A stretch of 64,000 nt of DNA, taken from Thermoleophilia bacterium (GTDB lineage: Bacteria > Actinomycetota > Thermoleophilia > Miltoncostaeales > Miltoncostaeaceae). Location of the stretch: NCBI GenBank assembly GCA_020438485.1, contig JAGQUM010000001.1:1-64000 (forward strand), read 5' to 3'. The position numbers and the translations under genes were made by a program. Below the pieces are notes generated by a model. That model searched no databases and had not been told where the DNA came from. It saw only the letters and a program-made list of their open reading frames with translations. Below, piece after piece: positions 1-64,000 of this stretch; positions within the stretch are counted from its first letter, which is position 1, and each line of letters opens with the position of its first letter.

Positions 1-1268
1 TCGCGCAGCGGCACGACGGTTTCGACCCCCTCGGGCACGACCGGCGTGAACTCCTCCTCCCCGTTGTCTTCGGCTTCGCGGCGGGCCTCCGCCGCGGGGG
101 CCGACGCCATGCCGCGGAACACCTTCACCTTGCGTCCGTCGCGGGTCACGGCCACGCCGGGGCTCTCGGGGGTTCCTGCCAGCATCCCGCCCAGCATGAC
201 GCTCTCGGCGCCGCCGGCGATGGCCTTCGCCACGTCCCCGGGGTAACGGATGCCACCGTCGGCGATCACCGGGACGTCGTAGTCCGCACACGCGCGGGCG
301 CACTCGATGACGGCCGTGAGCTGCGGCACGCCGACGCCCGCGACCAGACGCGTGGTGCATACCGACCCCGGCCCGACGCCCACCTTCACCGCGTCCGCGC
401 CGGCCTCGGCCAGGTCGCGCGCGCCGTCCGCGGTCGCGACGTTGCCCGCGATGAGGTCCACGCCCGGCACGGCCTCCCGCACGGCGCCGACCGCGGCGAT
501 CGCGTGCTCGGCGTGACCGTGGGCGATGTCCAGCACCAGCACGTCGGCGCCGGCCTCCACCAGCGCGTGCGAGCGCTCGAGGTAGTCGCCGCGCACGCCG
601 ATGGCCGCGCCCGCGCGCAGCCGGCCCCGGTCGTCCGTCGAGGCCTTCGGCCGCTGGGCGTGCTGCAGCAGGTCCTTCATGGTCACGAGGCCCCGCACGG
701 CCTCGTCGTCATCCACCAGCGGCAGCTTCTCGACGCGGGCCCGGCGCATGGCCGCCAGCGCGTCGGCGACGGCGACGTCGGGCGCACCCGTGGCGAGACG
801 CGCGCGGGGAGTCATGGCGTCGGCCACGGTCCGGGCGTCCGCCCCCATGTGCAGGTCACGGCGGGTCAGCATGCCGGCGAGCTTGTGGGAGGCGTCGACC
901 ACGACCAGCCCGTTCACGCCGTGGTCGGCCATGCAGCGGCGGGCCTCGTCCAGCGACGCCTCCGGCCGGATCGTGAGCGGGTCCTCGATCTTCAGGGCCT
1001 CAGCGCGCTTGACGCGGCGCACCTCGCGCGCCTGGTCCTCGACCGTGAGGAACCGGTGGATGATGCCGATGCCGCCCGCCCGCGCCATGGCGATGGCCAT
1101 GCCGGACTCGGTGACGGTGTCCATGTTCGCCGCCACGATGGGCATGGCGATGCGGACGTTGCGCGTGAGCCGCGTGGTGGTATCGACGTCGCGGCGCGAG
1201 CGGATGGTGCTGCGCTGCGGCACCAGCATCACGTCGTCGTACGAGAGGGCGAGGGGGATCTCTTCCAT
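1..1268 (-). CDS. guaB: IMP dehydrogenase / GMP reductase family protein, 3' end beyond window
   Basis: This is a purine nucleotide enzyme of the IMPDH/GMPR barrel family, which in its commonest form oxidises IMP to XMP in guanine synthesis. The reading frame starts at ATG 1268 and runs off the left edge without a stop. Seen: the N-terminal [11 protein letters not shown] block, the NMDTVTE substrate motif, a CBS-domain pair around residues 95-210, and the catalytic loop GPGSVCTTR with Cys304. The flap region reads FRGMAS rather than the usual YRGMGS, so a GMP-reductase-like or divergent paralogue is possible. I cannot separate these without the missing C-terminus. The family call is firm, the exact reaction less so. 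Confidence 0.88.
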
Positions 1269-1344
1269 GGGAGGCACGACGGGGGAGGATAGCTGACGAC
1301 CCGCGGCGAACCTGGCCCGCCGCGGCGTGCCGTATGGTGAGGTC

Positions 1345-1845
1345 GTGACGACGCCCGGTGCCAGCCCCGCACGCGGCCGCCTGCGGCGGGTCGTGCTGGC
1401 CGTGGCCGTCGCCGGCGCTCTGGCGGGCTGCTCCGACGAGGCGCTTCCCACCCGCACCACCGAGCTGCCGCGGGGGGCGACTCAGTCGGCCCAGGCGTAC
1501 CTGAACGACTCCGCCGCCGCGACGCAGGCCATCCGCGACTTCTCGGCCGTGCTCGCGTCGGCGGGTGACGCCATCACCCCGGCGGAGGCGCGGCGCATGG
1601 CCGACGCTCTCGGGGTCCAGGCGCGGCAGGCGCGCGCGCTGTGCAACCGCCTGGGCGCCCAGCGCCTTGACGACCAGCGCCTGGAGGCCCAGCGCGCCGC
1701 CGTCGTGGGGCCGCTGGCTCGGGTCTGCACGTCGATGGAGGCCATCGCGCGGCTCGCCGGCGACGGCAACGTGCGGGTCATGACCGAGCGCATCACCGAT
1801 CTCAACGCCGGCCTGGCCGAGGTGCGGAGGGCGGGGGAGCCCTAG
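1345..1845 (+). CDS. Putative lipoprotein of unknown function
   Basis: A 166-residue protein with a twin-arginine-like basic start (RLRR), a hydrophobic stretch and a lipobox LAGC with Cys29, so it is probably a membrane-anchored lipoprotein. The mature part is alanine- and arginine-rich, predicted helical, with two spaced cysteines (ALCNRL and VCTSME) that could form a disulfide. GTG 1345 is preferred over the in-frame GTG 1327 because it gives a normal signal-peptide length. It is divergent from the guaB-type gene. I do not recognise the family. Confidence 0.7.
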   Translation: MTTPGASPARGRLRRVVLAVAVAGALAGCSDEALPTRTTELPRGATQSAQAYLNDSAAATQAIRDFSAVLASAGDAITPAEARRMADALGVQARQARALCNRLGAQRLDDQRLEAQRAAVVGPLARVCTSMEAIARLAGDGNVRVMTERITDLNAGLAEVRRAGEP

Positions 1846-1957
1846 CCCCCTTTGGTCTGCCGCCGCCCGCGCCGGGGTTCATGCTCGGTGGCCCACGTGC
1901 CGATCCCAAGGGTGCGGGCCCGCGCGGCCCGCCCTTCTTCGCTCTTGGGGGTGGTGG

Positions 1958-2599
1958 GTGGCCGAGGACGTCGTCCCGGTGGTGATCGCGAGCGGGTGCC
2001 CCGCGTACGCGCATGGATTGGCCGACTTCCTCGGCGAGCCCCCGCTCGTCCCGGTCGTCGTGCACTCGGTCGACTCCGCGCTGCGGATGACGGCGGCTGA
2101 GGAGCCGGCGATGGTGGTCGTGGACGACTGGCTCGTCGACGGCTCGGGCGAGGACCTCGTGTTCGAGCTGCGGCGGCGCCACCCCGGCGCCCGCGTGATG
2201 TTCGTCGTCGGCCACGACGACCACCGGGCCCAGATGGAGGCCCTGTCCGCGGGGGCCGCCGGCTGCCTCGCGCGCTCGTGGGAGCGCGAGATGGTGTGCG
2301 AGGCGGTCGCGGACGCGCTGCGCGGCGTCAGCCGCCTCGACCTCGACGTGGTGCGATCGCTTGCCGACATGGTCCGCCGCGGGCCCGGCGCCGACACGCT
2401 TCTGACCGACCAAGAGCGCGTCGTGTTGCGGCTGATGCGGCAGCACCTCACGTACAAGGAGATCGCGCAGCAGCTGGGGCTCTCGTGGCACACCGTCCGC
2501 ACGCACGCCCAGTCGGTGCTGCGCAAGAGCGGCGTCCACTCACGGCGCGACCTGCAGCACGCCCCGGCGGGGCTCGCCCGGGCCGGTGGTTCGCGGTGA
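1958..2599 (+). CDS. NarL/LuxR-type response regulator
   Basis: A 213-residue two-domain regulator. The receiver half keeps a likely phosphoacceptor in VVVDDW (Asp56/57) but lacks the usual acidic pair at the N-terminus (it reads VVIASG), so phosphorylation may be atypical. The C-terminal LuxR helix-turn-helix at about residues 145-205 is standard (LTDQERVVLRLM, then TYKEIAQQLGLSWHTVRTH). No sensor kinase is adjacent. The stop overlaps the GTG of the next small membrane gene, so the two are probably co-transcribed and translationally coupled. Confidence 0.85.
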   Translation: MAEDVVPVVIASGCPAYAHGLADFLGEPPLVPVVVHSVDSALRMTAAEEPAMVVVDDWLVDGSGEDLVFELRRRHPGARVMFVVGHDDHRAQMEALSAGAAGCLARSWEREMVCEAVADALRGVSRLDLDVVRSLADMVRRGPGADTLLTDQERVVLRLMRQHLTYKEIAQQLGLSWHTVRTHAQSVLRKSGVHSRRDLQHAPAGLARAGGSR

Positions 2600-2907
2600 C
2601 GCGTGACGTCACGGGCACGGACGTGCCCGTCGGGATCCTGCGGCGCCGCGTCGCCCCGCTGGCCGGCATGGCGCTGCTGCTGGCCGGCGGGGCGCTGGCC
2701 GTGCGCGTGACGGCCATGTCGCTGCTGCGCGAGCAGCCGCGGCTGATGTGGCTCTACACGGCGGCCGCGCTGGTGCTGGCCGGCGTGGCGCTCGTGCTGG
2801 TGGCGCTGCCGGCCATCGCGCGGGCCGATCAGGCGCGCGCCGGACGCGACGACGAGGCGCCGGCCGTGCCGGACCCCGCCGACCACCGGCGGCCCGCCTC
2901 GGTCTAG
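2596..2907 (+). CDS. Small two-helix membrane protein
   Basis: A 103-residue protein starting at a GTG that overlaps the stop of the response regulator (GTGA). Two hydrophobic segments, about residues 18-40 and 53-76, flank a short loop, and the C-terminus is charged and proline-rich. The overlap suggests co-expression with the regulator. No family recognised. It converges on the DivIVA-like gene, and both genes use the same CTAG palindrome (2904-2907) for their TAG stops. Confidence 0.7.
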   Translation: MTRDVTGTDVPVGILRRRVAPLAGMALLLAGGALAVRVTAMSLLREQPRLMWLYTAAALVLAGVALVLVALPAIARADQARAGRDDEAPAVPDPADHRRPASV

Positions 2908-3983
2908 GACCGGGCGGCCGGTGCGCCCGCGCAGGCGATGACGTCGTCGATGCCGTCGCGCGTGGCGGTGAGGTAGCGCTCGAGCGTGTCGCGCGCCGTG
3001 CGCATCTGCTCCATGAGACGGCGCTCGCGCTCGCGCGTCGCGGCCAGCTCGGCCTCGACCTGGTCGACGCGCTCCTGGGCTTCGGCCGTGATCTCCCGGG
3101 CCCGGGCCTCGGCGGCGTGCAGCGTCGCGTCGGCCAGGGTCTCGGCCTCGAGCAGGGCGGCGCGGGCCCTGCCGTGGGCGGCGGACTCCACCTCGCGACC
3201 ACGCTCGCGTGCGGCGCGCAGTGTCTGCTCGGCCGACTCCTCGGCGGCCCGGCGGGCCAGGGTCGTCTCGCGCTCTGCCGACTCGCGCACCCGCGCGGCC
3301 GCCTGTTCGGCGTCGGCGCGCAGGGTGGCGGTGGCGCGCTCGGCGTCGTCGCGCACACGCGCGGAGTCCTCGTCGGCGCGGGTGCGCACGTCGGCCGCGT
3401 ACGCGTCGGCCTCGCCGGTGATTCGGCGGGCCGTCTCCTGTGCGTGCGCCAGCAGGTCTCCCACCGCCGACCCGACCTGGGTCATGAGCGCGTCCACGGT
3501 GGGGCCCTCCGCCGCGGCGGCCGTCGCGGCACGCTCGCGCAGCTCGGCGCATTCCTCCTCGGCCTCCACGCGGGCCGCCTCGGCGGCGATCGCGGCCTGG
3601 TGCGTGGCGTCCAGGGCCGCCTGCATGGCCTCGACCTGCGCCCGCAGCGCCGCGGCGTCCTCATCCGCGACGCCCGGCGAGGCCGCGCCGTCACGCAGAC
3701 GCGCGCACTCGTCCTCCGCCTCGCGGAGCCTCACGGCGGACAGCGCTTGGTCGGCCTGGGCCTCGGCCACCTGGCCCGCCCAGTGCGAGGCGTCGCCGCG
3801 GGCGCGGTCCAGCTCGCCGCCCAGCCGCCCGATCTCGTCGCGCTGTCCGGCCAGCGCGTCGGCGACGCGCTCGACGAACGCGCCCACCGCCCCCTGGTCG
3901 AATCCTTCGGTCGAGACGGGGAAGCGCGCGGAGCGCACCGCCTCGACGTTGACGGGGCGTGCGGCAGCGGCGGGTGAGGTCAT
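2904..3983 (-). CDS. DivIVA-domain coiled-coil protein
   Basis: A 359-residue protein. The N-terminal 45 residues (VRSARFPVSTEGFDQGAVGAF) match the DivIVA/Wag31 domain, which binds negatively curved membrane at poles and septa in Gram-positive bacteria. The rest is one long, alanine-, glutamate- and arginine-rich coiled coil of about 280 residues. It is longer than typical DivIVA and stands alone, outside the usual ftsZ-sepF cluster, so it may be a paralogue with a cytoskeletal or envelope role rather than the main polar growth factor. Confidence 0.72.
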   Translation of the reverse strand: MTSPAAAARPVNVEAVRSARFPVSTEGFDQGAVGAFVERVADALAGQRDEIGRLGGELDRARGDASHWAGQVAEAQADQALSAVRLREAEDECARLRDGAASPGVADEDAAALRAQVEAMQAALDATHQAAIAAEAARVEAEEECAELRERAATAAAAEGPTVDALMTQVGSAVGDLLAHAQETARRITGEADAYAADVRTRADEDSARVRDDAERATATLRADAEQAAARVRESAERETTLARRAAEESAEQTLRAARERGREVESAAHGRARAALLEAETLADATLHAAEARAREITAEAQERVDQVEAELAATRERERRLMEQMRTARDTLERYLTATRDGIDDVIACAGAPAARS

Positions 3984-4046
3984 GCCACCCCCATCGGCCG
4001 CGGCGGGTCGAAACTGAGGGCCCGCGCCGCGGCCCCGGGGGCCGGA

Positions 4047-4799
4047 TCAGGCCGCGGCCGCCGCCTGCGCCTCGACGAGGTCCTGGTACTCGTGCACGAC
4101 GTCCCACGGCAGGGTGATCTGACGGCCGTCGATCTCAACGGCGCCCTGGGTGCGCAGCTTGCTGAACGCGGTGGTCACGGCCTCGCGGGACGCGCCGACG
4201 AGCGACGCCCACTGGGCGTGCGTGAGCTCGAGGCGCAACTGCACTCCGTCGGGCATCGCGACGCCGAAGCGGGTGGCGAGCTGGTGCAGGCGCGCGCGCA
4301 GGCGGTCCTCTACGCGCATCTCGCTGATCAGGGCCACGGTCTCGCGCAGGCCTGACACGCGCTCGGACAGCTGTGCGGCGAGGTTGCGCCCCAGGCGCGG
4401 GTAGCGGGCGATGAGACCCTCGATGGCCCGGCCCGAGAGGACGGACACGGCGGCGTCATCGAGCGCGCCGACCGAGGCGGGCCCGTCGGAGCCGAGCGTG
4501 CTCCAGATGGCACCCTCGTCGAGGATGGACGTCATCACCTCGTGACCCTGGGCGGCCCGCTCGAAGACCGCGATCTTGCCCTCGCGGACGAGGAAGATGT
4601 GCTCGGGGCGGGTGAGGGGCTCGGGGATGTCGGCGCCGCGCGGCCAGCGGATGACCGGGAGCCGGTTCTCGAGCAGGGCGACGTCGGCGTCCGGCAGGCC
4701 TGCGAACAGGTCCATGCGGGCCAGCGAGCCGCCGCTCAGGCGCCGCGCACGCGGGGTGCGCGCCGACGACAGGGGGGTGGGGCGGAGTGCGATAGCCAT
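4047..4799 (-). CDS. Crp/Fnr-family transcriptional regulator
   Basis: A 250-residue regulator. A cyclic-nucleotide-binding-type beta-roll lies at about residues 30-140 (LFAGLPDADVALLENRL, then FLVREGKIAVFERA), followed by a dimer helix and a winged helix (WASLVGASREAVTTAFSKL) at about 190-235. No N-terminal cysteine cluster of Fnr type is seen, so an oxygen-sensing Fe-S cluster is unlikely. The start at ATG 4799 leaves about 28 basic residues before the domain; the internal ATG encoding MDLFAGLP is the alternative. It is divergent from the DtxR-type gene. Confidence 0.88.
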   Translation of the reverse strand: MAIALRPTPLSSARTPRARRLSGGSLARMDLFAGLPDADVALLENRLPVIRWPRGADIPEPLTRPEHIFLVREGKIAVFERAAQGHEVMTSILDEGAIWSTLGSDGPASVGALDDAAVSVLSGRAIEGLIARYPRLGRNLAAQLSERVSGLRETVALISEMRVEDRLRARLHQLATRFGVAMPDGVQLRLELTHAQWASLVGASREAVTTAFSKLRTQGAVEIDGRQITLPWDVVHEYQDLVEAQAAAAA

Positions 4800-4943
4800 G
4801 CCCAGGACACTCCCACCCGATTGTTATGGGCGTCTAATGCCGCGCGGAAGATCTCGCGGGGAGTCTCCCGTCCGCCGGGTGACAGCCGCTACGATTTCCC
4901 CGCAAAGACGTTGATCGCGAGTGCGGAGCGAGGTTCCCCGCCG

Positions 4944-5618
4944 TTGACCAGTGATCGCCCGAGTCCCGCCGTGCAGGACTACCTCAAATGCATATACGGG
5001 CTGTCCGAGGGGTCCCAGGGCGGGTGTTCCGTGTCGACATCCGGGGTCGCCGAATCCCTGGGCGTGACGAGCGCGTCGGCCAGCAACATGCTCAAGCGGC
5101 TGGGGACGCTGGGCTACGTCACCCAGGCCGGGCGCGGCGAGTTCGCGCTGACCGAGGGGGGCCGTGTGCAGGCCCTGCGCGTCCTGCGTTTCCACCGGCT
5201 GCTCGAGACGTTCCTGGTCGAGCGCCTGGGGGTTCCTCTGGAGGAGGCGCACGGCGAGGCGGAGGTGCTGGAGCACCATCTGTCGGAGTCGCTCGGCGCG
5301 CGGATCGCCGCGGACCTGGGGCACCCCGGTCGCGATCCGCACGGCGACCCCATCCCCGGGGTGGACGGCGCCATTGAGGACGTCGCCGGCGTGTGCCTGG
5401 CCGACGCGCCGGCCGGCACGCGGTCGCGGGTCGTGCGGGTCAGCGACCGCGACGCCGACCTGCTGGGCTACCTCGCGCGGGTGGGGCTGGTGCCCGGCAC
5501 CGACTGCGAGGTGGTGGAACATCAGCCGTTCGGCGGGCCCACGATCGTGCGCGTGGCGGGAGGCGACGTGCCCGTCCCGCCGGGCGCCGCGCGGGCCGTG
5601 TTCCTGGATACCGCCTAG
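4944..5618 (+). CDS. DtxR/MntR-family metal-dependent repressor
   Basis: A 224-residue iron- or manganese-responsive repressor. Seen: an N-terminal winged helix (VQDYLKCIYGL, then VAESLGVTSASASNMLKRL), a metal-binding/dimerisation domain with the HxxxE-rich block (EEAHGEAEVLEHHLSESL) and a C-terminal SH3-like FeoA domain from about residue 150. Start: TTG 4944 has an upstream purine tract (AGCGAGG) and gives the family length; GTG 4971 and TTG 4911 are alternatives. Targets are not visible nearby. Its TAG stop shares CTAG with the convergent neighbour. Confidence 0.87.
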   Translation: MTSDRPSPAVQDYLKCIYGLSEGSQGGCSVSTSGVAESLGVTSASASNMLKRLGTLGYVTQAGRGEFALTEGGRVQALRVLRFHRLLETFLVERLGVPLEEAHGEAEVLEHHLSESLGARIAADLGHPGRDPHGDPIPGVDGAIEDVAGVCLADAPAGTRSRVVRVSDRDADLLGYLARVGLVPGTDCEVVEHQPFGGPTIVRVAGGDVPVPPGAARAVFLDTA

Positions 5619-6427
5619 GTCAGGGAGTCGCGCTCCGGGGCGGGCCAGCGCCCGTCGGCCTGACGCGCGCGCTCGGCGTACAGCAGCGCCAGCGAGATGT
5701 GCGCCAGAGGCAGGACGAGGATGCCGGGGATGAGTGCGAGTGCGTTCGCGAGGACGACCGCGCGGTCGCCGTCCGCGACGGCGGCGGCGATCCACTCCGT
5801 GGGCAGGGTCGCCGCCAGGCCGAGGGCGCCGAACACGAGGAAGAGGGCGATCCAGGTCCCGGCGGTGGCCCAGAAACGGCCCCTCACCAGATCGACGGAG
5901 CGGCGGAACGAGGCGGCCGCGCCCCGGTCCTCCGTGACGACCACGAGCGGTGCGAACAGCCAGATCACGCACAGCACGAGGCCGGGGATGAGGAACGCCG
6001 CGCCGCCCAGCGCGACGCCGACGGCGAAGCCGGCGGCCACGAGGAACAGCGGGCCGATCCTCTCGCCCACCGCCCGCAGCGCCCGTGACGCGTCGGGGCG
6101 GCGTCCGTGGAGCGCGTCGATCGTGGCGACGGCGGTGCCACTGGCGGTGGGCTGCACCAGCAGGAGCGCCGCGGATGCATAGACCAGCAGCGCCAGGCTC
6201 TGGCGCAGGGACGTGTCGGAGGGCTCCGATCCCAGCTGGTAGAGGGTGCCGAGTACCGCCAGCGGCACCGCTGAGACCAGCGCGATCAGCGCGAACGTGC
6301 CGATGGCCGTGCGGTGGATGGAGAACGCGCGCTGGATGATGGCGCCCAGCGGCATCGGCTCGGCCGGCCGCGAGGGATCCGGCGGCTCGTCCGGAGGCGG
6401 GGGCGGCGGCCAGCGGTCGTCGGTCAC
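5615..6427 (-). CDS. Multi-pass membrane protein of unknown function
   Basis: A 270-residue protein with a proline-rich cytosolic N-terminus (about 25 residues) and about six hydrophobic segments. The layout (AFSIHRTAIGTFALIAL near the start, then a RSVDLVRGRFW motif) resembles the membrane domain attached to some glycerophosphodiester phosphodiesterases and DUF7847-like proteins; no catalytic domain is present. GTG 6427 overlaps the stop of the upstream cysteine-motif frame by the GTGA pattern, so they form one operon with mqnD. Confidence 0.7.
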   Translation of the reverse strand: MTDDRWPPPPPPDEPPDPSRPAEPMPLGAIIQRAFSIHRTAIGTFALIALVSAVPLAVLGTLYQLGSEPSDTSLRQSLALLVYASAALLLVQPTASGTAVATIDALHGRRPDASRALRAVGERIGPLFLVAAGFAVGVALGGAAFLIPGLVLCVIWLFAPLVVVTEDRGAAASFRRSVDLVRGRFWATAGTWIALFLVFGALGLAATLPTEWIAAAVADGDRAVVLANALALIPGILVLPLAHISLALLYAERARQADGRWPAPERDSLT

Positions 6428-6861
6428 AGGGGGTCCCCGGGTTCGGCCAGCACGGCGTCGGCGGTCACGTCGTCCATGGTGAGCCCCAGCGACGACAGGT
6501 AGTACGGGGTGAGCAGGTTCAGCCGGTGACGGCACGCGGGGCACAGCGGCATGGGCGGCCGGGTGGGCACATCGGGGTGGTCACCCAACGCGAACGCCCG
6601 CCCGCCGAACGGGGCGCACACGCTGCAGTCGTCCTCGGCGAGGTCCAGCCGCACGAACTCGCACCCGCCGGCCTCCAACTGGGCCAGCAGGCCTTCCTGC
6701 TGCACCCTGTGGGCCTCCGCGCCGTCGGCGACACGGCGCCGGTCCGCGTCGGTCCAACCGTCGCGCAGCGCACGGGCGAACGCCGCGGGCGGCCGCGCCT
6801 CGTCGCGGAAGCGGTCCGTCCAGCGGTCGATCTCGGCCTGCCAGTCGCGCGGGGGTGCCAG
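6424..6861 (-). CDS. Cysteine-motif protein in the same frame as mqnD, no canonical start
   Basis: A coding-like frame of about 145 residues lying immediately after the mqnD stop. It keeps the mqnD frame: TGA at 6867-6865, then CCA, then CTG at 6861. No ATG, GTG or TTG occurs in frame until a GTG about 55 codons in, yet those codons look coding (DWQAEIDRWTDRFRDEA, then ARALRDGWTDADRRRVADG). Two CxxC motifs (CSVC, CPAC) in the second half could bind zinc. Start is therefore CTG 6861, or expression needs TGA read-through, or only the 93-residue C-terminal part is made. Family not recognised; the stop overlaps the next gene. Confidence 0.55.
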   Translation of the reverse strand: MAPPRDWQAEIDRWTDRFRDEARPPAAFARALRDGWTDADRRRVADGAEAHRVQQEGLLAQLEAGGCEFVRLDLAEDDCSVCAPFGGRAFALGDHPDVPTRPPMPLCPACRHRLNLLTPYYLSSLGLTMDDVTADAVLAEPGDPL

Positions 6862-6864
6862 TGG

Positions 6865-7710
6865 TCAGTCCTCGATGAAGTCCACGGCGACCGGGCCCGG
6901 AACGAGGCCGGCCTCGTGGCCGCGGCGCAGCAGCTCGGCCACGGCCTGGCGGCCGTCCGCACCGTAGTCGAGCGTGCGGTCGTTGACGTACATCCCGACG
7001 AACTTGTCGGCCAGACCCCGGTCGAGGCCGCGGCCGAAACGCTCGGCGTGCTGGAGGGCGGGCGCGCGGTGCTCGAGGCCGTACGCGATGCTGTCGCGCA
7101 GCACGTGCGACAGCCGCACCATCGCCTCGCCCTGGATGTCGCGGCGCACCGCGTTGGCGCCCAGCGGCAGCGGCAGCCCGCCGGTGAGATCGTCCCACCA
7201 CTCGCCCAGGTCGAGGATCGAGCGCAGGTCCTGGGATTGGTACGTCAGCTGGCCCTCGTGGATCACCAGGCCGGCGTCGGCGTTGCCGGACGCCACCTCG
7301 TCCAGGACCGTGTCGAACGGCACGACGTGCGGCGTGTCGATGCGGCCGACGGCCAGCTGCAGCTCGAGGAACGCGCTGGTCCACGTGCCCGGCACCGCGA
7401 CCTTCAGCGAGGGCAGCGTGGCCGGGTCGATGTCCTCGCGCGCGACGACGATCGGGCCGTACTTGTCGCCCATCGACGCGCCGTGGGGCAGCAGCCGGTA
7501 CCTGTCCGCGAGGTACGCGTATGCGTGCACCGACAGCGCCGTGACCTCCAGCCGCCCCTCGAGGGCCCAGCGGTTCAGCGTCTCGATGTCCTCGAGAACG
7601 TGCTCGAAGCGGAACCCGTTGGTGGGGATCAGGTCCTCCGCGAGCGCGTAGAACATGAACGCGTCGTCGGGGTCCGGGCTGTGCCCGAGGCGGATGAGCT
7701 GGTCGGCCAC
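6865..7710 (-). CDS. mqnD: 1,4-dihydroxy-6-naphthoate synthase of the futalosine menaquinone pathway
   Basis: A 281-residue enzyme converting cyclic dehypoxanthinyl futalosine to 1,4-dihydroxy-6-naphthoate. Seen: the N-terminal SPDPDDAFMFYAL block (family SPxPxDxF), EDIETLNRWALEG, a VAVPGTWTSAFL substrate-loop and GLVIHEGQLTY, all as in characterised MqnD. Length fits the family. GTG 7710 places the start two strands before the first motif. Its presence implies menaquinone made by the futalosine rather than the MenFD route. Other mqn genes are not in the window. Confidence 0.92.
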   Translation of the reverse strand: MADQLIRLGHSPDPDDAFMFYALAEDLIPTNGFRFEHVLEDIETLNRWALEGRLEVTALSVHAYAYLADRYRLLPHGASMGDKYGPIVVAREDIDPATLPSLKVAVPGTWTSAFLELQLAVGRIDTPHVVPFDTVLDEVASGNADAGLVIHEGQLTYQSQDLRSILDLGEWWDDLTGGLPLPLGANAVRRDIQGEAMVRLSHVLRDSIAYGLEHRAPALQHAERFGRGLDRGLADKFVGMYVNDRTLDYGADGRQAVAELLRRGHEAGLVPGPVAVDFIED

Positions 7711-7775
7711 GCGGCGGCTCCTCGCTGGGGATCGTTGCCGGGCCAGCATACGGAACGCGCCCGCGCGGGCGTCCC

Positions 7776-8981
7776 TCAGGGGAACGCCACGACCCGGTTG
7801 CGGCCTTCGCGCTTCGCGCGGTACAGCGCCGTGTCGGCGTTGCCCACCAGGTCGTCACCGGCCTCGAGGCACGACACACCGCCGGACACGCACACGGCCA
7901 GCTCCGCCACCGGGGACTCCTCGACGGCGCGGCGGGCGAGCTCGGCGGCCACGACGGCCTGGGCCAGGTTGTGATTGGGCAGCAGGGCGATGAACTCCTC
8001 GCCGCCCGTGCGGGCGACGAACCCGCATCCCTCGAACGCGATGCGCAGGCGGCGGCCCACCTCGATCAGGGCGGCGTCGCCGCGCTCGTGGCCGTGCTGG
8101 TCGTTGATGGCCTTGAAGTTGTCGATGTCGAACACGGCGGCCGCCAGGTTGCGGCGGTGCCCGGCCGCGGTCATCTCCTCCGCGAGGCGCTCGCCGAACG
8201 CCCGGCGGTTGGGCAGCCCGGTCAGCACGTCGTGCTGGGCCAGCCACGCCATCTCGTCCTGCGCGACGCGCCGGTCGGTGACGTCCATCAGCACGCCATC
8301 CATGAACCGCCGGTTCTCCGCGTCGCACACGGTCTGGGCGCGGTCGTGCACCCAGCGCACCGAGCCGTCCGCATGCAGCACGCGGTACTCCGCCTCGAAC
8401 GGCGCGCACTCCGGGGTGGCCGCGAGGCCGGCGGTCACGGCCGCCACGTCGTCGGGATGCACCAGCGACAGCAGCCGGCTGCTGCCGGGGCGGAACTCGG
8501 ACGGGCTCCGGCCGGTGAGCGACCGGATCTGGTGCGTCACGAACACGACCGTCCGGGCCTGATCGGTGAGGCAGCGGTAGATGGCGCCCGGGACGTTCTG
8601 GATGAGGCTCATGCCCCCCGCCGGCTGCGCGGCGGACGCCGGCGGTGCCGCCTGGGGCGGGGCCGGGGCGATGACGCTGCGCTCGCGGCGCCGGCGGGCG
8701 CGCGACTTCGGCGTGCGCACGATGCCCGCGGGGACGTCGGCCTGGGCATCGTCGGGGGGTCCGCCGAGCAGGCGGGCCCGGCAGTCCTGGCACATGCTGC
8801 CCCAGCGCACGTCGCCCTGGCCGCACAGCTCGCACACCGAGGTCCGCGCGGCGCCCGCGCGCGACGTCCCGGCGTGCCGTGCGCGCGCCTCGCGCTCCAA
8901 ACGTTTCAGGGCGTAATCGTCCAAGGGGTCTTCCGGGTGCCTCGAGAGGGGCTGGTGGTGCTTCTCCACTCGGATCGGCAC
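7776..8981 (-). CDS. Zinc-ribbon / PAS / GGDEF diguanylate cyclase
   Basis: A 401-residue signalling protein predicted to make cyclic di-GMP. Order: a CxxC-x10-CxxC zinc ribbon (Cys50, 53, 64, 67), a basic linker, a PAS domain at about 110-235, and a GGDEF domain with an intact active site GGEEF at 326-330. The RxxD inhibitory site is absent (EGCG at that place), so product inhibition is probably lost. GTG 8981 has a GGGGGG tract 8 bases upstream and begins after the thioesterase stop; longer frames would overlap that gene. The N-terminal zinc ribbon is an unusual sensor or partner-binding module. Confidence 0.85.
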   Translation of the reverse strand: MPIRVEKHHQPLSRHPEDPLDDYALKRLEREARARHAGTSRAGAARTSVCELCGQGDVRWGSMCQDCRARLLGGPPDDAQADVPAGIVRTPKSRARRRRERSVIAPAPPQAAPPASAAQPAGGMSLIQNVPGAIYRCLTDQARTVVFVTHQIRSLTGRSPSEFRPGSSRLLSLVHPDDVAAVTAGLAATPECAPFEAEYRVLHADGSVRWVHDRAQTVCDAENRRFMDGVLMDVTDRRVAQDEMAWLAQHDVLTGLPNRRAFGERLAEEMTAAGHRRNLAAAVFDIDNFKAINDQHGHERGDAALIEVGRRLRIAFEGCGFVARTGGEEFIALLPNHNLAQAVVAAELARRAVEESPVAELAVCVSGGVSCLEAGDDLVGNADTALYRAKREGRNRVVAFP

Positions 8982-9003
8982 CGCGACCCCCCGGGTTGAC
9001 CCT

Positions 9004-9453
9004 CTAGACGCCCTCTCGGTCGTTGTGGAGCGCGATGATCTCACTCGCGTCGTCGCGCACCACGCACGTGCCCTCCCCCTCGGCCACGAGGCGCCCGTCG
9101 CACCGCAGAGCCACAACGGCGACGAATGCGCGGGGACGCATGCGCGTGACCTCCGCCCTGATGTCGATGGGGGTGCCGGGGGGAATCCCCTCGCGCAGCC
9201 GGTACGAGACGCGCGCGGTCATCGACCACACCCCCACGCAGACGCCCGCGTAGACCAGCATCTCGTCCACCAGCAGGCCCACCAGGCCGCCGTGGAAGCG
9301 GTCCGGGTAGCCGATCTCGCTGGGGAGGGGGACGTGGCGCGCCACGGCCGTGTCGCCGTCGCGGTGGATGCGCAGCCGCAGGCCCCGCGGGTTGTCGAGC
9401 CCGCACACGAAGCAGTGCGTGAACGTCGCGGGGTTCAGCAGTTCGCCGCTCAC
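9004..9453 (-). CDS. PaaI-like hotdog-fold thioesterase
   Basis: A 149-residue hotdog-fold protein of the acyl-CoA thioesterase type. Seen: the N-terminal CFVCGLDNPRGL block that is common in this subgroup, followed by FHGGLVGLLVDEML, which corresponds to the conserved helix carrying the catalytic acid. Its substrate cannot be read from sequence. It starts at GTG 9453, lies 22 bases upstream of the GGDEF gene and is probably co-transcribed with it. It is divergent from secG. Confidence 0.82.
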   Translation of the reverse strand: MSGELLNPATFTHCFVCGLDNPRGLRLRIHRDGDTAVARHVPLPSEIGYPDRFHGGLVGLLVDEMLVYAGVCVGVWSMTARVSYRLREGIPPGTPIDIRAEVTRMRPRAFVAVVALRCDGRLVAEGEGTCVVRDDASEIIALHNDREGV

Positions 9454-9552
9454 GCGGTCGCCGCCCGGGAGCGGCGGCCGGCCCGTGCGCTGCTACCCTG
9501 CGTCGCGGGGCCGCCCCGCGGCGCCGCCGACCATCCCCGAAGGGTTCCCCGC

Positions 9553-9783
9553 ATGTCGTCCGTCCTCATCGTCGTGCACACGCTCGTCAGCGCCGTGCTC
9601 ATCCTGTTCGTCCTCCTGCACAGCGGCAAGGACGCGGGTCTCTCGGGCGCCTTGGGTGTGGGGGCGGGCGGGGGCTCGCACGGCGGCTCATCGGCAATCG
9701 TCGAGCGCAACCTCGACCGTCTCACGGTGGTCGCATGCATCGCGTTCTTCGTGACGACGTACCTGCTGGCGCAGTACCTGTAG
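9553..9783 (+). CDS. secG: Preprotein translocase subunit SecG
   Basis: A 76-residue membrane protein. Two transmembrane helices (about residues 2-20 and 54-74) flank a glycine-rich loop with the typical LLHSGKDAGLSGALG motif. SecG assists SecYE in protein export. The gene stands alone here; in many actinobacteria it follows tpiA/pgk, which are absent. ATG 9553 gives the normal length. Confidence 0.93.
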   Translation: MSSVLIVVHTLVSAVLILFVLLHSGKDAGLSGALGVGAGGGSHGGSSAIVERNLDRLTVVACIAFFVTTYLLAQYL

Positions 9784-9796
9784 CGCCCCCGCGGGG

Positions 9797-9967
9797 TCAC
9801 TTCTCCATCACGCCGCCGTGGGGCTGGGCGGGCTCCATGGTCCACGCGTAGGCCTCCGACAGGCGCACCAGCGTCGTGGCGTTGGGGGCGCGAGAGACCT
9901 GGTCGAGGATCGCCGCCAGCAGCGCGTCGCGCACCTGGTCGGGAAGGGTGGGCTCGTCCTGCGCCAT
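9797..9967 (-). CDS. Small hypothetical protein
   Basis: A 56-residue soluble protein starting at ATG 9967 behind a good ribosome binding site (AAGGAGAG). The body (TLPDQVRDALLAAILDQVSRA) looks like one long amphipathic helix followed by a second short helix. A longer frame to 10105 exists but its upstream part lacks coding character and a binding site. Divergent from the small membrane ORF at 10087. No family recognised. Confidence 0.6.
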   Translation of the reverse strand: MAQDEPTLPDQVRDALLAAILDQVSRAPNATTLVRLSEAYAWTMEPAQPHGGVMEK

Positions 9968-10086
9968 GGCGCTCTCCTTGGGGTGGGGGCGGTCGCCCGT
10001 GATTCGCACGGCCGAAAGTACCTCGCGGGCGCGGCGGGGGGTCTCGGCGTCCACAGCGGCGTGCCGGGGCGCTAGGATCCCGCGCA

Positions 10087-10233
10087 ATGACGAACAACAT
10101 GCCATACCCGGTCAAGCTCGTCGCCGCGCTGATCGCCGCCATCGTCGTTGGCCTGGTGATCTATCTCGTCGCCGCGCTTCACGTCTACATCATCGCCGCC
10201 GTGGTCTGGTTGATCTCGGCGATCTTCGGCTAG
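10087..10233 (+). CDS. Small membrane protein, 48 residues
   Basis: A short frame, ATG 10087 to TAG 10231-10233. After nine polar residues (MTNNMPYPV) nearly the whole remainder is hydrophobic, enough for one long or two short membrane helices (LVAALIAAIVVGLVIYLVAA, then VYIIAAVVWLISAIFG). Isoleucine/valine-rich composition and clear third-position GC argue for real coding. Opposite strand to 9797-9967. Function unknown. Confidence 0.6.
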   Translation: MTNNMPYPVKLVAALIAAIVVGLVIYLVAALHVYIIAAVVWLISAIFG

Positions 10234-10247
10234 CAGCCCGGTCGCCG

Positions 10248-10832
10248 TTACCCGCCGCCGCCCAGGCGGCGGAACGCGCCGTCCGCGTCGCACGCGATGC
10301 CGTGCGCGTCGACGGTGAACCCTGCGGCGCCCCCGGCCGTGCCGGCCTCGCGGCGCCAGCGTGACGATCCGACGCGGGCGTACGTGACCTCCACGGCGTC
10401 CAGGGCAAGCGACGCGGCGTCGACGCGCACACACCGCACCGCGACGACCCCCCCGACGTCCACGGGGCCGCCGCGCACCACGGGAACGTGGCTCATCGGC
10501 GTGAACGGCAGCCACACGTGCGTGCACCCGTCGAGTTCGGGGCGCCGCGCGCCGCCCACCTCGCCCCAGTGCCCCGCGCCGTCGTGGCCCAGCCACAGGT
10601 CGGGCTCGTCCATGTCGCGGAACAGCAGGCACTGCCGTACGGACCAGTCGGGCCCAAGGCGCAGCACGTACTCCACCCTCTCGCGTCCCACGTGGCCCTG
10701 CACGGTGTATGCCTCGTTGTCCCACCGGATCGTCGCGTCCTCGCGGTGGGCGCCGTCCCACGTCTCCCACGACACGGCGTGGCCGTCGGGGCAATGGACG
10801 GCGGCAGGCGTCGGGAAGGGGGCGTCGGGCAC
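10248..10832 (-). CDS. Putative glycolipid-binding family protein (DUF1089)
   Basis: A 194-residue protein matching the putative glycolipid-binding family. Seen: an early WETWDGAHREDATIRW block, a central ELDGCTHVWLPFTPMSHVPV block (family pattern: D-C-T-D then F-T-P-x-x-N-T-x-P) and a C-terminal FRRLGGG. The family's ligand is poorly known. GTG 10832 start. Stands alone, convergent with the small membrane ORF. Confidence 0.75.
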   Translation of the reverse strand: MPDAPFPTPAAVHCPDGHAVSWETWDGAHREDATIRWDNEAYTVQGHVGRERVEYVLRLGPDWSVRQCLLFRDMDEPDLWLGHDGAGHWGEVGGARRPELDGCTHVWLPFTPMSHVPVVRGGPVDVGGVVAVRCVRVDAASLALDAVEVTYARVGSSRWRREAGTAGGAAGFTVDAHGIACDADGAFRRLGGGG

Positions 10833-10927
10833 GGCCCTCAGGCTATCGCCGGAAACGCCCGCGCCCGTGTGGACCGCGTGTCCGGCGGGTACGGGGCCCC
10901 CACGGCATCCAACGCAAGGAGCGGGAC

Positions 10928-11317
10928 ATGAGCGAGCCCGAGCGCACCGGGGGGCCTCACGGCCCGGACGAGCTGGCGCAGGAGCGCGACGAGATCGTGC
11001 GGGCGGCCGAGGCGGAGCAGCGGGAGGTGCGCGCCCGGGCGGGGGCGGTGGCGGGTGAGGATCCCAGCACGCGCCGGGGCGTCAGCGGCACGTCGCTGCG
11101 TCTCCTGCTGGCCGCGGCGGCCGTCGGTGCGATCGTCGTGGGCGTGATCACCGTGTTCTTCACCGGCAACGTGGGCATCATCTTCGCCGCCGCGGTGTGC
11201 GGCGCGATCCTGGCCGGCCTGCTGGCGACACTTCTGTTCCTGCAGGTCGAGGACGGGCGGGTCGACGAGGATGTCGAGGAGGCCGCGGAGGGCGGCGCCC
11301 GGCGACCGCCCACCTGA
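10928..11317 (+). CDS. Small membrane protein with charged helical ends
   Basis: A 129-residue protein. Its first 55 residues are charged and helical (LAQERDEIVRAAEAEQREV), then two transmembrane helices at about 58-80 and 84-107, then an acidic tail (VEDGRVDEDVEEAAEGG). ATG 10928 follows AAGGAG at a normal distance. Unknown function; similar small proteins are common envelope components in actinobacteria. Confidence 0.72.
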   Translation: MSEPERTGGPHGPDELAQERDEIVRAAEAEQREVRARAGAVAGEDPSTRRGVSGTSLRLLLAAAAVGAIVVGVITVFFTGNVGIIFAAAVCGAILAGLLATLLFLQVEDGRVDEDVEEAAEGGARRPPT

Positions 11318-11430
11318 CGGGCCGTGGCTCAATATCCCGGGGGGTGGCCGTCGGGCCGCTCATCGGCTCGTGGTGGTGCCACCCGCGGCGGGCTACCCCG
11401 GCGGGGAGGGACGCCTCGCCCCGGAAACGA

Positions 11431-11456
11431 GAAGACCCCGCCGGAGCGGGGTCTTC
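11431..11456 (-). terminator. Hairpin terminator behind tRNA-Leu
   Basis: A perfect 11-base-pair stem (GAAGACCCCGC / GCGGGGTCTTC) with a CGGA tetraloop. It lies 6 bases past the 3' end of the tRNA on its transcribed strand, so it most likely ends that transcript. No clear U-tract follows. Confidence 0.75.
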
Positions 11457-11462
11457 GTGAGG

Positions 11463-11546
<84 letters not shown>

Positions 11547-11591
11547 ACAGCGCCCGCGAATACTACTAGATCGGCGGCGCGGCCGCGGGTC

Positions 11592-12224
11592 CTAGAGGCT
11601 GCGCAGCACGCCGACGACCTTGCCCAGGATGTGGACGTCGCCGTCGGGCACGATGGGCTCGAACGCGGGGTTCTCGGCCAGCAACCGCACTGACCCGTCG
11701 CGGCGGTCGAGCCGTTTGCAGGTGGCCTCGTCCTCCATGAGCGCGATCACGATCTCGCCGTTGTTCGCGGTCTGCTGGCGCTTCACGGCCACGAGGTCGC
11801 CGTCGAGGATGCCCGCGTCGCGCATGGACTCGCCCGTGATGCGCAGCAGGAAGTCGGCGGCGAATGGGGTGTCGACCCACTCGTCGACCTCCTCGTCGGC
11901 CAGGCGCGGCAGGCCGGCGGCGACGGCGCCGACCAGTGGCAGGCGTCCGAGGCGCTCGTCGCGGGCCTGCCGCGCGGCGTCGAGGCTGGCTACGGTCGCT
12001 CCGCCGCCAGCCGTCGCCACCACGTTCATCGCCCGCGGCTTCGTGGCGTCGCGGGCGATGTGGCCGCCCTCGGCCAGCTTGGCCAGGTGCGCGTGCACCG
12101 TGGACGGCGACGCCAGCCCCACCGCCTGCCCGATCTCGCGCACCGTGGGCGGGTACCCACGCTCCCGTGTGTGCTGCGTGATGAAGGCGAGGATCTCCGC
12201 CTGTCGGGGCGTGAGCGAGGTCAT
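11592..12224 (-). CDS. lexA: LexA repressor
   Basis: The 210-residue SOS repressor. Winged helix at residues 1-65 (LTPRQAEILAFI, then PPTVREIGQAVGLASPSTVH). The self-cleavage site is Ala103-Gly104 in VAAGLP; catalytic Ser133 (GESM) and Lys148 (VAVKRQ) are both present, so it should be cleavable under RecA. ATG 12224 is preferred over 12269 because it follows GGGAGG and matches family length. An SOS box sits 21 bases upstream, indicating autorepression. Confidence 0.96.
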   Translation of the reverse strand: MTSLTPRQAEILAFITQHTRERGYPPTVREIGQAVGLASPSTVHAHLAKLAEGGHIARDATKPRAMNVVATAGGGATVASLDAARQARDERLGRLPLVGAVAAGLPRLADEEVDEWVDTPFAADFLLRITGESMRDAGILDGDLVAVKRQQTANNGEIVIALMEDEATCKRLDRRDGSVRLLAENPAFEPIVPDGDVHILGKVVGVLRSL

Positions 12225-12244
12225 GAGGCCTCCCGGCCAGTGGC

Positions 12245-12256
12245 GAACAGGTGTTC
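12245..12256 (-). promoter_or_regulatory. SOS box (LexA operator) of lexA
   Basis: GAAC-AGGT-GTTC is a perfect match to the actinobacterial/Gram-positive type LexA site GAAC-N4-GTTC. It lies between lexA and the RNase P RNA gene, 21 bases before the lexA start. A weaker copy (GGAC-GTGT-GTTC, one mismatch) occurs at 12277-12288. Confidence 0.85.
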
Positions 12257-12330
12257 CGTACCGTAACACGTCGGGCGGACGTGTGTTCGGTGCGGGCGGC
12301 CGGAGTCCTGCGGGAGTCCTCTACACTCGC

Positions 12331-12669
<339 letters not shown>

Positions 12670-12676
12670 ACGGACG

Positions 12677-12696
12677 CGCCCCGCCTTGGCGGGGCG
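12677..12696 (+). terminator. Terminator between rnpB and the convergent HTH gene
   Basis: CGCCCCGC / GCGGGGCG stem with a small CTTG loop just past rnpB, followed by TCTCT. It overlaps the start of the 3' region of the convergent gene and could serve both transcripts. Confidence 0.65.
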
Positions 12697-12699
12697 TCT

Positions 12700-13395
12700 C
12701 TAACCCGTCTCGCTGAGGGACGGGGCCGCCGCGCCCCGTGCGTCGGGCGCCGGTGCGCCGGATCCGTCTCCGTCGGGATCCGCGTGGGAGCCCATAAGGC
12801 CCCCCACGAGCGAGACGTGCATGGCGTCGAGCACCGCGAGCAGGGTGGGGAACGCCGCGGGCTCCATGTCGTCGGACGCCGCCAGGGCCTCGGCCTCGAG
12901 GGCCAGGGCGACCGCGACCCGCCCGAACTCGGCCACGGCGCCGAGGCCGCCCGCGCCCTGCAACCCGGCGCGGACTCCCGCCAGATGGGTGCGGCCGATG
13001 GCGGTGGTCAGGCCACCGGTGTCGAGCGCCCCCGTCGCGATGCGCAGGAACCGCAGCGTGCCGCGACGCAGCGCGGCCTGCGTCGCCCGGTTGACGCTGA
13101 GCGGCACGTCCGGGTCGTAACCGCGCTCCACCGCGTCGAGGATCGCGTCTGTGCGCCCGTTGAGCGCCCTGGCCAGGCGCGGGCACGGCACGAGCGGGGC
13201 GGCCGCCGTGCGCGGGGGACGCAGCCGCTCGGCGGCGGGGGCGCCGCGCGCGGTGAGCCACGCGGTCAGCTCGGTGACCTCGAAGCGACGGTGCCCACCG
13301 ATGGTGCGGTGTGCGGGGATCAGGCCGGCGTCCGCCCACCCGCGGATCGTGGCCACGCTCACCCCCACCAGCGCGGCGGCCTCGCTCGCGGTCAT
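12700..13395 (-). CDS. Excisionase/MerR-type helix-turn-helix regulator
   Basis: A 231-residue protein. The first 55 residues are a BldC/MerR-type winged helix (MTASEAAALVGVSVATIRGW, then GLIPAHRTIGGHRRFE). The remaining 170 residues are helical and alanine-rich with no family I recognise, possibly a ligand- or partner-binding domain. ATG 13395 starts exactly at the HTH; an upstream in-frame ATG 13461 would add a disordered proline-rich tail. Converges on rnpB. Confidence 0.75.
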   Translation of the reverse strand: MTASEAAALVGVSVATIRGWADAGLIPAHRTIGGHRRFEVTELTAWLTARGAPAAERLRPPRTAAAPLVPCPRLARALNGRTDAILDAVERGYDPDVPLSVNRATQAALRRGTLRFLRIATGALDTGGLTTAIGRTHLAGVRAGLQGAGGLGAVAEFGRVAVALALEAEALAASDDMEPAAFPTLLAVLDAMHVSLVGGLMGSHADPDGDGSGAPAPDARGAAAPSLSETG

Positions 13396-13513
13396 GGTGC
13401 GGGGTCGTTCGTTCGGCGGTCGGTTCGGGGGCACGGCGGACCTGGTTCTCGGGGTGGGCAAGTCGGCGGGCGTCCGTGCGGCCGGGCGCGCCCGGGCTCA
13501 GGCGCCCCAAGGA

Positions 13514-14194
13514 TTACGCCGGGGCGGCCCGCAGTCCTGCCGGTCCCTGGGGTGCGTCGTCCAGGCGCAGGTGCATCAGCGCCATCCCGCCGGCCCCGAA
13601 CAGGCGCCGCCCCAGAGGCAGGCGCCGGCGCCGCACCTCGCGGAACCCGCGGCCCTCGTACAGCGCGCGGGCCGCCGCGTTGTCGAGCGTCACCCACAGC
13701 GAGGCCACGCGGCAGCCGCGCCCCCGCGCCAGGTCCTCCACGGCTGTCATCAGCGTCGTGGCCACCCCGCGGCGCCTCCACTCCGGGTCCACCGCCACCT
13801 CGCCCACGTACGCCTCGTCGGCCGCCAGCGGGCCGTGCCACAGCAGCGAGAGCACCACGCCCGCCCAGAGGGCGCGGGGGGCGCCCACGGCGCGCCGCAG
13901 CGTCGGCTGCCACGCGGGCACGCCCGTGTCGTTCGCCGTGCTCAGGTGTGCGGTTCCCACCACCCGGTGGCCCGAGGTGGCCACCACGTACCCCGACGCG
14001 CCGCCCTCGATCTCGGCCCGCACGAGGGCCTCGATGGCCCGCGGCGCCCGCGGCCCGTACGCCGGCCGGTACTTCTCGCCGAGGGACTCGGCAAGGAGGG
14101 CGGCCACGGCGGGCGCGTCGGCGGCGACGGCCGCCCGCGCGCGGACGTCGGGGGGCGGGGCGTGGGGACCGGGGGAGCTCACCGCGCCGATCAT
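13514..14194 (-). CDS. GNAT-family N-acetyltransferase
   Basis: A 226-residue GCN5-type acetyltransferase. Seen: AYVGEVAVDPEWRRRGVATTLM, which contains the acetyl-CoA pyrophosphate loop (R-R-x-G-V-A), and the C-terminal VTLDNAAARALYEGRGF motif. Substrate unknown. It has an insertion (residues 85-115) before the core strand, unlike minimal GNATs. ATG 14194 leaves a proline-rich lead of 15 residues. Confidence 0.85.
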   Translation of the reverse strand: MIGAVSSPGPHAPPPDVRARAAVAADAPAVAALLAESLGEKYRPAYGPRAPRAIEALVRAEIEGGASGYVVATSGHRVVGTAHLSTANDTGVPAWQPTLRRAVGAPRALWAGVVLSLLWHGPLAADEAYVGEVAVDPEWRRRGVATTLMTAVEDLARGRGCRVASLWVTLDNAAARALYEGRGFREVRRRRLPLGRRLFGAGGMALMHLRLDDAPQGPAGLRAAPA

Positions 14195-14289
14195 CGCAGG
14201 GCCCCGCGATGCGGGACCTCAAGGATTCGCGCCCGCGTGCCGATGATTCCCGTGCAGGCACCCGCGGGAAGATCGTTCCCGCCGGGGAC

Positions 14290-14319
14290 TTGCATTCGCC
14301 ACGCCCCGTTGCGTAGCGT
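14290..14319 (+). promoter_or_regulatory. Probable promoter of the SAM riboswitch transcript
   Basis: TTGCAT and TAGCGT separated by 18 bases. A start about seven bases downstream would fall at about 14326, directly before the first paired base of the riboswitch. Confidence 0.5.
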
Positions 14320-14326
14320 TCACAGC

Positions 14327-14481
14327 GGTCATGAGTGCCAGCGCAAAGCCCCGGCTTGCTGGCCGGCAACCCTCCTCCGCGGTGGGGTGCTCCGGGTGAG
14401 GACCGGGCGGGTCGCCCTCGGGCTCCCGTAAGCGCGGACCCACATACGGATGGGTCCGGAAATCACCTTCCCAAGGACCCA
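14327..14481 (+). promoter_or_regulatory. S-adenosylmethionine riboswitch (SAM-I/SAM-IV clan) with switch hairpin
   Basis: Aptamer from about 14327 to 14404. GGTC (14327-14330) pairs with GACC (14401-14404); GCCAGC (14337-14342) pairs with GCTGGC (14358-14363); the GGCCGGCAACCCTCC core and GGGGTGCTCCGGGTGA segment are characteristic of the SAM-IV form found in actinobacteria. Downstream, TGGGTCC (14451-14457) can pair with GGACCCA either upstream (14436-14442) or downstream (14475-14481). The downstream copy contains the ribosome binding site of the next gene. This suggests translational control of a sulfur gene by SAM. Confidence 0.85.
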
Positions 14482-14483
14482 CC

Positions 14484-15857
14484 GTGACGTATTCCCCCGT
14501 CGCCGCGTGCGACGCTCCCGCCGCCATCGCGCCGCTGCTGCCGGTCGCCGACGCCCACGCCGAGGCCCCGCTGGTGGACGGCACGTCGGTGCGCTACGTC
14601 AACCTGGACTACGCCGCCAGCGCCCCGGCGCTCGACGCCGTCACCCGCCAGCTCGAGGCCGCGCTGCCGTACTACTCCAGCGTCCACCGCGGCGCCGGGT
14701 ACGCGTCGCAGGTGAGCACGGCGCTGTACGAACGCTCGCGCGAGGTCATCGGCGAGTTCCTCGGCGCCCGCGACGACGACGTGGTGGTGATCACCCGCAA
14801 CACCACCGACGCGCTGAACCTGTTGGCGACCGCGGTCCCCGCGGACGCCGGCGACGTGGTGGTGCTGGACGTCGAGCACCATGCCAACCTGCTGCCGTGG
14901 CGCCGCGGGGCGTGCCGGGTCGTGCCCGTGGCGTCCACTCTGGCCGCCACGCTTGCCGCCCTCGATGCGGAGGTGGCGTCGGCCCCCACCGCCCTCGTGG
15001 CCGTCACCGGCTGCAGCAACGTCACGGGCGAACTGCTGCCGCTGGAGCAGCTGGTGGCCATCGCCCGGCGCCACGGTGCCCGCATCTGTGTGGACGGTGC
15101 CCAACTGGTGCCGCACCGGCGCGTGGACATCGGCGCCCTGGGCATCGACTACATCGCCCTGTCGGGGCACAAGGCGTATGCCCCGCACGGCGCCGGCGCG
15201 CTGGTGGGCCGCCGCGACTGGCTGGACGCCGCGCCCGCGTACCTGGCCGGCGGCGGGGCCGTCCGCGAGGTCACGGCCGACTCGGTCGAGTGGGCATCCG
15301 CACCCCAGCGCCACGAGGGCGGCACACCGAACGTGCTGGGCGCCGTGGCCCTGGCCACCGCCTTCCAGACGCTGTCGCTGCTGCCCCAGGGCGAGCTGGC
15401 GGCACACGAGCACGCCCTCGCCGAGCGGCTGCGCGACGGCCTCGCGGCCGTCCCCGGGGTGTCCGTCTTGCGCATCTGGGACGACTCCACCGACCAGGTT
15501 GGCGTCGTGACGTTCGTGGTCGAGGGCCACGACTCCGGCCGCGTGGCCGCCTACCTGTCGGCCGAGCACGGCATCGGCGTGCGCGACGGCCGCTTCTGCG
15601 CCCACCCGCTGGTCGCCCGCCTGGGTGCGTCGTCCGGGGCCATCCGCGCCAGCATGGGCGTGGGCTCCCGGGACGAGGACGTCGACCGCCTGGTGGACGC
15701 GCTGGCCGCGCTCGCCGCCGAGGGAGAGGGATGGTCGTACGCGCTCGACGGCGGGCGGTGGGTGCCGTCCCCCGACACGCGTCGCGCCCCCGGGCTGCCG
15801 GCCCTGGGCATCACGCTCGGCTCGTCTCTCCCCGCGTCTCCCTGCGAGGCCCACTAG
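14484..15857 (+). CDS. Cysteine desulfurase-like PLP enzyme (class V aminotransferase)
   Basis: A 457-residue PLP enzyme of the SufS/CsdA fold. Seen: NLDYAASAP near residue 40, EHHANLLPW (His132/133 stacking on PLP), the VDGAQLVPH block (Asp204, Gln207) and the Schiff-base lysine in LSGHKAYAPHG (Lys230). A C-terminal GIGVRDGRFCAHP carries a cysteine close to where SufS-type enzymes have theirs. GTG 14484 follows AAGGA. Control by the SAM riboswitch ties it to sulfur amino acid supply rather than general Fe-S assembly; no suf genes are adjacent. Confidence 0.86.
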   Translation: MTYSPVAACDAPAAIAPLLPVADAHAEAPLVDGTSVRYVNLDYAASAPALDAVTRQLEAALPYYSSVHRGAGYASQVSTALYERSREVIGEFLGARDDDVVVITRNTTDALNLLATAVPADAGDVVVLDVEHHANLLPWRRGACRVVPVASTLAATLAALDAEVASAPTALVAVTGCSNVTGELLPLEQLVAIARRHGARICVDGAQLVPHRRVDIGALGIDYIALSGHKAYAPHGAGALVGRRDWLDAAPAYLAGGGAVREVTADSVEWASAPQRHEGGTPNVLGAVALATAFQTLSLLPQGELAAHEHALAERLRDGLAAVPGVSVLRIWDDSTDQVGVVTFVVEGHDSGRVAAYLSAEHGIGVRDGRFCAHPLVARLGASSGAIRASMGVGSRDEDVDRLVDALAALAAEGEGWSYALDGGRWVPSPDTRRAPGLPALGITLGSSLPASPCEAH

Positions 15858-15869
15858 GCTCCGCGCGCC

Positions 15870-15890
15870 GCGGGCGCCCCGTGCGCCCGC
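15870..15890 (+). terminator. Hairpin after the desulfurase-like gene
   Basis: GCGGGCGC / GCGCCCGC stem, 8 base pairs with a 5-base loop, 13 bases past the stop codon. No U-tract is visible, as is common in high-GC genomes. Confidence 0.5.
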
Positions 15891-15997
15891 CCCCGGCCGG
15901 CCCCGCGCGTTCCTCCGTGTGTGCGGGGCAGCGGCCGGTCGCCGCCGGGCGGCCCGTGTACCGTGTCCGGCGACGCCACGAGGACCGGAGGGGGAGC

Positions 15998-16342
15998 ATG
16001 GCCTGGGACGACGTATCGCGCTGGCAGCCGGTGGACCTCTACGCATCCTTCCGGATGGGCGACGGGGTGCAGCCGGTGGACGTGCGCGACCTCACATACC
16101 GCGAGGCCGAGGCACAGATCAAGGGCTCACTGCGCATCGACCCGATGGAGTTCGAGTCGCAGGTCGGGGGGCTGCCCGAGGGCAAGGAGCTCGTTTTCTA
16201 CTGCGACCGCTCCGGCGAGGCGACGTCGCTGAAGATCGCGATGTGGGCGTTCGATCAGGGGCGCAAGCGCGTGGGCGTGCTCGTGGGCGGGTGGCCCGCC
16301 TGGGAGGCGGCGGGCTACCCCGTCGAGCCCAAGGCCGGGTAG
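15998..16342 (+). CDS. Rhodanese-like sulfurtransferase domain protein
   Basis: A 114-residue single rhodanese domain. The active-site loop is YCDRSGEATS with the catalytic Cys69; the C-terminal GVLVGGWPAWEAAGYPV is the family signature. It could carry persulfide sulfur, and its position behind the riboswitch-controlled desulfurase-like gene fits a sulfur relay. It has its own strong binding site (GGAGGGGGA) before ATG 15998. Confidence 0.88.
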   Translation: MAWDDVSRWQPVDLYASFRMGDGVQPVDVRDLTYREAEAQIKGSLRIDPMEFESQVGGLPEGKELVFYCDRSGEATSLKIAMWAFDQGRKRVGVLVGGWPAWEAAGYPVEPKAG

Positions 16343-16344
16343 GC

Positions 16345-16665
16345 CTACTTCCTCGCCTTCGGCGTGAGCTCGTAGTGCTCCTCGAGCCACGCCGGCAGCA
16401 CGTCGGCGATGGCCCGGGCAACCAGCTCGCGCTCGGCGATGGCGACGCGGGTCGCCACCTCCAGCACCAGCTTGCCCTCGTCGGTGCGGATGTTCCCGAC
16501 GCCGGACACCGTCTCCTCGGCCTCCTTGCGGGCGTACACCATCCCCCGGGCCGCCTGCGCCCAGTTCTTCTTCATCCATTCGATGAGGCGCTTCTCGAGG
16601 TCGGTCTGCTCGTACCCGATGAGGGCCTGCTGGAGGGGGCTGAGGGTCGGGTCGGCTTCACGCAT
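16345..16665 (-). CDS. Conserved hypothetical small protein
   Basis: A 106-residue soluble protein. It has a helical N-terminal half (LIGYEQTDLEKRLIEWMKKN) and a central strand-rich part (IRTDEGKLVLEVATRVAIAERELVARAI). ATG 16665 follows GGGAG. Only 2 bases separate its stop from that of the rhodanese gene. Family not recognised. Confidence 0.65.
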   Translation of the reverse strand: MREADPTLSPLQQALIGYEQTDLEKRLIEWMKKNWAQAARGMVYARKEAEETVSGVGNIRTDEGKLVLEVATRVAIAERELVARAIADVLPAWLEEHYELTPKARK

Positions 16666-16787
16666 CGTGGCTCCCTGTGGGTGGGGCGGCGGGTCAGGCG
16701 GAAAGCATACTTCGCGGCCCCGTGCGCCTGGCGCACGGCGGGCTGTGAGACACTGGCGGCGTACGCACACGCAGAAGGCGACCGCCG

Positions 16788-17084
16788 ATGAAGACGTTCA
16801 TCCTGCTCAGCACCCTCACGCCCCAGGGGCTCGCCAACCTCCAGGTCACCCCGGAGCGGCTCCTGGAGGTGAACCGCGAGGTCGAGGCGCTGGGCGGGCG
16901 CGTGCTGCGGCAGTGGGCGGTGCTGGGGCCCTACGACTTCCTGACCATCATCGAGGCGCCCGACGAGCTGACCGTCGCGAAGCTGGCGGGCGAGATGAAC
17001 TCGCGCGGTAGCTCGTACTTCGAGACGCTGCCGGCCATCTCGGTGGACGAACTCGACGAGATGGGGGCGCCCGACCCGGGCTAG
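16788..17084 (+). CDS. GYD-domain protein
   Basis: A 98-residue alpha/beta protein with the family hallmarks: TFILLSTLTPQG at the N-terminus and the central GPYDFLTIIEAPDE motif. GYD proteins are small, probably dimeric ferredoxin-like folds of unknown role. ATG 16788 gives standard length. Confidence 0.8.
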   Translation: MKTFILLSTLTPQGLANLQVTPERLLEVNREVEALGGRVLRQWAVLGPYDFLTIIEAPDELTVAKLAGEMNSRGSSYFETLPAISVDELDEMGAPDPG

Positions 17085-17088
17085 CGGG

Positions 17089-17253
17089 TCAGTCCGAGCG
17101 CCGCCACGTCTCGCCCCCGCACAGCGGGCAGGGGGGTAGCACCAGCACGCCGTCGTTCTCCTTGGGCGACTGCACCAGCAGGTCGCACGACGCGCAGCGG
17201 AACGACCCCACGACGGCGTCGCCCACCTCGTTGAGCGGCTCTGTCTGCGCCAC
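17089..17253 (-). CDS. Small zinc-ribbon protein
   Basis: A 54-residue protein with two knuckles, FRCASCD and PPCPLCGGE, the pattern of a zinc ribbon. GTG 17253 start. It is the last of three small genes on this strand (17953 to 17089) and may be in one transcript with them. No specific function can be assigned. Confidence 0.65.
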   Translation of the reverse strand: MAQTEPLNEVGDAVVGSFRCASCDLLVQSPKENDGVLVLPPCPLCGGETWRRSD

Positions 17254-17276
17254 GCGCGATCCCCCCGGTGTGTGGT

Positions 17277-17519
17277 TCAGGACGTCAGTGCGGCGAGGGC
17301 GGTGACCGCCGCCGCGAGCGTGAGGATACCGGCCGCCACCAGCAGCAGGGTCCGCTCGGAGACACCCAGGATCATGCGCCCGCCGTTGGGCGCAACCCGT
17401 GCCACCCGTTTCTCGCAGAACGGGCAGACGGTGGTGTCGGCCGCCAGTGGCAGGCCGCAATGGCCGCACGCCGGGGCGGAGCGGTTGTTTCCCTGGACGT
17501 CGGTGGATTTTGGGCGCAC
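17277..17519 (-). CDS. Zinc-ribbon protein with a C-terminal membrane helix
   Basis: An 80-residue protein. Residues 18-40 form a double CxxC ribbon (CGHCGLPLAADTTVCPFCEKR) and the C-terminus is a single transmembrane helix (TLLLVAAGILTLAAAVTALA). Start GTG 17519 lies 5 bases past the stop of the upstream gene, suggesting coupling. A membrane-tethered zinc ribbon; function unknown. Confidence 0.65.
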   Translation of the reverse strand: MRPKSTDVQGNNRSAPACGHCGLPLAADTTVCPFCEKRVARVAPNGGRMILGVSERTLLLVAAGILTLAAAVTALAALTS

Positions 17520-17524
17520 GATGC

Positions 17525-17953
17525 TCAGTGGTTGTCGTTGTCTCGGGCGAAGAACCGTTCGGCGGCGTCCCACCCCGGGCCGGCGGTGGACGCGCCGGGG
17601 GCCGGCGGCCCCGTCGGGGAGGGCGGTGGCGCGCCCGCACCGGCCGGCGACTCGGCGGCGGGGGCGGGGGTGGCCGAACCTCCCGGGCCGGTCAGGGCGG
17701 CGATCTCGGCGTCCTTCGCCTCGATCTCCATGCGCGCGCTCTCGACGGCGGCGACCTGGGCGCTCAGGGGCGTCCCGTCGAGCCCGCCGTCGTTGATCAG
17801 CGAGACCGCCTTCGCGCCCAGTTCCTCCAGCGCCGCGCGGTGCTGGCGTTCCAGGAGGCGCCGCTCCCCCTGCACGCGGGCACGCTTGATGGACTCCTGG
17901 ACGTCGCCGGCGATGCGGCCGGCCTGCTGAGTCAACTGGTCGAGAAGCGACAT
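17525..17953 (-). CDS. Helical protein with proline-rich tail
   Basis: A 142-residue protein. Residues 1-90 are predicted helical or coiled coil (LLDQLTQQAGRIAGDVQESI, then RARVQGERRLLERQHRAALEEL), and 95-130 are alanine/proline/glycine-rich and probably disordered. ATG 17953 is the first good start. Upstream of the two zinc-ribbon genes in the same direction. Not recognised. Confidence 0.65.
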   Translation of the reverse strand: MSLLDQLTQQAGRIAGDVQESIKRARVQGERRLLERQHRAALEELGAKAVSLINDGGLDGTPLSAQVAAVESARMEIEAKDAEIAALTGPGGSATPAPAAESPAGAGAPPPSPTGPPAPGASTAGPGWDAAERFFARDNDNH

Positions 17954-18106
17954 GTGTGTCTCCGGCACTTGCGTGAGGGCCCTGCCCGGCGAAGTGTAGC
18001 CGCCGACGGCACCGTGTCATGGGTAGTTCGTCACAGTTGTGGCGAGTTCCGTAATAAACCTGCAAATAGCGTCGTGGGTGTCGCCGAACATCACCCGGAG
18101 GTCACC

Positions 18107-18355
18107 ATGACGCAGACCATCGCCGCCCATCTCGCCTCGCACGCCCACGCGTGGTGGAACACCCGCCTCGACGCCGCCCGCCAGGGCCAGCGTGGTCAGG
18201 GCACGGTGGAGTACGTGGGCATCGTCGTCACCATCGCACTGCTGCTCAGCGCGGTCGCCGTCGCCTCGAAGGGGTGGGGTAACGACGTCGGCAACGCCCT
18301 CAAGAACGTCATCAAGAGCTCCATCGACCTCGTGGCGAACCCCAAGGGCCGCTAG
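18107..18355 (+). CDS. Flp/Fap-type pilin-like protein
   Basis: An 82-residue protein. A hydrophilic lead of about 30 residues is followed by G-QGTVEYVGIVVTIALLL: a prepilin cleavage site with glutamate at position +5 and a hydrophobic helix, as in Flp pilins. The short C-terminal tail (VIKSSIDLVANPKGR) also fits. ATG 18107 follows CGGAGG. No tad/cpa assembly genes or prepilin peptidase are nearby, so assembly must rely on genes elsewhere. Its TAG shares CTAG with the convergent gene. Confidence 0.75.
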   Translation: MTQTIAAHLASHAHAWWNTRLDAARQGQRGQGTVEYVGIVVTIALLLSAVAVASKGWGNDVGNALKNVIKSSIDLVANPKGR

Positions 18356-19656
18356 GGCTGCGGGGCGGTGGCTCCCCGTGGCCACGCGCCCCGGGGAGCC
18401 GTGCCGGCGTCGTCGTCGTCCATCACGGCCAGGGCGATGTCGGCGCCGCGCATGTCCGCCCGTCCCGTGACGGTGCCGCGCAGGTCCGTGTCGCGCATGA
18501 CGGCCCCCAGGAAGACGGCGCCCTCGATGCGCGCGTCGCGCAGGCACGCGCCGGTCAGGTCGGCCCCGGCGAGGACCGCGCCCTCCAACCGCGCGCACGT
18601 GAGGTCGGCGCCCCTCAGGTCGGCACGCGTGAAGTCGGCCCGGGAGAGATCCACCCCGGCCATCCTGAATCCCGCCAGCCGCGCGTCGGCGAAGCGGGCG
18701 CGGGCCAGGCTGCCCGCCCCCGAGAACGTCGCCGGCGGGAGGTTGCCGTCGGCGTTGACCCCCGAGAGGTCGACGCCCGCGAGCGTGGCGCCCCTCAACA
18801 GGCCCAAAGCGGTGCCGGCCAGCGTGGCCCCGGTCAGATTGAGTCCGCTGGCGTCGACGCCGCGGATGTCGGCCCCCGACAGGTCGGCGCCGGACAGGTC
18901 GGCCTGGCTGAGGTCGGCACCGCGCAGGCACGTCCCCTCCAGCCGGGTGCGGCGCAGCCGGGCGCGGAACGCGGTGGCACCCGTCAGGTCGGCGCCCGAC
19001 AGGTCGGCCCCGTCCAGATCGGCGTCCGACAGGTCGGCCCCCCGCAGGCGGAAACCCTGCAGGTCGCGGCCGCGCAGCGACGCGGCGAACAGGTTGTGCA
19101 CGGCGTCCGGCACCTTCGGCCCGTTGCGCAGCGGACCCGCACCCCACTCCGTGCCGCTCAGGTTGGCCCCCGCCAGATCCGCGCCGTCGAGCACCGCGCC
19201 GTCCAGCCGGGCCCCCGTGAGGTCGGCCCCGCGCAGGAACGCCCCGCCCAGGTGGGCGCCCGACAGGTTGGCCCCGCGCAGGTCGACGCCATGCAGGATC
19301 GACTCGGCCAGGTTCGCGCCCGTCAGGTCGGCGCCCTCGAGGATGGCGGCCGTCAGGTCGGCTCCGCGGAACGTGGCCCGCCCCAGGGCGGCGCGTGCCA
19401 TGGTGACGCCGCGCAGGTCGTCGCCAGAGAAGTCGGCGCGGCGCAGGTCCGCGCCGCTGACATCGACGCCGGTCATGCAGACGCCGCCGACGTTGGCCCG
19501 GGCGGCACCGCGCGCGCCCGCCAGCCAACGGGCGTGCCCGGCCACCATCGCGCGCGCGGCGTCGTCGGGGTTGTGGGTGCGTCGAACGCGGGGCAGTGGC
19601 ACGCCGCTCCTCGGATCGGGTGTCGCGGGCGGCGGGGGTTGCGCCGCGTACGTCAT
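18352..19656 (-). CDS. Large pentapeptide-repeat protein
   Basis: A 434-residue protein. After a proline-rich lead and a short helix (about 1-55), residues 60-410 are made of A(D/N)LxG-type pentads that build a square right-handed beta-helix. The repeat is broken at about 170-190 (an insert with NGPKVPDAVHNLFAASL) and again near 295-320, giving two or three coils. Such proteins include DNA mimics that protect gyrase, but many have no known role. ATG 19656. The strong antisense frame opposite it is a by-product of the repeated codons. Confidence 0.88.
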   Translation of the reverse strand: MTYAAQPPPPATPDPRSGVPLPRVRRTHNPDDAARAMVAGHARWLAGARGAARANVGGVCMTGVDVSGADLRRADFSGDDLRGVTMARAALGRATFRGADLTAAILEGADLTGANLAESILHGVDLRGANLSGAHLGGAFLRGADLTGARLDGAVLDGADLAGANLSGTEWGAGPLRNGPKVPDAVHNLFAASLRGRDLQGFRLRGADLSDADLDGADLSGADLTGATAFRARLRRTRLEGTCLRGADLSQADLSGADLSGADIRGVDASGLNLTGATLAGTALGLLRGATLAGVDLSGVNADGNLPPATFSGAGSLARARFADARLAGFRMAGVDLSRADFTRADLRGADLTCARLEGAVLAGADLTGACLRDARIEGAVFLGAVMRDTDLRGTVTGRADMRGADIALAVMDDDDAGTAPRGAWPRGATAPQP

Positions 19657-19726
19657 CTATCGGCCGCGACGGCCCGGAACGAGAGCCAGGCGGCGCGGTC
19701 GCCGCCGCCCGTACCATGGCGGCGTG

Positions 19727-20218
19727 ATGTGGCATCCGACCGCCGCCCCCGGCGCGCCGATCGGCGCGGCCGACGCCTCGCGGCGCTGGGCGCTGGCCCG
19801 CCACGGCCGGACCGCGTTCCCGGGCCTCACGGCACCCGAGGCCGAGCGCTACGGGGTCGCGCTCGGCGCCCGCGACCCCGGCGACCTGCTGGTGGGCGTG
19901 GCGCTCGACGCGCTGCTGACCGGCGGGGCGGGCCCCCACGTGCTGACCGGCGACGGCGCGCTGGGCATCGTCCTGGGCCCGCATCCCCACGTGCATGGGG
20001 TCCACGTGTGCATGGGCGAGGCCGGGGAGGGCGACCGCGTCGTGGGGGCCGTGGAGGAGCTCGGGGGCGGGGTGTGGCGGTGGCTCGCGCGCCGCCGGGT
20101 GCCGCGCGACGCGCACGTCGCCGCCCTCGACGCGGTGGCCGACGCGCGCGACGCGCGCGAGCTTGCGTCGTGGTCGCGGTGGCCCGGCGTCGGCCCGGAC
20201 GACGGGCCCAACGCGTAG
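19727..20218 (+). CDS. Hypothetical protein
   Basis: A 163-residue protein with mixed alpha/beta character and several histidines (PHPHVHGVHVCMGE). It starts at ATG 19727 (GTG 19724 is adjacent). It heads a run of four same-strand genes ending in an MscS channel. I do not recognise the family; the HPHVHGVHV segment could bind metal. Confidence 0.6.
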   Translation: MWHPTAAPGAPIGAADASRRWALARHGRTAFPGLTAPEAERYGVALGARDPGDLLVGVALDALLTGGAGPHVLTGDGALGIVLGPHPHVHGVHVCMGEAGEGDRVVGAVEELGGGVWRWLARRRVPRDAHVAALDAVADARDARELASWSRWPGVGPDDGPNA

Positions 20219-20228
20219 GGTCCCCGTC

Positions 20229-20537
20229 GTGGCCGACAAGAACTCCATGTACCTGGTGCGCTTCCGTGCCCGCGAGGACGCGGAGATCGGCGACGACGCC
20301 ACCGAGCGTCTGCGCGACGCGCTCACGACCATGCCGGGCATCGGGCACGTCCACGGCACCACGCTCGACCCCGACCACGGCATCGTGACCGGCGAGTTCC
20401 AGGTGGACGTCACCCGCGGGATCGGGGCGGCGTCCCGCGACGGGGCCCGGGTGGCGAAGGAGGCCCTCAAGGTCGCGGGATTCCCCGACGCGCAGATCGT
20501 CGAGCTGTGGGTGGGCCTGCGCGACGAACCGTCGTGA
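20229..20537 (+). CDS. Small hypothetical ferredoxin-fold-like protein
   Basis: A 102-residue protein with an alternating strand/helix pattern (MYLVRFRAREDAEI, then GIVTGEFQVDVTRGI, then GFPDAQIVELWVGL). GTG 20229 lies 10 bases after the preceding stop, and its own stop overlaps the GTG of the DUF1385 gene. Function unknown. Confidence 0.6.
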   Translation: MADKNSMYLVRFRAREDAEIGDDATERLRDALTTMPGIGHVHGTTLDPDHGIVTGEFQVDVTRGIGAASRDGARVAKEALKVAGFPDAQIVELWVGLRDEPS

Positions 20538-21454
20538 CCGCCGGCGGCGCGCCCCAGGTGGGGGGAAGCGCGCTCCCCGGCGGGGTGATGATGCGCACGC
20601 GCGGGCGGGTGGGCGTCGCCGTGCGCAGCGAGGCGGACGGGGCGATCGTGACCACGGCGTTCGCGCCCCGCACCCCCACGGGCCGGTGGGCGGGCTGGCC
20701 GCTGCTGCGCGGCGCCGTCGCGATGCGCACGGCGCTCACCACGGGCCGTGAGGCCATGGAGGCGGGCGAGCGGCTGCGGTGGGGCGACGGGACCGACGCG
20801 CGCGACGGGCGCGGCGCGGCCGCGACGGCCGCGGTGGTCGTCGGGGCGCTGGTGGGCGGCCTGGCCCAGGTGCTCGGCTTCCGGGTGGCCCCGGTGGTCA
20901 TCGCCAAGGAGGCGGGCCTCACGGGCGCGTGGTTCATCGTCGCGGAGGCCGCGCTGCGGCTGGGCCTGCTGCTGGGGGCGCTGATGCTGGTCGCGGCGCT
21001 GCCCCCGTTCCGCCGGCTGCTGCGCTACCACGGGGCCGAGCACAAGGCGATCGCCGCGTTCGAGGCGGGGGCCGCGCTCACGGCGCCGTCCGCGGCGTGC
21101 TTCACCCGATTCCACCCCAGGTGCGGCACGTCGTACCTGGTGGTGTCGGCGTTCGTGTCGATCGCGGTGTACGGCGCGGTGCTGGCCATCACGGGGGCAT
21201 TCAGCTACACGGCGCTGATCGCCACCCGGCTCGTCGGCGGACCCGTGGTCACGGCGCTGACGTTCGAGATCCAGCGCCAGGCGGCCCGGCGCCGGGGGCC
21301 GTGGGCACTGGTGACACGGCCGGGCCTGGCGGCCCAGCGGCTGACGACGCGCGAGCCCGGCCACGGCGAACTCGACGTGGCGATCGCGGCCCTGCGGGCG
21401 GCCCTCGGGCCCGACCCCGCCCGGGCCCCGTGCCGGGTCGGGACGGGGGCGTAG
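20534..21454 (+). CDS. DUF1385 family membrane protein
   Basis: A 306-residue protein of the DUF1385 family. Family blocks seen: GGVMMRTRGRVGVAVR at the start, YHGAEHKAIAAFE, and HPRCGTSYLVVSAF. About four transmembrane segments lie between residues 95 and 250. In other bacteria members often sit beside rpmE/prfA, which are not here. GTG 20534 overlaps the preceding stop. Confidence 0.85.
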   Translation: MTAGGAPQVGGSALPGGVMMRTRGRVGVAVRSEADGAIVTTAFAPRTPTGRWAGWPLLRGAVAMRTALTTGREAMEAGERLRWGDGTDARDGRGAAATAAVVVGALVGGLAQVLGFRVAPVVIAKEAGLTGAWFIVAEAALRLGLLLGALMLVAALPPFRRLLRYHGAEHKAIAAFEAGAALTAPSAACFTRFHPRCGTSYLVVSAFVSIAVYGAVLAITGAFSYTALIATRLVGGPVVTALTFEIQRQAARRRGPWALVTRPGLAAQRLTTREPGHGELDVAIAALRAALGPDPARAPCRVGTGA

Positions 21455-21457
21455 CCG

Positions 21458-22294
21458 GTGCCCGACCTGCCGGACTGGGGCCAGCGCCTGGTCGCCGTCG
21501 GGATCGTCGGGCTCGTCGCGTTGATCGCGACGTGGCTGCTGCGGTGGCTGCTGGGCCGGTTCGCCGCCCGCCTACGCGGGGCGCTGCCCGAGGAGAGCCC
21601 CGCCGGCAAGCGTGCGAAGACCCTCGTGAGCGTGCTCGGCGCATTCGGCGTCGTGGTGATCTGGCTCGTCGCGTTCGTCACCGCGCTGGAGATCGGCGGC
21701 GTGCCCGTCGGTCCCCTCATCGCCACTGCCGGCATCGGCGGCGTGGCGCTGGGATTCGGCATGCAGAACCTCGTGCGCGACTACGTCGCCGGGCTGTTCG
21801 TGCTGTCCGAGAACCAGTACGACGTGGGCGACAGCGTCAAGGTCGCCGGCGTGGAGGGGACGGTGGAGGCCATCACGCTGCGCTCCACGGTGCTGCGCGC
21901 GCAGGACGGCTCCCGCCACGTGGTGTCCAATGGAGAGATCCGGGTCAGCACCAACACCACGCGCGGGTACTCGCGCTGCCTTGTGAGCGTGGTCCTCGCG
22001 CATGACGCCGACCTGGACGCCGCCATCGCCGTGACGCGGCGGGTGGTGGCGGGCCTGGAGGCCGATCACGCGGGCGACGGGTCGCTGACCGGGCCCGGAA
22101 CGGTGCTCGGCGTCGACGCCGTCACCCCGGACGGTCCCCAGATCTCGTGCTTCATCGAGACCACGCCGGGGCGCCAGTTCGCGCTGGGCCGCGAGCTGCG
22201 CCGGCGCCTGCTGACCGGGTTCCGCGACGCGGGGGTATCGATGCCTCCCGGCGCGCCTCCCGCGGCGTCCCGGCCGTCCGGACCGGCCGTGTAG
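21458..22294 (+). CDS. MscS-type mechanosensitive channel
   Basis: A 278-residue small-conductance channel. Three transmembrane helices lie before residue 110; the pore-lining/beta-domain junction reads GPLIATAGIGGVALGFGMQNLVRDYVAGLF, followed by the Sm-like beta domain (VGDSVKVAGVEGTVEAITLRST) and a C-terminal alpha/beta domain. It releases solutes on hypo-osmotic shock. GTG 21458, three bases after the DUF1385 stop. Confidence 0.9.
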   Translation: MPDLPDWGQRLVAVGIVGLVALIATWLLRWLLGRFAARLRGALPEESPAGKRAKTLVSVLGAFGVVVIWLVAFVTALEIGGVPVGPLIATAGIGGVALGFGMQNLVRDYVAGLFVLSENQYDVGDSVKVAGVEGTVEAITLRSTVLRAQDGSRHVVSNGEIRVSTNTTRGYSRCLVSVVLAHDADLDAAIAVTRRVVAGLEADHAGDGSLTGPGTVLGVDAVTPDGPQISCFIETTPGRQFALGRELRRRLLTGFRDAGVSMPPGAPPAASRPSGPAV

Positions 22295-22300
22295 GGCCGC

Positions 22301-23296
22301 CTACCGGTCGGCGTAGAGGTCCTGGTAGTGGGCCACCGCCTCGTCCACCCGCTCGCCGAACTCGGCCTCGAGCCCGGCGTTCGCGCCCTCGCGGAACGCG
22401 CCGAGCTGGACGTCGCGCCTGGCCGGCGCGTGCCCCTTGGCCCCCATCATGCGGGCCACGTCGGTCAGCACCGCCCCGGGGTCCGCGCACAGGCGCGAGT
22501 ACGGCACGCTCAGCACGGTCTCGGGTCCCAGCGCGTCCGCCGCGCGGGCGATGTCGCGCTCCACCAGCACCACCTGCGCGGCCACCTGTCGCCACGGGGG
22601 TTCGCCGTCCAGCTCCGGTGCGTGCGGGTGCAGCGACGCCCAGCGGGTCTCGTCGCCGTACATCGAGCGGCGCATCTTGATGAGCGACAGCGCGGTCTCG
22701 CGGGCGGGGCGCGTGATCCACGCGAAGCACGTGCGCGGCATGCGGCGTGCCATCTCGCGCATGTGCCAGGCCATCAGCATCGGCTTGAAGGCCATGGGGC
22801 GGCCCGCGGCGCCGGCCATCGCGATGAGGGTGGCCCGCAGCGTCGCCCAGTCGATGGCCTCGTCGTGCGTCGGGTCGCGCTGGCGCATGTCGGGGTAGCG
22901 CAGGTGATGGCTCCAGAAGTAGCCGAACTCGTGGGGCTCCGACACCCCCGTCGTGCGCCCGAACGACGAGGCGAACGACGACTCGAGCCGGTCGACGCCC
23001 AGCTTGCGCGCCAGGCGCAGCCCGTACGTGGGTGCCAACCAGAACGCGGCCGACAGGTTGTTGACGTAGCCGACGTCGAGGCCGCTGGCGATCACCTGGT
23101 ACAGGAGCGTGGTGCCCGACCGGGGCGAGCCCACCACGTGCAGCGTGGGCAGCGTCTCGGGGGCGCCGGGGTCGGTTGCGTCGCGCTCGTGCGGGGCGAG
23201 CAGCAGGTTGAGGTGCTCGAGGAAGTCCTCGTCCGCGGCATCCTTCGCGAACGCCGAGCTGAGACCGCCGTCGACGCGGCGCGAGTACCGGGCCAT
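22301..23296 (-). CDS. Sulfotransferase family protein
   Basis: A 331-residue protein of the Stf-type sulfotransferase family that uses PAPS as donor. The 5'-phosphosulfate loop is VVGSPRSGTTLLYQV at about residue 55; a later ITRPARETALSL (about 180) fits the 3'-phosphate-binding region, and LSVPYSRLCADPGAVL near 260 is a usual C-terminal block. The acceptor could be a lipid, glycan or small molecule. ATG 23296. Confidence 0.82.
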   Translation of the reverse strand: MARYSRRVDGGLSSAFAKDAADEDFLEHLNLLLAPHERDATDPGAPETLPTLHVVGSPRSGTTLLYQVIASGLDVGYVNNLSAAFWLAPTYGLRLARKLGVDRLESSFASSFGRTTGVSEPHEFGYFWSHHLRYPDMRQRDPTHDEAIDWATLRATLIAMAGAAGRPMAFKPMLMAWHMREMARRMPRTCFAWITRPARETALSLIKMRRSMYGDETRWASLHPHAPELDGEPPWRQVAAQVVLVERDIARAADALGPETVLSVPYSRLCADPGAVLTDVARMMGAKGHAPARRDVQLGAFREGANAGLEAEFGERVDEAVAHYQDLYADR

Positions 23297-23352
23297 GGGG
23301 CGACACTACCAGCGGGCCCCGCGGCGTCCGACGACGGCGCGAGACTACGCCC

Positions 23353-24516
23353 GTGACGGACGACCCGATCGGCTTCGGCGTGTTCCTGGCCCCGTTCCAC
23401 GAGGTGGGCGAGAACCCGACGCTGTGCCTCGAGCGCGACCTGGAGATCATCGCCCACTGCGACCGGCTGGGCTTCCAGGAGGCGTGGGTGGGCGAGCACC
23501 ACTCCACGGGCTGGGAGACCATCGCATCGCCGGAGCTGTTCCTGGCGTTCGCGGCCGAGCGCACCCGTCACATCCGCCTGGGCACGGGCGCCATCAGCCT
23601 TCCGTACCACCACCCGCTGATGGTGGCCGACCGGGTCGTGATGCTCGATCACCTCACGCGCGGTCGCATCAACGTGGGCTTCGGGCCGGGTGGCCACGTC
23701 ACGGACGCGGTGATGCTCGGCCTGGACCCCGCCCGCCTGCGCGACATGATGGCCGAGTCGCTGGACGTGATCCTGCGGCTCTGGACAGACCCGTCTGCCT
23801 TTAGTTGTGAGGGCTCGTGGTTCCGGCTCGTGGACGCCGTTCTCCAGCTCCGGCCGTATCAGCGCCCCCACCCACCCATCGCGGTGACCAGCCTCGAGTC
23901 GCCCGCGGGGATGCGCCTGGCGGGCCGCACCGGGGCGGGCGTGCTGCAGTTGGCCGTCGCCAAGGGCACGGGGGCGCCCATGGACTTCCGCGCCCAGTGG
24001 GCGCACGCGGAGGAGGCCGCGGCCGAGGCGGGGCGCGTGGCCGACCGCCGCGGGTGGCGCCTGGTCATCCCGGCGCACATCGCCGAGACCCGCGCGCGCG
24101 CGGTCGCCGACATCCGGGAGGGCGGAGCCCGCCACCTGCTGGAGTACGTCGAGGCCACGACGGGCCGCCCGTGTCCCGTGCCGGGGCCCCCCGACCAGAT
24201 CGTGGAGCAGATGGCCGACCGCGGGGCGTGGGTGGTCGGCACACCGGACGACCTCGTGGCGGTGATCGACGGCATGCGCGAGGCGACGGGCGGGTTCGGC
24301 GGCCTGCTGCTGTGGGGACACGAATGGGCCGCGCCGGAGGCGGTGCGGCGCTCGTACGAGCTCGTTGCGCGCCACGTGATGCCCCGCGTGCGGGGCGATC
24401 TCGACGGGATTATCGCATCGCAGGCGATCGCGCGCCAAAAAGCTGGTGATGTGCATCGCCTTCGCACGGAGGCCACGTGCGCCGCCGCTCAACCCTCACC
24501 GTCGAGTCGACCGTGA
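23353..24516 (+). CDS. LLM-class flavin-dependent oxidoreductase
   Basis: A 387-residue bacterial-luciferase-like monooxygenase. Seen: FGVFLAPFHEVGENP at the start, GFQEAWVGEHHSTGWE, RLGTGAISLPYHHPLMVAD and LLLWGHEWAAPEA near the end. The enzyme would use reduced FMN and oxygen on an unknown substrate. It is divergent from the sulfotransferase gene by 56 bases. GTG 23353. Confidence 0.88.
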   Translation: MTDDPIGFGVFLAPFHEVGENPTLCLERDLEIIAHCDRLGFQEAWVGEHHSTGWETIASPELFLAFAAERTRHIRLGTGAISLPYHHPLMVADRVVMLDHLTRGRINVGFGPGGHVTDAVMLGLDPARLRDMMAESLDVILRLWTDPSAFSCEGSWFRLVDAVLQLRPYQRPHPPIAVTSLESPAGMRLAGRTGAGVLQLAVAKGTGAPMDFRAQWAHAEEAAAEAGRVADRRGWRLVIPAHIAETRARAVADIREGGARHLLEYVEATTGRPCPVPGPPDQIVEQMADRGAWVVGTPDDLVAVIDGMREATGGFGGLLLWGHEWAAPEAVRRSYELVARHVMPRVRGDLDGIIASQAIARQKAGDVHRLRTEATCAAAQPSPSSRP

Positions 24517-24539
24517 GTGAGACACATTGAGTGACGTTA

Positions 24540-24932
24540 CTATGCGAAGCGACCGCCGCGCTGGAGCACCTCGATTGCGTAACCGTCGGGGTCGGTGACG
24601 AAGAAGTACCGGGCCGTGAAGTCGCCGTTGCGCATGTCCTTGACGGGCTTCGGATCGAGCCCGGCGTCGCTCAGCCGGGCGTGCTCCGCGTCGAGGTCGT
24701 CGACGCTGACGGCCAGGTGGCCGTAGCCGTCGCCGAGCTCGTACGGCTCCTCCCGGCCCTTGTTGACGGTCAGCTCCACTTCGAACGGGCCTTCGTCGCC
24801 GCGCAGGTACACCAGCACGAAGTCGTCGAACTCGAGCCGCTGCGCGACACCCAGCCCGAACGCCCGCTCGTAGAACGCGCACGACGCGGCCTCGTCGCGC
24901 ACGCGGATCATCTGGTGGATGGGCCGTGCCAT
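24540..24932 (-). CDS. Glyoxalase/VOC-fold protein, lactoylglutathione-lyase-like
   Basis: A 130-residue vicinal-oxygen-chelate protein. Two beta-alpha-beta-beta-beta units carry the likely metal ligands: His6 (IHQMIRV), Glu55-56 region (EVELTVN), His71 (GYGHLAVSV) and the late glutamate in DGYAIEVL. This set matches glyoxalase I, which detoxifies methylglyoxal, but other VOC lyases look similar. ATG 24932. Confidence 0.8.
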   Translation of the reverse strand: MARPIHQMIRVRDEAASCAFYERAFGLGVAQRLEFDDFVLVYLRGDEGPFEVELTVNKGREEPYELGDGYGHLAVSVDDLDAEHARLSDAGLDPKPVKDMRNGDFTARYFFVTDPDGYAIEVLQRGGRFA

Positions 24933-25161
24933 GGGGCTCCCCCGTATCCGTATCGCGGTCGACACCACCTTACGCGGCGCACCGGCCGACCCCGGCGCGT
25001 CCGCGTCTCGCTCACAAACAGGCGGAATCGCACACAAAGGCGGCGGGTTTCCTTGCAGCTTGCGTCGCCACCCGCTCACAACTGGCCGCGAGGGTGGTCG
25101 TCGTCACTGCGGGGCACATGCCGGCGCGTGGCGCATCCATCTCCCCAGAAAGGGCATGCCC

Positions 25162-25878
25162 ATGGTTTCCCGTCGCTCCCTGGCCGCCGCGCTCGCCATC
25201 GTCGCGGCCGGCACGTCAACGGCGGCCGCCCAGGTGCTCAACGGCACGGCGGGCGCGGACGTCCTGCAGGGCACGAACCGCGGTGATGTGATCACCGCGG
25301 CCGCCGGCAACGACGTCGTCGCCGGGTACCACGGCCGCGACACCATCCTCGGCAACGACGGCGCCGACCTGCTGATGGGCGGCCGCCAGAACGACACCCT
25401 CCTCGGCGGCGTCGACAACGACACGCTGATGGGTGGGCCCGGCGCCGACGTGGTCCTCGGCCAGGGCGGCGACGACCAGGCGTTCGGAGGCTGGGGGCGC
25501 GACGTGGTCAGCGGCGGGTCCGGCAACGACCGCATCCTGGGCGGCTACGGCAGCGACACGCTCTACGCCGGCGGAGGCGAGGACGTGGTCATGGGCGGCC
25601 CCGGCAACGACGTCATCCACTCGCGGGCGGCCGACGCGCAGCGCGACGTCATCGTCTGCGGGCGCGGCCACGACGTGGTCATCGCGCGCCCGGAGGACTC
25701 GGTGGACGCGAGCTGCGAGAAGGTCACCGTGCTGGCGGCCGGCGACGCGGCGACGGATCCGGGCGACGAGAACGCCGCCCCCGCCGCGCTGCGTGCCGCG
25801 GCCGGCCGTGACAACGGCAAGGGCGACGGCGCCGGCAAGGGGGCGAAGCGCGTCGGCGATCACCGCGGCCACCGTTAG
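25162..25878 (+). CDS. Secreted calcium-binding RTX-like repeat protein
   Basis: A 238-residue exported protein. Signal peptide MVSRRSLAAALAIVAAG with cleavage likely after AAA near residue 24. Residues 28-150 hold about twelve nonapeptide RTX repeats of GGxGxDxLx type (GGPGADVVLGQGGDD, GGSGNDRILGGYGSD), which form a calcium-stabilised beta-roll; the tail is glycine/lysine-rich. No protease or lipase domain is attached. ATG 25162 has AAAGGG at the right distance; ATG 25156 is too close to it. Export is by Sec, not by a type I system. Confidence 0.85.
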   Translation: MVSRRSLAAALAIVAAGTSTAAAQVLNGTAGADVLQGTNRGDVITAAAGNDVVAGYHGRDTILGNDGADLLMGGRQNDTLLGGVDNDTLMGGPGADVVLGQGGDDQAFGGWGRDVVSGGSGNDRILGGYGSDTLYAGGGEDVVMGGPGNDVIHSRAADAQRDVIVCGRGHDVVIARPEDSVDASCEKVTVLAAGDAATDPGDENAAPAALRAAAGRDNGKGDGAGKGAKRVGDHRGHR

Positions 25879-25888
25879 GCCCGGAGCT

Positions 25889-25915
25889 CCCCGGGGCGGT
25901 GGTCCCGCCCCGGGG
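25889..25915 (+). terminator. Terminator of the RTX-like gene
   Basis: CCCCGGGGCGG / CCGCCCCGGGG, an 11-base-pair perfect stem with a 5-base loop, 10 bases after the stop codon. Confidence 0.65.
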
Positions 25916-25959
25916 GGCGGCGTGCAACGGGTCCGGGCGCGTCCCGGCGGCGGCATGAC

Positions 25960-26005
25960 ACCCCTCCCCGTCGGCCGGCCCACCGGTCGCCGGGCGGGGA
26001 GGGGT
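25960..26005 (+). repeat. Inverted repeat in the leader of the aldo/keto reductase gene
   Basis: ACCCCTCCCCG and CGGGGAGGGGT form an 11-base-pair perfect stem around a GC-rich 24-base interior that itself contains GGCCGGCC. It ends 14 bases before the next start codon and could be a leader structure or part of a second terminator. Confidence 0.5.
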
Positions 26006-26019
26006 GGCAGACTGCGCGC

Positions 26020-27153
26020 ATGACTGACCTCGGCCATACCGCGCTCGGCTCGTGGAGCGGCGGTCGCCACATGCACTTCGGCCTGCCGGTTGACGAGGAC
26101 CGGCTCATCGACGTTCTCCGGCCGGGCGGCGGCATCGACACCGTCGTCACGGCCGACGTGTACGGAGAGGGCGCCGCCGACGTCCTCGTGGGCAAGGCGC
26201 TCGAGGGCCTTCCGCGGGGCGACTACACGCTCGTGGGGACCATCGGCCACGACTTCTACAACGGCACGCGCGAGGGGGCGAAGGGCTTTCCGCGCTTCAC
26301 GGACGCCCGGTTGCGCGGCCCGGAGAAGTACCGCGACTACCTGCGGATGGCGTGCGAGCGCAGCCTGGAGGCGTGCGGCGTCGACCGCTTCGACCTGCTG
26401 ATGCTGCACAACCCCGACCGCACCGGATACTCGTCCGAGGCCGTGTGGCGCGCGATGGCCGGCCTGCGCGACGAGGGAATGGCCGACATGCTCGGCGTCG
26501 CGCCGGGCCCGGCGAACGGCTTCACGCTGGACGTCATCTCGTGCGTCGAGCGCTTCGGCGAACTGCTGGACTGGGCGATGCTGATCCTCAACCCGTTCGA
26601 GCCCTGGCCGGGCCGGATGGCCCTGCCGGCGTGTGAGCAGAACGGCGTGAAGGTGCTGGCGCGCGTGGTCGACTACGGCGGGATCTTCCACGGCGACGTG
26701 CCCGACGAGGACGCCTTGCCCGAGTTCGACCACCGCGCGTTCCGCCCCGCGGGCTGGGTGGGCGCGGGGCGGGAGCGGCTGGAGCGCATCGCGCCCATCG
26801 CAGAACGCCACGGCCTGACGCCCCTGCAGCTCTCGTGCCAGTGGACCCTGGCCCAGCCGGCCGTCCACTGCGTGGTGCCGACGCTCATCCAGGAGCCCGG
26901 CGACCGCGCCAAGTCGATCGAGGACAAGCGCGCCGAGTTGGCCGCGGTCCCGGCGCGGATCGTGCTGAGCCCGGACGAGATCGAGGAGATCGCCCAGGTC
27001 GGCGAGAACGCCGGGTGCATGGCGCTGAAGGGCGGCACGCCCGCCCACGACGGCCCCGAGCGGGCCGACTCGTGGCCCATGAACCCGGATCTCGACGCCG
27101 TGGCGCGCCGCTGGCGCATCGAGCCCGGGCGGGATCTGATCAACACGATGTGA
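26020..27153 (+). CDS. Aldo/keto reductase family protein
   Basis: A 377-residue (beta/alpha)8 oxidoreductase. Family segments seen: TVVTADVYGEGAADVLVGKAL (Asp and Tyr of the active site), SLEACGVDRFDLLMLHNP (catalytic His region) and a late region where NADPH would bind (SPDEIEEIAQVGENAG). The insertion after residue 65 and long C-terminus are unlike typical AKRs of 310 residues. ATG 26020. Substrate unknown. Confidence 0.78.
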   Translation: MTDLGHTALGSWSGGRHMHFGLPVDEDRLIDVLRPGGGIDTVVTADVYGEGAADVLVGKALEGLPRGDYTLVGTIGHDFYNGTREGAKGFPRFTDARLRGPEKYRDYLRMACERSLEACGVDRFDLLMLHNPDRTGYSSEAVWRAMAGLRDEGMADMLGVAPGPANGFTLDVISCVERFGELLDWAMLILNPFEPWPGRMALPACEQNGVKVLARVVDYGGIFHGDVPDEDALPEFDHRAFRPAGWVGAGRERLERIAPIAERHGLTPLQLSCQWTLAQPAVHCVVPTLIQEPGDRAKSIEDKRAELAAVPARIVLSPDEIEEIAQVGENAGCMALKGGTPAHDGPERADSWPMNPDLDAVARRWRIEPGRDLINTM

Positions 27154-27154
27154 G

Positions 27155-27196
27155 GCCCGACGCGCGGGGCACCCCGGTGTGCCCCGCGCGTCGGGC
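27155..27196 (+). terminator. Strong 18-base-pair hairpin terminator
   Basis: GCCCGACGCGCGGGGCAC (27155-27172) and its perfect reverse complement (27179-27196) with a 6-base loop, starting one base after the aldo/keto reductase stop. A putative TATAAG-like -10 of the next gene lies about 15 bases downstream. Confidence 0.8.
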
Positions 27197-27251
27197 GCGG
27201 CCCGGGCGGGTATAAGAACGGGCGACCCGCCCACTGCGCAGGGAGTCCGAC

Positions 27252-28085
27252 GTGAACCTGGATGTCGTGAAGAGCGCCGCGAAGCGCGCGAAGGCCGCCG
27301 AGGTACCGGATCGGGCCGCCGCCCTGGCCTACTACGGGTTCCTCGCCGTCCCCAGCGTTCTGCTGCTGGTTCTGGGCGCACTCGGCATCTTCTCGTCGCC
27401 GGACCAGATCGGGCGGATCCTCGACAAGGGCAAGGACGTGATGCCGCCCGAGGCCATCACGCTGCTGAAGGACAGCGTGGGCCGCCAGGCGGGCAACGCG
27501 GGTGGGGGCGTCCTGCTGGTGCTCGTCGGCCTCGTGCTGGCGATGTGGTCCGGCAGCGGGGCGATGAACGCCATGATGCGCGCCATGAACGGCGTTTACG
27601 GGGTGAAGGAGACCCGCGACTTCGTGAAGCAGCGGGTCACGGCCGTCGCGATGCTGGCCTGGGCCCTCTTGGCCGTGGTGCTCGTGGTGGGCCTGCTGAT
27701 CCTTGGTCCCGTGCTGTCCCGCTGGCTGGGCGACGCCGTGGGCAACCGCGGCGTCACGTCGGCTCTGTGGTGGACGCTGCAGTGGCCGCTGCTGGTGATC
27801 GGCGTGATGGCGTCGTTCGCGGGGATGCTGCTGCTGGGGCCCAACCGCCCCAACTCGCGCTGGCGCCTGCGCTCGCGCGGGGCCCTCATCGCCACGGTCC
27901 TGTGGATCATCGTGTCCGCGGCGTTCGCTCTGTACGCGTCGCGGCTGGGCTCGTTCAACGCCGCGTGGGGCTCGTTGAGCGTCGTGGTGGTGACGCTGAT
28001 GTGGCTGTGGTTGTCCTCGATGGTGCTCCTGTTCGGCGCCGCGCTCGACGCCGAGGAGGAGGGCGCGCCGCCGCCGACGCCGTGA
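27252..28085 (+). CDS. YihY/BrkB-family membrane protein
   Basis: A 277-residue integral membrane protein with about six helices. It shows the family start PDRAAALAYYGFLAVPSVLLL, the SGSGAMNAMMRAMNGVYGVKETR motif, and a late AAWGSLSVVVVTLMWLWLSSMVLLFGAALDAE. YihY proteins were once called ribonuclease BN but are now seen as membrane proteins of unclear function. GTG 27252 after GGGAG. Confidence 0.88.
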   Translation: MNLDVVKSAAKRAKAAEVPDRAAALAYYGFLAVPSVLLLVLGALGIFSSPDQIGRILDKGKDVMPPEAITLLKDSVGRQAGNAGGGVLLVLVGLVLAMWSGSGAMNAMMRAMNGVYGVKETRDFVKQRVTAVAMLAWALLAVVLVVGLLILGPVLSRWLGDAVGNRGVTSALWWTLQWPLLVIGVMASFAGMLLLGPNRPNSRWRLRSRGALIATVLWIIVSAAFALYASRLGSFNAAWGSLSVVVVTLMWLWLSSMVLLFGAALDAEEEGAPPPTP

Positions 28086-28102
28086 CCGGGGGTCGGGTCG
28101 CC

Positions 28103-28489
28103 TCACATGCGCGAGGCGGCCTCCTTGCGGTCGGCGATCACGAGCGGCGCGACGTATTGCACGATCAACGCGGCCGCCCACACGATGAGGGTGGCGAACA
28201 CCCACATGAACAGCCCCTCGATGTCGAGTGACCGCGACAGCAGGTCCGTGACCAGCAGCGTGACCCAGGTCGCGATGAGGCCGGCGAACGGCGCCAGCCC
28301 GACGGCGTTCTCGCGCAGCACCGCCTGGACGCCCGGCGTCACGACCAGGCTGACGATGGTGAACAGCACGACGAGGAACAGGAAGAACAGGAACTTGACG
28401 TGCACGCCGTCGAGGAACAGGGCGGCGACCAGCAGCGCGACGGCGTTCGCGGCCAGCGCGACCCCGGCGCGGGTCAATAGGCTCTCCAT
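28103..28489 (-). CDS. Phage-holin-family (PF04020-like) small membrane protein
   Basis: A 128-residue protein with four closely packed transmembrane helices and charged ends, the layout of the 4-TMS holin superfamily IV found widely in actinobacterial chromosomes (VALAANAVALLVAALFLDGV at the start). No lysis genes are adjacent, so a phage role is unlikely. ATG 28489 follows GGAGGTG. Converges on yihY. Confidence 0.72.
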   Translation of the reverse strand: MESLLTRAGVALAANAVALLVAALFLDGVHVKFLFFLFLVVLFTIVSLVVTPGVQAVLRENAVGLAPFAGLIATWVTLLVTDLLSRSLDIEGLFMWVFATLIVWAAALIVQYVAPLVIADRKEAASRM

Positions 28490-28562
28490 CGCTTCACCTC
28501 CGATCGCGGCTCCCCCCACACGATAGCGAGGCGGCTCGCGATCCCGACCTCAAGGAGTCGCC

Positions 28563-29543
28563 GTGCGGACACGCAGAGTCGCCGACCACCCGCTGGCCGT
28601 GCATCCCCTGATCCTCGGGGGCAACGTGTTCGGCTGGACGGCCGCCGCGGAGGCGTCGCACGCCGTGCTCGACGCGTTCCTCGACGGGGGCGGCACGGCG
28701 GTGGATACGGCCAACACGTACAGCGCGTGGGCGCCCGGCAACCCGGGCGGCGTCTCGGAGCGCATCATCGGCGACTGGCTGCGGGTCCGGGGAGCTCGCG
28801 ATCGCGTGTTCGTCGCCACCAAGGTGGGCATGGAGGGGGGCGACTTCCCCAAGGGGCTCGGGCGCGACGCGATCCGCCGGGGCATCGAGGGTTCGCTGCA
28901 GCGCCTGGGCGTCGACCGCGTCGACCTCTACTACGCGCACGAGGACGATCCCGCGACCCCGCTGGAGGAGACGGTCGCCGCGTTCGGCGAGCTGGTCGAG
29001 GAGGGGCTGATCGGCCTCGCCGGCGCGTCGAACTACTCGACGGCGCGGTTCGCCGAGGCGCTCGACGTCGCGGACCGCCTCGGCGTGCCCGGCTTCCGGG
29101 TGCTCCAGCCGGAGTTCAACCTCATCGACCGCGACGGTGTCGACGGTGATCCAAGCCGCGAGGGCTTCCCCGACCGGCTGCGCGACCTGTGCCTGCGCCG
29201 CGGCGTCGGCGTGATGCCGTACTGGACGCTGGCGCGCGGCTTCCTGACGGGAAAGTACCGCGAGGGCGGCCCCGCGCCCGACTCGCCGCGGGCGGCCGGG
29301 GTGCTGGCGACGTACGGCGGGCCCCGCCCGCGGGCCGCGCTGGCGCTGCTGGACGAGATCGCCGCCGCCCACGGGGCCACGCCGGCACAGATCGCGCTGG
29401 CCTGGCTGATGGCCTACCCCGCCGTCGTGGGTCCCATCGCCAGCGCGACGACTCCCGAGCAGGTACGCGAGCTGCTGGGTGCGGCCGACGTGGTCCTGTC
29501 CGACGACGAGGTGGCCCGGCTCAACGCGGCGGGGGGCCGCTGA
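28563..29543 (+). CDS. Aldo/keto reductase
   Basis: A 326-residue enzyme of the AKR superfamily. Seen: LILGGNVFGWTAAAE, GGGTAVDTANTYSAW (Asp, Tyr), VFVATKVGM (Lys), LGVDRVDLYYAHEDDP (His) and SATTPEQVRELLGA at the NADPH phosphate site. All four catalytic residues are present, so it is likely active. GTG 28563. Its end overlaps the convergent glycosylase gene by 23 bases. Confidence 0.9.
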   Translation: MRTRRVADHPLAVHPLILGGNVFGWTAAAEASHAVLDAFLDGGGTAVDTANTYSAWAPGNPGGVSERIIGDWLRVRGARDRVFVATKVGMEGGDFPKGLGRDAIRRGIEGSLQRLGVDRVDLYYAHEDDPATPLEETVAAFGELVEEGLIGLAGASNYSTARFAEALDVADRLGVPGFRVLQPEFNLIDRDGVDGDPSREGFPDRLRDLCLRRGVGVMPYWTLARGFLTGKYREGGPAPDSPRAAGVLATYGGPRPRAALALLDEIAAAHGATPAQIALAWLMAYPAVVGPIASATTPEQVRELLGAADVVLSDDEVARLNAAGGR

Positions 29544-30123
29544 GCTCCCATCCGGGCCGGCGGGCCCGCCCGGCCGCGTACGCGTCGGCCAGCAGCCGGC
29601 CGATCACGTCCACGCCGTAGCGCGCCTGCAGGCCGCTGGGGTTGGGGAGCAGCCACACGGGCACGCCGGCACGGTCGTGCGGCTGGCGGCCCAGGGCGGC
29701 GCCGGGGTCGTCGAACGCCACCCGGTACGCGCCCATGCCCAGCACGGCGAGCGCGCCGGGGGCGATCCTGCCGAGGAGGCCCTCCAGGCGGACACCCCCG
29801 TCGCGGAGTTCGTCGCGGGTGACCTCGGCGGCCGTCGCCGTGGTGCGGGCCACCATGTTCGTGATGCCCACCCCGAGGGCCAGCAACGCGGACCCGTCGT
29901 CCGCGCCGAGGCGCTCGTCGGAGACGCCGGCCGCCTCCAGGGCGGGCCACAGCCGGTTTCCGGGGCCCGCGAAGTGGTTGCCCGTCCACCCCGACCACAG
30001 GCCCGGGTTGATGCCGCACAGCAGAAGCGGGACGCGCGGCGCCACCCGGTCGGGGATCTCGCGGCCAGCGGCCGACAGCAGCTGCGCGCGGGTGGGGCGC
30101 GGGTGGGAACCGGGCGTCGCCAT
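29521..30123 (-). CDS. mug: Mismatch-specific uracil/thymine-DNA glycosylase (Mug/TDG type)
   Basis: A 200-residue DNA repair enzyme that removes uracil or thymine mispaired with guanine. The family motif 1 is LLLCGINPGLWSG, and the C-terminal motif 2 is WLLPNPSGLQARY, both as in Mug; in Mug the Asn of GINPG activates the water. ITNMVARTTATAAEVT is also typical. ATG 30123. Useful in a GC-rich genome prone to cytosine deamination. Confidence 0.88.
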   Translation of the reverse strand: MATPGSHPRPTRAQLLSAAGREIPDRVAPRVPLLLCGINPGLWSGWTGNHFAGPGNRLWPALEAAGVSDERLGADDGSALLALGVGITNMVARTTATAAEVTRDELRDGGVRLEGLLGRIAPGALAVLGMGAYRVAFDDPGAALGRQPHDRAGVPVWLLPNPSGLQARYGVDVIGRLLADAYAAGRARRPGWELSGPPPR

Positions 30124-30191
30124 CGGCCCGCACCCTGCCAAAGTGAACGCCCCCGCGCCGCCTGCCGGGTGACGGAGTACGCTCGGCGGCG

Positions 30192-30866
30192 ATGGCCGAC
30201 CCGGCACCCACCCACGCGCCGCTCGGTGCCCGCCGCCTGATGGAGTGGATGGCCGCCCACGACGAGCGGCTGCGCGGCCTGCTGGTCATCGCCGAGCCCG
30301 ACGGCGCCGACCCCGCCGAAGAGCTCGACGCCTCGATGCGCGTCCACCTGCAGTTCCTGGCCGAGGGCATGCGGGAGACGGCACACGGGGACCTGCGCGA
30401 GGCGCTGGAGGGGTTCCCGGAGGGCCTGCAGGACTGGTTCGACCTGCAGGACGACGAGATGGCTGCGCACCTGGAGCGTGCCCGCGGTGCCATCGCGCTG
30501 GAACAGCACCTGCAGTTCGGCGTGAGCCCCGGCGACGACCCGTCGCTGGACGCGTCGCTCGAGCGCCGGACCCGGATGGGCGCGTGGGGGCGGCTGTTCC
30601 TCATCGGCATGGAGGACCACCTGGGTGTCGCGGCCGACGGGATGAGCGACGAGGCCCTGGCGTGGATGGCCGCGAACCAGGCGCGGCTCTCGCGCCTCAC
30701 CGTGACGTTCGACAATCGCGTCCGGGCGGCGTTGCCGCCGGACGCGGACGCCGAGACCCGCGACTCGGTGACCCGCACGGCGGGTGTCCGCGCGTACGTG
30801 CGCCACATGGCCGAGGCGCTCGAGGCCACGCTGGCCGGCGGCCCCGGGGTGGCGGACGGTGCGTGA
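30192..30866 (+). CDS. Hypothetical helical protein
   Basis: A 224-residue, mostly helical acidic protein rich in Asp/Glu and Met (EELDASMRVHLQFLAEGMRE, then LQDDEMAAHLERARGAIALE). No signal peptide or membrane helix. ATG 30192. It overlaps or abuts the start of the FabF-like gene and is probably co-transcribed with it. Not recognised. Confidence 0.65.
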   Translation: MADPAPTHAPLGARRLMEWMAAHDERLRGLLVIAEPDGADPAEELDASMRVHLQFLAEGMRETAHGDLREALEGFPEGLQDWFDLQDDEMAAHLERARGAIALEQHLQFGVSPGDDPSLDASLERRTRMGAWGRLFLIGMEDHLGVAADGMSDEALAWMAANQARLSRLTVTFDNRVRAALPPDADAETRDSVTRTAGVRAYVRHMAEALEATLAGGPGVADGA

Positions 30867-30867
30867 C

Positions 30868-32094
30868 GTGGCCGTCACGCGCCGCCGCGTCGTGGTGACC
30901 GGCCTCGGGATCGTGAGCCCGTTCGGGGACGGTACGGCCGCGTTCTGGGACGCCATCGTGGCCGGCGAGGCAGGCATCCGCCACGTCGAGGTGGAGGGCG
31001 TCGGCACCATCCCCGCCGGCGTGGTCGACGAGGCCGACGCCGCCCGGGCACGGTTCGGCGCCAGGGAGGCGCGACGCATGTCGCGGGCGGGCCGCATCGC
31101 GGCCCAGGCGGCCGCCGAGGCGCTGGAGGACGCGGGACTCGGAGCAGCGTCGCACGACGGCATGGGAACAAGCGTCGGCTGCGTCCATGGCGGCCCGGAC
31201 GCGTGGTACGCGGGGCATGAGGCGCTGCGCACGCGCGGTGCCGACCGCGTGGGGCCGCTCACCGTGCCGCTGGGCCTCACGAACAGCGCGGCGGCCGCCG
31301 CGGCCCGGGCGCTGGGCCTCACCGGCCCGTCGCAGAGCCACGCCACGGCGTGCGCGGCGGGCTCGGACGCGATCGGTGCGGCGCTGGGGATGATCCGCGA
31401 CGGCCGCGCACGCGTGATGGTGGCGGGGGGCGCCGAGGCCGCCGTCAGCCCGGTGGTCGTCGCCGGGTACGCGACGCTCGGCGCGCTGGCGGGCGCGGGG
31501 CGCCCGGCCCACGAGGCGTCCCGGCCGTTCGACGCCCGCAGGGACGGCTTCGTCATCGCGGAGGGCGCGGGCATGCTGGTGCTCGAGGACCTCGAGCACG
31601 CGGAGGCCCGCGGCGCGCCCGTCTACGCGGAGCTGGCGGGCTTCGGCAGCTCGTGCGACGCCGGCCACCTCACGGACCCCGATCCCGATGGGGTCGGCGC
31701 CCGACGCGCCATCGACGCCGCCCTGGCCGATGCGGGCGTGGCCGCCGCGGACGTCGGCTACGTGAACGCCCACGCCACGTCCACGCCCGCCGGCGACGCC
31801 ACCGAGGCCCGCGCGCTGGCCGTCGCCGGCATCACGGCGCCGGTGTCGTCGACGAAGGGCGCGCACGGTCACACGCTCGGCGCGGCCGGGGGAGTGGAGG
31901 CCGTCGCCACGGTCCTCGCGATGTCACGCGGGGTCCTGCCGCCGACCGTCAACCTGGTCGACCCCGACCCCGAGGCGCACGCCGACCACGTGACCGAGGC
32001 TCGCGCGCTGCCCGTGTCGGTGGCGCTGTCGAACTCGTTCGGCTTCGGGGGGCACAACGCGGCGCTCGTGTTCCTGGCGGTGCCGGGGACCTGA
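30868..32094 (+). CDS. Beta-ketoacyl-ACP synthase, FabF-like
   Basis: A 408-residue condensing enzyme elongating acyl chains with malonyl-ACP. The catalytic triad is complete: Cys162 (SHATACAAGSDA), His in VNAHATSTPAGD and His in TKGAHGHTLGAAGG; the C-terminal LSNSFGFGGHNAALVF is typical. No acyl carrier protein or fatty acid genes are adjacent, so it may serve a secondary lipid or polyketide route. Start GTG 30868; GTG 30859 would overlap the preceding gene by 8 bases. Confidence 0.9.
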   Translation: MAVTRRRVVVTGLGIVSPFGDGTAAFWDAIVAGEAGIRHVEVEGVGTIPAGVVDEADAARARFGAREARRMSRAGRIAAQAAAEALEDAGLGAASHDGMGTSVGCVHGGPDAWYAGHEALRTRGADRVGPLTVPLGLTNSAAAAAARALGLTGPSQSHATACAAGSDAIGAALGMIRDGRARVMVAGGAEAAVSPVVVAGYATLGALAGAGRPAHEASRPFDARRDGFVIAEGAGMLVLEDLEHAEARGAPVYAELAGFGSSCDAGHLTDPDPDGVGARRAIDAALADAGVAAADVGYVNAHATSTPAGDATEARALAVAGITAPVSSTKGAHGHTLGAAGGVEAVATVLAMSRGVLPPTVNLVDPDPEAHADHVTEARALPVSVALSNSFGFGGHNAALVFLAVPGT

Positions 32095-32159
32095 GCGGTC
32101 AAGGTCGCCCCTCGCGGCGCCGATGCCATGGGCATGAACGGGGTAGGGGGAGCTGCATC

Positions 32160-33911
32160 GTGAGCCCGGTGGAACCGGGGCGTGCCGCGCGGGTGCTGGT
32201 CGTCGACGAGCGGGCGCCGCAGCGCGACGCGCTGCGCGACGCCGTCGAACGCGCGGGCCTGTCGGCCGTCCCGTCGCGCATCGGCGAGGCCCTCGACGCC
32301 GTGGCGCGCCACCAGCCGCGCGTGGTCGTCGTGTCGGTGCCCGCCCGGGACGGGGCGGAGGCGGCGCTGGTCTCCATCCTTGCGCGCCGGACGCCGGGTG
32401 GCCCCCGCGTCGTGGCCGTCTGCCCCGACGTCCCCGACGCACTGGACGCTGCGTACGCCGCGGGCGTCCACGACGTCCTGGTGGAGCCCGTGCGGCTCGC
32501 CGAGGCCGCCGCGCGCCTGCGCGCCGCGCTGCGCGACGACCGCCGCGACGGGACCCGCGGCGAGCCGGGGCTGTCCGCCGCCGTGACGGGCGCCATGACC
32601 GAGGGGCTGCTGGTGTTCGGCGCCGACGGCGCCGTGCGCGAGACGAACGCCGCGTTCACCCGTCTGGTCGGGCGCCCGGGCCGTGACTTCGTGGGTCGCC
32701 GGCCGCCGTTCCCGTGGTGGCCCGCCGACCAGGCCGACCGGATTTCGCGGAGCGTCGCCGAGACCGTCGCCGCCGGCGGCGGCCTGGTGCACGCGCAGGC
32801 GGTGCGGCCCGACGGCAGCACCGTCCCCGTCGAGATGCACGTCGCGGTGGAGCGCGCGGGCGGCGGCTACGCGGTGGTCGTGCGAGACCTGTCGGACGTG
32901 ATCCGCCACCGCACCGCAATGCAGATCGCCCGCCGCGAGCACGCGTCCATGCGCCGCGTCGCGACGGCGGTGGCGTCCGAGCCCGACGTGGACCGCGTGT
33001 TCGGGCTGGTGGCCGCCGAGGTGGCCGACGTGTTCGGGGTGGAGTGCGGCGTCGTCGTGAGGTTCGTCAACGACGTGGCCGTGGTGTGCGGCGTGCCCTC
33101 GGACGGGGCGTTCGTGGAGGCGGGGGCCGTCCTGCCCGCGGGGTTCGACGCGGCCGTCGCGCGCGTGGTGGCCACGTCCGCGCCCGCGCGCGTCGCCTAC
33201 GACTACGTGGACGACCCCGGTGCGGGCACCGTCGCCCGGGATGCACGCATCGTCTGCTCGATCGCCGCGCCCGTCAGGGTCGGCGGCCGCCTGTGGGGCG
33301 CGGTCCTCATCGCGACGGCCCGGCCGGCGGGCATCGCGGACGAGCGCGCCCGGCTGGCCGGGTTCGCGGACATGGCCGGCCTCGCGCTGGAGACGGCCGA
33401 GACCCGCAGCCGCCTGGAAATGGTGAGCACCATCGACGAGCTCACCGCGTTGCCCAACCGTCGAGGCTTCGACGACGCGCTGGTGCGCGAGACCGAGCGC
33501 GCCCGCCGCTACGGCCGGGCGCTGACGCTCGTGATGTTCGACATCGACCGGCTGGGCCAGCTCAACGCCGCGCTCGGTCACGACGTGGGCGACGAAGCCG
33601 TCGCCCGCTTCGGCTCGATCCTGACGGACTCGTGCCGGCTCACCGACCTGGTGGCCCGCACGGACGGCGCGGAGTTCGCGTGCCTCATGCCCGACACGGA
33701 GGGCAGGTGGGGAACGCTGTACGCCGAGCGGGTGCGCACGGCCGTCGCTGCCGCCCGCATCCCCGGCGGCCTCACGTGCTCGGCCGGTGTCGCCGAGTGG
33801 CGCGACGCGGAGGACCCCGAGTCGCTCGTGGCCCGCGCCGGGCAGGCCCTGTACCGCGCCAAGCACCAGGGCCGCGACCGCGTGCTGACGGCCGACGCCC
33901 GCGCGGCGTAG
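32160..33911 (+). CDS. Pseudo-receiver / PAS / GAF / degenerate GGDEF protein
   Basis: A 583-residue signalling protein. Order: receiver-like domain 10-125 with Ser59 where the phosphoacceptor Asp belongs (VVVVSVPARDG), PAS at about 145-255, GAF at about 270-420, GGDEF-like domain 425-575. The active-site motif is DGAEF (502-506) instead of GGDEF, while the RxxD inhibitory site RLTD (493-496) sits at the exact spacing. It is therefore more likely a cyclic di-GMP receptor than a cyclase. GTG 32160 follows a GGGGGAG tract. Confidence 0.85.
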   Translation: MSPVEPGRAARVLVVDERAPQRDALRDAVERAGLSAVPSRIGEALDAVARHQPRVVVVSVPARDGAEAALVSILARRTPGGPRVVAVCPDVPDALDAAYAAGVHDVLVEPVRLAEAAARLRAALRDDRRDGTRGEPGLSAAVTGAMTEGLLVFGADGAVRETNAAFTRLVGRPGRDFVGRRPPFPWWPADQADRISRSVAETVAAGGGLVHAQAVRPDGSTVPVEMHVAVERAGGGYAVVVRDLSDVIRHRTAMQIARREHASMRRVATAVASEPDVDRVFGLVAAEVADVFGVECGVVVRFVNDVAVVCGVPSDGAFVEAGAVLPAGFDAAVARVVATSAPARVAYDYVDDPGAGTVARDARIVCSIAAPVRVGGRLWGAVLIATARPAGIADERARLAGFADMAGLALETAETRSRLEMVSTIDELTALPNRRGFDDALVRETERARRYGRALTLVMFDIDRLGQLNAALGHDVGDEAVARFGSILTDSCRLTDLVARTDGAEFACLMPDTEGRWGTLYAERVRTAVAAARIPGGLTCSAGVAEWRDAEDPESLVARAGQALYRAKHQGRDRVLTADARAA

Positions 33912-33940
33912 GCGCGCCGCGCACCGCTAGGGTGGGCCGC

Positions 33941-34315
33941 GTGACGCGCACCCCGCTCATCCTGGCCACCGACATCGTGGCTGTGCTGGCGTTCGCGCTG
34001 GCCGGCCGCCGCTCGCACGACGAGGGCGCGGCCGTCGCGGGCGTGGTTCGCACGGCGCTGCCGTTCGCGGGCGGCGTCGTCGCCGGGTGGCTGGCCTGCC
34101 GCGCGTGGAGGGACCCCGCCGCCGGTGCCACCGGCCTCGTGGTGTGGGTCGCGGCCGTGGCCGTGGGCATGCTGCTGCGCGTGGCCTTCACCGACGGTGG
34201 CGCCCCGGCCAGCTTCGTCGCCGTCGCGACCGTGGCGCTGGGCGTGCTGATCCTGGGCTGGCGACTGGTGGCGCGCGGCCTCTCGGGCCGCGTGGCGACG
34301 TGGGGCGGCCGGTGA
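33941..34315 (+). CDS. DUF3054 family membrane protein
   Basis: A 124-residue protein with four transmembrane helices. The start TPLILATDIVAVLAFALAGRRSHDEG and AGWLACRAW match the DUF3054 family, common in actinobacteria and without known function. GTG 33941; the stop overlaps the next gene's GTG (GTGA), so both are co-translated. Confidence 0.82.
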   Translation: MTRTPLILATDIVAVLAFALAGRRSHDEGAAVAGVVRTALPFAGGVVAGWLACRAWRDPAAGATGLVVWVAAVAVGMLLRVAFTDGGAPASFVAVATVALGVLILGWRLVARGLSGRVATWGGR

Positions 34316-35073
34316 GCGGGGGCTGCTGGGCCCTGGACCTCGACGGCGTCGTGTGGCTGGCCGGACGCCCCATCGCGGGAGCCCCGCAGGCCATCGCCCG
34401 CCTGCGCCGTGCGGGCCACCGCGTGGTGTTCGTGACCAACAACTCGTCCCCCACCGTGGCCGACCACGTGGCGACGCTCGGGGCGGCGGGCATCGAGGCC
34501 GACCCCGACGACGTGCTGACGTCGGCGCAGGCCGCCGCCGAACTGCTCAGCCCGGGCGAGCGGGTCCACGTGCTGGGCGGGCCCGGGGTGGTCGAGGCGT
34601 TGGAGGCGCGCGGCTGCGTCGTGGCCCGGGACGACGATGTCGACGCGGTTGTGGTGGGCATCAATAAGGACTTCACGTACGCCACCCTGGGGGCCGCCGC
34701 CACGGCGGTCAGGGCCGGGGCGCGCTTCATCGGCACCAACGACGACCCCACGTACCCCACGCCGTCGGGGCTGCTGCCCGGCGCCGGCACGATAGTGGCG
34801 GCCGTCGCCACCGCCAGCGGCGCGACGCCCACGTTCGCGGGAAAGCCGTACGCCCCCATGGCGGCGCTGGCCCGCCGCCGGGTGGGCGATGTCGCCGTGA
34901 TGGTGGGCGACCGTCCGACGACCGACGGGCTGATGGCCCGTGAGATGGGCGCGTGTTTCGCCCTGGTGCTCAGCGGGGTCACGGGCGCTGCCGCCGCCGC
35001 GGCCCTCGATCCCCCCGCCGACATCGTGGCCGACGACCTCGCCGCCGCGGTGACGGCGTGGGCCGCCGCCTGA
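34312..35073 (+). CDS. HAD-superfamily IIA phosphatase (NagD-like)
   Basis: A 253-residue phosphatase. HAD motif I is ALDLDGVVW with both aspartates, motif II FVTNNSS, motif III/IV with the late lysine in FAGKPYAPM and VMVGDRPTTDG. The type IIA cap lies between motifs II and III. Relatives dephosphorylate nucleotides, p-nitrophenyl phosphate or phosphoglycolate; the substrate here is unknown. Confidence 0.88.
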   Translation: MSGGCWALDLDGVVWLAGRPIAGAPQAIARLRRAGHRVVFVTNNSSPTVADHVATLGAAGIEADPDDVLTSAQAAAELLSPGERVHVLGGPGVVEALEARGCVVARDDDVDAVVVGINKDFTYATLGAAATAVRAGARFIGTNDDPTYPTPSGLLPGAGTIVAAVATASGATPTFAGKPYAPMAALARRRVGDVAVMVGDRPTTDGLMAREMGACFALVLSGVTGAAAAAALDPPADIVADDLAAAVTAWAAA

Positions 35074-35083
35074 GCGGGCCGCG

Positions 35084-36007
35084 CTACTCGTAGACGACGA
35101 CGAGCGGCACGGGGCGCAGCGCCAGCACGTCGCGGGGGCTCATCAGGCCCGTGTCCTCCACGAAGAACAGCTTGAAGCCGATGAAGAAGTGCCCGCGGCC
35201 CTTCGTGATGCGCGAGTACGTGCCCCGCTTGAGCTCGGGGGTGCCGAAGCCGTCCGCGTTCAGCACCATGTCCAGGTTCGGCCGGGTGTGGACCGCGCGC
35301 CGGTCTTGGATCATGTCGTCCGTGAACTGGTGGATGATCAGCAGCTTCTCGGGAAGCCCCTTCTCCCTCACCAGGTCCGAGAGCCACGCGGACACCGCGT
35401 TGATCTCCCCGGCCGTGACGCTGCCGATGACCTGGCCGGGGACCTCGTTGTCCTTGACGTGCCACTCGGGGTCGAGCGCCAAGCTGACGTCGGGCTCCTC
35501 CAGCCACCTGCGCAGCCTCTTCGCCTCGTCCAGGAAGCTGGCGCGCCCCGGCTGGATGTCGAGGATCAGGATGGCGTTGGCCCTGCGGGCGGCGGTCAGG
35601 TACCGGCGGATGACCGCGTCGGCCTGTCGCAGCCGGTGCTTGCCGTCGTCGCCGGGCGAGGACGTACTGACCACGGCGATGAGCTCCATCGCCGGCATGA
35701 CGGGCTTCGTGGGGGTCACGTACCGGCGGGCCTGCCGGTTGAGTTTGAGCCCGACGGCGTTGGGGTTGCCTATGCCCAGGATGCCCAGGTTGTCGTCCCC
35801 CGGCGCCCCGTAGTACGCCACCACACGGTGCTCGGGCAGGATGGTCTTCGCCCCGCCGGGGAGACCCCTCTGTTCGGGGGCGGTCCGGGTGGTCACCGCC
35901 CCGGCGCCGTCGTCGCCGTCACCGTCGAGCAGCCCGAGCACGATCGCCAGCCCGCACAGCGTGGCGGCGACGGCGATCAGGATGCGATACGGATGCAAGC
36001 GGCGCAC
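35084..36007 (-). CDS. Exported or membrane-anchored protein of unknown function
   Basis: A 307-residue protein with one N-terminal membrane anchor (HPYRILIAVAATLCGLAIVL) and an extracytoplasmic domain. The latter alternates strands and helices (RVVAYYGAPGDDNLGILGIG, then NAILILDIQPGRASFLDEA, then LLIIHQFTDDMI) like a TIM-barrel hydrolase, with acidic residues at strand ends (LDIQ, LDPEWH). It may act on cell-wall polymers, but the family is not one I can name. GTG 36007. Confidence 0.7.
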   Translation of the reverse strand: MRRLHPYRILIAVAATLCGLAIVLGLLDGDGDDGAGAVTTRTAPEQRGLPGGAKTILPEHRVVAYYGAPGDDNLGILGIGNPNAVGLKLNRQARRYVTPTKPVMPAMELIAVVSTSSPGDDGKHRLRQADAVIRRYLTAARRANAILILDIQPGRASFLDEAKRLRRWLEEPDVSLALDPEWHVKDNEVPGQVIGSVTAGEINAVSAWLSDLVREKGLPEKLLIIHQFTDDMIQDRRAVHTRPNLDMVLNADGFGTPELKRGTYSRITKGRGHFFIGFKLFFVEDTGLMSPRDVLALRPVPLVVVYE

Positions 36008-36078
36008 TTCCCGGGCGCGCGGCCGGGCGGGCCGCGTGTCCCCTCTCTATATACGACGGCGGACGCGTCCGGACGCGC

Positions 36079-37110
36079 TCAGCCGCCGGTCGCGGCCCGC
36101 ACGGCGGGCGCCACGACGGTGCCCAGCAACTCGATCGAGCGCATCAGCGCGTCGTGCGGCACGGGCCCGACGCCCATCTGCACGAGGAACCGGGAGTTGC
36201 CGAAGATGCCGTGCAGCGCGATGAGCTTCTGGGTGACCTGGTCGGGCGTCCCCACCAGCAGGGATCCCGACGGCGCCATCATCGCGTCGAACTGGCCCCG
36301 GGTCGTGGGCGGCCAGCCGCGCTCGGCGCCGATGCGGTTCATGGCCGACGCGTACGGGGCGTAGAACACGTCCGCGGCCGTCCGGGCGTCGTCCGCGATG
36401 AACCCGTGGCAGTTGATGCACACGGGCAGGCGGTTGCCGTGGTGGCCCGCCTGGTCGGCGCTGGCCCGGTACATCTCCACGAAGGGGCCGAACCGTGCCG
36501 GCTCGCCGCCGATGATGGCGAGCGCCAACGGCAGACCCATGCTGCCGGCCCGCAGCGCAGACGCGGGGGTGCCGCCCACGGCGATCCACACCGGGATGGG
36601 GCCTGTGGGGCGGGGGTACACGCCGCGCTCGTCGATGGCGGCGCGGAATCGCCCGGACCACGTCACCGTCTCCTGGTCTCGCAGGCGCAGCAGGAGGCCC
36701 AGCTTCTCGGCGAACAGCGCGTCGTAGTCGGCGAGGTCGTAGCCGAACAGGGGGAACGACTCGATGAACGAACCGCGCCCGGCCATGATCTCGGCGCGCC
36801 CGTCCGACAGCAGGTCGAGCGTCGCGAACTCCTGGAATACGCGCACGGGGTCGTCGGAGCCCAGCACCGACACCGCGCTGGACAGGCGCACGCGCGACGT
36901 CCGGGTGGCGATGCCCGCGAGCACCACGGCGGGCGCGGACACCACGTAGTCACGCCGGTGGTGCTCGCCCACCGCGAACACGTCGAGCCCCACCTCGTCG
37001 GCCAGTACGGCCTCCTCGACCAGGTGGCGCATGCGCGTAAGCCCGTCGCGGGTCTCCCCCGACACGGGGTGCGTCCCGATGTCGCCGAACGTGCACAGCC
37101 CGATCTCCAT
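36079..37110 (-). CDS. LLM-class flavin-dependent oxidoreductase
   Basis: A 343-residue luciferase-like enzyme. Seen: EIGLCTFGDIG at the start, VGLDVFAVGEHHRRDYVVSAP, SAVSVLGSDDPVRVFQEFATLDLLSDGR and PIPVWIAVGGTPASALRAG, a set seen in the small-molecule monooxygenase subgroup. Cofactor FMN or F420 cannot be decided from sequence alone. ATG 37110. Confidence 0.9.
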   Translation of the reverse strand: MEIGLCTFGDIGTHPVSGETRDGLTRMRHLVEEAVLADEVGLDVFAVGEHHRRDYVVSAPAVVLAGIATRTSRVRLSSAVSVLGSDDPVRVFQEFATLDLLSDGRAEIMAGRGSFIESFPLFGYDLADYDALFAEKLGLLLRLRDQETVTWSGRFRAAIDERGVYPRPTGPIPVWIAVGGTPASALRAGSMGLPLALAIIGGEPARFGPFVEMYRASADQAGHHGNRLPVCINCHGFIADDARTAADVFYAPYASAMNRIGAERGWPPTTRGQFDAMMAPSGSLLVGTPDQVTQKLIALHGIFGNSRFLVQMGVGPVPHDALMRSIELLGTVVAPAVRAATGG

Positions 37111-37539
37111 CAGCGCCAGGCTACCCGGCCGGCGCCGGGTGGCGCCTTCGGCGCGGCATCACGGCATCAGGGCGTCGCCAAGCACCTCGACGCAGGGCGC
37201 CGGCCGGGAGCCGTCCCGGCGGGCCACGTCCGGGTGCACCGGGTCGGACGCCACGGCACCACCGGCCCGGGGCCGCGCGGCGCGCCGGGCCGCGGGCAGG
37301 GATGGGGATCTCCTCGACGTGGATGCTCCGCAGTTCCTTGCACACGGCGGCGCGCGCGGCCCCGGTCACGGAGGCACTCCCGTCCGGGTCGGCAGGTTGG
37401 GGGGCGGTAGCATCCGTAACGACTCATGTTGCGCGACACGACAACCCGCACGGCACCCGCGGCGCCGGCATGGCCATCGTGAGCCTGAGGCGCCGCGCCG
37501 ACGCCGCCCGTCGGCGCGCGCCTGCCGCGACGTCCCGCC

Positions 37540-37705
37540 GTGGTCCAGCCGCGGCTGGCCGAGTGCGAGCGGCAGTACCGTCGCTCATCGCGGGGCCTCA
37601 GCACCGGGGAGATCGGGGATCGCGTCGATCTGGCGCGGAGCGCGATCAGGCGTCACACGCGCGCGGGGTTCGCGAAGCTCGACGCACACGACCCGTCCCG
37701 GCGCT
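37540..37705 (+). pseudogene. Remnant of a LuxR-type regulator
   Basis: A short stretch reads AECERQYRRSSRGLSTGEIG and then DLARSAIRRHTRAGFAKLDA, recognisably the LuxR/NarL helix-turn-helix (LSxxExxVL..GLSxxEIAxxL...TVxxH). Key positions are altered and no receiver or other domain precedes it. The surrounding 37111-37732 has no intact gene; other frames there give only low-complexity arginine-rich products. I read it as a decayed regulator. Confidence 0.5.
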
Positions 37706-37732
37706 GTCGCCGGCCCGGCAACGAGGCATGCC

Positions 37733-38263
37733 GTGAGGCGGGGCGTCGCCGTGACGCTGGCCGCCGTCGCGCTCGTCATCCTCGCCGGGTGCGGCGACGG
37801 GGGGACGCGCACGGTCGACGTCACCACGACGGAACGGCTCAGCGATCGCCCGCCGCCCGCCCCCGACCCGCTCAAGGCGCGAGCGGCCGACGCTTACACC
37901 GCCGTCGCCGACCGGTGGAACCCGCGTGTGGAGGCCGCGTGGGGCGACGTGCGCGCGACGTGCCGCTCGTCGCTGTGGCGCCAGTGCGCCGTCGCGCTGC
38001 GCGAGTTCGCCGCCGTGAACGGAGCCACCGCCCAGCGGGTGGCACGCATCGACATGCCTGCGGACGCCGCGGTGCACCGGGACGCGATGGTCCTGTCGAT
38101 GAACCGGGCCACCCGGACGGCGCGGACCCTGGCCGGCAACCTGGCCGACGGCAGGCCGGCGCCCGTCGACACCGCGCACATGCGGGAGATCAGCACCGCG
38201 ATCACGGACACCGGCGGCCACGCCGACCTGCTGCGCGCACGGCTGGGGCTGCCCCCGCCGTGA
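37733..38263 (+). CDS. Putative lipoprotein
   Basis: A 176-residue protein with a signal peptide and lipobox (TLAAVALVILAGCGDGG, Cys near residue 19). The mature part is helical (AVADRWNPRVEAAWGDVRAT), with a pair of cysteines (ATCRSS and RQCAVA) that may form a disulfide. GTG 37733. It is similar in style to the lipoprotein at 1345, but no family is recognised. It sits within a run of decayed sequence and looks intact. Confidence 0.65.
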   Translation: MRRGVAVTLAAVALVILAGCGDGGTRTVDVTTTERLSDRPPPAPDPLKARAADAYTAVADRWNPRVEAAWGDVRATCRSSLWRQCAVALREFAAVNGATAQRVARIDMPADAAVHRDAMVLSMNRATRTARTLAGNLADGRPAPVDTAHMREISTAITDTGGHADLLRARLGLPPP

Positions 38264-38278
38264 TCACCGCGCCCAGGG

Positions 38279-38640
38279 ATGAGCACTGACATCGCGGCCG
38301 GCCCGCAGGCGCGGCAGCTGGTCGTCTGGTCGAACCGGCGAAGCTCGTCGAAATGGAACTGGGCGAGTCCGAACTCGCGAACCGGGTGCAACGGCGTGGT
38401 TCGCCGGACGGTGCTGCCGTCCTCGGGTCCGCTCCCGCGGGCAAGACGGCGGTCATCACCTGGCTTGGGACTTCGGCCGCCGGCCAGCTTCTTCGCCTGC
38501 TTCCTGAAGCCGGTGCGGCAGCGGCTCGGCCTGCCGTTCCCGCTGATCACGACCATCAACGTGGCGCTGATCGTGCCGTGCATGACCTACCCGGTCGCAT
38601 CCGGCTGACGCGGCTGTTCAAGCGGTGGCTCGATCCGTCC
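38279..38640 (+). pseudogene. Possible remnant of a membrane protein gene
   Basis: Across two frames the sequence gives FFACFLKPVRQRLGLPFPL, ITTINVALIVPCMTYPVA and then, after a frame change near 38605, LTRLFKRWLDPS. This looks like one or two membrane helices with a basic end, somewhat like small DUF2798-type proteins. Upstream frames do not supply a sensible N-terminus. Evidence for decay is moderate only. Confidence 0.35.
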
Positions 38641-38679
38641 CGGCGCTGATCTGCCCGGTCACGCGACGACGGTGCGCAC

Positions 38680-39110
38680 CTCTCCTGCGCGATCAGATCA
38701 GGCATGGCCACCGTCGCCGGGGACCGCACCAGCAGCAGGGCCACCGGGACGACGAGCTGCGGCGCCGCGGCCTCCGTCGGCGTCGCCCCACCGAGCCGTG
38801 TCCGCACGAACGCCCCGGGCAGCGTCACCTGCCCGACGGTCCGGGTGTGATCCAGGCACCGGCGCCAGCCGCGCCGTCGCCCGCACGGCGGCCACCACCT
38901 CGTCACCGCCGTTCCCGAGCTGCGCGCGTCGCCGGATCGGCCGCCAGGCCGGCGCGGACGACCACGACGTTGCCGATCCTGACCAGCGCGGCCGTGCCGT
39001 CGGCCTCGATAAGCGCGGCCGCCGGCGGGGCGAGGGCGGCGGTCGGCAGCGGCGTGGTGGCGGCGAACAGCGGCCCGGGCACGCCTCCGCGATGACGACG
39101 CGAGCGGCGC
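38680..39110 (-). pseudogene. Possible decayed gene on the minus strand
   Basis: Reading the minus strand, one frame yields TAALAPPAAALIEADGTAAL followed by VRIGNVVVVRAGLAADPA; coding character then continues in other frames (LGNGGDEVVAAVRATARLAP and VGQVTLPGAFVRTRLGGA, then APQLVVPVALLLVRSPATVA). No single open frame spans it. It could be a frameshifted gene of unknown family; the rest of 38264-39198 shows nothing else. Confidence 0.3.
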
Positions 39111-39145
39111 GGGCCGGTGGCGGCGAACCCCTTGCGGCGGCGGTA

Positions 39146-39173
39146 CTCATTGCTACTATGTACCAGTAGTGAG
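39146..39173 (+). promoter_or_regulatory. Imperfect palindrome, likely PadR operator
   Basis: CTCAT..CTACT-ATGTACC-AGTAG-TGAG is an interrupted inverted repeat, 26 bases before the PadR gene. It is a conspicuously AT-rich patch in GC-rich sequence, and PadR regulators usually bind such sites before their own operon. Inferred, not proven. Confidence 0.5.
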
Positions 39174-39198
39174 TGTCGCAGAGTAGTGGGAGGCCTTC

Positions 39199-39528
39199 GT
39201 GGGCAAGCAGATGACGGAGCTGCTCAAGGGCACGTTGGAGGGCATGGTGCTGGCGCTGCTGGCGGTCCGTCCGGCGTACGGCTACGAGATCACCGCGTGG
39301 CTGCGGGAGCAGGGCTTCACGGAGACCGCCGAGGGCACGGTGTACGCCCTGCTGGTGCGTATCGAGCAGCGGGGCCTCGTCGACGTGGAAAAGGTCCCTT
39401 CGGAGAAGGGCCCGCCGCGCAAGGTCTACACGCTCAACGCGCGGGGGGACGAGGTGCTGCGGGAGTTCTGGCGGTCCTGGACCTTCCTGACCGAACGTAT
39501 CGAACAGCTGAAACAGGGGAGACAGTGA
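39199..39528 (+). CDS. PadR-family transcriptional regulator
   Basis: A 109-residue PadR regulator. Seen: LLKGTLEGMVLALLAVRPAYGYEI, EGTVYALLVRIEQRGLV and PPRKVYTLNARGDEVL, the complete winged-helix signature; the C-terminal dimer helix is short (subfamily s1/s2). GTG 39199. It is the first gene of a four-gene cassette joined by overlaps and likely represses the exporter until a drug-like ligand binds. Confidence 0.9.
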   Translation: MGKQMTELLKGTLEGMVLALLAVRPAYGYEITAWLREQGFTETAEGTVYALLVRIEQRGLVDVEKVPSEKGPPRKVYTLNARGDEVLREFWRSWTFLTERIEQLKQGRQ

Positions 39529-39899
39529 TGGATGTCTCGAAGATGGTCGGAAAGGTCGTCGGGGACCTCGAGACCAAGCGGCGTTGGCGCGACTACAGGG
39601 CCCGCGCGAAGCGCCTGCCGGCGCCGTACCGCGCCGCGTTGAATGCGCTCGAGCGTTACCTGATGTACTACGGCGGGATCGCGCAGGGGGACCTGTACGC
39701 GGCCATGCTGAGCGACCTCGCGGACCTGTTCGAGCAGGCCGCGGCGGACGGCACGAGGATCCGCGCGGTGGTCGGTGAGGATCCGGTCGAGTTCGCGGAG
39801 GACTTCGTCCGCAACTACGCCGGCGGGCAATGGATCACCAAGGAACGGACCCGGCTGAGCGAGGCCATCGACCACGCGGTCGCGGAGGAAGCGCGATGA
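39528..39899 (+). CDS. DUF1048 family protein
   Basis: A 123-residue helical protein. The block KRRWRDYRARAKRLPAPYRA and ALERYLMYYGGI match DUF1048, which in many actinobacteria and firmicutes sits between a PadR regulator and an ABC exporter, as here. ATG 39528 shares a base with the padR stop (TGATG). Role unknown, perhaps accessory to regulation. Confidence 0.85.
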   Translation: MDVSKMVGKVVGDLETKRRWRDYRARAKRLPAPYRAALNALERYLMYYGGIAQGDLYAAMLSDLADLFEQAAADGTRIRAVVGEDPVEFAEDFVRNYAGGQWITKERTRLSEAIDHAVAEEAR

Positions 39900-40678
39900 C
39901 CGCCGCCATCGCCGTCCGCGGCCTGGAGAAGTCGTTCGGCGACCAGCGCGTCCTGCGCGGTGTCGACTTCGAGGTGGAGCACGGCAGCATCTTCGCGCTG
40001 CTCGGGTCGAACGGCGCGGGCAAGACCACCGTCGTGCGCACGCTCGCGACCCTGCTGCGGCCCGACGCCGGGACGGCTAGCGTGAACGGGTTCGACGTCG
40101 CCAGGCAGGAGGCGGACGTCCGGGCCTCGATCAGCCTCACCGGGCAGTACGCCGCGGTCGACGAGATCCTCACCGGCCGGGAGAACCTGCTGCTCGTGGC
40201 GCGGCTGCGGCACGTCCCGGACGCGGCCGACGTCGCGGACCGGGTGCTGGAGCGGTTCGACCTGACCGACGCCGCGAACCGGCGGGTGGCGACGTACTCC
40301 GGCGGCATGCGCCGCCGGCTCGACATCGCGATGAGCCTGATCGGCGCCCCGAGGGTCATCTTTCTCGACGAGCCGACGACCGGCCTGGACCCGCAGGCAC
40401 GGCTGGGGGTGTGGCGGTGCGTCGCGGAGGCCGCCGCCCAGGGCGCGACGATCCTGTTGACCACGCACTATCTCGACGAGGCCGAACACCTCGCCAACCG
40501 GATCGCCATCCTGCACGACGGCCGCATCCTCGTGAACGGGACGCCGGCCGAACTCAAGGCGTTGCTGCCGCCCTCGCGGGTGGAGTACGTCGAGCGGCAG
40601 CCCACTCTGGAGGACGTCTTCTTCGCGCTCGTCGGCGACGAGCGCAACCCCACGACCGATTCGGGAGCCTTGTCATGA
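39896..40678 (+). CDS. ABC transporter ATP-binding protein (DrrA-like)
   Basis: A 260-residue nucleotide-binding subunit. Walker A GSNGAGKTT, signature YSGGM, Walker B VIFLDEPTTGLDPQ and the switch His in LLTTHYLDEAEH are all intact. The C-terminal region is short compared with DrrA of about 330 residues. ATG 39896 overlaps the preceding stop. Together with the next gene it forms an efflux pump, substrate unknown. Confidence 0.93.
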   Translation: MTAAIAVRGLEKSFGDQRVLRGVDFEVEHGSIFALLGSNGAGKTTVVRTLATLLRPDAGTASVNGFDVARQEADVRASISLTGQYAAVDEILTGRENLLLVARLRHVPDAADVADRVLERFDLTDAANRRVATYSGGMRRRLDIAMSLIGAPRVIFLDEPTTGLDPQARLGVWRCVAEAAAQGATILLTTHYLDEAEHLANRIAILHDGRILVNGTPAELKALLPPSRVEYVERQPTLEDVFFALVGDERNPTTDSGALS

Positions 40679-41442
40679 CCGCACGGTTCGCCGGCGACAC
40701 CGCCACGCTCACCGGGCGATCGCTACGACACATCTGGCGCAGCCCGGACACCCTGGTCACGACCGCCGTCATGCCGATCGCGATGCTGCTGCTGTTCGTC
40801 TACGTGTTCGGCGGGGCGATCGACACACGCGGCACCGGCTCGTACGTCGACTACCTCCTCCCGGGCATCCTGCTGATCACGATCGCCTCCGGCATCGCCT
40901 ATACGGCGCTCCGGCTGTTCCTGGACAAGCAGGCCGGCATCGTCGAGCGGTTCCAGTCGATGTCCATCGCGCGGTCCGCGGTGCTGTGGGCGCACGTGCT
41001 GACCTCGCTGGTCGCCAACGTGGTGTCGGTCGTGGTGGTGGTGCTGGTCGCCTTGCTGATGGGCTTCCGATCCGGCGCCGGGGTGCTGGACCTGCTGGCC
41101 GTGGCGGGCATCCTGCTGCTGTTCACGCTGGCGCTGACCTGGCTCGCCGTGATCCCGGGGCTGACCGCGAAGAGCGCGGACGGGGCGACGGGGTTCGCCT
41201 ATCCGCTGATCTTCCTGCCGTTCATCAGTTCGGCGTTCGTCCCGACGCACACCATGCCCGGGCCGGTGCGCGCGTTCGCGGAGCATCAGCCGGTCACCGC
41301 CATCGTGAACACGATTCGCGACCTGTTCGCGGGGCAGCCGGTCGGTGGCGACATCTGGGTCGCGCTGGCCTGGTGCGCCGGGCTTCTCGTGGTCGCGTAC
41401 GCGTTCGCGACGGCCACGTACCGGCGGACCACGACTCGGTAG
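40675..41442 (+). CDS. ABC-2 type transporter permease (DrrB-like)
   Basis: A 255-residue permease with six transmembrane helices. Typical segments: SPDTLVTTAVMPIAMLLLFV, YVDYLLPGILLITIASG and FLPFISSAFVPTHTMPGPV. ATG 40675 overlaps the stop of the ATPase gene. The cassette ends here. Confidence 0.9.
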   Translation: MTARFAGDTATLTGRSLRHIWRSPDTLVTTAVMPIAMLLLFVYVFGGAIDTRGTGSYVDYLLPGILLITIASGIAYTALRLFLDKQAGIVERFQSMSIARSAVLWAHVLTSLVANVVSVVVVVLVALLMGFRSGAGVLDLLAVAGILLLFTLALTWLAVIPGLTAKSADGATGFAYPLIFLPFISSAFVPTHTMPGPVRAFAEHQPVTAIVNTIRDLFAGQPVGGDIWVALAWCAGLLVVAYAFATATYRRTTTR

Positions 41443-41499
41443 CGGCCGGGGGGGCGGGTCGCCGGGGGATCGCGGTATGGCCTCCGGTACCGGCCCCAC

Positions 41500-41800
41500 C
41501 GGACGGCCCGGTGGCCTCGCACATCGACCGGCGCGGGCAGGATCTCGACGCGCGCGGCCCGCGGGCGGCGTTGCCCCGGCCGGACCGCGACGTCGAAACC
41601 GCGCTCGACGCCGTACGTCCGACCTGCGAGCAGGCACGCCGCCACGGTGCTGCGGTCCTTGGACGGATCGCGAGGGCGTGGAGTGCGCGTCCGCCGAGGG
41701 CTGGCGGCATCGTTCCCCTGGCCGTGCGGTATCGCCGCGGCCCTCGACGCGCGCGGACGCGCCGTCATGGACCGCTGGGAGCCACGGATCCAGGGACGTT
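41500..41800 (+). pseudogene. Probable remnant of a histidinol dehydrogenase N-terminus
   Basis: In one frame PRPDRDVETALDAVRPTCEQ and ARRHGAAVLGRIARA resemble the start of HisD (PRxxxDVExAxxxVRPIxxxVRxxG), and in another GIAAALDARGRAVMDRWEPR resembles the following HisD helix (AAALDALDPAVRAALE). Frameshifts separate them and nothing of the catalytic core follows before the alcohol dehydrogenase gene at 41974. The rest of 41443-41973 is featureless. Confidence 0.42.
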
Positions 41801-41973
41801 CCGGGGCCCGGCGTCACGGTCACCCATTCCTGTGGGCCCGGCAGGGGCGAGCCCGGTTGGCCCTCGGCCGCCCGCAACCGGGCGTCGCCGAGGGCCAACC
41901 GGCCCTGGCCCCGCACAGGTCCCTTTGTATCGTTCACCACGAGCTTCGCGCGCCCACATCTCAGGGGGGACCA

Positions 41974-43023
41974 ATGAAGGCACTGGTATACGGCGGCCCG
42001 GGCAGCAAGAGCTGGGAGACCGTCGATGACCCGGGCATCCAGGACTCATCGGACGCCGTCGTCAGGATCCTGACGACGACGATCTGCGGCACGGACCTGC
42101 ACATCCTCCACGGGGACGTGGCCTCATGCGAGCCCGGGACGATCTTCGGCCATGAGGGCGTCGCCGAGGTCGTCGAGGTCGGCGCGGGCGTCAAGAACTT
42201 CGCGAAGGGCGACCGCGTCATCGTTTCGTGCATCACCAAGTGCGGGTCGTGCAGCTTCTGTCAGGCGGGCCACCCCGACCACTGCCAGTCCAACGACGCG
42301 GGCATCGGCTGGATCCTGGGGCACCGCATCAACGGCACGCTGGCCGAGTACGTGCGCATCCCGCACGCCGACTTCTCGATGCACAAGGTGCCCGAGGGCG
42401 TCACCGACGAGCAGGCGGTGTTCCTGTCGGACTCGTTGCCCACCGGCTTCGAGGTGGGCGTGATCGCCGGCGGCGTGAAGCCGGGCGACGTGGTGGCCGT
42501 GGTGGGTACCGGCGCGGTGGGCCTGGCCTCCGTGCTGACGGCGGGCCTCTACGGGGCATCGAGGGTCATCGGCATCGACACGAACGACTTCCGCCTCAGG
42601 AAGGCCAAGGAGTTCGGCGCCACCGACACGTTCAACGCGAACGACAAGGACCTCAAGGAGAAGGTGTTCGCGCTCACCGACGGGCTCGGCGTCGACGTGG
42701 CCATCGAGGCGGTGGGTTACCCGGAGACGCTGCAGCGGGCGATCTCCCTGGCGCGCCCGCGCGGCCGCGTCGCCAACATCGGCGTGCACGGCACGCCGGT
42801 GGAGTTCCCCATGGAGGCCCTCTGGATCCAGAACCTCAATGTCTCGATGGGTCTCGTGGACGCCACGTCCACGGCGACGCTGCTGAAGATGGTGGCGTCC
42901 GGCCGCATCGCGTCCGAGAAGATGGGCACCCACACGTTCACCCTGAACGACATCGACAACGCGTGGGACACCTTCCAGAACGCCACCAAGGAGGAGGCGC
43001 TGAAGGTGGTGCTCAAGGCGTAA
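41974..43023 (+). CDS. Zinc-dependent alcohol dehydrogenase
   Basis: A 349-residue medium-chain dehydrogenase. Catalytic zinc ligands: Cys in TTICGTDLH, His/Glu in FGHEGVAEV; structural zinc site CGSCSFCQAGHPDHC. The Rossmann motif is VVGTGAVGLASV, with Asp in IGIDTND selecting NAD(H). Relatives oxidise threonine, butanediol or secondary alcohols. ATG 41974 follows AGGGGGGA. It may share a transcript with the monooxygenase behind it. Confidence 0.93.
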   Translation: MKALVYGGPGSKSWETVDDPGIQDSSDAVVRILTTTICGTDLHILHGDVASCEPGTIFGHEGVAEVVEVGAGVKNFAKGDRVIVSCITKCGSCSFCQAGHPDHCQSNDAGIGWILGHRINGTLAEYVRIPHADFSMHKVPEGVTDEQAVFLSDSLPTGFEVGVIAGGVKPGDVVAVVGTGAVGLASVLTAGLYGASRVIGIDTNDFRLRKAKEFGATDTFNANDKDLKEKVFALTDGLGVDVAIEAVGYPETLQRAISLARPRGRVANIGVHGTPVEFPMEALWIQNLNVSMGLVDATSTATLLKMVASGRIASEKMGTHTFTLNDIDNAWDTFQNATKEEALKVVLKA

Positions 43024-43085
43024 CCGCCGCGCGTTCCCCGGGACCGTCGCGCGCGGGCCCCGATCACCCCGAAGGAGGAATCCCC

Positions 43086-43410
43086 GTGCCGGAAGTGCTC
43101 GTCGTCGCCGTCGTCAAGCCCAAGGAGGGCAAGGAGAAGGACGTGGAGGAGCTGTTCTCCTCGCTGGTCGCGCCCACGCACGCGGAGGACGGCTGCCTGA
43201 CCTACGCGCTGCACCGCGACACCCGCACGCCCGGGCAGCTGGTGTTCGTGGAGCGGTGGGAGCATGGAGAAGCTGCGGGCACACATTGATTCGCCGCACC
43301 ACACCGCCGCCGGGGCGACGGCCGCCGACCTGCTGGCCGAGCCCACGCAGATCCTCATCCTGGATCCGCTCGTGCTGGGGGATCCGTCGAAGAGCGCGCT
43401 GTTCGGCTGA
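43086..43410 (+). pseudogene. Antibiotic biosynthesis monooxygenase (ABM) gene with a frameshift
   Basis: The first frame from GTG 43086 (behind a perfect AAGGAGG) gives an ABM domain start, EVLVVAVVKPKEGKEKDVEE and LTYALHRDTRTPGQLVFVERWE, then is lost near 43262. The family's next residues continue in another frame from ATG 43264: MEKLRAHIDSPHHTAAGATA and DLLAEPTQILILDPLVLG to the stop at 43410. One or two bases were lost or gained inside GAG-C-ATG. Either a recent mutation or a sequencing error. Confidence 0.8.
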
Positions 43411-44207
43411 GGACCGCCGCCCGGCACAGGCGGGCGGCACCGGCTCCCGCTGCGCCATCTGCGGGTCGCCGACGGAACCCGCGGGGCCGGCGCACGGCGT
43501 GCACTCGGGTCGCGACCACCCCCTGCGCCACCGCCCGGCGTGCGGTCGCTCGTTGCGTCGCCGACCCCCTCGCGGGCCACCTGCTCGCGCTCGAGCATCC
43601 CGAGCGGACGGTGCGCCACGACGAACGGCGCGGCCCTGCCGGACATCGTCGGCTCGCCCGTGCCCGTCACCGAGGACACACGCGGGGGGCGGGACTTCGG
43701 ATGCGGGAACGGCGGGCTGGTGCGCTTCGTCCGGCAGAACCCCCCGTGCCACATCGCCGGTGACGACGAGGTTCGGGTCGGCGAGCGGACGGCTGCGGCC
43801 GGCATCCCGTTCCCCACCGCGGCCGCCTGGCCGGGTGGCGGTACGTGACCCCGGAGATCCACGTGGGCTTCTTCGAGCCGCGCACGCTCCACCGGGCGAA
43901 GCACGCGGTGGGCCCCCGCAGCGTGGCGCGCCGCCGCGCGTGGGACGACATCATCAGGTTCACGATGCTCAAGAACATCGGGGTCCGCCGCCGCAACCGC
44001 TCCAGGCGCTGGCCCCGTGGGGGCCGCTGGCGCGCGCCGCCGACCGGCGGCGGGAATCGACCGGCGGCGGGAATCAGCGCGCATCCCCCGGGTGGCGCCG
44101 GTCCTCGACGGCGCCCGGCCCCCGTGCGGGAATCCGCACCGTCCCGTGGCCGCTCCCGGCACCCCGCGGCGCCCGGGACGTCGCGGGCTGCCCCTAGGGT
44201 GCAGCGG
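43411..44207 (+). other. Gene-poor stretch with broken coding remnants
   Basis: About 800 bases without an intact gene. Fragments with coding character: a cysteine/histidine motif at 43445-43560 (SRCAICGSPTEPAG, then RDHPLRHRPACGRSL), a later frame with GHLLALEHPERTVRHDERRG, and 43845-44010 with IHVGFFEPRTLHRAKHAVGP and AWDDIIRFTMLKNIGV. None has a full frame or a clear family. I interpret the area as decayed genes between the frameshifted monooxygenase and recQ. Confidence 0.4.
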
Positions 44208-46010
44208 GTGAGCACCCGCCTGCAGATCCTGCGCGACGTCTTCGGCTTCGATGCGTTCCGGCCGGGCCAGGAGGACGTGGTGGCCGACATCGAGGCCGGC
44301 ACCGACGTGCTGGCCGTGATGCCCACGGGGGCGGGGAAGTCGCTGTGCTACCAGGTGCCCGCGCTGGCGCTGGGCGGCCTCACGGTCGTGGTGTCCCCGC
44401 TCACGGCCCTGATGGACGACCAGGTGGCGCGCCTTCGCCAGGACGGCGTGGCCGCCGCCGCCATCCACTCCGGCCAGCCCCGCGACGAACAGATCGCCAA
44501 CTGGCGCGCCGCCGCGCGCGGCGACGTGCGGCTGTTGTACATGTCGCCCGAGCGGCTGATGACCGACCGCATGATCGCGGCGCTGCGGCGCCTGGGGCCG
44601 GTGATGTTCGTGGTGGACGAGGCGCACTGCGTGTCGAAGTGGGGCCCCAGCTTCCGGCCCGAGTACGAGCAGCTCACCGCGCTGCGCGACGCGTTCCCCG
44701 GCGCCCGCATGGCGGCGTTCACGGCCACTGCCGACGCCACGACCCGCGACGACGTGGTGGCGGCGCTGCTGCGCCCCGGTGCGCGCGTGCATGTGCGGGG
44801 GTTCGATCGGCCGAACCTGCGCCTCGCCGTGGCCGAGCGCGGGTCGTGGAAGGAGCAGCTGGCCGGGTTTCTGGCCGACAAGCGCGACGTGCCGGGCATC
44901 GTGTACTGCCTGTCGCGGGCGTTCACCGACGAGGTGGCCGAGCACCTGCGCGGGGAGGGCGTGAACGCCATCGCGTATCACGCGGGCCTCGATCAGGCGC
45001 GCCGCCGCGAGGCGCAGGACCGCTTCATGAGCGATCGGGCGGTCGTCATGGTGGCCACCATCGCGTTCGGCATGGGCATCGACAAGCCCGACATCCGCTA
45101 CGTGTGTCACCTCAACCTGCCCGGCAGCGTCGAGGCGTACTACCAGGAGATCGGCCGGGCCGGCCGCGACGGCGCGCCCGCAGAGACGTTGCTGCTGTAC
45201 GGGCTGGCCGACATCAGGATGCGGCGCCTCTTCATCGAGGACGACGGCACCGACGGCGAACACAAACGGCGTGAGAACCGCCGGCTCGACGCCCTGGTCG
45301 CGTACTGCGAGACGCCGGGGTGCCGGCGCGTCGCGCTGCTCGGCTACTTCGACGAGGCCGTCGGGCCGTGCGGCAACTGCGACAACTGCCTCGATCCGCC
45401 CGTCACCATCGACGCGACGCGCGAGGCGCGGGCGTTGCTGGCCGCCATCCGCCAGACCGGGTCGTCGTTCGGCCAGGCGCACGTCATCGACGTGCTGCGC
45501 GGCGCCGACACCGACAAGATCCGCGCGCGCGGCCACCAGGGCCTGGACGCTCACGGGGCCGGGGCGGACCGCGACCGGCCGTTCTGGCAGACCCTGGTGC
45601 GCCAGGCTCTGGCCGACGGTGTGGTGACGCTGAACGTGGCCCGTTACGGCCGCCTGGAGTGGGGGCCCAGGGCCGCCGGCGTCGCGGAGGGCGACGCCGT
45701 GTTCCGCATGCGCACCCCGCGCCCGCAGCGGACGCGCGCCCGCGGCGCCCGGGCGGCGTTCCGGGCGACGCCCGCCGACGTCGACGAGGGCCTCCTGGGG
45801 GCGCTCAAGGCGCTTCGGCTCGAGCTGGCGCGCGACGCCGGGGTGCCCGCGTACGTCGTGTTCCCCGACTCAACGCTCATCGAGATGGCCCGCGAGCGGC
45901 CCGGCACGCTGGCCGACATGGCGGGCATCGCGGGCGTGGGGCCCCAGCGCCTGGAGCGGTACGGCCCGGCGTTCCTGGATGTGCTGGCGGGCGCGCCGGG
46001 GGGAGCGTAG
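44208..46010 (+). CDS. recQ: ATP-dependent DNA helicase RecQ
   Basis: A 600-residue helicase. Walker A MPTGAGKSLCYQVPAL, DEAH box VVDEAHCVSKWG, motif VI region QEIGRAGRDG. The zinc-binding RQC part has its four cysteines (YCETPGC, then GPCGNCDNC), followed by a winged helix and an HRDC domain (PDSTLIEMARERPGTLADMA). It unwinds recombination and repair intermediates in the 3'-5' direction. GTG 44208. Confidence 0.95.
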   Translation: MSTRLQILRDVFGFDAFRPGQEDVVADIEAGTDVLAVMPTGAGKSLCYQVPALALGGLTVVVSPLTALMDDQVARLRQDGVAAAAIHSGQPRDEQIANWRAAARGDVRLLYMSPERLMTDRMIAALRRLGPVMFVVDEAHCVSKWGPSFRPEYEQLTALRDAFPGARMAAFTATADATTRDDVVAALLRPGARVHVRGFDRPNLRLAVAERGSWKEQLAGFLADKRDVPGIVYCLSRAFTDEVAEHLRGEGVNAIAYHAGLDQARRREAQDRFMSDRAVVMVATIAFGMGIDKPDIRYVCHLNLPGSVEAYYQEIGRAGRDGAPAETLLLYGLADIRMRRLFIEDDGTDGEHKRRENRRLDALVAYCETPGCRRVALLGYFDEAVGPCGNCDNCLDPPVTIDATREARALLAAIRQTGSSFGQAHVIDVLRGADTDKIRARGHQGLDAHGAGADRDRPFWQTLVRQALADGVVTLNVARYGRLEWGPRAAGVAEGDAVFRMRTPRPQRTRARGARAAFRATPADVDEGLLGALKALRLELARDAGVPAYVVFPDSTLIEMARERPGTLADMAGIAGVGPQRLERYGPAFLDVLAGAPGGA

Positions 46011-46510
46011 GTCACAGCCTCGCGCCGGTGCCGCCGGGGTGACGGTGGCGCCGATGCCCGGGACGGCACCCCTCGTCCCATGGCCGTCGTCGCGCCCCGC
46101 GCCGCCGGTGTCGTCGACGTGACGGCCGCGGTCGCCCCGTCATCGCCTGGCCGTGCCGCGCCACGTTTCGCGCGTCGTTCGACGGCCGCCCCGCGGGCCG
46201 GGGGCGAGGCGCGCGGGTTCGCGTGGCTGCGGAACCGCGACCGCTCCCACGTGGACCTCTGCGGGCCTGGTCGATCACCCCCCCGCCGCGTGCCGCGGGT
46301 CACGGCGGACCGGGTCTCCTCACCCGGCTCCGAGCCGGGACCGGCGCGTGTGGCGCCCGCGCACCGACGCACCGCCCTGATCGTCCGGCTGATGCCGGCG
46401 CCGTGCGACCGGCGGATGCTGCGCCGCGGCGCACGCGTGCCCGGCGACGCCACCGTGGATGTGCGGGGTGCGCCGCCACCCGGGGGCGGCCCGGCGGCGC
46501 GCGGCGGCGG
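46011..46510. other. 500-base stretch without a recognisable gene
   Basis: Open frames on both strands are arginine/proline-rich low-complexity products typical of non-coding high-GC DNA. No RNA gene, repeat or regulatory site stands out. It could hold an eroded gene, but no family signature survives. Confidence 0.5.
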
Positions 46511-47002
46511 TCACGGGGACAGCTCGCGCAGCATCACGCCCGCCGCCGCGCCGGGGACGACCACGTATCCCTCGCGCACGTAGAGCCGACGGGCCGGGTT
46601 GCCGGTCTCCACCGACAGGCTGATCCGGGTCATTCCCCGGGTCCGCGCCCGGCCGTGGACCGCGCGCAGGAGCGTGGTCCCCAGCCCCCACCGCCGGTGC
46701 GCCGCGCTCACCCAGATGCTCAGCTCGGGCACCCCGGGCGCGACGAACCCGTAGCCCGGGTCGTCGGCGGAAAAGACACACAGCCACGCCACCCCGACCG
46801 TCTCGGCGCCCTCCTCCGCAACGACTCCCAGGTCACCCCGGCCCGGGATGAGGCGGGTGTAGCGGGCCAGGTCGGGGCGTTCGCGGACGTCGCGCGCGGT
46901 GAAGCGCGGGCCCGGCCAATTCACGTTGCCGAGCGTCGCCCGCTCGAGCAGCGCGGCGTCGTCCTCCGCGAGCGGCCGCATCGACGGGGCACCCTCGCTC
47001 AT
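46511..47002 (-). CDS. GNAT-family N-acetyltransferase
   Basis: A 163-residue acetyltransferase. The acetyl-CoA loop is AHRRWGLGTTLLRAV and the late SLSVETGNPARRLYVREGYVVV is typical. ATG 47002 overlaps the stop of the ABC permease gene, so it is the last gene of a three-gene operon with the exporter. Such a layout suggests self-resistance, though the substrate is unknown. Confidence 0.87.
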   Translation of the reverse strand: MSEGAPSMRPLAEDDAALLERATLGNVNWPGPRFTARDVRERPDLARYTRLIPGRGDLGVVAEEGAETVGVAWLCVFSADDPGYGFVAPGVPELSIWVSAAHRRWGLGTTLLRAVHGRARTRGMTRISLSVETGNPARRLYVREGYVVVPGAAAGVMLRELSP

Positions 47003-48048
47003 TCCCAGCGAAACACCCGCAGCGCGACGCCGCCGGCCACGAGCGCCGTGCCCAGCAGGACCAGCATGGGGACCACCGCGGCACCCGGGCCGTGGCCCCG
47101 CACCATCACGTCCTTCAGCCCGTCCGTGAGGTAGGTCAGGGGCAGCGCCTTCGAGATGGCCTGCACCCACGACGGCGCCATCTCGACGGGGAAGAACGCA
47201 CCGCCGAGGAACGCCATGGGCAGGGTCACGACGTTCGCGATAGCGCTGGCCGCCTCCTGCGTCCGCGAGAACGACGCCACCAGAAAGCCGAGGGCCAGGA
47301 ATGCCAGCGTCCCGCACAGCACGAGCGGCACGCACATCCACCATGACCCGGTGAGGTGCACGTCGAACATGTACTTCCCGACCAGCAGGAACGCGACGGT
47401 CTGCGCCAGCGCGATGACGAGGTGCAGCGCGATGCGCGCCAGGGCGATGTCGCGCGTCGCGATGGGCGTCAGCTGAAGGCGCCGCAGCAGGCCCGAGCGC
47501 CGCCACTGCACCAGCGCGATGGCCAGCCCGAACACGGCGCCCACCGAGATGCCGTAGCCCAGCAGGCCGGGCACGAAGAACTCGATGATGCCCAGGCTGT
47601 CGTCCTCCACCTGCCGCGCGTCCATGCGGAACTGCGGCGTCGTCACCCCCGCGGCGCGCAGGTTGGCCTGGGCGATGACGCCGTTCACCGTGCCCAGAGC
47701 CTGCGCCGCCTGGGTCTGGTCGGACGCCGCGTAGTCCACGTGCACCGTGCCGCCGGCCTCGCTGATGGACGCGACGACGTCGCCGTCCGTGACCTTCTTG
47801 CGTCCCTCCTCCACGGATCCGACGCGCGTGATCTTCAGCGCGTCCTTCAGCTCGGGGCCCTCCAGCACGCGTGCGACCGGGCCGTCGCCCACCACGGCCA
47901 CGTTCGTGCGGCTGCTGGAGTTGTCCATGATCAGGCCGAAGATCAGCAGGAACATCAGGGGCAGCAGGAACGTGAAGAACAAGGCCATCTTGTCGCGGAT
48001 GGTGCTCTTGATCGCCTCCACGAACAGCGCGCGCAGCGAGCGGCTCAC
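46999..48048 (-). CDS. ABC-2 type transporter permease
   Basis: A 349-residue permease. An N-terminal helix (FFTFLLPLMFLLIFGLIMDN) precedes a large extracytoplasmic domain of about 130 residues, then five helices (GIIEFFVPGLLGYGISVGAV, then LPMAFLGGAFFPVEMAPSWV). This YhgE/NatB-like layout is usual for exporters. GTG 48048 overlaps the ATPase stop. Confidence 0.9.
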   Translation of the reverse strand: MSRSLRALFVEAIKSTIRDKMALFFTFLLPLMFLLIFGLIMDNSSSRTNVAVVGDGPVARVLEGPELKDALKITRVGSVEEGRKKVTDGDVVASISEAGGTVHVDYAASDQTQAAQALGTVNGVIAQANLRAAGVTTPQFRMDARQVEDDSLGIIEFFVPGLLGYGISVGAVFGLAIALVQWRRSGLLRRLQLTPIATRDIALARIALHLVIALAQTVAFLLVGKYMFDVHLTGSWWMCVPLVLCGTLAFLALGFLVASFSRTQEAASAIANVVTLPMAFLGGAFFPVEMAPSWVQAISKALPLTYLTDGLKDVMVRGHGPGAAVVPMLVLLGTALVAGGVALRVFRWE

Positions 48049-48947
48049 GCCCGGTACTCCCGTCCGGTGTGGTGCAGGAACACGTCCTCCAGGGTGGCGC
48101 CCCGCACCTGGAGTCCGTTCAGCAGGCGGCGCTCGGCCAGCCCGGCCAGGATGTCGGCCGCGCTCGCCCCGCGCAGCAGCAGGCCGGACTCGTTCGTCTC
48201 AACCGCGTCCACGCCCGGCAGCGCGCGGGCCTCGTCCTCCTCGATCGCGTCGGGTGGCAGCGAGATGCGCACGGGGGCGTCGAGATCGCGCACGAGTCGC
48301 ATGGGGGTGCCGGTCACGACGATGCGCCCCGCATCCATGATCGCGACGCGGTCGCACAGCGTCTCGGCCTCCTCCATGCTGTGGGTGGTCAGCACGACCG
48401 TGGCCCCCTCGTCGCGCACCCCGCGGGCGAGGTCCCACAGGTTGCGGCGTGCCTGCGGGTCCAGCGCGGCGGTCGGTTCATCGAGGAACACGAGCTCCGG
48501 TCGGTGGACCAGGCTGCAGCCGATGGACAGGCGCTGCATCTGCCCGCCCGACAGCTTGCCGGTCTCGACGCCCGCCGACTCGGTGAGGCCGACGCGCTCG
48601 AGCATCGCGTCCGCGTCGGCCCTCGGCACGCCGTAGAACTCGGCGAACGTGCCGATCTGCTCGGCCGCCGTGAGCTTCTCGAAGAACGACGACGCCTGCA
48701 GCTGCACTCCGATGCGGCGCAGGAGGGCGCGGTCGCGCGGCCAGGGTCGCTGACCCAGCACCTCCGCGTCGCCCTCGTCGGGCGTGCGCAGCCCCTCGAT
48801 GATCTCCAGAGCGGTGGTCTTGCCGGCACCGTTGGGGCCCAGCAGGCCGAAGATCTCCCCGCGCTCGACCTCGAGGTCGACCCCGTCAACCGCGACGATG
48901 TGCGCGTACGTCTTGCGGAGCCCCTGGGTGCGAATCGCCGGCGTCAT
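48045..48947 (-). CDS. ABC transporter ATP-binding protein
   Basis: A 300-residue ATPase. Walker A GPNGAGKTT, signature LSGGQMQRL, Walker B LVFLDEPTAALDPQ, switch His in LTTHSMEEAE. A C-terminal domain of about 80 residues (TLEDVFLHHTGREYRA at the end) is as in DrrA-type exporters. ATG 48947 starts the domain; the longer open frame upstream lacks coding character. First gene of the exporter-GNAT operon. Confidence 0.93.
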   Translation of the reverse strand: MTPAIRTQGLRKTYAHIVAVDGVDLEVERGEIFGLLGPNGAGKTTALEIIEGLRTPDEGDAEVLGQRPWPRDRALLRRIGVQLQASSFFEKLTAAEQIGTFAEFYGVPRADADAMLERVGLTESAGVETGKLSGGQMQRLSIGCSLVHRPELVFLDEPTAALDPQARRNLWDLARGVRDEGATVVLTTHSMEEAETLCDRVAIMDAGRIVVTGTPMRLVRDLDAPVRISLPPDAIEEDEARALPGVDAVETNESGLLLRGASAADILAGLAERRLLNGLQVRGATLEDVFLHHTGREYRA

Positions 48948-49085
48948 CCGCCGGCGAACGTACCCCGCCGGCGCCGCGCACCGCCACCCGCTCGCGGATT
49001 CTGGCGGTATCCGGCCCGGGGGCACCCGGGGGGCGCGGAACGCCCCGCCTTTCACGCGCCGGCCCGCCCGGTACGGTGCCGTGTC

Positions 49086-49529
49086 GTGGATCGCAGCGCC
49101 ATCGTGTTCCTCGCCGCGCTGGGCGGCGGCCTCATCGCCGTGCAGGCGCCGGTGAACGCGCGCCTGAGGATCGCCGTCGGGAACCCGTTCCTCAGCGCGG
49201 CGATCTCGTTCGTCGTCGGCACGTTGCTGCTGATCCTGGCGGTGTCGCTCACCGGGGGCTTCGGCGGGCTGTCCGGGGCGCACACCGCCCCCTGGTGGGC
49301 GTGGATCGGCGGCGTCGCCGGCGCCGTGCTGGTGACCGGCACGCTCGTCGCGGCGCCCCGCCTGGGGGTTACCACCACGTTCGTCGCCGTCATCGCCGGG
49401 CAGGTGCTGGCCGCCGCGATCATCGACCGCTTCGGGTGGTTCGGCCTCACGCCTCGCCACCTGGGGGTCGAACGGATCGCGGCGCTCGCGCTGATGCTCG
49501 GTGCCCTCGCCCTGCTGCTTCGTGAGTAG
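49086..49529 (+). CDS. DMT-family transporter (DUF606/YdcZ type)
   Basis: A 147-residue membrane protein with five helices. The sequence AALGGGLIAVQAPVNARLR at the start and PWWAWIGGVAGAVLVTGTLV are diagnostic of the DUF606 family of small drug/metabolite transporters that act as dimers. GTG 49086. Its stop overlaps the start of the next gene. Confidence 0.85.
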   Translation: MDRSAIVFLAALGGGLIAVQAPVNARLRIAVGNPFLSAAISFVVGTLLLILAVSLTGGFGGLSGAHTAPWWAWIGGVAGAVLVTGTLVAAPRLGVTTTFVAVIAGQVLAAAIIDRFGWFGLTPRHLGVERIAALALMLGALALLLRE

Positions 49530-50499
49530 CGCCGTCGGCACGCCGGGCCCGGCGAGGCGCCTGGTGGCGCAGGCGGGGCTCCTCGACGCCGAGACGGCCG
49601 GCGCCGACGTCGCGCCCGCCATCGCGCGAGACGAGGTGGCGTCCGCGTGCGCCGCGATCAGCGTGCTGCGCCACGTCGCCACCTACACGTACCAGGTGCC
49701 CATCACGCGTATGGAACACCGCCTGGTGGTGATCCCACGGCGCGTCCACGGTGACCAGCGGCGCATCGAGCACCGGTTCCGCGTGCTGGTGGACGAGGCG
49801 CGTGATCCCACGCTGCTGCACACGGGCACGGACGCGTTCGGCAACACGGTCGTCGACATCCACGCCCACGGCGTGGATGACCGCATCAGCTTCGAGACCA
49901 CGGCGGTGCTGTCGCGGGTGCTGGGCGAGCCGGGGCCGCGATGGCATCACGGCGCCGTGGACCCCCGCACCGCGCTCACATCGCCCGGTGCGGCGCTGTC
50001 CCGGGCGGCCCGCGACACCGACGGGCCCGGCGGCGACACCGACCGCGCGCGCCGCGTGATGGCGCGTGTGGCCGAGCACGTCGCCTACGGCAAGGGTGCG
50101 ACTGGCGTGCGCACCACGGCGGCCGAGGCCTGGGACATGGGTCGCGGCGTGTGCCAGGACATGGCCCACGTGATGATCGCCATGTGCACCGAACTGGGCA
50201 TCCCCGCGCGCTACGCGTCGGGGCACCTGGTGGGCGAGGGTGCCAGCCACGCGTGGGTGGAGGTGCTCGACGCGGCCACCGGCGCGGTCACGGCGTTCGA
50301 CCCCACGCACGACCGGGTAACCGACCTGCGGTACGTGACCGTGGCCGTGGGGCGCGACTACTCCGACGTGTCGCCCACGGCGGGCACCGTCTGGGCCGAC
50401 GCGGCCTCGGGCGGGAGGCTGGAGATCCGCAAGGAGTTCCGCGTGGTGAGCGTCGGGATGCGAAAACGCGAGGAGGAGCACGATGCGGCGAACGGTTGA
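49522..50499 (+). CDS. Transglutaminase-like protein
   Basis: A 325-residue protein with a transglutaminase-like core. An N-terminal beta domain (ATYTYQVPITRMEHRLVVIP) precedes the catalytic part: Cys in GRGVCQDMAHVMIAM, His in ASHAWVEVLD, Asp in FDPTHDR. The family includes proteases and amidases; true cross-linking activity is rare in bacteria. GTG 49522. It overlaps a second gene of the same fold by 17 bases. Confidence 0.87.
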   Translation: MSSAVGTPGPARRLVAQAGLLDAETAGADVAPAIARDEVASACAAISVLRHVATYTYQVPITRMEHRLVVIPRRVHGDQRRIEHRFRVLVDEARDPTLLHTGTDAFGNTVVDIHAHGVDDRISFETTAVLSRVLGEPGPRWHHGAVDPRTALTSPGAALSRAARDTDGPGGDTDRARRVMARVAEHVAYGKGATGVRTTAAEAWDMGRGVCQDMAHVMIAMCTELGIPARYASGHLVGEGASHAWVEVLDAATGAVTAFDPTHDRVTDLRYVTVAVGRDYSDVSPTAGTVWADAASGGRLEIRKEFRVVSVGMRKREEEHDAANG

Positions 50500-51283
50500 C
50501 GCGCGGGTGACGTGTCAGGTCGGGCAGACGGCCGACATGGTGTGGTCGGTCGCGGTGGCCCACGGCCCGGTGATCAGCGACGAGACGCTCGCCGTCACCG
50601 TGGGTGGGGTGCCGATGGTGTTCGACGAGGTAGCGGCCGACGCCGGGGCGCGGCTGCACGTGGTGCGCGGCGTGCCGCCCGGCCCGCTCGAGCTGACGTA
50701 CCACGCCGTGGTGGAAGGCCAGGCCGACCCGGCCGAGTTCTCGACGCTGGACGACATCGTCTACCGGCGTCCCAGCCGCTACTGCGACAGCGACACGCTG
50801 TACCCGTTCGCCTCCGCGCAGTTCGCGGGGCTCGAGGGCAAGGCGCTGCTGGACGCGGTCACGTCGTGGGTGGGCGGGCACCTGGCGTATGTGCCGGGCT
50901 CCAGCCGCCCCATCGACGGCGCCGTCGACACTTTCCTGGCGCGCGAGGGCGTGTGCCGCGACTTCGCCCACCTCGTGGTGGCGCTGCTGCGGGCGCGCAA
51001 CGTGCCGGCGCGCCTGGTGTCGGTGTTCGCGCCGGGCCTGGACCCGATGGACTTCCACGCCGTGGCCGAGGCGTACGTCGAGGGGGCCTGGCACGTGGCC
51101 GACGCCACCGGCCTCGCACCGCGGGAGGCGATGGTGCGCATCGCGTCCGGCCAGGACACCGCCGACACGGCGTTCCTCAGCGTCCACGCCGGGATGTGCG
51201 AGCTGCAGGACGTGGTGGTGGGGGCGGTCATCGACCCCGCGCTGCCGGTGGACGACCCGAGGGGGCTCGTGCAGCTGCGCTGA
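50483..51283 (+). CDS. Second transglutaminase-like protein
   Basis: A 266-residue relative of the preceding gene. The triad is Cys in REGVCRDFAHLVVAL, His in DFHAVAEAYVEG and Asp in VADATGLAPRE. The N-terminal beta domain is diverged. ATG 50483, beginning inside the 3' end of the first gene. Being two overlapping but different copies, they may act as a pair, as seen in some circularly conserved protease loci. Confidence 0.87.
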   Translation: MRRTVDARVTCQVGQTADMVWSVAVAHGPVISDETLAVTVGGVPMVFDEVAADAGARLHVVRGVPPGPLELTYHAVVEGQADPAEFSTLDDIVYRRPSRYCDSDTLYPFASAQFAGLEGKALLDAVTSWVGGHLAYVPGSSRPIDGAVDTFLAREGVCRDFAHLVVALLRARNVPARLVSVFAPGLDPMDFHAVAEAYVEGAWHVADATGLAPREAMVRIASGQDTADTAFLSVHAGMCELQDVVVGAVIDPALPVDDPRGLVQLR

Positions 51284-51357
51284 CGGCGGGAGGGGCCGGG
51301 GGGCGCGCGGGGCCTGTTAATGTGGCGCCGCATGTCACCCCGACGAAAGCGCACCGC

Positions 51358-52671
51358 GTGAACCCCATTCGCATCGGACTTCTGGGCATCGGCACCGTCG
51401 GCGGCGGCACGTGGGAGGTCATCACCCGCAACGCCGAGGAGATCTCCCGGCGCGTGGGTCGGCCGCTGACGATCACTCGCATCGCCGACCTCGACACGGT
51501 CCGCGCACGCGAGTTGAGCGGCGGGGCCGCCGACGTCACCGACGACGCGCGGTCGGTCACGCGCGACCCCGACATCGACATCGTCGTGGAGCTCATCGGG
51601 GGTTACGGCATCGCCCGCGAGCTGGTGCTCGACGCCATCGCCCACGGCAAGCACGTCGTCACGGCCAACAAGGCCCTGCTGGCCACGCACGGCGAGGAGA
51701 TCTTCGCCGCGTCCCACCAGAACGGCGTGGTCGTGGCGTTCGAGGCGGCTGTCGGCGGCGGCATCCCCATCATCAAGGCCCTGCGCGAGGGGCTCGTCGC
51801 CAACCGTATCGAGTGGATCGCCGGGATCATCAACGGCACCACCAACTTCATCCTGTCGGAGATGCGTGACCGCGGAGTCGACTTCCCGTCGGCCCTGGCC
51901 GACGCGCAGGCCAACGGTTACGCCGAGGCCGACCCCACGTTCGACATCGAGGGCATCGACGCGGCGCACAAGATCACGCTGATGGCGGCCATGGCATTCG
52001 GCATCCCCGTGCAGTTCGACGCGTGCTACGTGGAGGGTGTCACGAGGGTCGAACAGACCGACATCCGCTACGCCGAGAAGCTGGGTTACCGGCTGAAGCT
52101 GCTGGGCATCACGCGCCGCCGGGAGCACGGCGTGGAGCTGCGGGTGCACCCGTGCCTGGTGCCCACGACCCGCCTGATCGCCAACGTCGAGGGCGTCATG
52201 AACGCCGTGCTGGTGCAGGGCGACGCCGTGGGCCCCACGCTGTACTACGGCGCGGGAGCGGGCTCCGAGCCCACCGCGTCGGCCGTCATCGCCGACCTGG
52301 TGGACGTGGCGCGGCTCATCACCGCGGACCCGGGACACCGTGTGCCGTCGCTCGCGTTCCAGCCCGAGCACGTTTCGGCGGACCTGCCAGTGCTGCCGAT
52401 GGACGACGTGGTCACGTCGTACTACCTGCGGCTGTGTCTTGCCGATCGGCCCGGCGTGCTGGCCGACGTCACCCGCATCCTCGCCGACGAGCGCGTCTCC
52501 ATCGAGTCGGCGCTGCAGCAGGAACCGGGGGCGGAGGAGGACCGGGCCAGCATCGTTCTGCTCACCCACCCCACCACGGAGCGGGCCATCCAGGCGGCGA
52601 TCGCCAGGATCCAGGCGCTACCGACGTCGTACGCCGACGTTGTGCTGATCCGTATGGAGAAGCTCAGCTGA
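51358..52671 (+). CDS. hom: Homoserine dehydrogenase
   Basis: A 437-residue NAD(P)-dependent enzyme making homoserine for threonine and methionine. Rossmann motif IGLLGIGTVGGGTW, catalytic segment VTANKALLATHG, substrate region GIINGTTNFILSEM and GYAEADPTFDIEGIDAAHK; C-terminal ACT domain (YYLRLCLADRPGVLADVTRI), the site of threonine feedback. GTG 51358. thrC and thrB, often next to hom, are absent. Confidence 0.95.
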   Translation: MNPIRIGLLGIGTVGGGTWEVITRNAEEISRRVGRPLTITRIADLDTVRARELSGGAADVTDDARSVTRDPDIDIVVELIGGYGIARELVLDAIAHGKHVVTANKALLATHGEEIFAASHQNGVVVAFEAAVGGGIPIIKALREGLVANRIEWIAGIINGTTNFILSEMRDRGVDFPSALADAQANGYAEADPTFDIEGIDAAHKITLMAAMAFGIPVQFDACYVEGVTRVEQTDIRYAEKLGYRLKLLGITRRREHGVELRVHPCLVPTTRLIANVEGVMNAVLVQGDAVGPTLYYGAGAGSEPTASAVIADLVDVARLITADPGHRVPSLAFQPEHVSADLPVLPMDDVVTSYYLRLCLADRPGVLADVTRILADERVSIESALQQEPGAEEDRASIVLLTHPTTERAIQAAIARIQALPTSYADVVLIRMEKLS

Positions 52672-52672
52672 C

Positions 52673-53674
52673 GTGAGCGGCGTCGCGGCGGGCCGGGGGT
52701 CCATGCGCCTCGCGATCAGCCTCGACTACGCGGCCCCGCCGCGTCCCCAGGTCGAGGCGACCGCCGCGCTGGAGGACGTCGGCCTGGACGCCGTGCTCGT
52801 GCCCGAGGCCTACGGGCTGGACGGCCCCACGACGCTGGGGTACCTGGCCGCCCGCACCCGCCGCGTGGCGATCGGGCCGGCCGTGCTGCCCGTCCACACC
52901 CGCTCGGCGGCGCTCATCGCGCAGACCGCCGCGGGCCTCGACTCGCTCAGCGGCGGGCGCGCGTTCCTGGGGCTCGGGGTCTCCGGCCCCGCCGTCGTCG
53001 AGGGCTTCCACGGCGTGCCGTTCGATGCGCCCCTCGCACGCCTGCGCGGGGTGGTCGAGACGTGCCGCGGCATGTGGCGCCGCGAGCCGCCGCCGGGGCA
53101 GGCGCTGCGCCCCATCCTGGCCGGTCCCCGGCCCGCCATCCCGGTGACGCTGGCCACGCTGCGGCCCGGCGGGGTGGCGCTGGCGGCCGAGCTGGCCGAC
53201 GCGTGGTTCCCGCTGTTCTTCGCCCCCGAGGCACCCGTGTTCGACGGCGCGCTGGCGCGCGGGGCGCGCCGGCGCGCGCCCGGGCTGGCTCCGCTCGAGA
53301 CGTGGGTCGGGGCGTTCGTCGGGGTGGAGGGGCGGGCCGCCGCGGCCCGCGCCGCCGCCCGCGAGCACATCGCGCTGTACGTCGGCGGCATGGGCCCGCG
53401 CGAGCGCAACTTCTACACCGACGTGGTGGGGCGCATGGGGTGGGCGGCCGAGGCGGAGCGCATCCAGGACCTGTTCCTGGCCCGGCGGCGCGGGGAGGCG
53501 GCCGCGGCGGTGCCCGAGGACATGCTCGACGCGTTCACGCTCACGGGGTCGCCGGCGCGCGTCCGGGCGCGCCTGGCGGCGCTGGCCGACGCCGGCGTGA
53601 CGACGCTGGTGATGCGTGGCCCGGCGTCGACGGACCCAGCGCACCTGGAAGCGCTGCGCCGACTCGCCCCCTGA
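52673..53674 (+). CDS. LLM-class flavin-dependent oxidoreductase (F420-type possible)
   Basis: A 333-residue luciferase-fold enzyme. Segments: MRLAISLDYAAPPRPQVEA, GLDAVLVPEAYGLDGPTTLG, IGPAVLPVHTRSAALIAQTA and LGLGVSGPAVVEGFHGVPFD; the last pattern is frequent in F420-dependent members of actinobacteria. GTG 52673 lies one base past the hom stop. Third LLM enzyme of the window. Substrate unknown. Confidence 0.88.
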   Translation: MSGVAAGRGSMRLAISLDYAAPPRPQVEATAALEDVGLDAVLVPEAYGLDGPTTLGYLAARTRRVAIGPAVLPVHTRSAALIAQTAAGLDSLSGGRAFLGLGVSGPAVVEGFHGVPFDAPLARLRGVVETCRGMWRREPPPGQALRPILAGPRPAIPVTLATLRPGGVALAAELADAWFPLFFAPEAPVFDGALARGARRRAPGLAPLETWVGAFVGVEGRAAAARAAAREHIALYVGGMGPRERNFYTDVVGRMGWAAEAERIQDLFLARRRGEAAAAVPEDMLDAFTLTGSPARVRARLAALADAGVTTLVMRGPASTDPAHLEALRRLAP

Positions 53675-53723
53675 CGGCACCGCGCGCGGCGGGTGCCGAT
53701 CGATCCCCGCGCGAACCCGGGGT

Positions 53724-54386
53724 TCAGGCGGGCGCGGGCGAGAGGCGCAGCAGGCAGCCCGCGGTGCGCGGGTCCTCCTCCACCAGGTCGACCACCAGCC
53801 CCGATCCCGACACCCGGGCGATGCCCCGGGCCAGGCCGCGGTGGAGCGCGCAGATCTGGGAGCCGCCTGCCGCCTCCACCCCCACGGCGAACGGGCAGTG
53901 GCGAAGGACGATGTCGCGGGGCTCCGGGCCGTCGACCTCCTCGGGGGCGAAACCCAGCCTGGCGAAGGCGTCCCTCAGCTCGCCGGGGCCGGCGCCCTCA
54001 GTGCACACCCTGTGCGCCTGCCCCTCGCCGAACGACTCCATGTCGGCGGGGCCCAGGCCCATGCGCGTGACGAGCCCCGTCAGCATCCGCACCAGCTCGC
54101 GGTGGCCGGCGGCCTCCCGGCCGTCGGGATCGGGTGCCAGCGTGTAAAGCAGCGTGGGGCGCCCGCGGCCCCGCGGCGGCGTGGAGTTGCGCTCGGCCAG
54201 CCCGCATTCGACCAGCGCGTTGAGCTGAACGCGCACGCCGGTGTGGTGCAGGCCCAGTGCGTCCGCCACCTGACGGGCGTTCAGGGGGCCGGGCGCCTCG
54301 TCCAGCACGGCCACCACGCGTAGCGCGGCGGGGCGCCGCAGGACGTCGTCCCGTGCTGCTCTCTCGCTGGCGACCGCGGGGGCCAA
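53724..54386 (-). CDS. SufR-like helix-turn-helix regulator with C-terminal cysteines
   Basis: A 220-residue regulator. An ArsR/MarR-type winged helix (RQVADALGLHHTGVRVQLNA, then RGRGRPTLLYTL) at 20-85 is followed by a domain ending in HCPFAVGVEAAGGSQICALH and TAGCLLRL. Three cysteines in CPF-x-C-x-C order resemble SufR/Rv1460, which bind an Fe-S cluster. TTG 54386 is chosen because GGAAGGGAG lies 5 bases upstream. It is divergent from a homologue at 54533. Confidence 0.75.
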   Translation of the reverse strand: MAPAVASERAARDDVLRRPAALRVVAVLDEAPGPLNARQVADALGLHHTGVRVQLNALVECGLAERNSTPPRGRGRPTLLYTLAPDPDGREAAGHRELVRMLTGLVTRMGLGPADMESFGEGQAHRVCTEGAGPGELRDAFARLGFAPEEVDGPEPRDIVLRHCPFAVGVEAAGGSQICALHRGLARGIARVSGSGLVVDLVEEDPRTAGCLLRLSPAPA

Positions 54387-54498
54387 GCAACTCCCTTCCG
54401 CGCCTATCCAAGCACCTCGCGGCCGCCGGTGCCGCGACGGGCGTCCCGTCCGGGGCCACGGCACGCCGGGGCGTCCCGAGCGGGGTACAACCGGCCCC

Positions 54499-54527
54499 TT
54501 GAGATATTGGACAAATAGGAGAAAATA
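54499..54527 (+). promoter_or_regulatory. AT-rich promoter between two divergent SufR-like genes
   Basis: TTGAGA and AAAATA with a 17-base spacer give a plausible sigma-A-like promoter; a start about six bases later would nearly coincide with GTG 54533, so a leaderless transcript is possible, although AGGAG (54517-54521) could also act as binding site. Inside the spacer TATT-GGACA-AATA is a small inverted repeat that could be an operator. Confidence 0.45.
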
Positions 54528-54532
54528 GGGGT

Positions 54533-55183
54533 GTGGCCGCGGCCCCCGACACCGAACACCCGACCCGACGCTCGGTCGAGCACCACCTGCGCGCCCGCAC
54601 CGACGGCGCCGGCGTCGAGGAGATCGCGGACGCGCTGGGCCTTCACCCGAACACCGTGAGATTCCACCTGGCGCGGCTGGTGGAGGACGGGCGCGCGACG
54701 TGGAAGGAGGGTCCGCCCCGAGGCCGCGGGCGGCCCCGCCGCCGCTACGCCGCCCGGCCCGACATGGACCGCGACGGCCGGCGCGACTACCTCACGCTGG
54801 CGCGCATGGCCCTGGACGGCATCGCGCACGTGCCGGACGCCGCGGCGGTGGCCCACGGCGCCGGCCGTCGCTGGGGGGCGTCGGTCGCCGCGCGGGCGTC
54901 GCGGGGCGCGGGCCTCGAATCCGCGCTCGACGGCCTGGGCTTCGCGCCGCGGCGGGCCGCGGGCGGCGGGGCGATCGACCTTCACCAGTGCCCGTTCCTC
55001 GACGCCGTCGACTCGCACGGCGAGCTGGTATGTCAGGCCCACCTGGGCCTGATGCGCGCCCTCGCCGAGGCCCTGGAACCCGGCGTGCGGATCGAGCGGG
55101 TCGAGCCGTTCGCCCGCCCCGGCGTGTGCGTCGCGACGCTGGCGGGCCCCCGGCACACCGACGACGAAAGGACCCCCGCGTGA
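54533..55183 (+). CDS. SufR-like regulator, first gene of the DUF2249 operon
   Basis: A 216-residue paralogue of the divergent regulator. Winged helix VEEIADALGLHPNTVRFHLA and RGRGRPRRRYAA, then a helical domain and the cysteine block DLHQCPFLDAVDSHGELVCQ, with a third Cys in RPGVCVATL. The layout matches SufR-type sensors of iron-sulfur or redox status. GTG 54533. Its stop overlaps the cupin gene, so it probably regulates its own operon. Confidence 0.78.
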   Translation: MAAAPDTEHPTRRSVEHHLRARTDGAGVEEIADALGLHPNTVRFHLARLVEDGRATWKEGPPRGRGRPRRRYAARPDMDRDGRRDYLTLARMALDGIAHVPDAAAVAHGAGRRWGASVAARASRGAGLESALDGLGFAPRRAAGGGAIDLHQCPFLDAVDSHGELVCQAHLGLMRALAEALEPGVRIERVEPFARPGVCVATLAGPRHTDDERTPA

Positions 55184-55539
55184 AGTCCGTCAACCTCGGC
55201 GACGTCGCCGCCGGCGAATGTGCGGCGGCCGCCGACCACCCCCAGGGGCGCACCACCCGCCGGGTGCACGGCGCCGACGGTCAGGCGATTCGTCAGGTGC
55301 TGGTGACCCTGCGCGACGGCGGGGCGCTGGCCGACCACGAGAACCCGGGCGACGCGTCGCTGCTGGTACTCCGTGGCCGGGTGCGCGTGGAGGCCGGCGA
55401 CGACGTATGGGAGGGCGGGGAGGGCGACTTCCTGGTCATCCCCGATCGGCGCCACAATCTGCGGGCGCGGGGCGACGCGGCCGTGCTCCTCTCGTTCGCC
55501 CGCGTCCGGCCCGCCCCCGTCGGCCCAGAGGGCGCGTGA
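55180..55539 (+). CDS. Cupin-fold protein
   Basis: A 119-residue small beta-barrel. Seen: ALADHENPGDASLLVLRGRV (motif 1 with His and Glu-like positions) and GGEGDFLVIPDRRHNLRARG (motif 2 with His). The metal ligands look partly conserved. It may sense or bind a metal or small molecule. GTG 55180 overlaps the preceding stop, within the operon. Confidence 0.82.
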   Translation: MKSVNLGDVAAGECAAAADHPQGRTTRRVHGADGQAIRQVLVTLRDGGALADHENPGDASLLVLRGRVRVEAGDDVWEGGEGDFLVIPDRRHNLRARGDAAVLLSFARVRPAPVGPEGA

Positions 55540-56063
55540 TGGGTGATGGAAACGCCGCCGCCCCACCCCCCCACGAGGTCACCCGCCACGAGCTGGACGT
55601 ACGGCCGATCCTGCGCGACGGCGGCGAGCCGTTCTCGGTGATCATGGGCGCCGTCGAACAACTCGCCCCGGGTGTCGTGCTGCGTCTGGTGACGACGTTC
55701 GACCCGGTGCCCCTGCACACCGTGATGGGACGGCAGGGCTTCGCGCACCACACGCGGCGCGTCGCCGACGACCACTTCGTCACCGAGTACTGGGAGGCGG
55801 CCGCCTCCGCGGACACGGCCCCGTCGCCGTCCGCGGCGGCGACCGGCCACGTGCGCACCATCGACGTGCGCGGGTTGGCGCCACCCGAGCCCATCGAGCG
55901 GACGCTGGTCGCGCTCGACGCGCTGCCCGCGGGCTGGCGGCTGCGCCAGGTCAACGTGCGGGTGCCCGCGTTCCTGCTGCCGTTGCTCGACGAGCGTGGC
56001 TTCCGCTACACCGTCGACGACCGGGGCGACCACGTGGTCACCGAGATCTGGCGGGCGTCGTGA
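55539..56063 (+). CDS. Protein with two tandem DUF2249 domains
   Basis: A 174-residue protein. Domain 1 (about 12-75) has ELDVRPILRDGGEPFSVIMG and LVTTFDPVPLHTVMGRQGFA; domain 2 (about 105-170) has TIDVRGLAPPEPIERTLVAL and VPAFLLPLLDERGFRYTVDD. DUF2249 resembles TusA-like folds and is found near denitrification and hemerythrin genes. ATG 55539 shares a base with the cupin stop; GTG 55536 is possible. Confidence 0.85.
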   Translation: MGDGNAAAPPPHEVTRHELDVRPILRDGGEPFSVIMGAVEQLAPGVVLRLVTTFDPVPLHTVMGRQGFAHHTRRVADDHFVTEYWEAAASADTAPSPSAAATGHVRTIDVRGLAPPEPIERTLVALDALPAGWRLRQVNVRVPAFLLPLLDERGFRYTVDDRGDHVVTEIWRAS

Positions 56064-56341
56064 CGCGCGACGACGCCGTCGCGGCGCTCACCGGCGTGGT
56101 CGACCCCGAACTGGGCGTGGATATCGTCTCGCTGGGGCTCGTCTACGGCGTCGACGTGGACGCCTGCGACGTGGTCGCCGTGACCATGACGCTCACGACC
56201 GCGGGGTGCCCGCTGCACGACGCCATCGAGGGCGGGGTCCACCGCGCCCTCGAGAGGGCGGGGGCCCGGTCGACCCGCGTCGACGTGGTGTTCGACCCAC
56301 CGTGGACTCCCGAGCGCATGGGCGCGCCCATCCCGGCGTGA
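56060..56341 (+). CDS. MIP18/PaaD-like (DUF59) iron-sulfur assembly factor
   Basis: A 93-residue protein with the family core VVDPELGVDIVSLGLVYGVD and the conserved Cys in LTTAGCPLHDAIEGGV, plus VVFDPPWTPERM at the end. Such proteins help insert Fe-S clusters into client enzymes. GTG 56060 overlaps the preceding stop. In this operon it could mature the SufR-like sensor or a respiratory enzyme. Confidence 0.9.
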   Translation: MTRDDAVAALTGVVDPELGVDIVSLGLVYGVDVDACDVVAVTMTLTTAGCPLHDAIEGGVHRALERAGARSTRVDVVFDPPWTPERMGAPIPA

Positions 56342-57708
56342 GCGGGGCCCGTGTCTACGGCGCGCCGGGCGCACGCACGCGGGAGCGCATGGCGAGCGTC
56401 GGCGGGCCGCCGTGGCAGGTCCCGGTGGCGCTCATCGCCGCGGCCGTGATCGCGTACGTGGCCGGAGCCCTGGCGCTGCTGGGCGGCGCGGGCGACCTGG
56501 CGGCGGGGGCGTGGTACGGGCGTCATCAGCTCGCGGCCGCGCACCTCGTCGGCCTCGGCTTCGTGTCCGTCACGGCGGTGGCCGCGCTGCTGCAACTCGT
56601 GCCCGTGCTCCTGCGCACCACGCTCGCCCCCGCGTGGCGAGGGGCGGCGACGGGTGCGGCCCTCTGGGCGGGCGCGGCCATCATGGCAGCGGGGTTCCTG
56701 GTGCCCGTCCCACGCGCGATCGCGGCCGGCGGAGCGCTGCTGGCCGCAGGGGCGGCGGTGTTCGTCGCCGACGTGGCCGCGGCCCTGCTGCGCGCCGCGC
56801 GCACCGAGGCAGGTCCGGGCGCGTCGGGCGCAGGCATCGGCGCCGCCGTCGCGTGGTTCGCGGCGGTCGTGCCGGCGGGAGCCGTCCTCGCGGGCAACCG
56901 GGCCGACGCGTTCCTCGGAGCGCGTGTCACCGACCTGCTCGCGGCGCACGCCGCGGCCGCGTCGCTGGGATGGCTGGGCGGCCTGGTCTTGGCCGTCGGC
57001 CTGCGCCTGGGCCCGATGTTCGCTCTGTCGCACGGGTACTCCCGCCGCCGCGGCGTGGTGGCGATGGTCCTGTGGCACGTCGCCACCCTCGCGGTCGTGG
57101 CGGGTCTCGCGGCCGACGCCGCGTGGCTACGCGCCGCGGGCGCCGCGTTGCTGACGGTCGCGTCGCTGACGGCGCTCGGGTTCGTCGCCGACGTCGCGCG
57201 CCACCGGCGGCGGGCCGTCGAGGCGCCGATCCTCCACCTGGGGCTTGGCGTCGCGTGCGCGGCCGCCGCCGTGGCGGTGGAGGCCGTCGCGGCCGCCGGT
57301 GGCGTCGACGCCGCGCGCGGTCACGCCGCGGCCGGTGTCCTCGTCCTCGTGGGCCTCGGCGCCGGCGTCACCGCGGGGCACGCGTTCAAGGTGGTGCCGA
57401 TGCTCGTGTGGACCGGCCGGTACGCGGCCCGCATGGGCACGCCCGGCACGCCGACCCTGTCCGACCTGTACCCCGCCCGCCTCGCGCACGTCGAGCCGGT
57501 CGCGTTCGCCGCGGGCCTCGCGCTTCTCGTCGCCGGGGTCCTCGCCGGGTCCCGCGGACTCGCCGCCGGCGGTGCGTGCGCCCTGCTCGCGTCGGCCCTC
57601 GCCGTGGCTGGCGCGGTCGCCGACTGCGTATTCGGGCGCGGCCGCGCGGCGGCCGCCACCAGCGTCCATCCGACTTCCTCCAGCACCCACACGAAAGGCG
57701 GCGCATGA
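56338..57708 (+). CDS. Polytopic membrane protein, NnrS / heme-copper-oxidase-like
   Basis: A 456-residue protein with about twelve membrane helices. Conserved histidines lie where heme ligands would: HQLAAAHLVGLGFVSVTAVA, AAHAAAASLGWLGGLVLAVG, and HAFKVVPMLVWTGRYAARMG followed by TPTLSDLYPARLAHVEP. This pattern resembles NnrS and cbb3-subunit-I-like proteins tied to nitric oxide and denitrification. GTG 56338 overlaps the preceding stop; ATG 56389 is an alternative. Confidence 0.72.
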   Translation: MSGARVYGAPGARTRERMASVGGPPWQVPVALIAAAVIAYVAGALALLGGAGDLAAGAWYGRHQLAAAHLVGLGFVSVTAVAALLQLVPVLLRTTLAPAWRGAATGAALWAGAAIMAAGFLVPVPRAIAAGGALLAAGAAVFVADVAAALLRAARTEAGPGASGAGIGAAVAWFAAVVPAGAVLAGNRADAFLGARVTDLLAAHAAAASLGWLGGLVLAVGLRLGPMFALSHGYSRRRGVVAMVLWHVATLAVVAGLAADAAWLRAAGAALLTVASLTALGFVADVARHRRRAVEAPILHLGLGVACAAAAVAVEAVAAAGGVDAARGHAAAGVLVLVGLGAGVTAGHAFKVVPMLVWTGRYAARMGTPGTPTLSDLYPARLAHVEPVAFAAGLALLVAGVLAGSRGLAAGGACALLASALAVAGAVADCVFGRGRAAAATSVHPTSSSTHTKGGA

Positions 57709-57953
57709 GCGACCACCCCCTGGCCATCGACGGCAGCATCCTCGACGTCACCACGATCGTGCCGCGCGAACGCCACCCGCTGATCTTCGCGTCCTTCGAC
57801 GGGCTGGAACCGGGCCAGTCGTTCGAGCTCCAGAACGACCACGACCCCAAGCCGCTGCGCTACCAGTTCGAGGCTGAGCACTCCGGGCGGTTCACGTGGG
57901 ACTACCTCGAGGAGGGACCTGACCGCTGGCGGGTGCGCATCGGCAAGAGCTGA
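57705..57953 (+). CDS. Single DUF2249-domain protein
   Basis: An 82-residue protein: ILDVTTIVPRERHPLIFASF, then LEPGQSFELQNDHDPKPLRY and FTWDYLEEGPDRWRVRIGK. The ND-H-DPKPL segment is a DUF2249 hallmark. ATG 57705 overlaps the preceding stop. It is the last gene of the operon that starts with the SufR-like regulator at 54533, and only one base separates it from the convergent MOSC gene. Confidence 0.87.
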   Translation: MSDHPLAIDGSILDVTTIVPRERHPLIFASFDGLEPGQSFELQNDHDPKPLRYQFEAEHSGRFTWDYLEEGPDRWRVRIGKS

Positions 57954-57954
57954 G

Positions 57955-58605
57955 TCATCCCTTCGCCGCGACCCGCTCGACGCGTTCGCGCTCGGGTGGG
58001 CGCAGGCACCCCACGGCCAGCACTGCCCGCGCGGCGGCGGGGTCGTGGAGGGCCCGGAACAGGCGCATCATGTCCACGTCATGGTCGGGGCGGTGCACCA
58101 CGTCGACGGCATCGCCCGTGGCGATCGCCCCCGGCTCGACCACGGCGAGGTAGGCGCCGGAACGGCCGCGGTCGCCGAACCGCACGATCCAGCCCGGGAT
58201 GCCCATGCGCAGGGCGAACGTGGCGCACGGCTTGCGGGGCCCGCACACCTCCAGCAGGGCCCCGCCCACGCGCCAGCGCTCACCCACGAGGGCGGCGTCC
58301 ACGTCGAGGCCGGCGGTCGTGACGTTCTCGCCGAACCCGCCGTTCGCGATCTCACGTCCCAGCTCGCGCTGCCACCAGTCCAGTTCCTCGCGGGCGAACG
58401 CGTAGACGGCCTGCGTGTCGCCGCCGTGGAAGGTCGCGTTGCCGATGGCGTCGCCCACGACGCCGCTGCCCAGCCCGCCCGCGCGGAGACCGGGGTCGCG
58501 CACGTCGACCCGGGGAACCGGCACCTTGCGGTGGCCCGACATCGACCCGCGCGCTCCGATGGGCTCGAGCGCGCCGACGTTGAGGGAGACGACCCGTCCG
58601 GTCAC
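57955..58605 (-). CDS. MOSC-domain protein
   Basis: A 216-residue MOSC protein related to YiiM. The motif GNATFHGGDTQAVYAFAREEL and GGFGENVTTAGLDVD precedes the conserved Cys in CGPRKPCATFALRMG, which in MOSC proteins binds the molybdenum cofactor or carries its sulfur. GTG 58605 overlaps the stop of the triple-fusion gene. Last gene of the minus-strand Mo-cofactor operon. Confidence 0.9.
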   Translation of the reverse strand: MTGRVVSLNVGALEPIGARGSMSGHRKVPVPRVDVRDPGLRAGGLGSGVVGDAIGNATFHGGDTQAVYAFAREELDWWQRELGREIANGGFGENVTTAGLDVDAALVGERWRVGGALLEVCGPRKPCATFALRMGIPGWIVRFGDRGRSGAYLAVVEPGAIATGDAVDVVHRPDHDVDMMRLFRALHDPAAARAVLAVGCLRPPERERVERVAAKG

Positions 58606-60260
58606 GCCGCGCCTGCCGCACACACCGGGCAGGCGGGATTCCGCGGCACGGCGACCTCGTGGAACTCCATGCCCAGCGCGTCGATCATCAGCAGACGGCC
58701 CGCCAGGGTCGCGCCCGCACCGAGGATGACCTTGAGCGCCTCCGTCGCCTGGATGGAGCCGACGATGCCGCAGGCCGCGCCCAGCACGCCCGCCTCGGCG
58801 CAGTTCGGCAGCACGCCGGGGTCCGGGGGGGTGGGGAACACGCACGCGTAGCAGGGGCCCGCGCCGGGCGCGACGACCCCCGCCTGACCGTCGAAACCGT
58901 TGACGCTGGCCCACACCAGCGGCACGCCGGCGGCGACGCACGCGGCGTTCAACGCGTGGCGCGTGGCGAGGTTGTCGCTCGCGTCCACCACCACGTCGCG
59001 GCCGTCCACCAGCGCGGGTGCGGTGGCCGCCGTCACCCGGGCCTCGTGGGGCTCCACCGCGACGTCCGGGTTGAGTTCGCGCAGGGCGTGCCGGGCGGAC
59101 GCCGCCTTCGCCCAGCCCTCGCGGGCCGCGGTGTGCAGCACCTGCCGCTGCAGGTTGGAGAGCTCCACGCGGTCGTCGTCGGCCAGCGCGAGGGTTCCCA
59201 CCCCTGCGGCGGCCAGGTAGAGCGCGACCGGCGAACCCAGCCCCCCGGCGCCGACGAGGAGCACCCTGGCGCCGCGTAGCCGCCGCTGGCCCTCCTCGCC
59301 CACCTGTACCAGCACCGTCTGGCGGCGGTAACGGACCAGCGGGTCGGCGGCCTCCACGACCGGCAGGCCGGCGGCGACCCACGCGTCGAGGCCGCCCGCC
59401 AGGCTGCGCACGTCGCCCGCGCCCGCCCGGCGCAGCGCGTCGGCTGCCGTCGCCGACCGGCGCCCGGTGGCGCACACGGTGACCACCGGCCCGCCGGCGG
59501 GGGCGGGGCAGGCGGGCACGTCGGCCAGCGGGACGTGCGTCGCCCCGTCGATGCGGCAGGCGTCCCACTCCCACCGCTCACGGACATCGACCAGCGCGGG
59601 CGGAGCGGCCCCCGCCAGGGCCGCCGCGAGGGTGGCGGGCGCGATCTCGCCCGCGGCTGTCGCGTCGTGCTCCATCGCCGCGAGGTCGTCCGGGGTGTCC
59701 ACGTCGCGCATGAACCGGTCCGGGTCGCCGAACGTGGTGAGCCCGGCCGCGGGCACGACGCGCGCCCGGTCCCCGAGTTCGCGGATGAGCCCCCGCGCCG
59801 ACGTCTCCTCGCGGATCGCGACCCGGATGGACGCCAGCGCGGCGGGCGTGTACCGACCCACCAGGGGCTGCACGGCACCGTCCTGCTCGAGCACCCACGC
59901 ATCGACGCCGCCCTCGCCGCCCGCCGCCAGGTGGGCGAGCACACCGGGGGGGATCCGCGGCATGTCGCATGGGCACACCACCACGGGCTCGCCCAGTGCG
60001 GACAGCGCGTGGGCGATGCCGGCCAGGGCGTGCACCGGCTCGTCGGGCTCCACCAGCACCCGGCACCCCGGAGGCGCGTGGGCCGCGCCGCCCTCCTTCG
60101 TGACGACGACGGGCTCGAGGCCCGCCGCGCGCACGGCGTCGGCGACGTGGGCGATAAGGGGACGACCGTCGAGCTCTGCCGCGGCCTTCGGGCGGCCCAT
60201 CCGCCGCGCGCGCCCGCCCGCCAGGATCACGCCCACCCGTGCGGGGGCGGCGTCAGCCAC
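58602..60260 (-). CDS. MobA-rhodanese-MoeB triple-fusion protein
   Basis: A 552-residue fusion. Residues 1-190: MobA-type nucleotidyltransferase (ILAGGRARRMGRPKAAAEL, Asp99 in CPCDMP) that would attach GMP to molybdopterin. Residues 205-300: rhodanese with Cys263 (TVCATGRRSA). Residues 308-552: MoeB/ThiF adenylating domain (LLVGAGGLGSPVALYLAAAG, ELSNLQRQVLH, DASDN) with zinc-type CxxC motifs (CYAC, CPVC). MoeB activates MoaD, rhodanese supplies sulfur, MobA acts last. GTG 60260 overlaps moaA by 8 bases. Confidence 0.93.
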   Translation of the reverse strand: MADAAPARVGVILAGGRARRMGRPKAAAELDGRPLIAHVADAVRAAGLEPVVVTKEGGAAHAPPGCRVLVEPDEPVHALAGIAHALSALGEPVVVCPCDMPRIPPGVLAHLAAGGEGGVDAWVLEQDGAVQPLVGRYTPAALASIRVAIREETSARGLIRELGDRARVVPAAGLTTFGDPDRFMRDVDTPDDLAAMEHDATAAGEIAPATLAAALAGAAPPALVDVRERWEWDACRIDGATHVPLADVPACPAPAGGPVVTVCATGRRSATAADALRRAGAGDVRSLAGGLDAWVAAGLPVVEAADPLVRYRRQTVLVQVGEEGQRRLRGARVLLVGAGGLGSPVALYLAAAGVGTLALADDDRVELSNLQRQVLHTAAREGWAKAASARHALRELNPDVAVEPHEARVTAATAPALVDGRDVVVDASDNLATRHALNAACVAAGVPLVWASVNGFDGQAGVVAPGAGPCYACVFPTPPDPGVLPNCAEAGVLGAACGIVGSIQATEALKVILGAGATLAGRLLMIDALGMEFHEVAVPRNPACPVCAAGAA

Positions 60261-61245
60261 CGATGCGCGACATGGTGCGCTCGGGCTGCCGGAACCCCTC
60301 GTCGCCCACGCGGTGCTTGAGTTCCTTGCGCCACACCGCGTCGCGGATGATCCGGGCCAGGTCGTCGGGCGCCGCGCCGTCGCGCAGGGGCCCGCGCAGG
60401 TCGGTCTCGTCGTGGCTGAACAGGCACGTGCGCAGGGCGCCGTCGGCCGTCAGGCGGATGCGGTTGCAGTCGTCGCAGAACGGCTGCGAGACGGGGTTGA
60501 CGAACCCGACCTCGCCCAGGCCGTCGGCGAACCGGTACACGCGGGCCGTGGCGTGCGCCTCGCGGGGCACCTCCTCCACCGGGTGGATGGCGTGGATCAT
60601 CGCGACGATCTCGCCGCCGGTCAGCACATCGGCGGCCGTCCAGTCGCGGTGGGCGCCCAGCGGCATCTGCTCGATGAACCGGACCTGGAACGGGTTGCTG
60701 CGGGCGAACCGCACGAACGCCGGGATCTCGTGTTCCGTGACCCCCCGCGTGGCGACGGCGTTCACCTTGATCTCGCCCACCCCCGGCTGCCGCGACAGGG
60801 CGTCGAGGCCGCGCAGCACGCGCCCCACCGCGTCACGGCGGGTGACCTCGGCGAACCGGGCGGGCGACAGCGCGTCGAGGCTGACGTTGAAGCGGCGGAT
60901 GCCGGCCGCCACGAGCGCCTCGGCGTCGCGCTCCAGCAGCAGGCCGTTCGTGGTCAGCGACAGGTCCTCGATGCCGTCGATCCTGGCGATCATCCGGGCG
61001 AGGGCGGGGAGGTCCTTACGCACCAGCGGCTCGCCGCCCGTGAGGCGCACGTCGCGGACGCCCAGCCGCACCAGTGCGCGCACGACCGTTTCGATCTCCT
61101 CGAAGCGCAGGATCTGACCGCGCGGCAGCCACTCGATGTCGCCGGGCGTGAGGCAGTACCGGCATCGCAGGTTGCACAGATCGGTGACCGACACGCGCAG
61201 ATCGGTGATCCGGCGCCCGTGGCCGTCGACGAGGACCTCGCTCAC
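60253..61245 (-). CDS. moaA: GTP 3',8-cyclase MoaA
   Basis: A 330-residue radical-SAM enzyme that, with MoaC, makes cyclic pyranopterin phosphate from GTP. N-terminal Fe-S site Cys24-x3-Cys28-x2-Cys31 (CNLRCRYC) and C-terminal cluster (FCDDCNRIRLTADGALRTC). LRLTGGEPLVRKDL is the SAM loop. Ending GG is present (SRIGG). GTG 61245 overlaps the moaE stop. Confidence 0.96.
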   Translation of the reverse strand: MSEVLVDGHGRRITDLRVSVTDLCNLRCRYCLTPGDIEWLPRGQILRFEEIETVVRALVRLGVRDVRLTGGEPLVRKDLPALARMIARIDGIEDLSLTTNGLLLERDAEALVAAGIRRFNVSLDALSPARFAEVTRRDAVGRVLRGLDALSRQPGVGEIKVNAVATRGVTEHEIPAFVRFARSNPFQVRFIEQMPLGAHRDWTAADVLTGGEIVAMIHAIHPVEEVPREAHATARVYRFADGLGEVGFVNPVSQPFCDDCNRIRLTADGALRTCLFSHDETDLRGPLRDGAAPDDLARIIRDAVWRKELKHRVGDEGFRQPERTMSRIGG

Positions 61246-61673
61246 CGGGCGCCCTCGACGGGTGTTCCCCGGACCCACTCGGCGCGGTCCCCGTCGATCT
61301 CCCTCTTCCAGATGGGGACCTCGGCCTTGATGAGGTCGATCGCCGCCCGCGTCGCGGCGAAGGCCTCGGGGCGGTGGGCCGCGCTGGCGGCGATCGCGAC
61401 GCCGGCCTGGCCGCGCGGCACGTCGCCCAGCCGGTGGTGGGCGGCGATCGCGATCACCCCGTGCGCCGCGGCCACGCGGGCGAGGATGTCGGCCATCACG
61501 TCGCGGGCCATCTCGGCGTAGCCCTCGTACTCCAGGCGCGCGACGGTGCGGGTGGTGCCCGTGAACGTCACGACGGCGCCCGCCTGCGGGTCGCCCACCC
61601 ACTCCACGAGCGCGTCGAGCGAGACGGGCCCGTCGGTCACGTCGGCGCGCGTGCGGGGCCGCGCGTGCGTCAT
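61242..61673 (-). CDS. moaE: Molybdopterin synthase large subunit MoaE
   Basis: A 143-residue subunit. Seen: AVVTFTGTTRTV, the LEYEGYAEMA block, IAAHHRLGDVPRGQAGVAIA and the catalytic lysine region AEVPIWKREIDGD (K119/K126-equivalents), ending in EWV. It transfers sulfur from thiocarboxylated MoaD to the precursor. ATG 61673 overlaps the moaD stop. Confidence 0.95.
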   Translation of the reverse strand: MTHARPRTRADVTDGPVSLDALVEWVGDPQAGAVVTFTGTTRTVARLEYEGYAEMARDVMADILARVAAAHGVIAIAAHHRLGDVPRGQAGVAIAASAAHRPEAFAATRAAIDLIKAEVPIWKREIDGDRAEWVRGTPVEGAR

Positions 61674-61921
61674 CCGCCGCTGACCGGGGGGATGAGGGCC
61701 AGTTCGTCGCCGTCGCGCAGCGGCAGGTTGTCGTCGGCGTACCGGCGGTTAACGGCCAGCGCCACCCGCTGGCGCGTGAGCAGGTCGCCGAGGCCCGCGG
61801 TCTCGCCCACCACGTCGCGGGCGACGCCCGCGGTGGTGCCCTCGGGGACGTCGACCTCCAGCGTCCCCGTGCCCGCGCGCTCCCGCAGGCCGGCGAACAG
61901 CTTCACGGTCACATTCATCAT
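61670..61921 (-). CDS. moaD: Molybdopterin synthase small subunit MoaD
   Basis: An 83-residue ubiquitin-like carrier ending in PPVSGG; the terminal glycine is thiocarboxylated by MoeB and rhodanese. NVTVKLFAGLRERAGTGTLEV and DELALIPPVSGG are typical. ATG 61921 or ATG 61918 are both possible. First gene of the minus-strand operon, divergent from moaC by 53 bases. Confidence 0.93.
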   Translation of the reverse strand: MMNVTVKLFAGLRERAGTGTLEVDVPEGTTAGVARDVVGETAGLGDLLTRQRVALAVNRRYADDNLPLRDGDELALIPPVSGG

Positions 61922-61974
61922 CGGCGGGCCGCCTCGTCGACGCGACGGGAACACGTGCCCGGTAGATTACCGGC

Positions 61975-62472
61975 GTGAGCAGCGAAAGCGCCTCGGAGCC
62001 GGGCCTCAGCCATGTGGGCGCCGACGGCCGGGCCCGCATGGTGGACGTGGGCGCGAAACCCGTGACCGCGCGCCGCGCAGTGGCGTCGGCGCGGCTGCGG
62101 ATGAGCCCCGCGACAGCCGCCGCGGTGAAGCGCGCCGACGGCCCGAAGGGCGACGTCGTCGGCCCCGCCAGGCTGGCCGGCGTGATGGCCGCCAAGCGCA
62201 CGTCCGACCTCATCCCGCTGTGTCACCCGCTGCCCCTGTCGTACGTGGACGTCGCCGTCGACGTGGACCCCGAGCGCGGCCTGGTGAGCATCACGGCCGA
62301 GGCGCGCACCGCCGGCCCCACGGGCGTGGAGATGGAGGCGCTGACGGCGGCGGGCGTCGCGGCGCTGACGGTGTACGACATGGTCAAGGGCGTGGAGCGC
62401 GGCGTGGTGATCGAGGAGATCGCGCTGGTCGAGAAGACGGGCGGCAAGGCGCCGTACCGGCGGGGGGCGTAG
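61975..62472 (+). CDS. moaC: Cyclic pyranopterin monophosphate synthase MoaC
   Basis: A 165-residue enzyme completing the first step of molybdenum cofactor synthesis. Seen: [40 protein letters not shown] (Lys and His), and [24 protein letters not shown] 61975. Its stop is directly followed by the mogA start. Confidence 0.95.
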
Positions 62473-62952
62473 ATGCGGGTCGCGACGATCACCGTCTCCA
62501 CCAGCAGGTCGGCCGGCGCGGGCGAGGACGGGAGCACCCCCGCCCTGGCCGAGTACGTGGCGTCCATGGGGGCCGAGCTCGTGGGCGCGGAACTCATCCC
62601 CGACGACAGGGCGGGCATCGAGGAGCGCCTGCGCGAATGGGCCGACGGCGGCCGGGTGGACCTCATCCTCACCAGCGGTGGCACCGGGCTGGCGCCGGGC
62701 GACGTGACGCCCGAGGCGACCCGGGCCGTGATCGACCGGGAGGCGCCCGGCATCGCCGAGGCCATGCGCCTGGCGTCGCAACCCCACACCCGCTACTGGA
62801 TGATGTCCCGCGGCGTCGCGGGCCTGCGGGGCAGGGTGCTGATCATCAACTTCCCGGGTAACCCGAAGGCCATCGCCGAGGCGGGCGAACCGCTGCGCGA
62901 CGCGCTGGAACACGCCATGGCCCTCCTGCTCGACCGGCCCGCCGGCCACTGA
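62473..62952 (+). CDS. mogA: Molybdopterin adenylyltransferase MogA/MoaB
   Basis: A 159-residue protein that adenylates molybdopterin before metal insertion. Seen: TITVSTSRSAGAGEDGS, LILTSGGTGLAPGDVTPEAT (the nucleotide/MPT-binding GGTG) and LIINFPGNPKAIAEA. MogA and MoaB cannot be told apart safely; MoaB is the usual form in actinobacteria. ATG 62473. The stop shares a base with moeA. Confidence 0.92.
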   Translation: MRVATITVSTSRSAGAGEDGSTPALAEYVASMGAELVGAELIPDDRAGIEERLREWADGGRVDLILTSGGTGLAPGDVTPEATRAVIDREAPGIAEAMRLASQPHTRYWMMSRGVAGLRGRVLIINFPGNPKAIAEAGEPLRDALEHAMALLLDRPAGH

Positions 62953-64000
62953 TGGCCCTGGCCCTCGACGAGGCCGTCGCGGTGGTGCGCGCCGCGTGCC
63001 GCCCGCTGGGCTCCGGCGACGTGCCGCTGGCCGGGTGCGCGGGCAGGGTGCTGGCCGCCGACGTCGCGTCGCCCACCGACCTGCCGCGCTTCGACAACTC
63101 GGCCATGGACGGGTACGCCGTGCGGGCCGGGGACACCACCTGGGCTCCCGTACGGCTGGCCGTCGTGGGCGAGTCGCGCGCGGGCGCGCCGGCCGCGACG
63201 GCGCTGGGACCGGGTCAGGCCGTGCGCGTGTCCACCGGGGCCGCGATGCCGTCCGGCGCCGACGCCGTGGTGCGCGTGGAGGACACCGTCCCCGGCGAGG
63301 GTGTTGTCGACGTGGGCGTCGCCGTGGAGCCGCGGCGTGACGTGCGTCCGGCGGGCGACGACGTGCGGACCGGCCAGGTCGTGGTGCCCGCCGGCACGCG
63401 GCTGGGCGCGGGGGAGATCGGCATGCTGGCGGCCGTGGGCGTGGACCGCGTCGCGGTGGCGGCCCGTCCCCGCGTGGCGCTGGTATCCACCGGGGACGAA
63501 CTGGTGCCCCCCTGCCAGGAGCCGGCGCCCGGCCAGATCCACGATTCCAACTCGTACATGCTCGAGCGTCTGGTGGCCGACGCCGGCGGCGACGTCGTGA
63601 TGATCGTCCGCGGCGTGGCCGACACCCGAGCCGCCGTCGACGAGGCAGTCGCGCGGGCCCTCGGCGCGGCGGACGTCGTCGTCGTGGTCGGCGGCGTGTC
63701 GGTGGGCCGGCACGACCACGTGAGAGCCGCCCTCTCGGACGCGGGCGTGGACGAGGCGTTCTGGCGCGTCGCGCTGAGGCCAGGCCACCCCACCTGGTTC
63801 GGCACCCGCGACCGCGGGAGGCGCCGGACGCTGATGTTCGGCCTGCCCGGCAACCCGGGCTCGGCGTTCGTGGCGTTCCACCTGTTCGTGGCGCCCGCGC
63901 TGGCGCTGCTGGCCGGCGACGCGCGCGTGCCCCTGCGGGTCGCGGCCCGGTTCCGCGGTCCCGGCGTGCACAAGCGCGTGGGCGTGGCGCTCGCGCTGCG
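62952..64000 (+). CDS. moeA: Molybdopterin molybdenumtransferase MoeA, 3' end beyond window
   Basis: The first 349 residues of MoeA, which inserts molybdate into adenylated molybdopterin. Seen: LPRFDNSAMDGYAVRAGD, VSTGAAMPSGADAVVRVEDT, VALVSTGDELVPP, DSNSYMLERLV, VVVVGGVSVGRHD and MFGLPGNPGSAFVAFHLFV, all in family order. ATG 62952 overlaps the mogA stop (TGATG). The C-terminal domain is cut by the right edge. Confidence 0.95.
   Translation, partial: MALALDEAVAVVRAACRPLGSGDVPLAGCAGRVLAADVASPTDLPRFDNSAMDGYAVRAGDTTWAPVRLAVVGESRAGAPAATALGPGQAVRVSTGAAMPSGADAVVRVEDTVPGEGVVDVGVAVEPRRDVRPAGDDVRTGQVVVPAGTRLGAGEIGMLAAVGVDRVAVAARPRVALVSTGDELVPPCQEPAPGQIHDSNSYMLERLVADAGGDVVMIVRGVADTRAAVDEAVARALGAADVVVVVGGVSVGRHDHVRAALSDAGVDEAFWRVALRPGHPTWFGTRDRGRRRTLMFGLPGNPGSAFVAFHLFVAPALALLAGDARVPLRVAARFRGPGVHKRVGVALAL

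Follow-up and report, generated by a model that had tools for sequence, protein, structure and literature searches.

A conserved gene block of a Thermoleophilia bacterium, built around an HCO/NOR-fold membrane protein and linked to N-oxide metabolism

Pei et al. are said to have described, in 2014, the HCO-homology (HCOH) proteins, among them NnrS, which combine a 12-TM fold like that of heme-copper oxidases and NO reductases (HCO/NOR) with few conserved His and a denitrification context. Another family found in this context is COG4309, which we take to be DUF2249. In rhizobia and in beta-proteobacteria, COG4309 genes share a transcript with nor, under the control of NnrR/NsrR (Rodionov 2005, PMC1274295). 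In Thermus thermophilus, the DUF2249 proteins DrpA and DrpB are encoded next to nar (PMC6282519). As for regulation, the actinobacterial ArnR of Corynebacterium, a winged-helix regulator with three Cys that adjoins nar, holds a [4Fe-4S] cluster, responds to NO and governs narKGHJI and hmp (PMC12343034). Finally, SufT/DUF59 works in Fe-S maturation and in nitrosative survival (PMC9045647). We looked at a locus that brings together proteins resembling these, in a stretch of 64,000 nucleotides (the window) from a Thermoleophilia bacterium whose genome is 95% complete. Its features are the following:

53724-54464, minus strand: RegA, winged-helix regulator (Pfam MarR_2/HTH), start GTG 54464 or TTG 54386
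54465-54532: AT-rich divergent intergenic region with a sigma-70-like promoter for RegB
54533-55183, plus strand: RegB, winged-helix regulator leading the operon (Pfam HTH_20, 5.5e-10)
55180-55539, plus strand: small cupin (Pfam Cupin_2, 2.1e-7)
55539-56063, plus strand: tandem DUF2249 protein (two domains, Pfam 9.5e-30)
56060-56341, plus strand: MIP18/DUF59 Fe-S maturation factor (Pfam FeS_assembly_P, 6.7e-19)
56338-57708, plus strand: 12-helix membrane protein of the HCO/NOR superfamily, without Pfam or NCBIfam family
57705-57953, plus strand: single DUF2249 protein of DrpA type (one Pfam DUF2249 domain)
57955-64000: neighbouring molybdenum-cofactor genes, outside the operon (MOSC-like; MobA-rhodanese-ThiF fusion; moaA-E, moeA-like)

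The genes lie where the sequence-only reading had placed them, and Pfam recognised each of them except the membrane protein. That reading had also described overlaps of 1-4 bases joining the five genes behind RegB, and from RegB to the single DUF2249 gene we measured successive overlaps of 4, 1, 4, 4 and 4 bp. The short AT-rich promoter that it had proposed between the divergent regulators was found as well: the gap has a GC content of 45%, against about 75-80% in the surroundings, and contains one sigma-70-like promoter (TTGAGA-16-GAAAAT, 54499-54526; shuffles 0.0 +/- 0.1). This promoter ends 6 nt upstream of the RegB GTG, and the RegB transcript is likely leaderless. RNA elements were sought across 53-64 kb and none was detected, and a search for a common operator motif upstream of the module, RegA and nirK gave nothing beating shuffles. 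Among the molybdenum-cofactor neighbours, the MobA-rhodanese-ThiF fusion was assigned by Pfam and the remaining genes were named from sequence; the final one extends beyond the window end (64000).

The predicted model of the membrane protein shows 12 long helices, with His 69, 204 and 348 on helices 2, 6 and 10. Foldseek related the model to CcoN (E 3.9e-6, TM 0.66) and to cNOR (4e-4), and the profile of the family matched CcoN at 1.2e-5, with H69 falling in the heme-ligand His region. The protein thus has the fold of the HCO/NOR superfamily and, like the HCOH proteins, few conserved His. It is not a catalytic HCO/NOR subunit, since the six-His set (TM2, TM6, TM7 x2, TM10 x2) is incomplete: H69 and H204 alone are invariant or nearly so, while H348 is present only in most Thermoleophilia members. 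The helix-10 His is replaced by Q or M in the rhizobial and Thermus homologues, which makes the heme site uncertain. The earlier label of NnrS-like protein stands for the fold relation but not for the sequence: the family shows no NnrS sequence similarity, with no Pfam or NCBIfam match and only 0.2% in hhalign against an NnrS.

The two DUF2249 proteins (P0005 and P0007) contain no cysteine, and at the CPxP motif of TusA the sequence reads GLAPPEP. A role as TusA sulfur carrier, which relies on a catalytic Cys in CPxP, was rejected on these grounds, although the predicted model of the tandem protein has a TusA-like fold (Foldseek to SirA/TusA). The single DUF2249 protein is of the DrpA type, with 62-67% identity to Thermus DUF2249/DrpA-type proteins. 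Its conserved residues in the alignment are H24 and D45-H46, and both His are retained in all rows but L041, a wrongly cut row; a sequence search for PDB relatives gave none. The tandem protein recalls DrpB but is not DrpB, which carries an extra DUF1858 domain besides its tandem DUF2249. The MIP18 protein shares the FeS_assembly_P domain of the SufT/MIP18 factors and keeps DPE-X-T-X2-C, in line with the DUF59 motif DPE-X26-31-T-X2/3-C (PMC9045647), which makes the Fe-S maintenance role suggested earlier plausible. The gene lies here in an N-oxide-linked block and not in a suf operon.

We compared gene order in relatives and in other phyla. Relatives whose proteins are about 50% identical show the same order of the block, which is therefore not due to chance. 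The core consists of the tandem DUF2249, MIP18 and membrane proteins, mostly with the single DUF2249; it is kept in four genomes (G010, G011, G013 and G034) and, together with cupin and regulator, in G471 from another family. Cupins are found within or next to the set in G011, G019 and G471, and a cupin-hemerythrin fusion in G187. On Thermus plasmids the order is nar, DrpA, DrpB, a 4-TM COX1-like protein, protoglobin, a 12-TM homologue and MIP18; a tblastn search of plasmids with the membrane protein gave nothing, yet profile comparison detects plasmid-borne homologues. No SufR/ArnR-like regulator or cupin is annotated in that Thermus stretch. In Rhizobium and Sinorhizobium the order is nor, hemN, DUF2249, a 12-TM protein (homology demonstrated for Sinorhizobium), tandem DUF2249, MIP18, NnrS and nirK. 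The hhalign controls (NnrS, MFS and CoxI) stay at 0.1-0.2%. In all of these, as in Paracoccus (nor side) and Mesorhizobium (nos side), the core is partly reshuffled and sits within denitrification clusters. Whole or partial, the set adjoins nitrate-, nitrite- and NO-handling genes in three bacterial phyla. Full-length NirK matches were also more frequent in class members with DUF2249 (16/36 versus 30/264 others, p=6e-6) and in those with the membrane family (12/26 versus 34/274, p=8e-5), in tests that ignore shared ancestry. Altogether, there is a strong link between the module and N-oxide metabolism, and the role in nitrite or NO handling proposed from the sequence is supported by these neighbourhoods and by the NirK-like gene of the host genome.

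An operon for Fe-S or oxidative stress in general, without specificity for N-oxides, would account for SufR-type regulators next to a MIP18/SufT-like factor and for the 20 of the 36 DUF2249-bearing class members that have no full-length NirK match. We nevertheless find this reading very improbable, given the nar/nir/nor/nos neighbours recurring in three phyla, the DrpA-type DUF2249, the HCO/NOR-like membrane protein and an operon without suf genes. The position of the block inside nor, nirK, nar or nos clusters could also mean that it serves a single enzyme, be it NirK, NO reductase or nitrate reductase, by inserting or repairing its metal centre; COG4309 was suggested to be important for NO reductase (Rodionov et al., PMC1274295), and NarG is poorly active in a Thermus drpAB mutant (PMC6282519). 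But the partner enzyme varies by lineage, and neither NOR nor Nar was identified in the host genome, so that such a dedicated factor seems quite unlikely to us.

Concerning the regulators, RegA ends with three cysteines spaced C-x14-C-x31-C, in a motif beginning CPF, and RegB has C-x13-C-x31-C. Both therefore combine a winged helix with three C-terminal Cys at about C-x12-14-C-x27-32-C, and the earlier view of SufR-like cysteine regulators holds in the sense of a SufR/ArnR type, from the spacing and from the tree. In this tree, RegA is sister to a regulator adjoining narGHJI in G019, within a clade adjoining nirK/nar; Thermoleophilia RegA homologues lie next to nirK (G018, G019, G010), narGHJI (G019) and narJIK (G034). 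SufR (Rv1460, PMC6034842) has the same architecture with spacings x12 and x27, but RegA and RegB are not SufR in the strict sense: they match no SufR model, and the genes downstream are cupin, DUF2249, MIP18 and membrane protein genes instead of suf. ArnR (PMC12343034) is spaced x13/x29 versus x13-14/x31 here. By analogy with both, we regard RegA and RegB as probable repressors with a [4Fe-4S] cluster.

We then looked for N-oxide genes in the host genome. The NirK-like gene is on another contig, and thus the N-oxide link is made here by the genome and not by the operon. The sequence-only reading had named nitrate respiration as an example of the molybdoenzyme respiration that the operon might serve, and had suggested looking for nar, nir or nor genes past the right edge. 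The contig (C87) ends at 83463 without NarG, COX1/NOR or NirK matches, and in the whole genome the PF00384 matches are of the FdhF/YdeP type (C1), with one in a complex-I gene cluster (C61), none being NarG. A search for hemerythrin gave none either, and nitrate respiration is therefore unsupported. Two COX1-family proteins were found in a search for NOR and neither was recognised as such: the one on C48 is a strong COX1 match, and the one on C53 is divergent and oxidase-like, with a CuA-type subunit II. The genome might still hold an unusual NOR subtype.

Taken together, these results lead us to favour, by a modest degree over the contrary, the reading of the locus as the Thermoleophilia form of a conserved denitrification/N-oxide accessory module, responsive to NO and protecting or repairing metal centres. 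By analogy with ArnR and SufR, NO from nitrite reduction would nitrosylate the clusters of RegA and RegB, which would then free the divergent promoter. The membrane protein probably binds heme via His on helices 2, 6 and/or 10, and might meet NO or hand on electrons with less than the full catalytic His set. The cysteine-less, His-bearing DUF2249 proteins may be its soluble partners or adaptors, and the MIP18/DUF59 factor could assist in rebuilding Fe-S centres. Jointly, they would most likely shield metal centres, or mature them anew, while NirK activity gives rise to NO. In Thermus, the drpAB double mutant retains NarG protein with only about one tenth of the activity, which points to maturation; the Drp proteins were, however, proposed to be nitrate sensors and not repair factors, and this counts against the repair reading (PMC6282519). 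Indeed, the DUF2249 and membrane proteins might, in a Drp-like signal relay, sense nitrate, nitrite or NO and inform the regulators, with no repair task. The drpAB mutants lose the nitrate dependence of nar/dnr expression (PMC6282519), the four DUF2249 genes of Haloferax mediterranei (4/4) rise under denitrification (PMC11218638), and the regulators share the operon here. We consider a relay unlikely, as it leaves unexplained both MIP18 in the block across three phyla and the low nitrate reductase activity despite the NarG protein.

The earlier reading was aware of no published system that combines these genes. The parts are in fact known, from DrpA/DrpB (with a 12-TM homologue and MIP18 nearby in Thermus), from COG4309 near nor and from the HCO-homology proteins, whereas for the whole set as one unit no description was found; in the COG4309 case (PMC1274295) one gene is named and not the four-gene block, with NnrR/NsrR as regulators, and the nar genes adjoining DrpA/DrpB were not found in our host genome. 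The locus thus unites scattered reports, including that on DUF59 factors, in one recurring gene block, whose centre is an unclassified membrane protein of the HCO/NOR fold and which occurs in denitrification clusters of three phyla. As a four-gene unit, it can be tested in genetically tractable denitrifiers for the role of DUF2249 and accessory membrane proteins in denitrification. More speculatively, and with doubt on our side, the module may be a widespread NO-protection complex, in which a heme-binding, non-catalytic HCO-fold protein with DUF2249 partners and MIP18, under paired [4Fe-4S] regulators, would clear NO or rebuild metal centres. If true, it would be an alternative to the hemerythrin-type RIC.

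We checked the operon base by base, and the gene order proposed by the sequence-only reading holds: one regulator, RegA, runs leftward, while the other, RegB, runs rightward and is followed by five genes, with successive overlaps of 4, 1, 4, 4 and 4 bp from RegB onward.

53724-54464 (-): RegA, winged-helix regulator
54533-55183 (+): RegB, winged-helix regulator
Onward to 57953 (+): cupin, tandem DUF2249, MIP18/DUF59, 12-helix membrane protein, single DUF2249

The divergent gap is indeed AT-rich, at 45% GC versus about 75-80% in the surroundings, and contains one sigma-70-like promoter (54499-54526). Since its hexamers stop 6 nt ahead of the RegB GTG, the RegB mRNA is probably leaderless. RegA has two candidate starts, GTG 54464 or TTG 54386. 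The window is a portion of an 83.5 kb contig (C87) in a 2.58 Mb draft genome that is 95% complete, and those relatives that bear names are Thermoleophilia or uncultured Actinomycetota. Also in the window, two slightly overlapping neighbouring genes were seen at 49564-51283, the second transglutaminase-like and the first similar by eye.

Conservation of the neighbourhood was then examined in relatives, and the block was found to recur in the same family, in another family and elsewhere in the phylum. Tandem DUF2249, MIP18 and membrane genes, in some cases with single DUF2249, occur in this order in four same-family genomes (G010, G011, G013, G034), the membrane protein at about 50% identity; G011 has an additional cupin at the end. 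G471, which belongs to a different family of the class (f6), keeps the regulator gene together with those for the membrane protein, MIP18, the tandem and the single DUF2249 proteins, and the cupin. Elsewhere in the phylum, G187 carries a RegB-like regulator, DUF2249, membrane and MIP18 genes, adjoining a nirK-like gene, a gene for a hemerythrin-like protein and one in which cupin and hemerythrin are fused. G128 has a DrpA-type DUF2249-hemerythrin fusion (L041:10750-11805, -) close to MIP18-DUF2249 and a membrane gene, and G487 a RIC-type ScdA/hemerythrin protein near its set; hemerythrin had zero matches in the window's own genome. A moaA-like gene (L021:4441-5433, -) lies about 3.5 kb from the G013 block, so the molybdenum-cofactor neighbourhood may recur. 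In the window, that locus includes a single gene (58602-60236, -) with an unusual triple fusion of MobA-like NTP transferase, rhodanese and ThiF/MoeB domains.

The cysteines of the regulators are conserved as C-x13/14-C-x31-C, with an invariant His three residues past the second Cys. Their spacing is near that of Mtb SufR (C203/C216/C244; PMC6034842) and ArnR (C179/C193/C223; PMC12343034). RegA homologues adjoin nirK-like genes in three Thermoleophilia (G018, G019, G010). In G019 they also adjoin narGHJI, alongside a cupin and a single DUF2249 gene; in G034 they adjoin narJIK. In the tree, RegA is sister (100/100) to the narG-side regulator of G019, and the pair is nested among these nirK/nar-side regulators (97/98). 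The G034 block contig and nar-side contig are probably contiguous, judging from a 20 bp overlap of their end sequences inside the membrane gene, with 4 terminal bases mismatching.

The membrane protein matched no Pfam or NCBIfam family. The closest PDB folds to its AlphaFold model (pLDDT 74.6, pTM 0.78) are cbb3 CcoN (E 3.9e-6, TM 0.66) and cNOR NorB (4e-4). Independently of the fold match, a 16-sequence family profile matches CcoN by sequence (E 1.2e-5); in this alignment CcoN helices 9-12 pair with the protein's initial four-helix unit, and H69 falls at the HVH region, which carries heme ligands. Each four-helix unit has one of three histidines: H69 on helix 2, H204 on helix 6 and H348 on helix 10. 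H69 is invariant and H204 almost invariant; at the position of H348, the rhizobial and Thermus proteins have Q or M. The protein does not have the complete set of catalytic histidines. Adjoining the block in Thermus (L077:10034-10465, +) and G013 (L021:11097-11576, -) are small membrane proteins whose COX1 matches are weak and which resemble single-unit HCO-homology proteins.

To look at plasmids, eight annotated-plasmid stretches around DUF2249 matches were chosen, non-randomly, from ranked lists; a Cupriavidus stretch has no gene annotation. All seven others (Thermus, two; Mesorhizobium, two; Sinorhizobium, Paracoccus and Rhizobium, one each) adjoin nar, nir, nor or nos genes, the Rhizobium order being nor - hemN - DUF2249 - 12-TM - tandem DUF2249 - MIP18 - NnrS - NnrU - nirK. 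In Thermus, Mesorhizobium and Sinorhizobium, the neighbouring 12-TM proteins that carry no annotation are homologous to the window's membrane protein (hhalign 98.8-99.4%). NnrS gave only 0.1-0.2%, as did an MFS transporter and a subunit of cytochrome oxidase; by sequence, the label "NnrS-like" does not hold.

Across 300 class genomes, with ancestry ignored, full-length NirK matches co-occur with DUF2249 (p = 6e-6) and with the membrane family (p = 8e-5), at a NirK cut-off (E <= 1e-35) set after the list was seen. The genome itself has a NirK-like gene on contig C40, whose product, inspected by eye, retains the copper motifs of both type 1 and type 2 and scores 168.6 bits versus the NCBIfam NirK cut-off of 296.3, all class members being likewise below. 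The suggested link to nitrate respiration was not sustained, as NarG was not found in this 95% complete draft; the molybdopterin-fold matches are an FdhF/YdeP-type enzyme, encoded next to an fdhD-like gene, and a second protein from a complex-I cluster. Neither of two COX1-family proteins was recognised as NOR. One of the two, on contig C53, is a divergent heme-copper oxidase subunit I (L024:8205-10324), with a short subunit II keeping a CuA-like motif, and may be an oxidase or an unusual NOR. The nar/nir/nor genes sought past the right edge did not appear there: NirK, molybdopterin-fold and COX1-family matches all lie off C87.

By model, DUF2249 is TusA-like (SirA-like 3hz7, TM 0.75; TusA 3lvj, 0.78, by target length; Foldseek E 0.04-0.06), with a sub-threshold Pfam TusA match. 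Persulfide chemistry is unlikely, since the DUF2249 proteins contain no cysteine. The single-domain DrpA-type protein conserves H24 and D45-H46, and the MIP18 protein keeps the DUF59 motif.

Parts of the set are already known from the literature. ArnR leaves DNA after nitrosylation of its [4Fe-4S] cluster (PMC12343034). SufT/DUF59 acts in Fe-S protein maturation and aids survival in nitrosative conditions (PMC9045647). In Thermus, a mutant lacking both drpA and drpB still makes NarG, whose activity is about a tenth of the normal level (PMC6282519). In Haloferax mediterranei, the four DUF2249 genes all go up during denitrification (PMC11218638), and COG4309 lies beside nor as a predicted member of NnrR/NsrR regulons (PMC1274295). 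In the literature searched, we found no description of the four-gene block as a single cross-phylum unit, of its association in Thermoleophilia with regulators of the SufR/ArnR-like kind, or of the unclassified HCO-fold protein, although Pei et al. 2014 may already name this family. By analogy, NO would be the signal here; heme binding and contacts among the operon proteins are putative. Since each step has a literature analogy, the module's most likely task would be NO-responsive protection or repair of metal centres.
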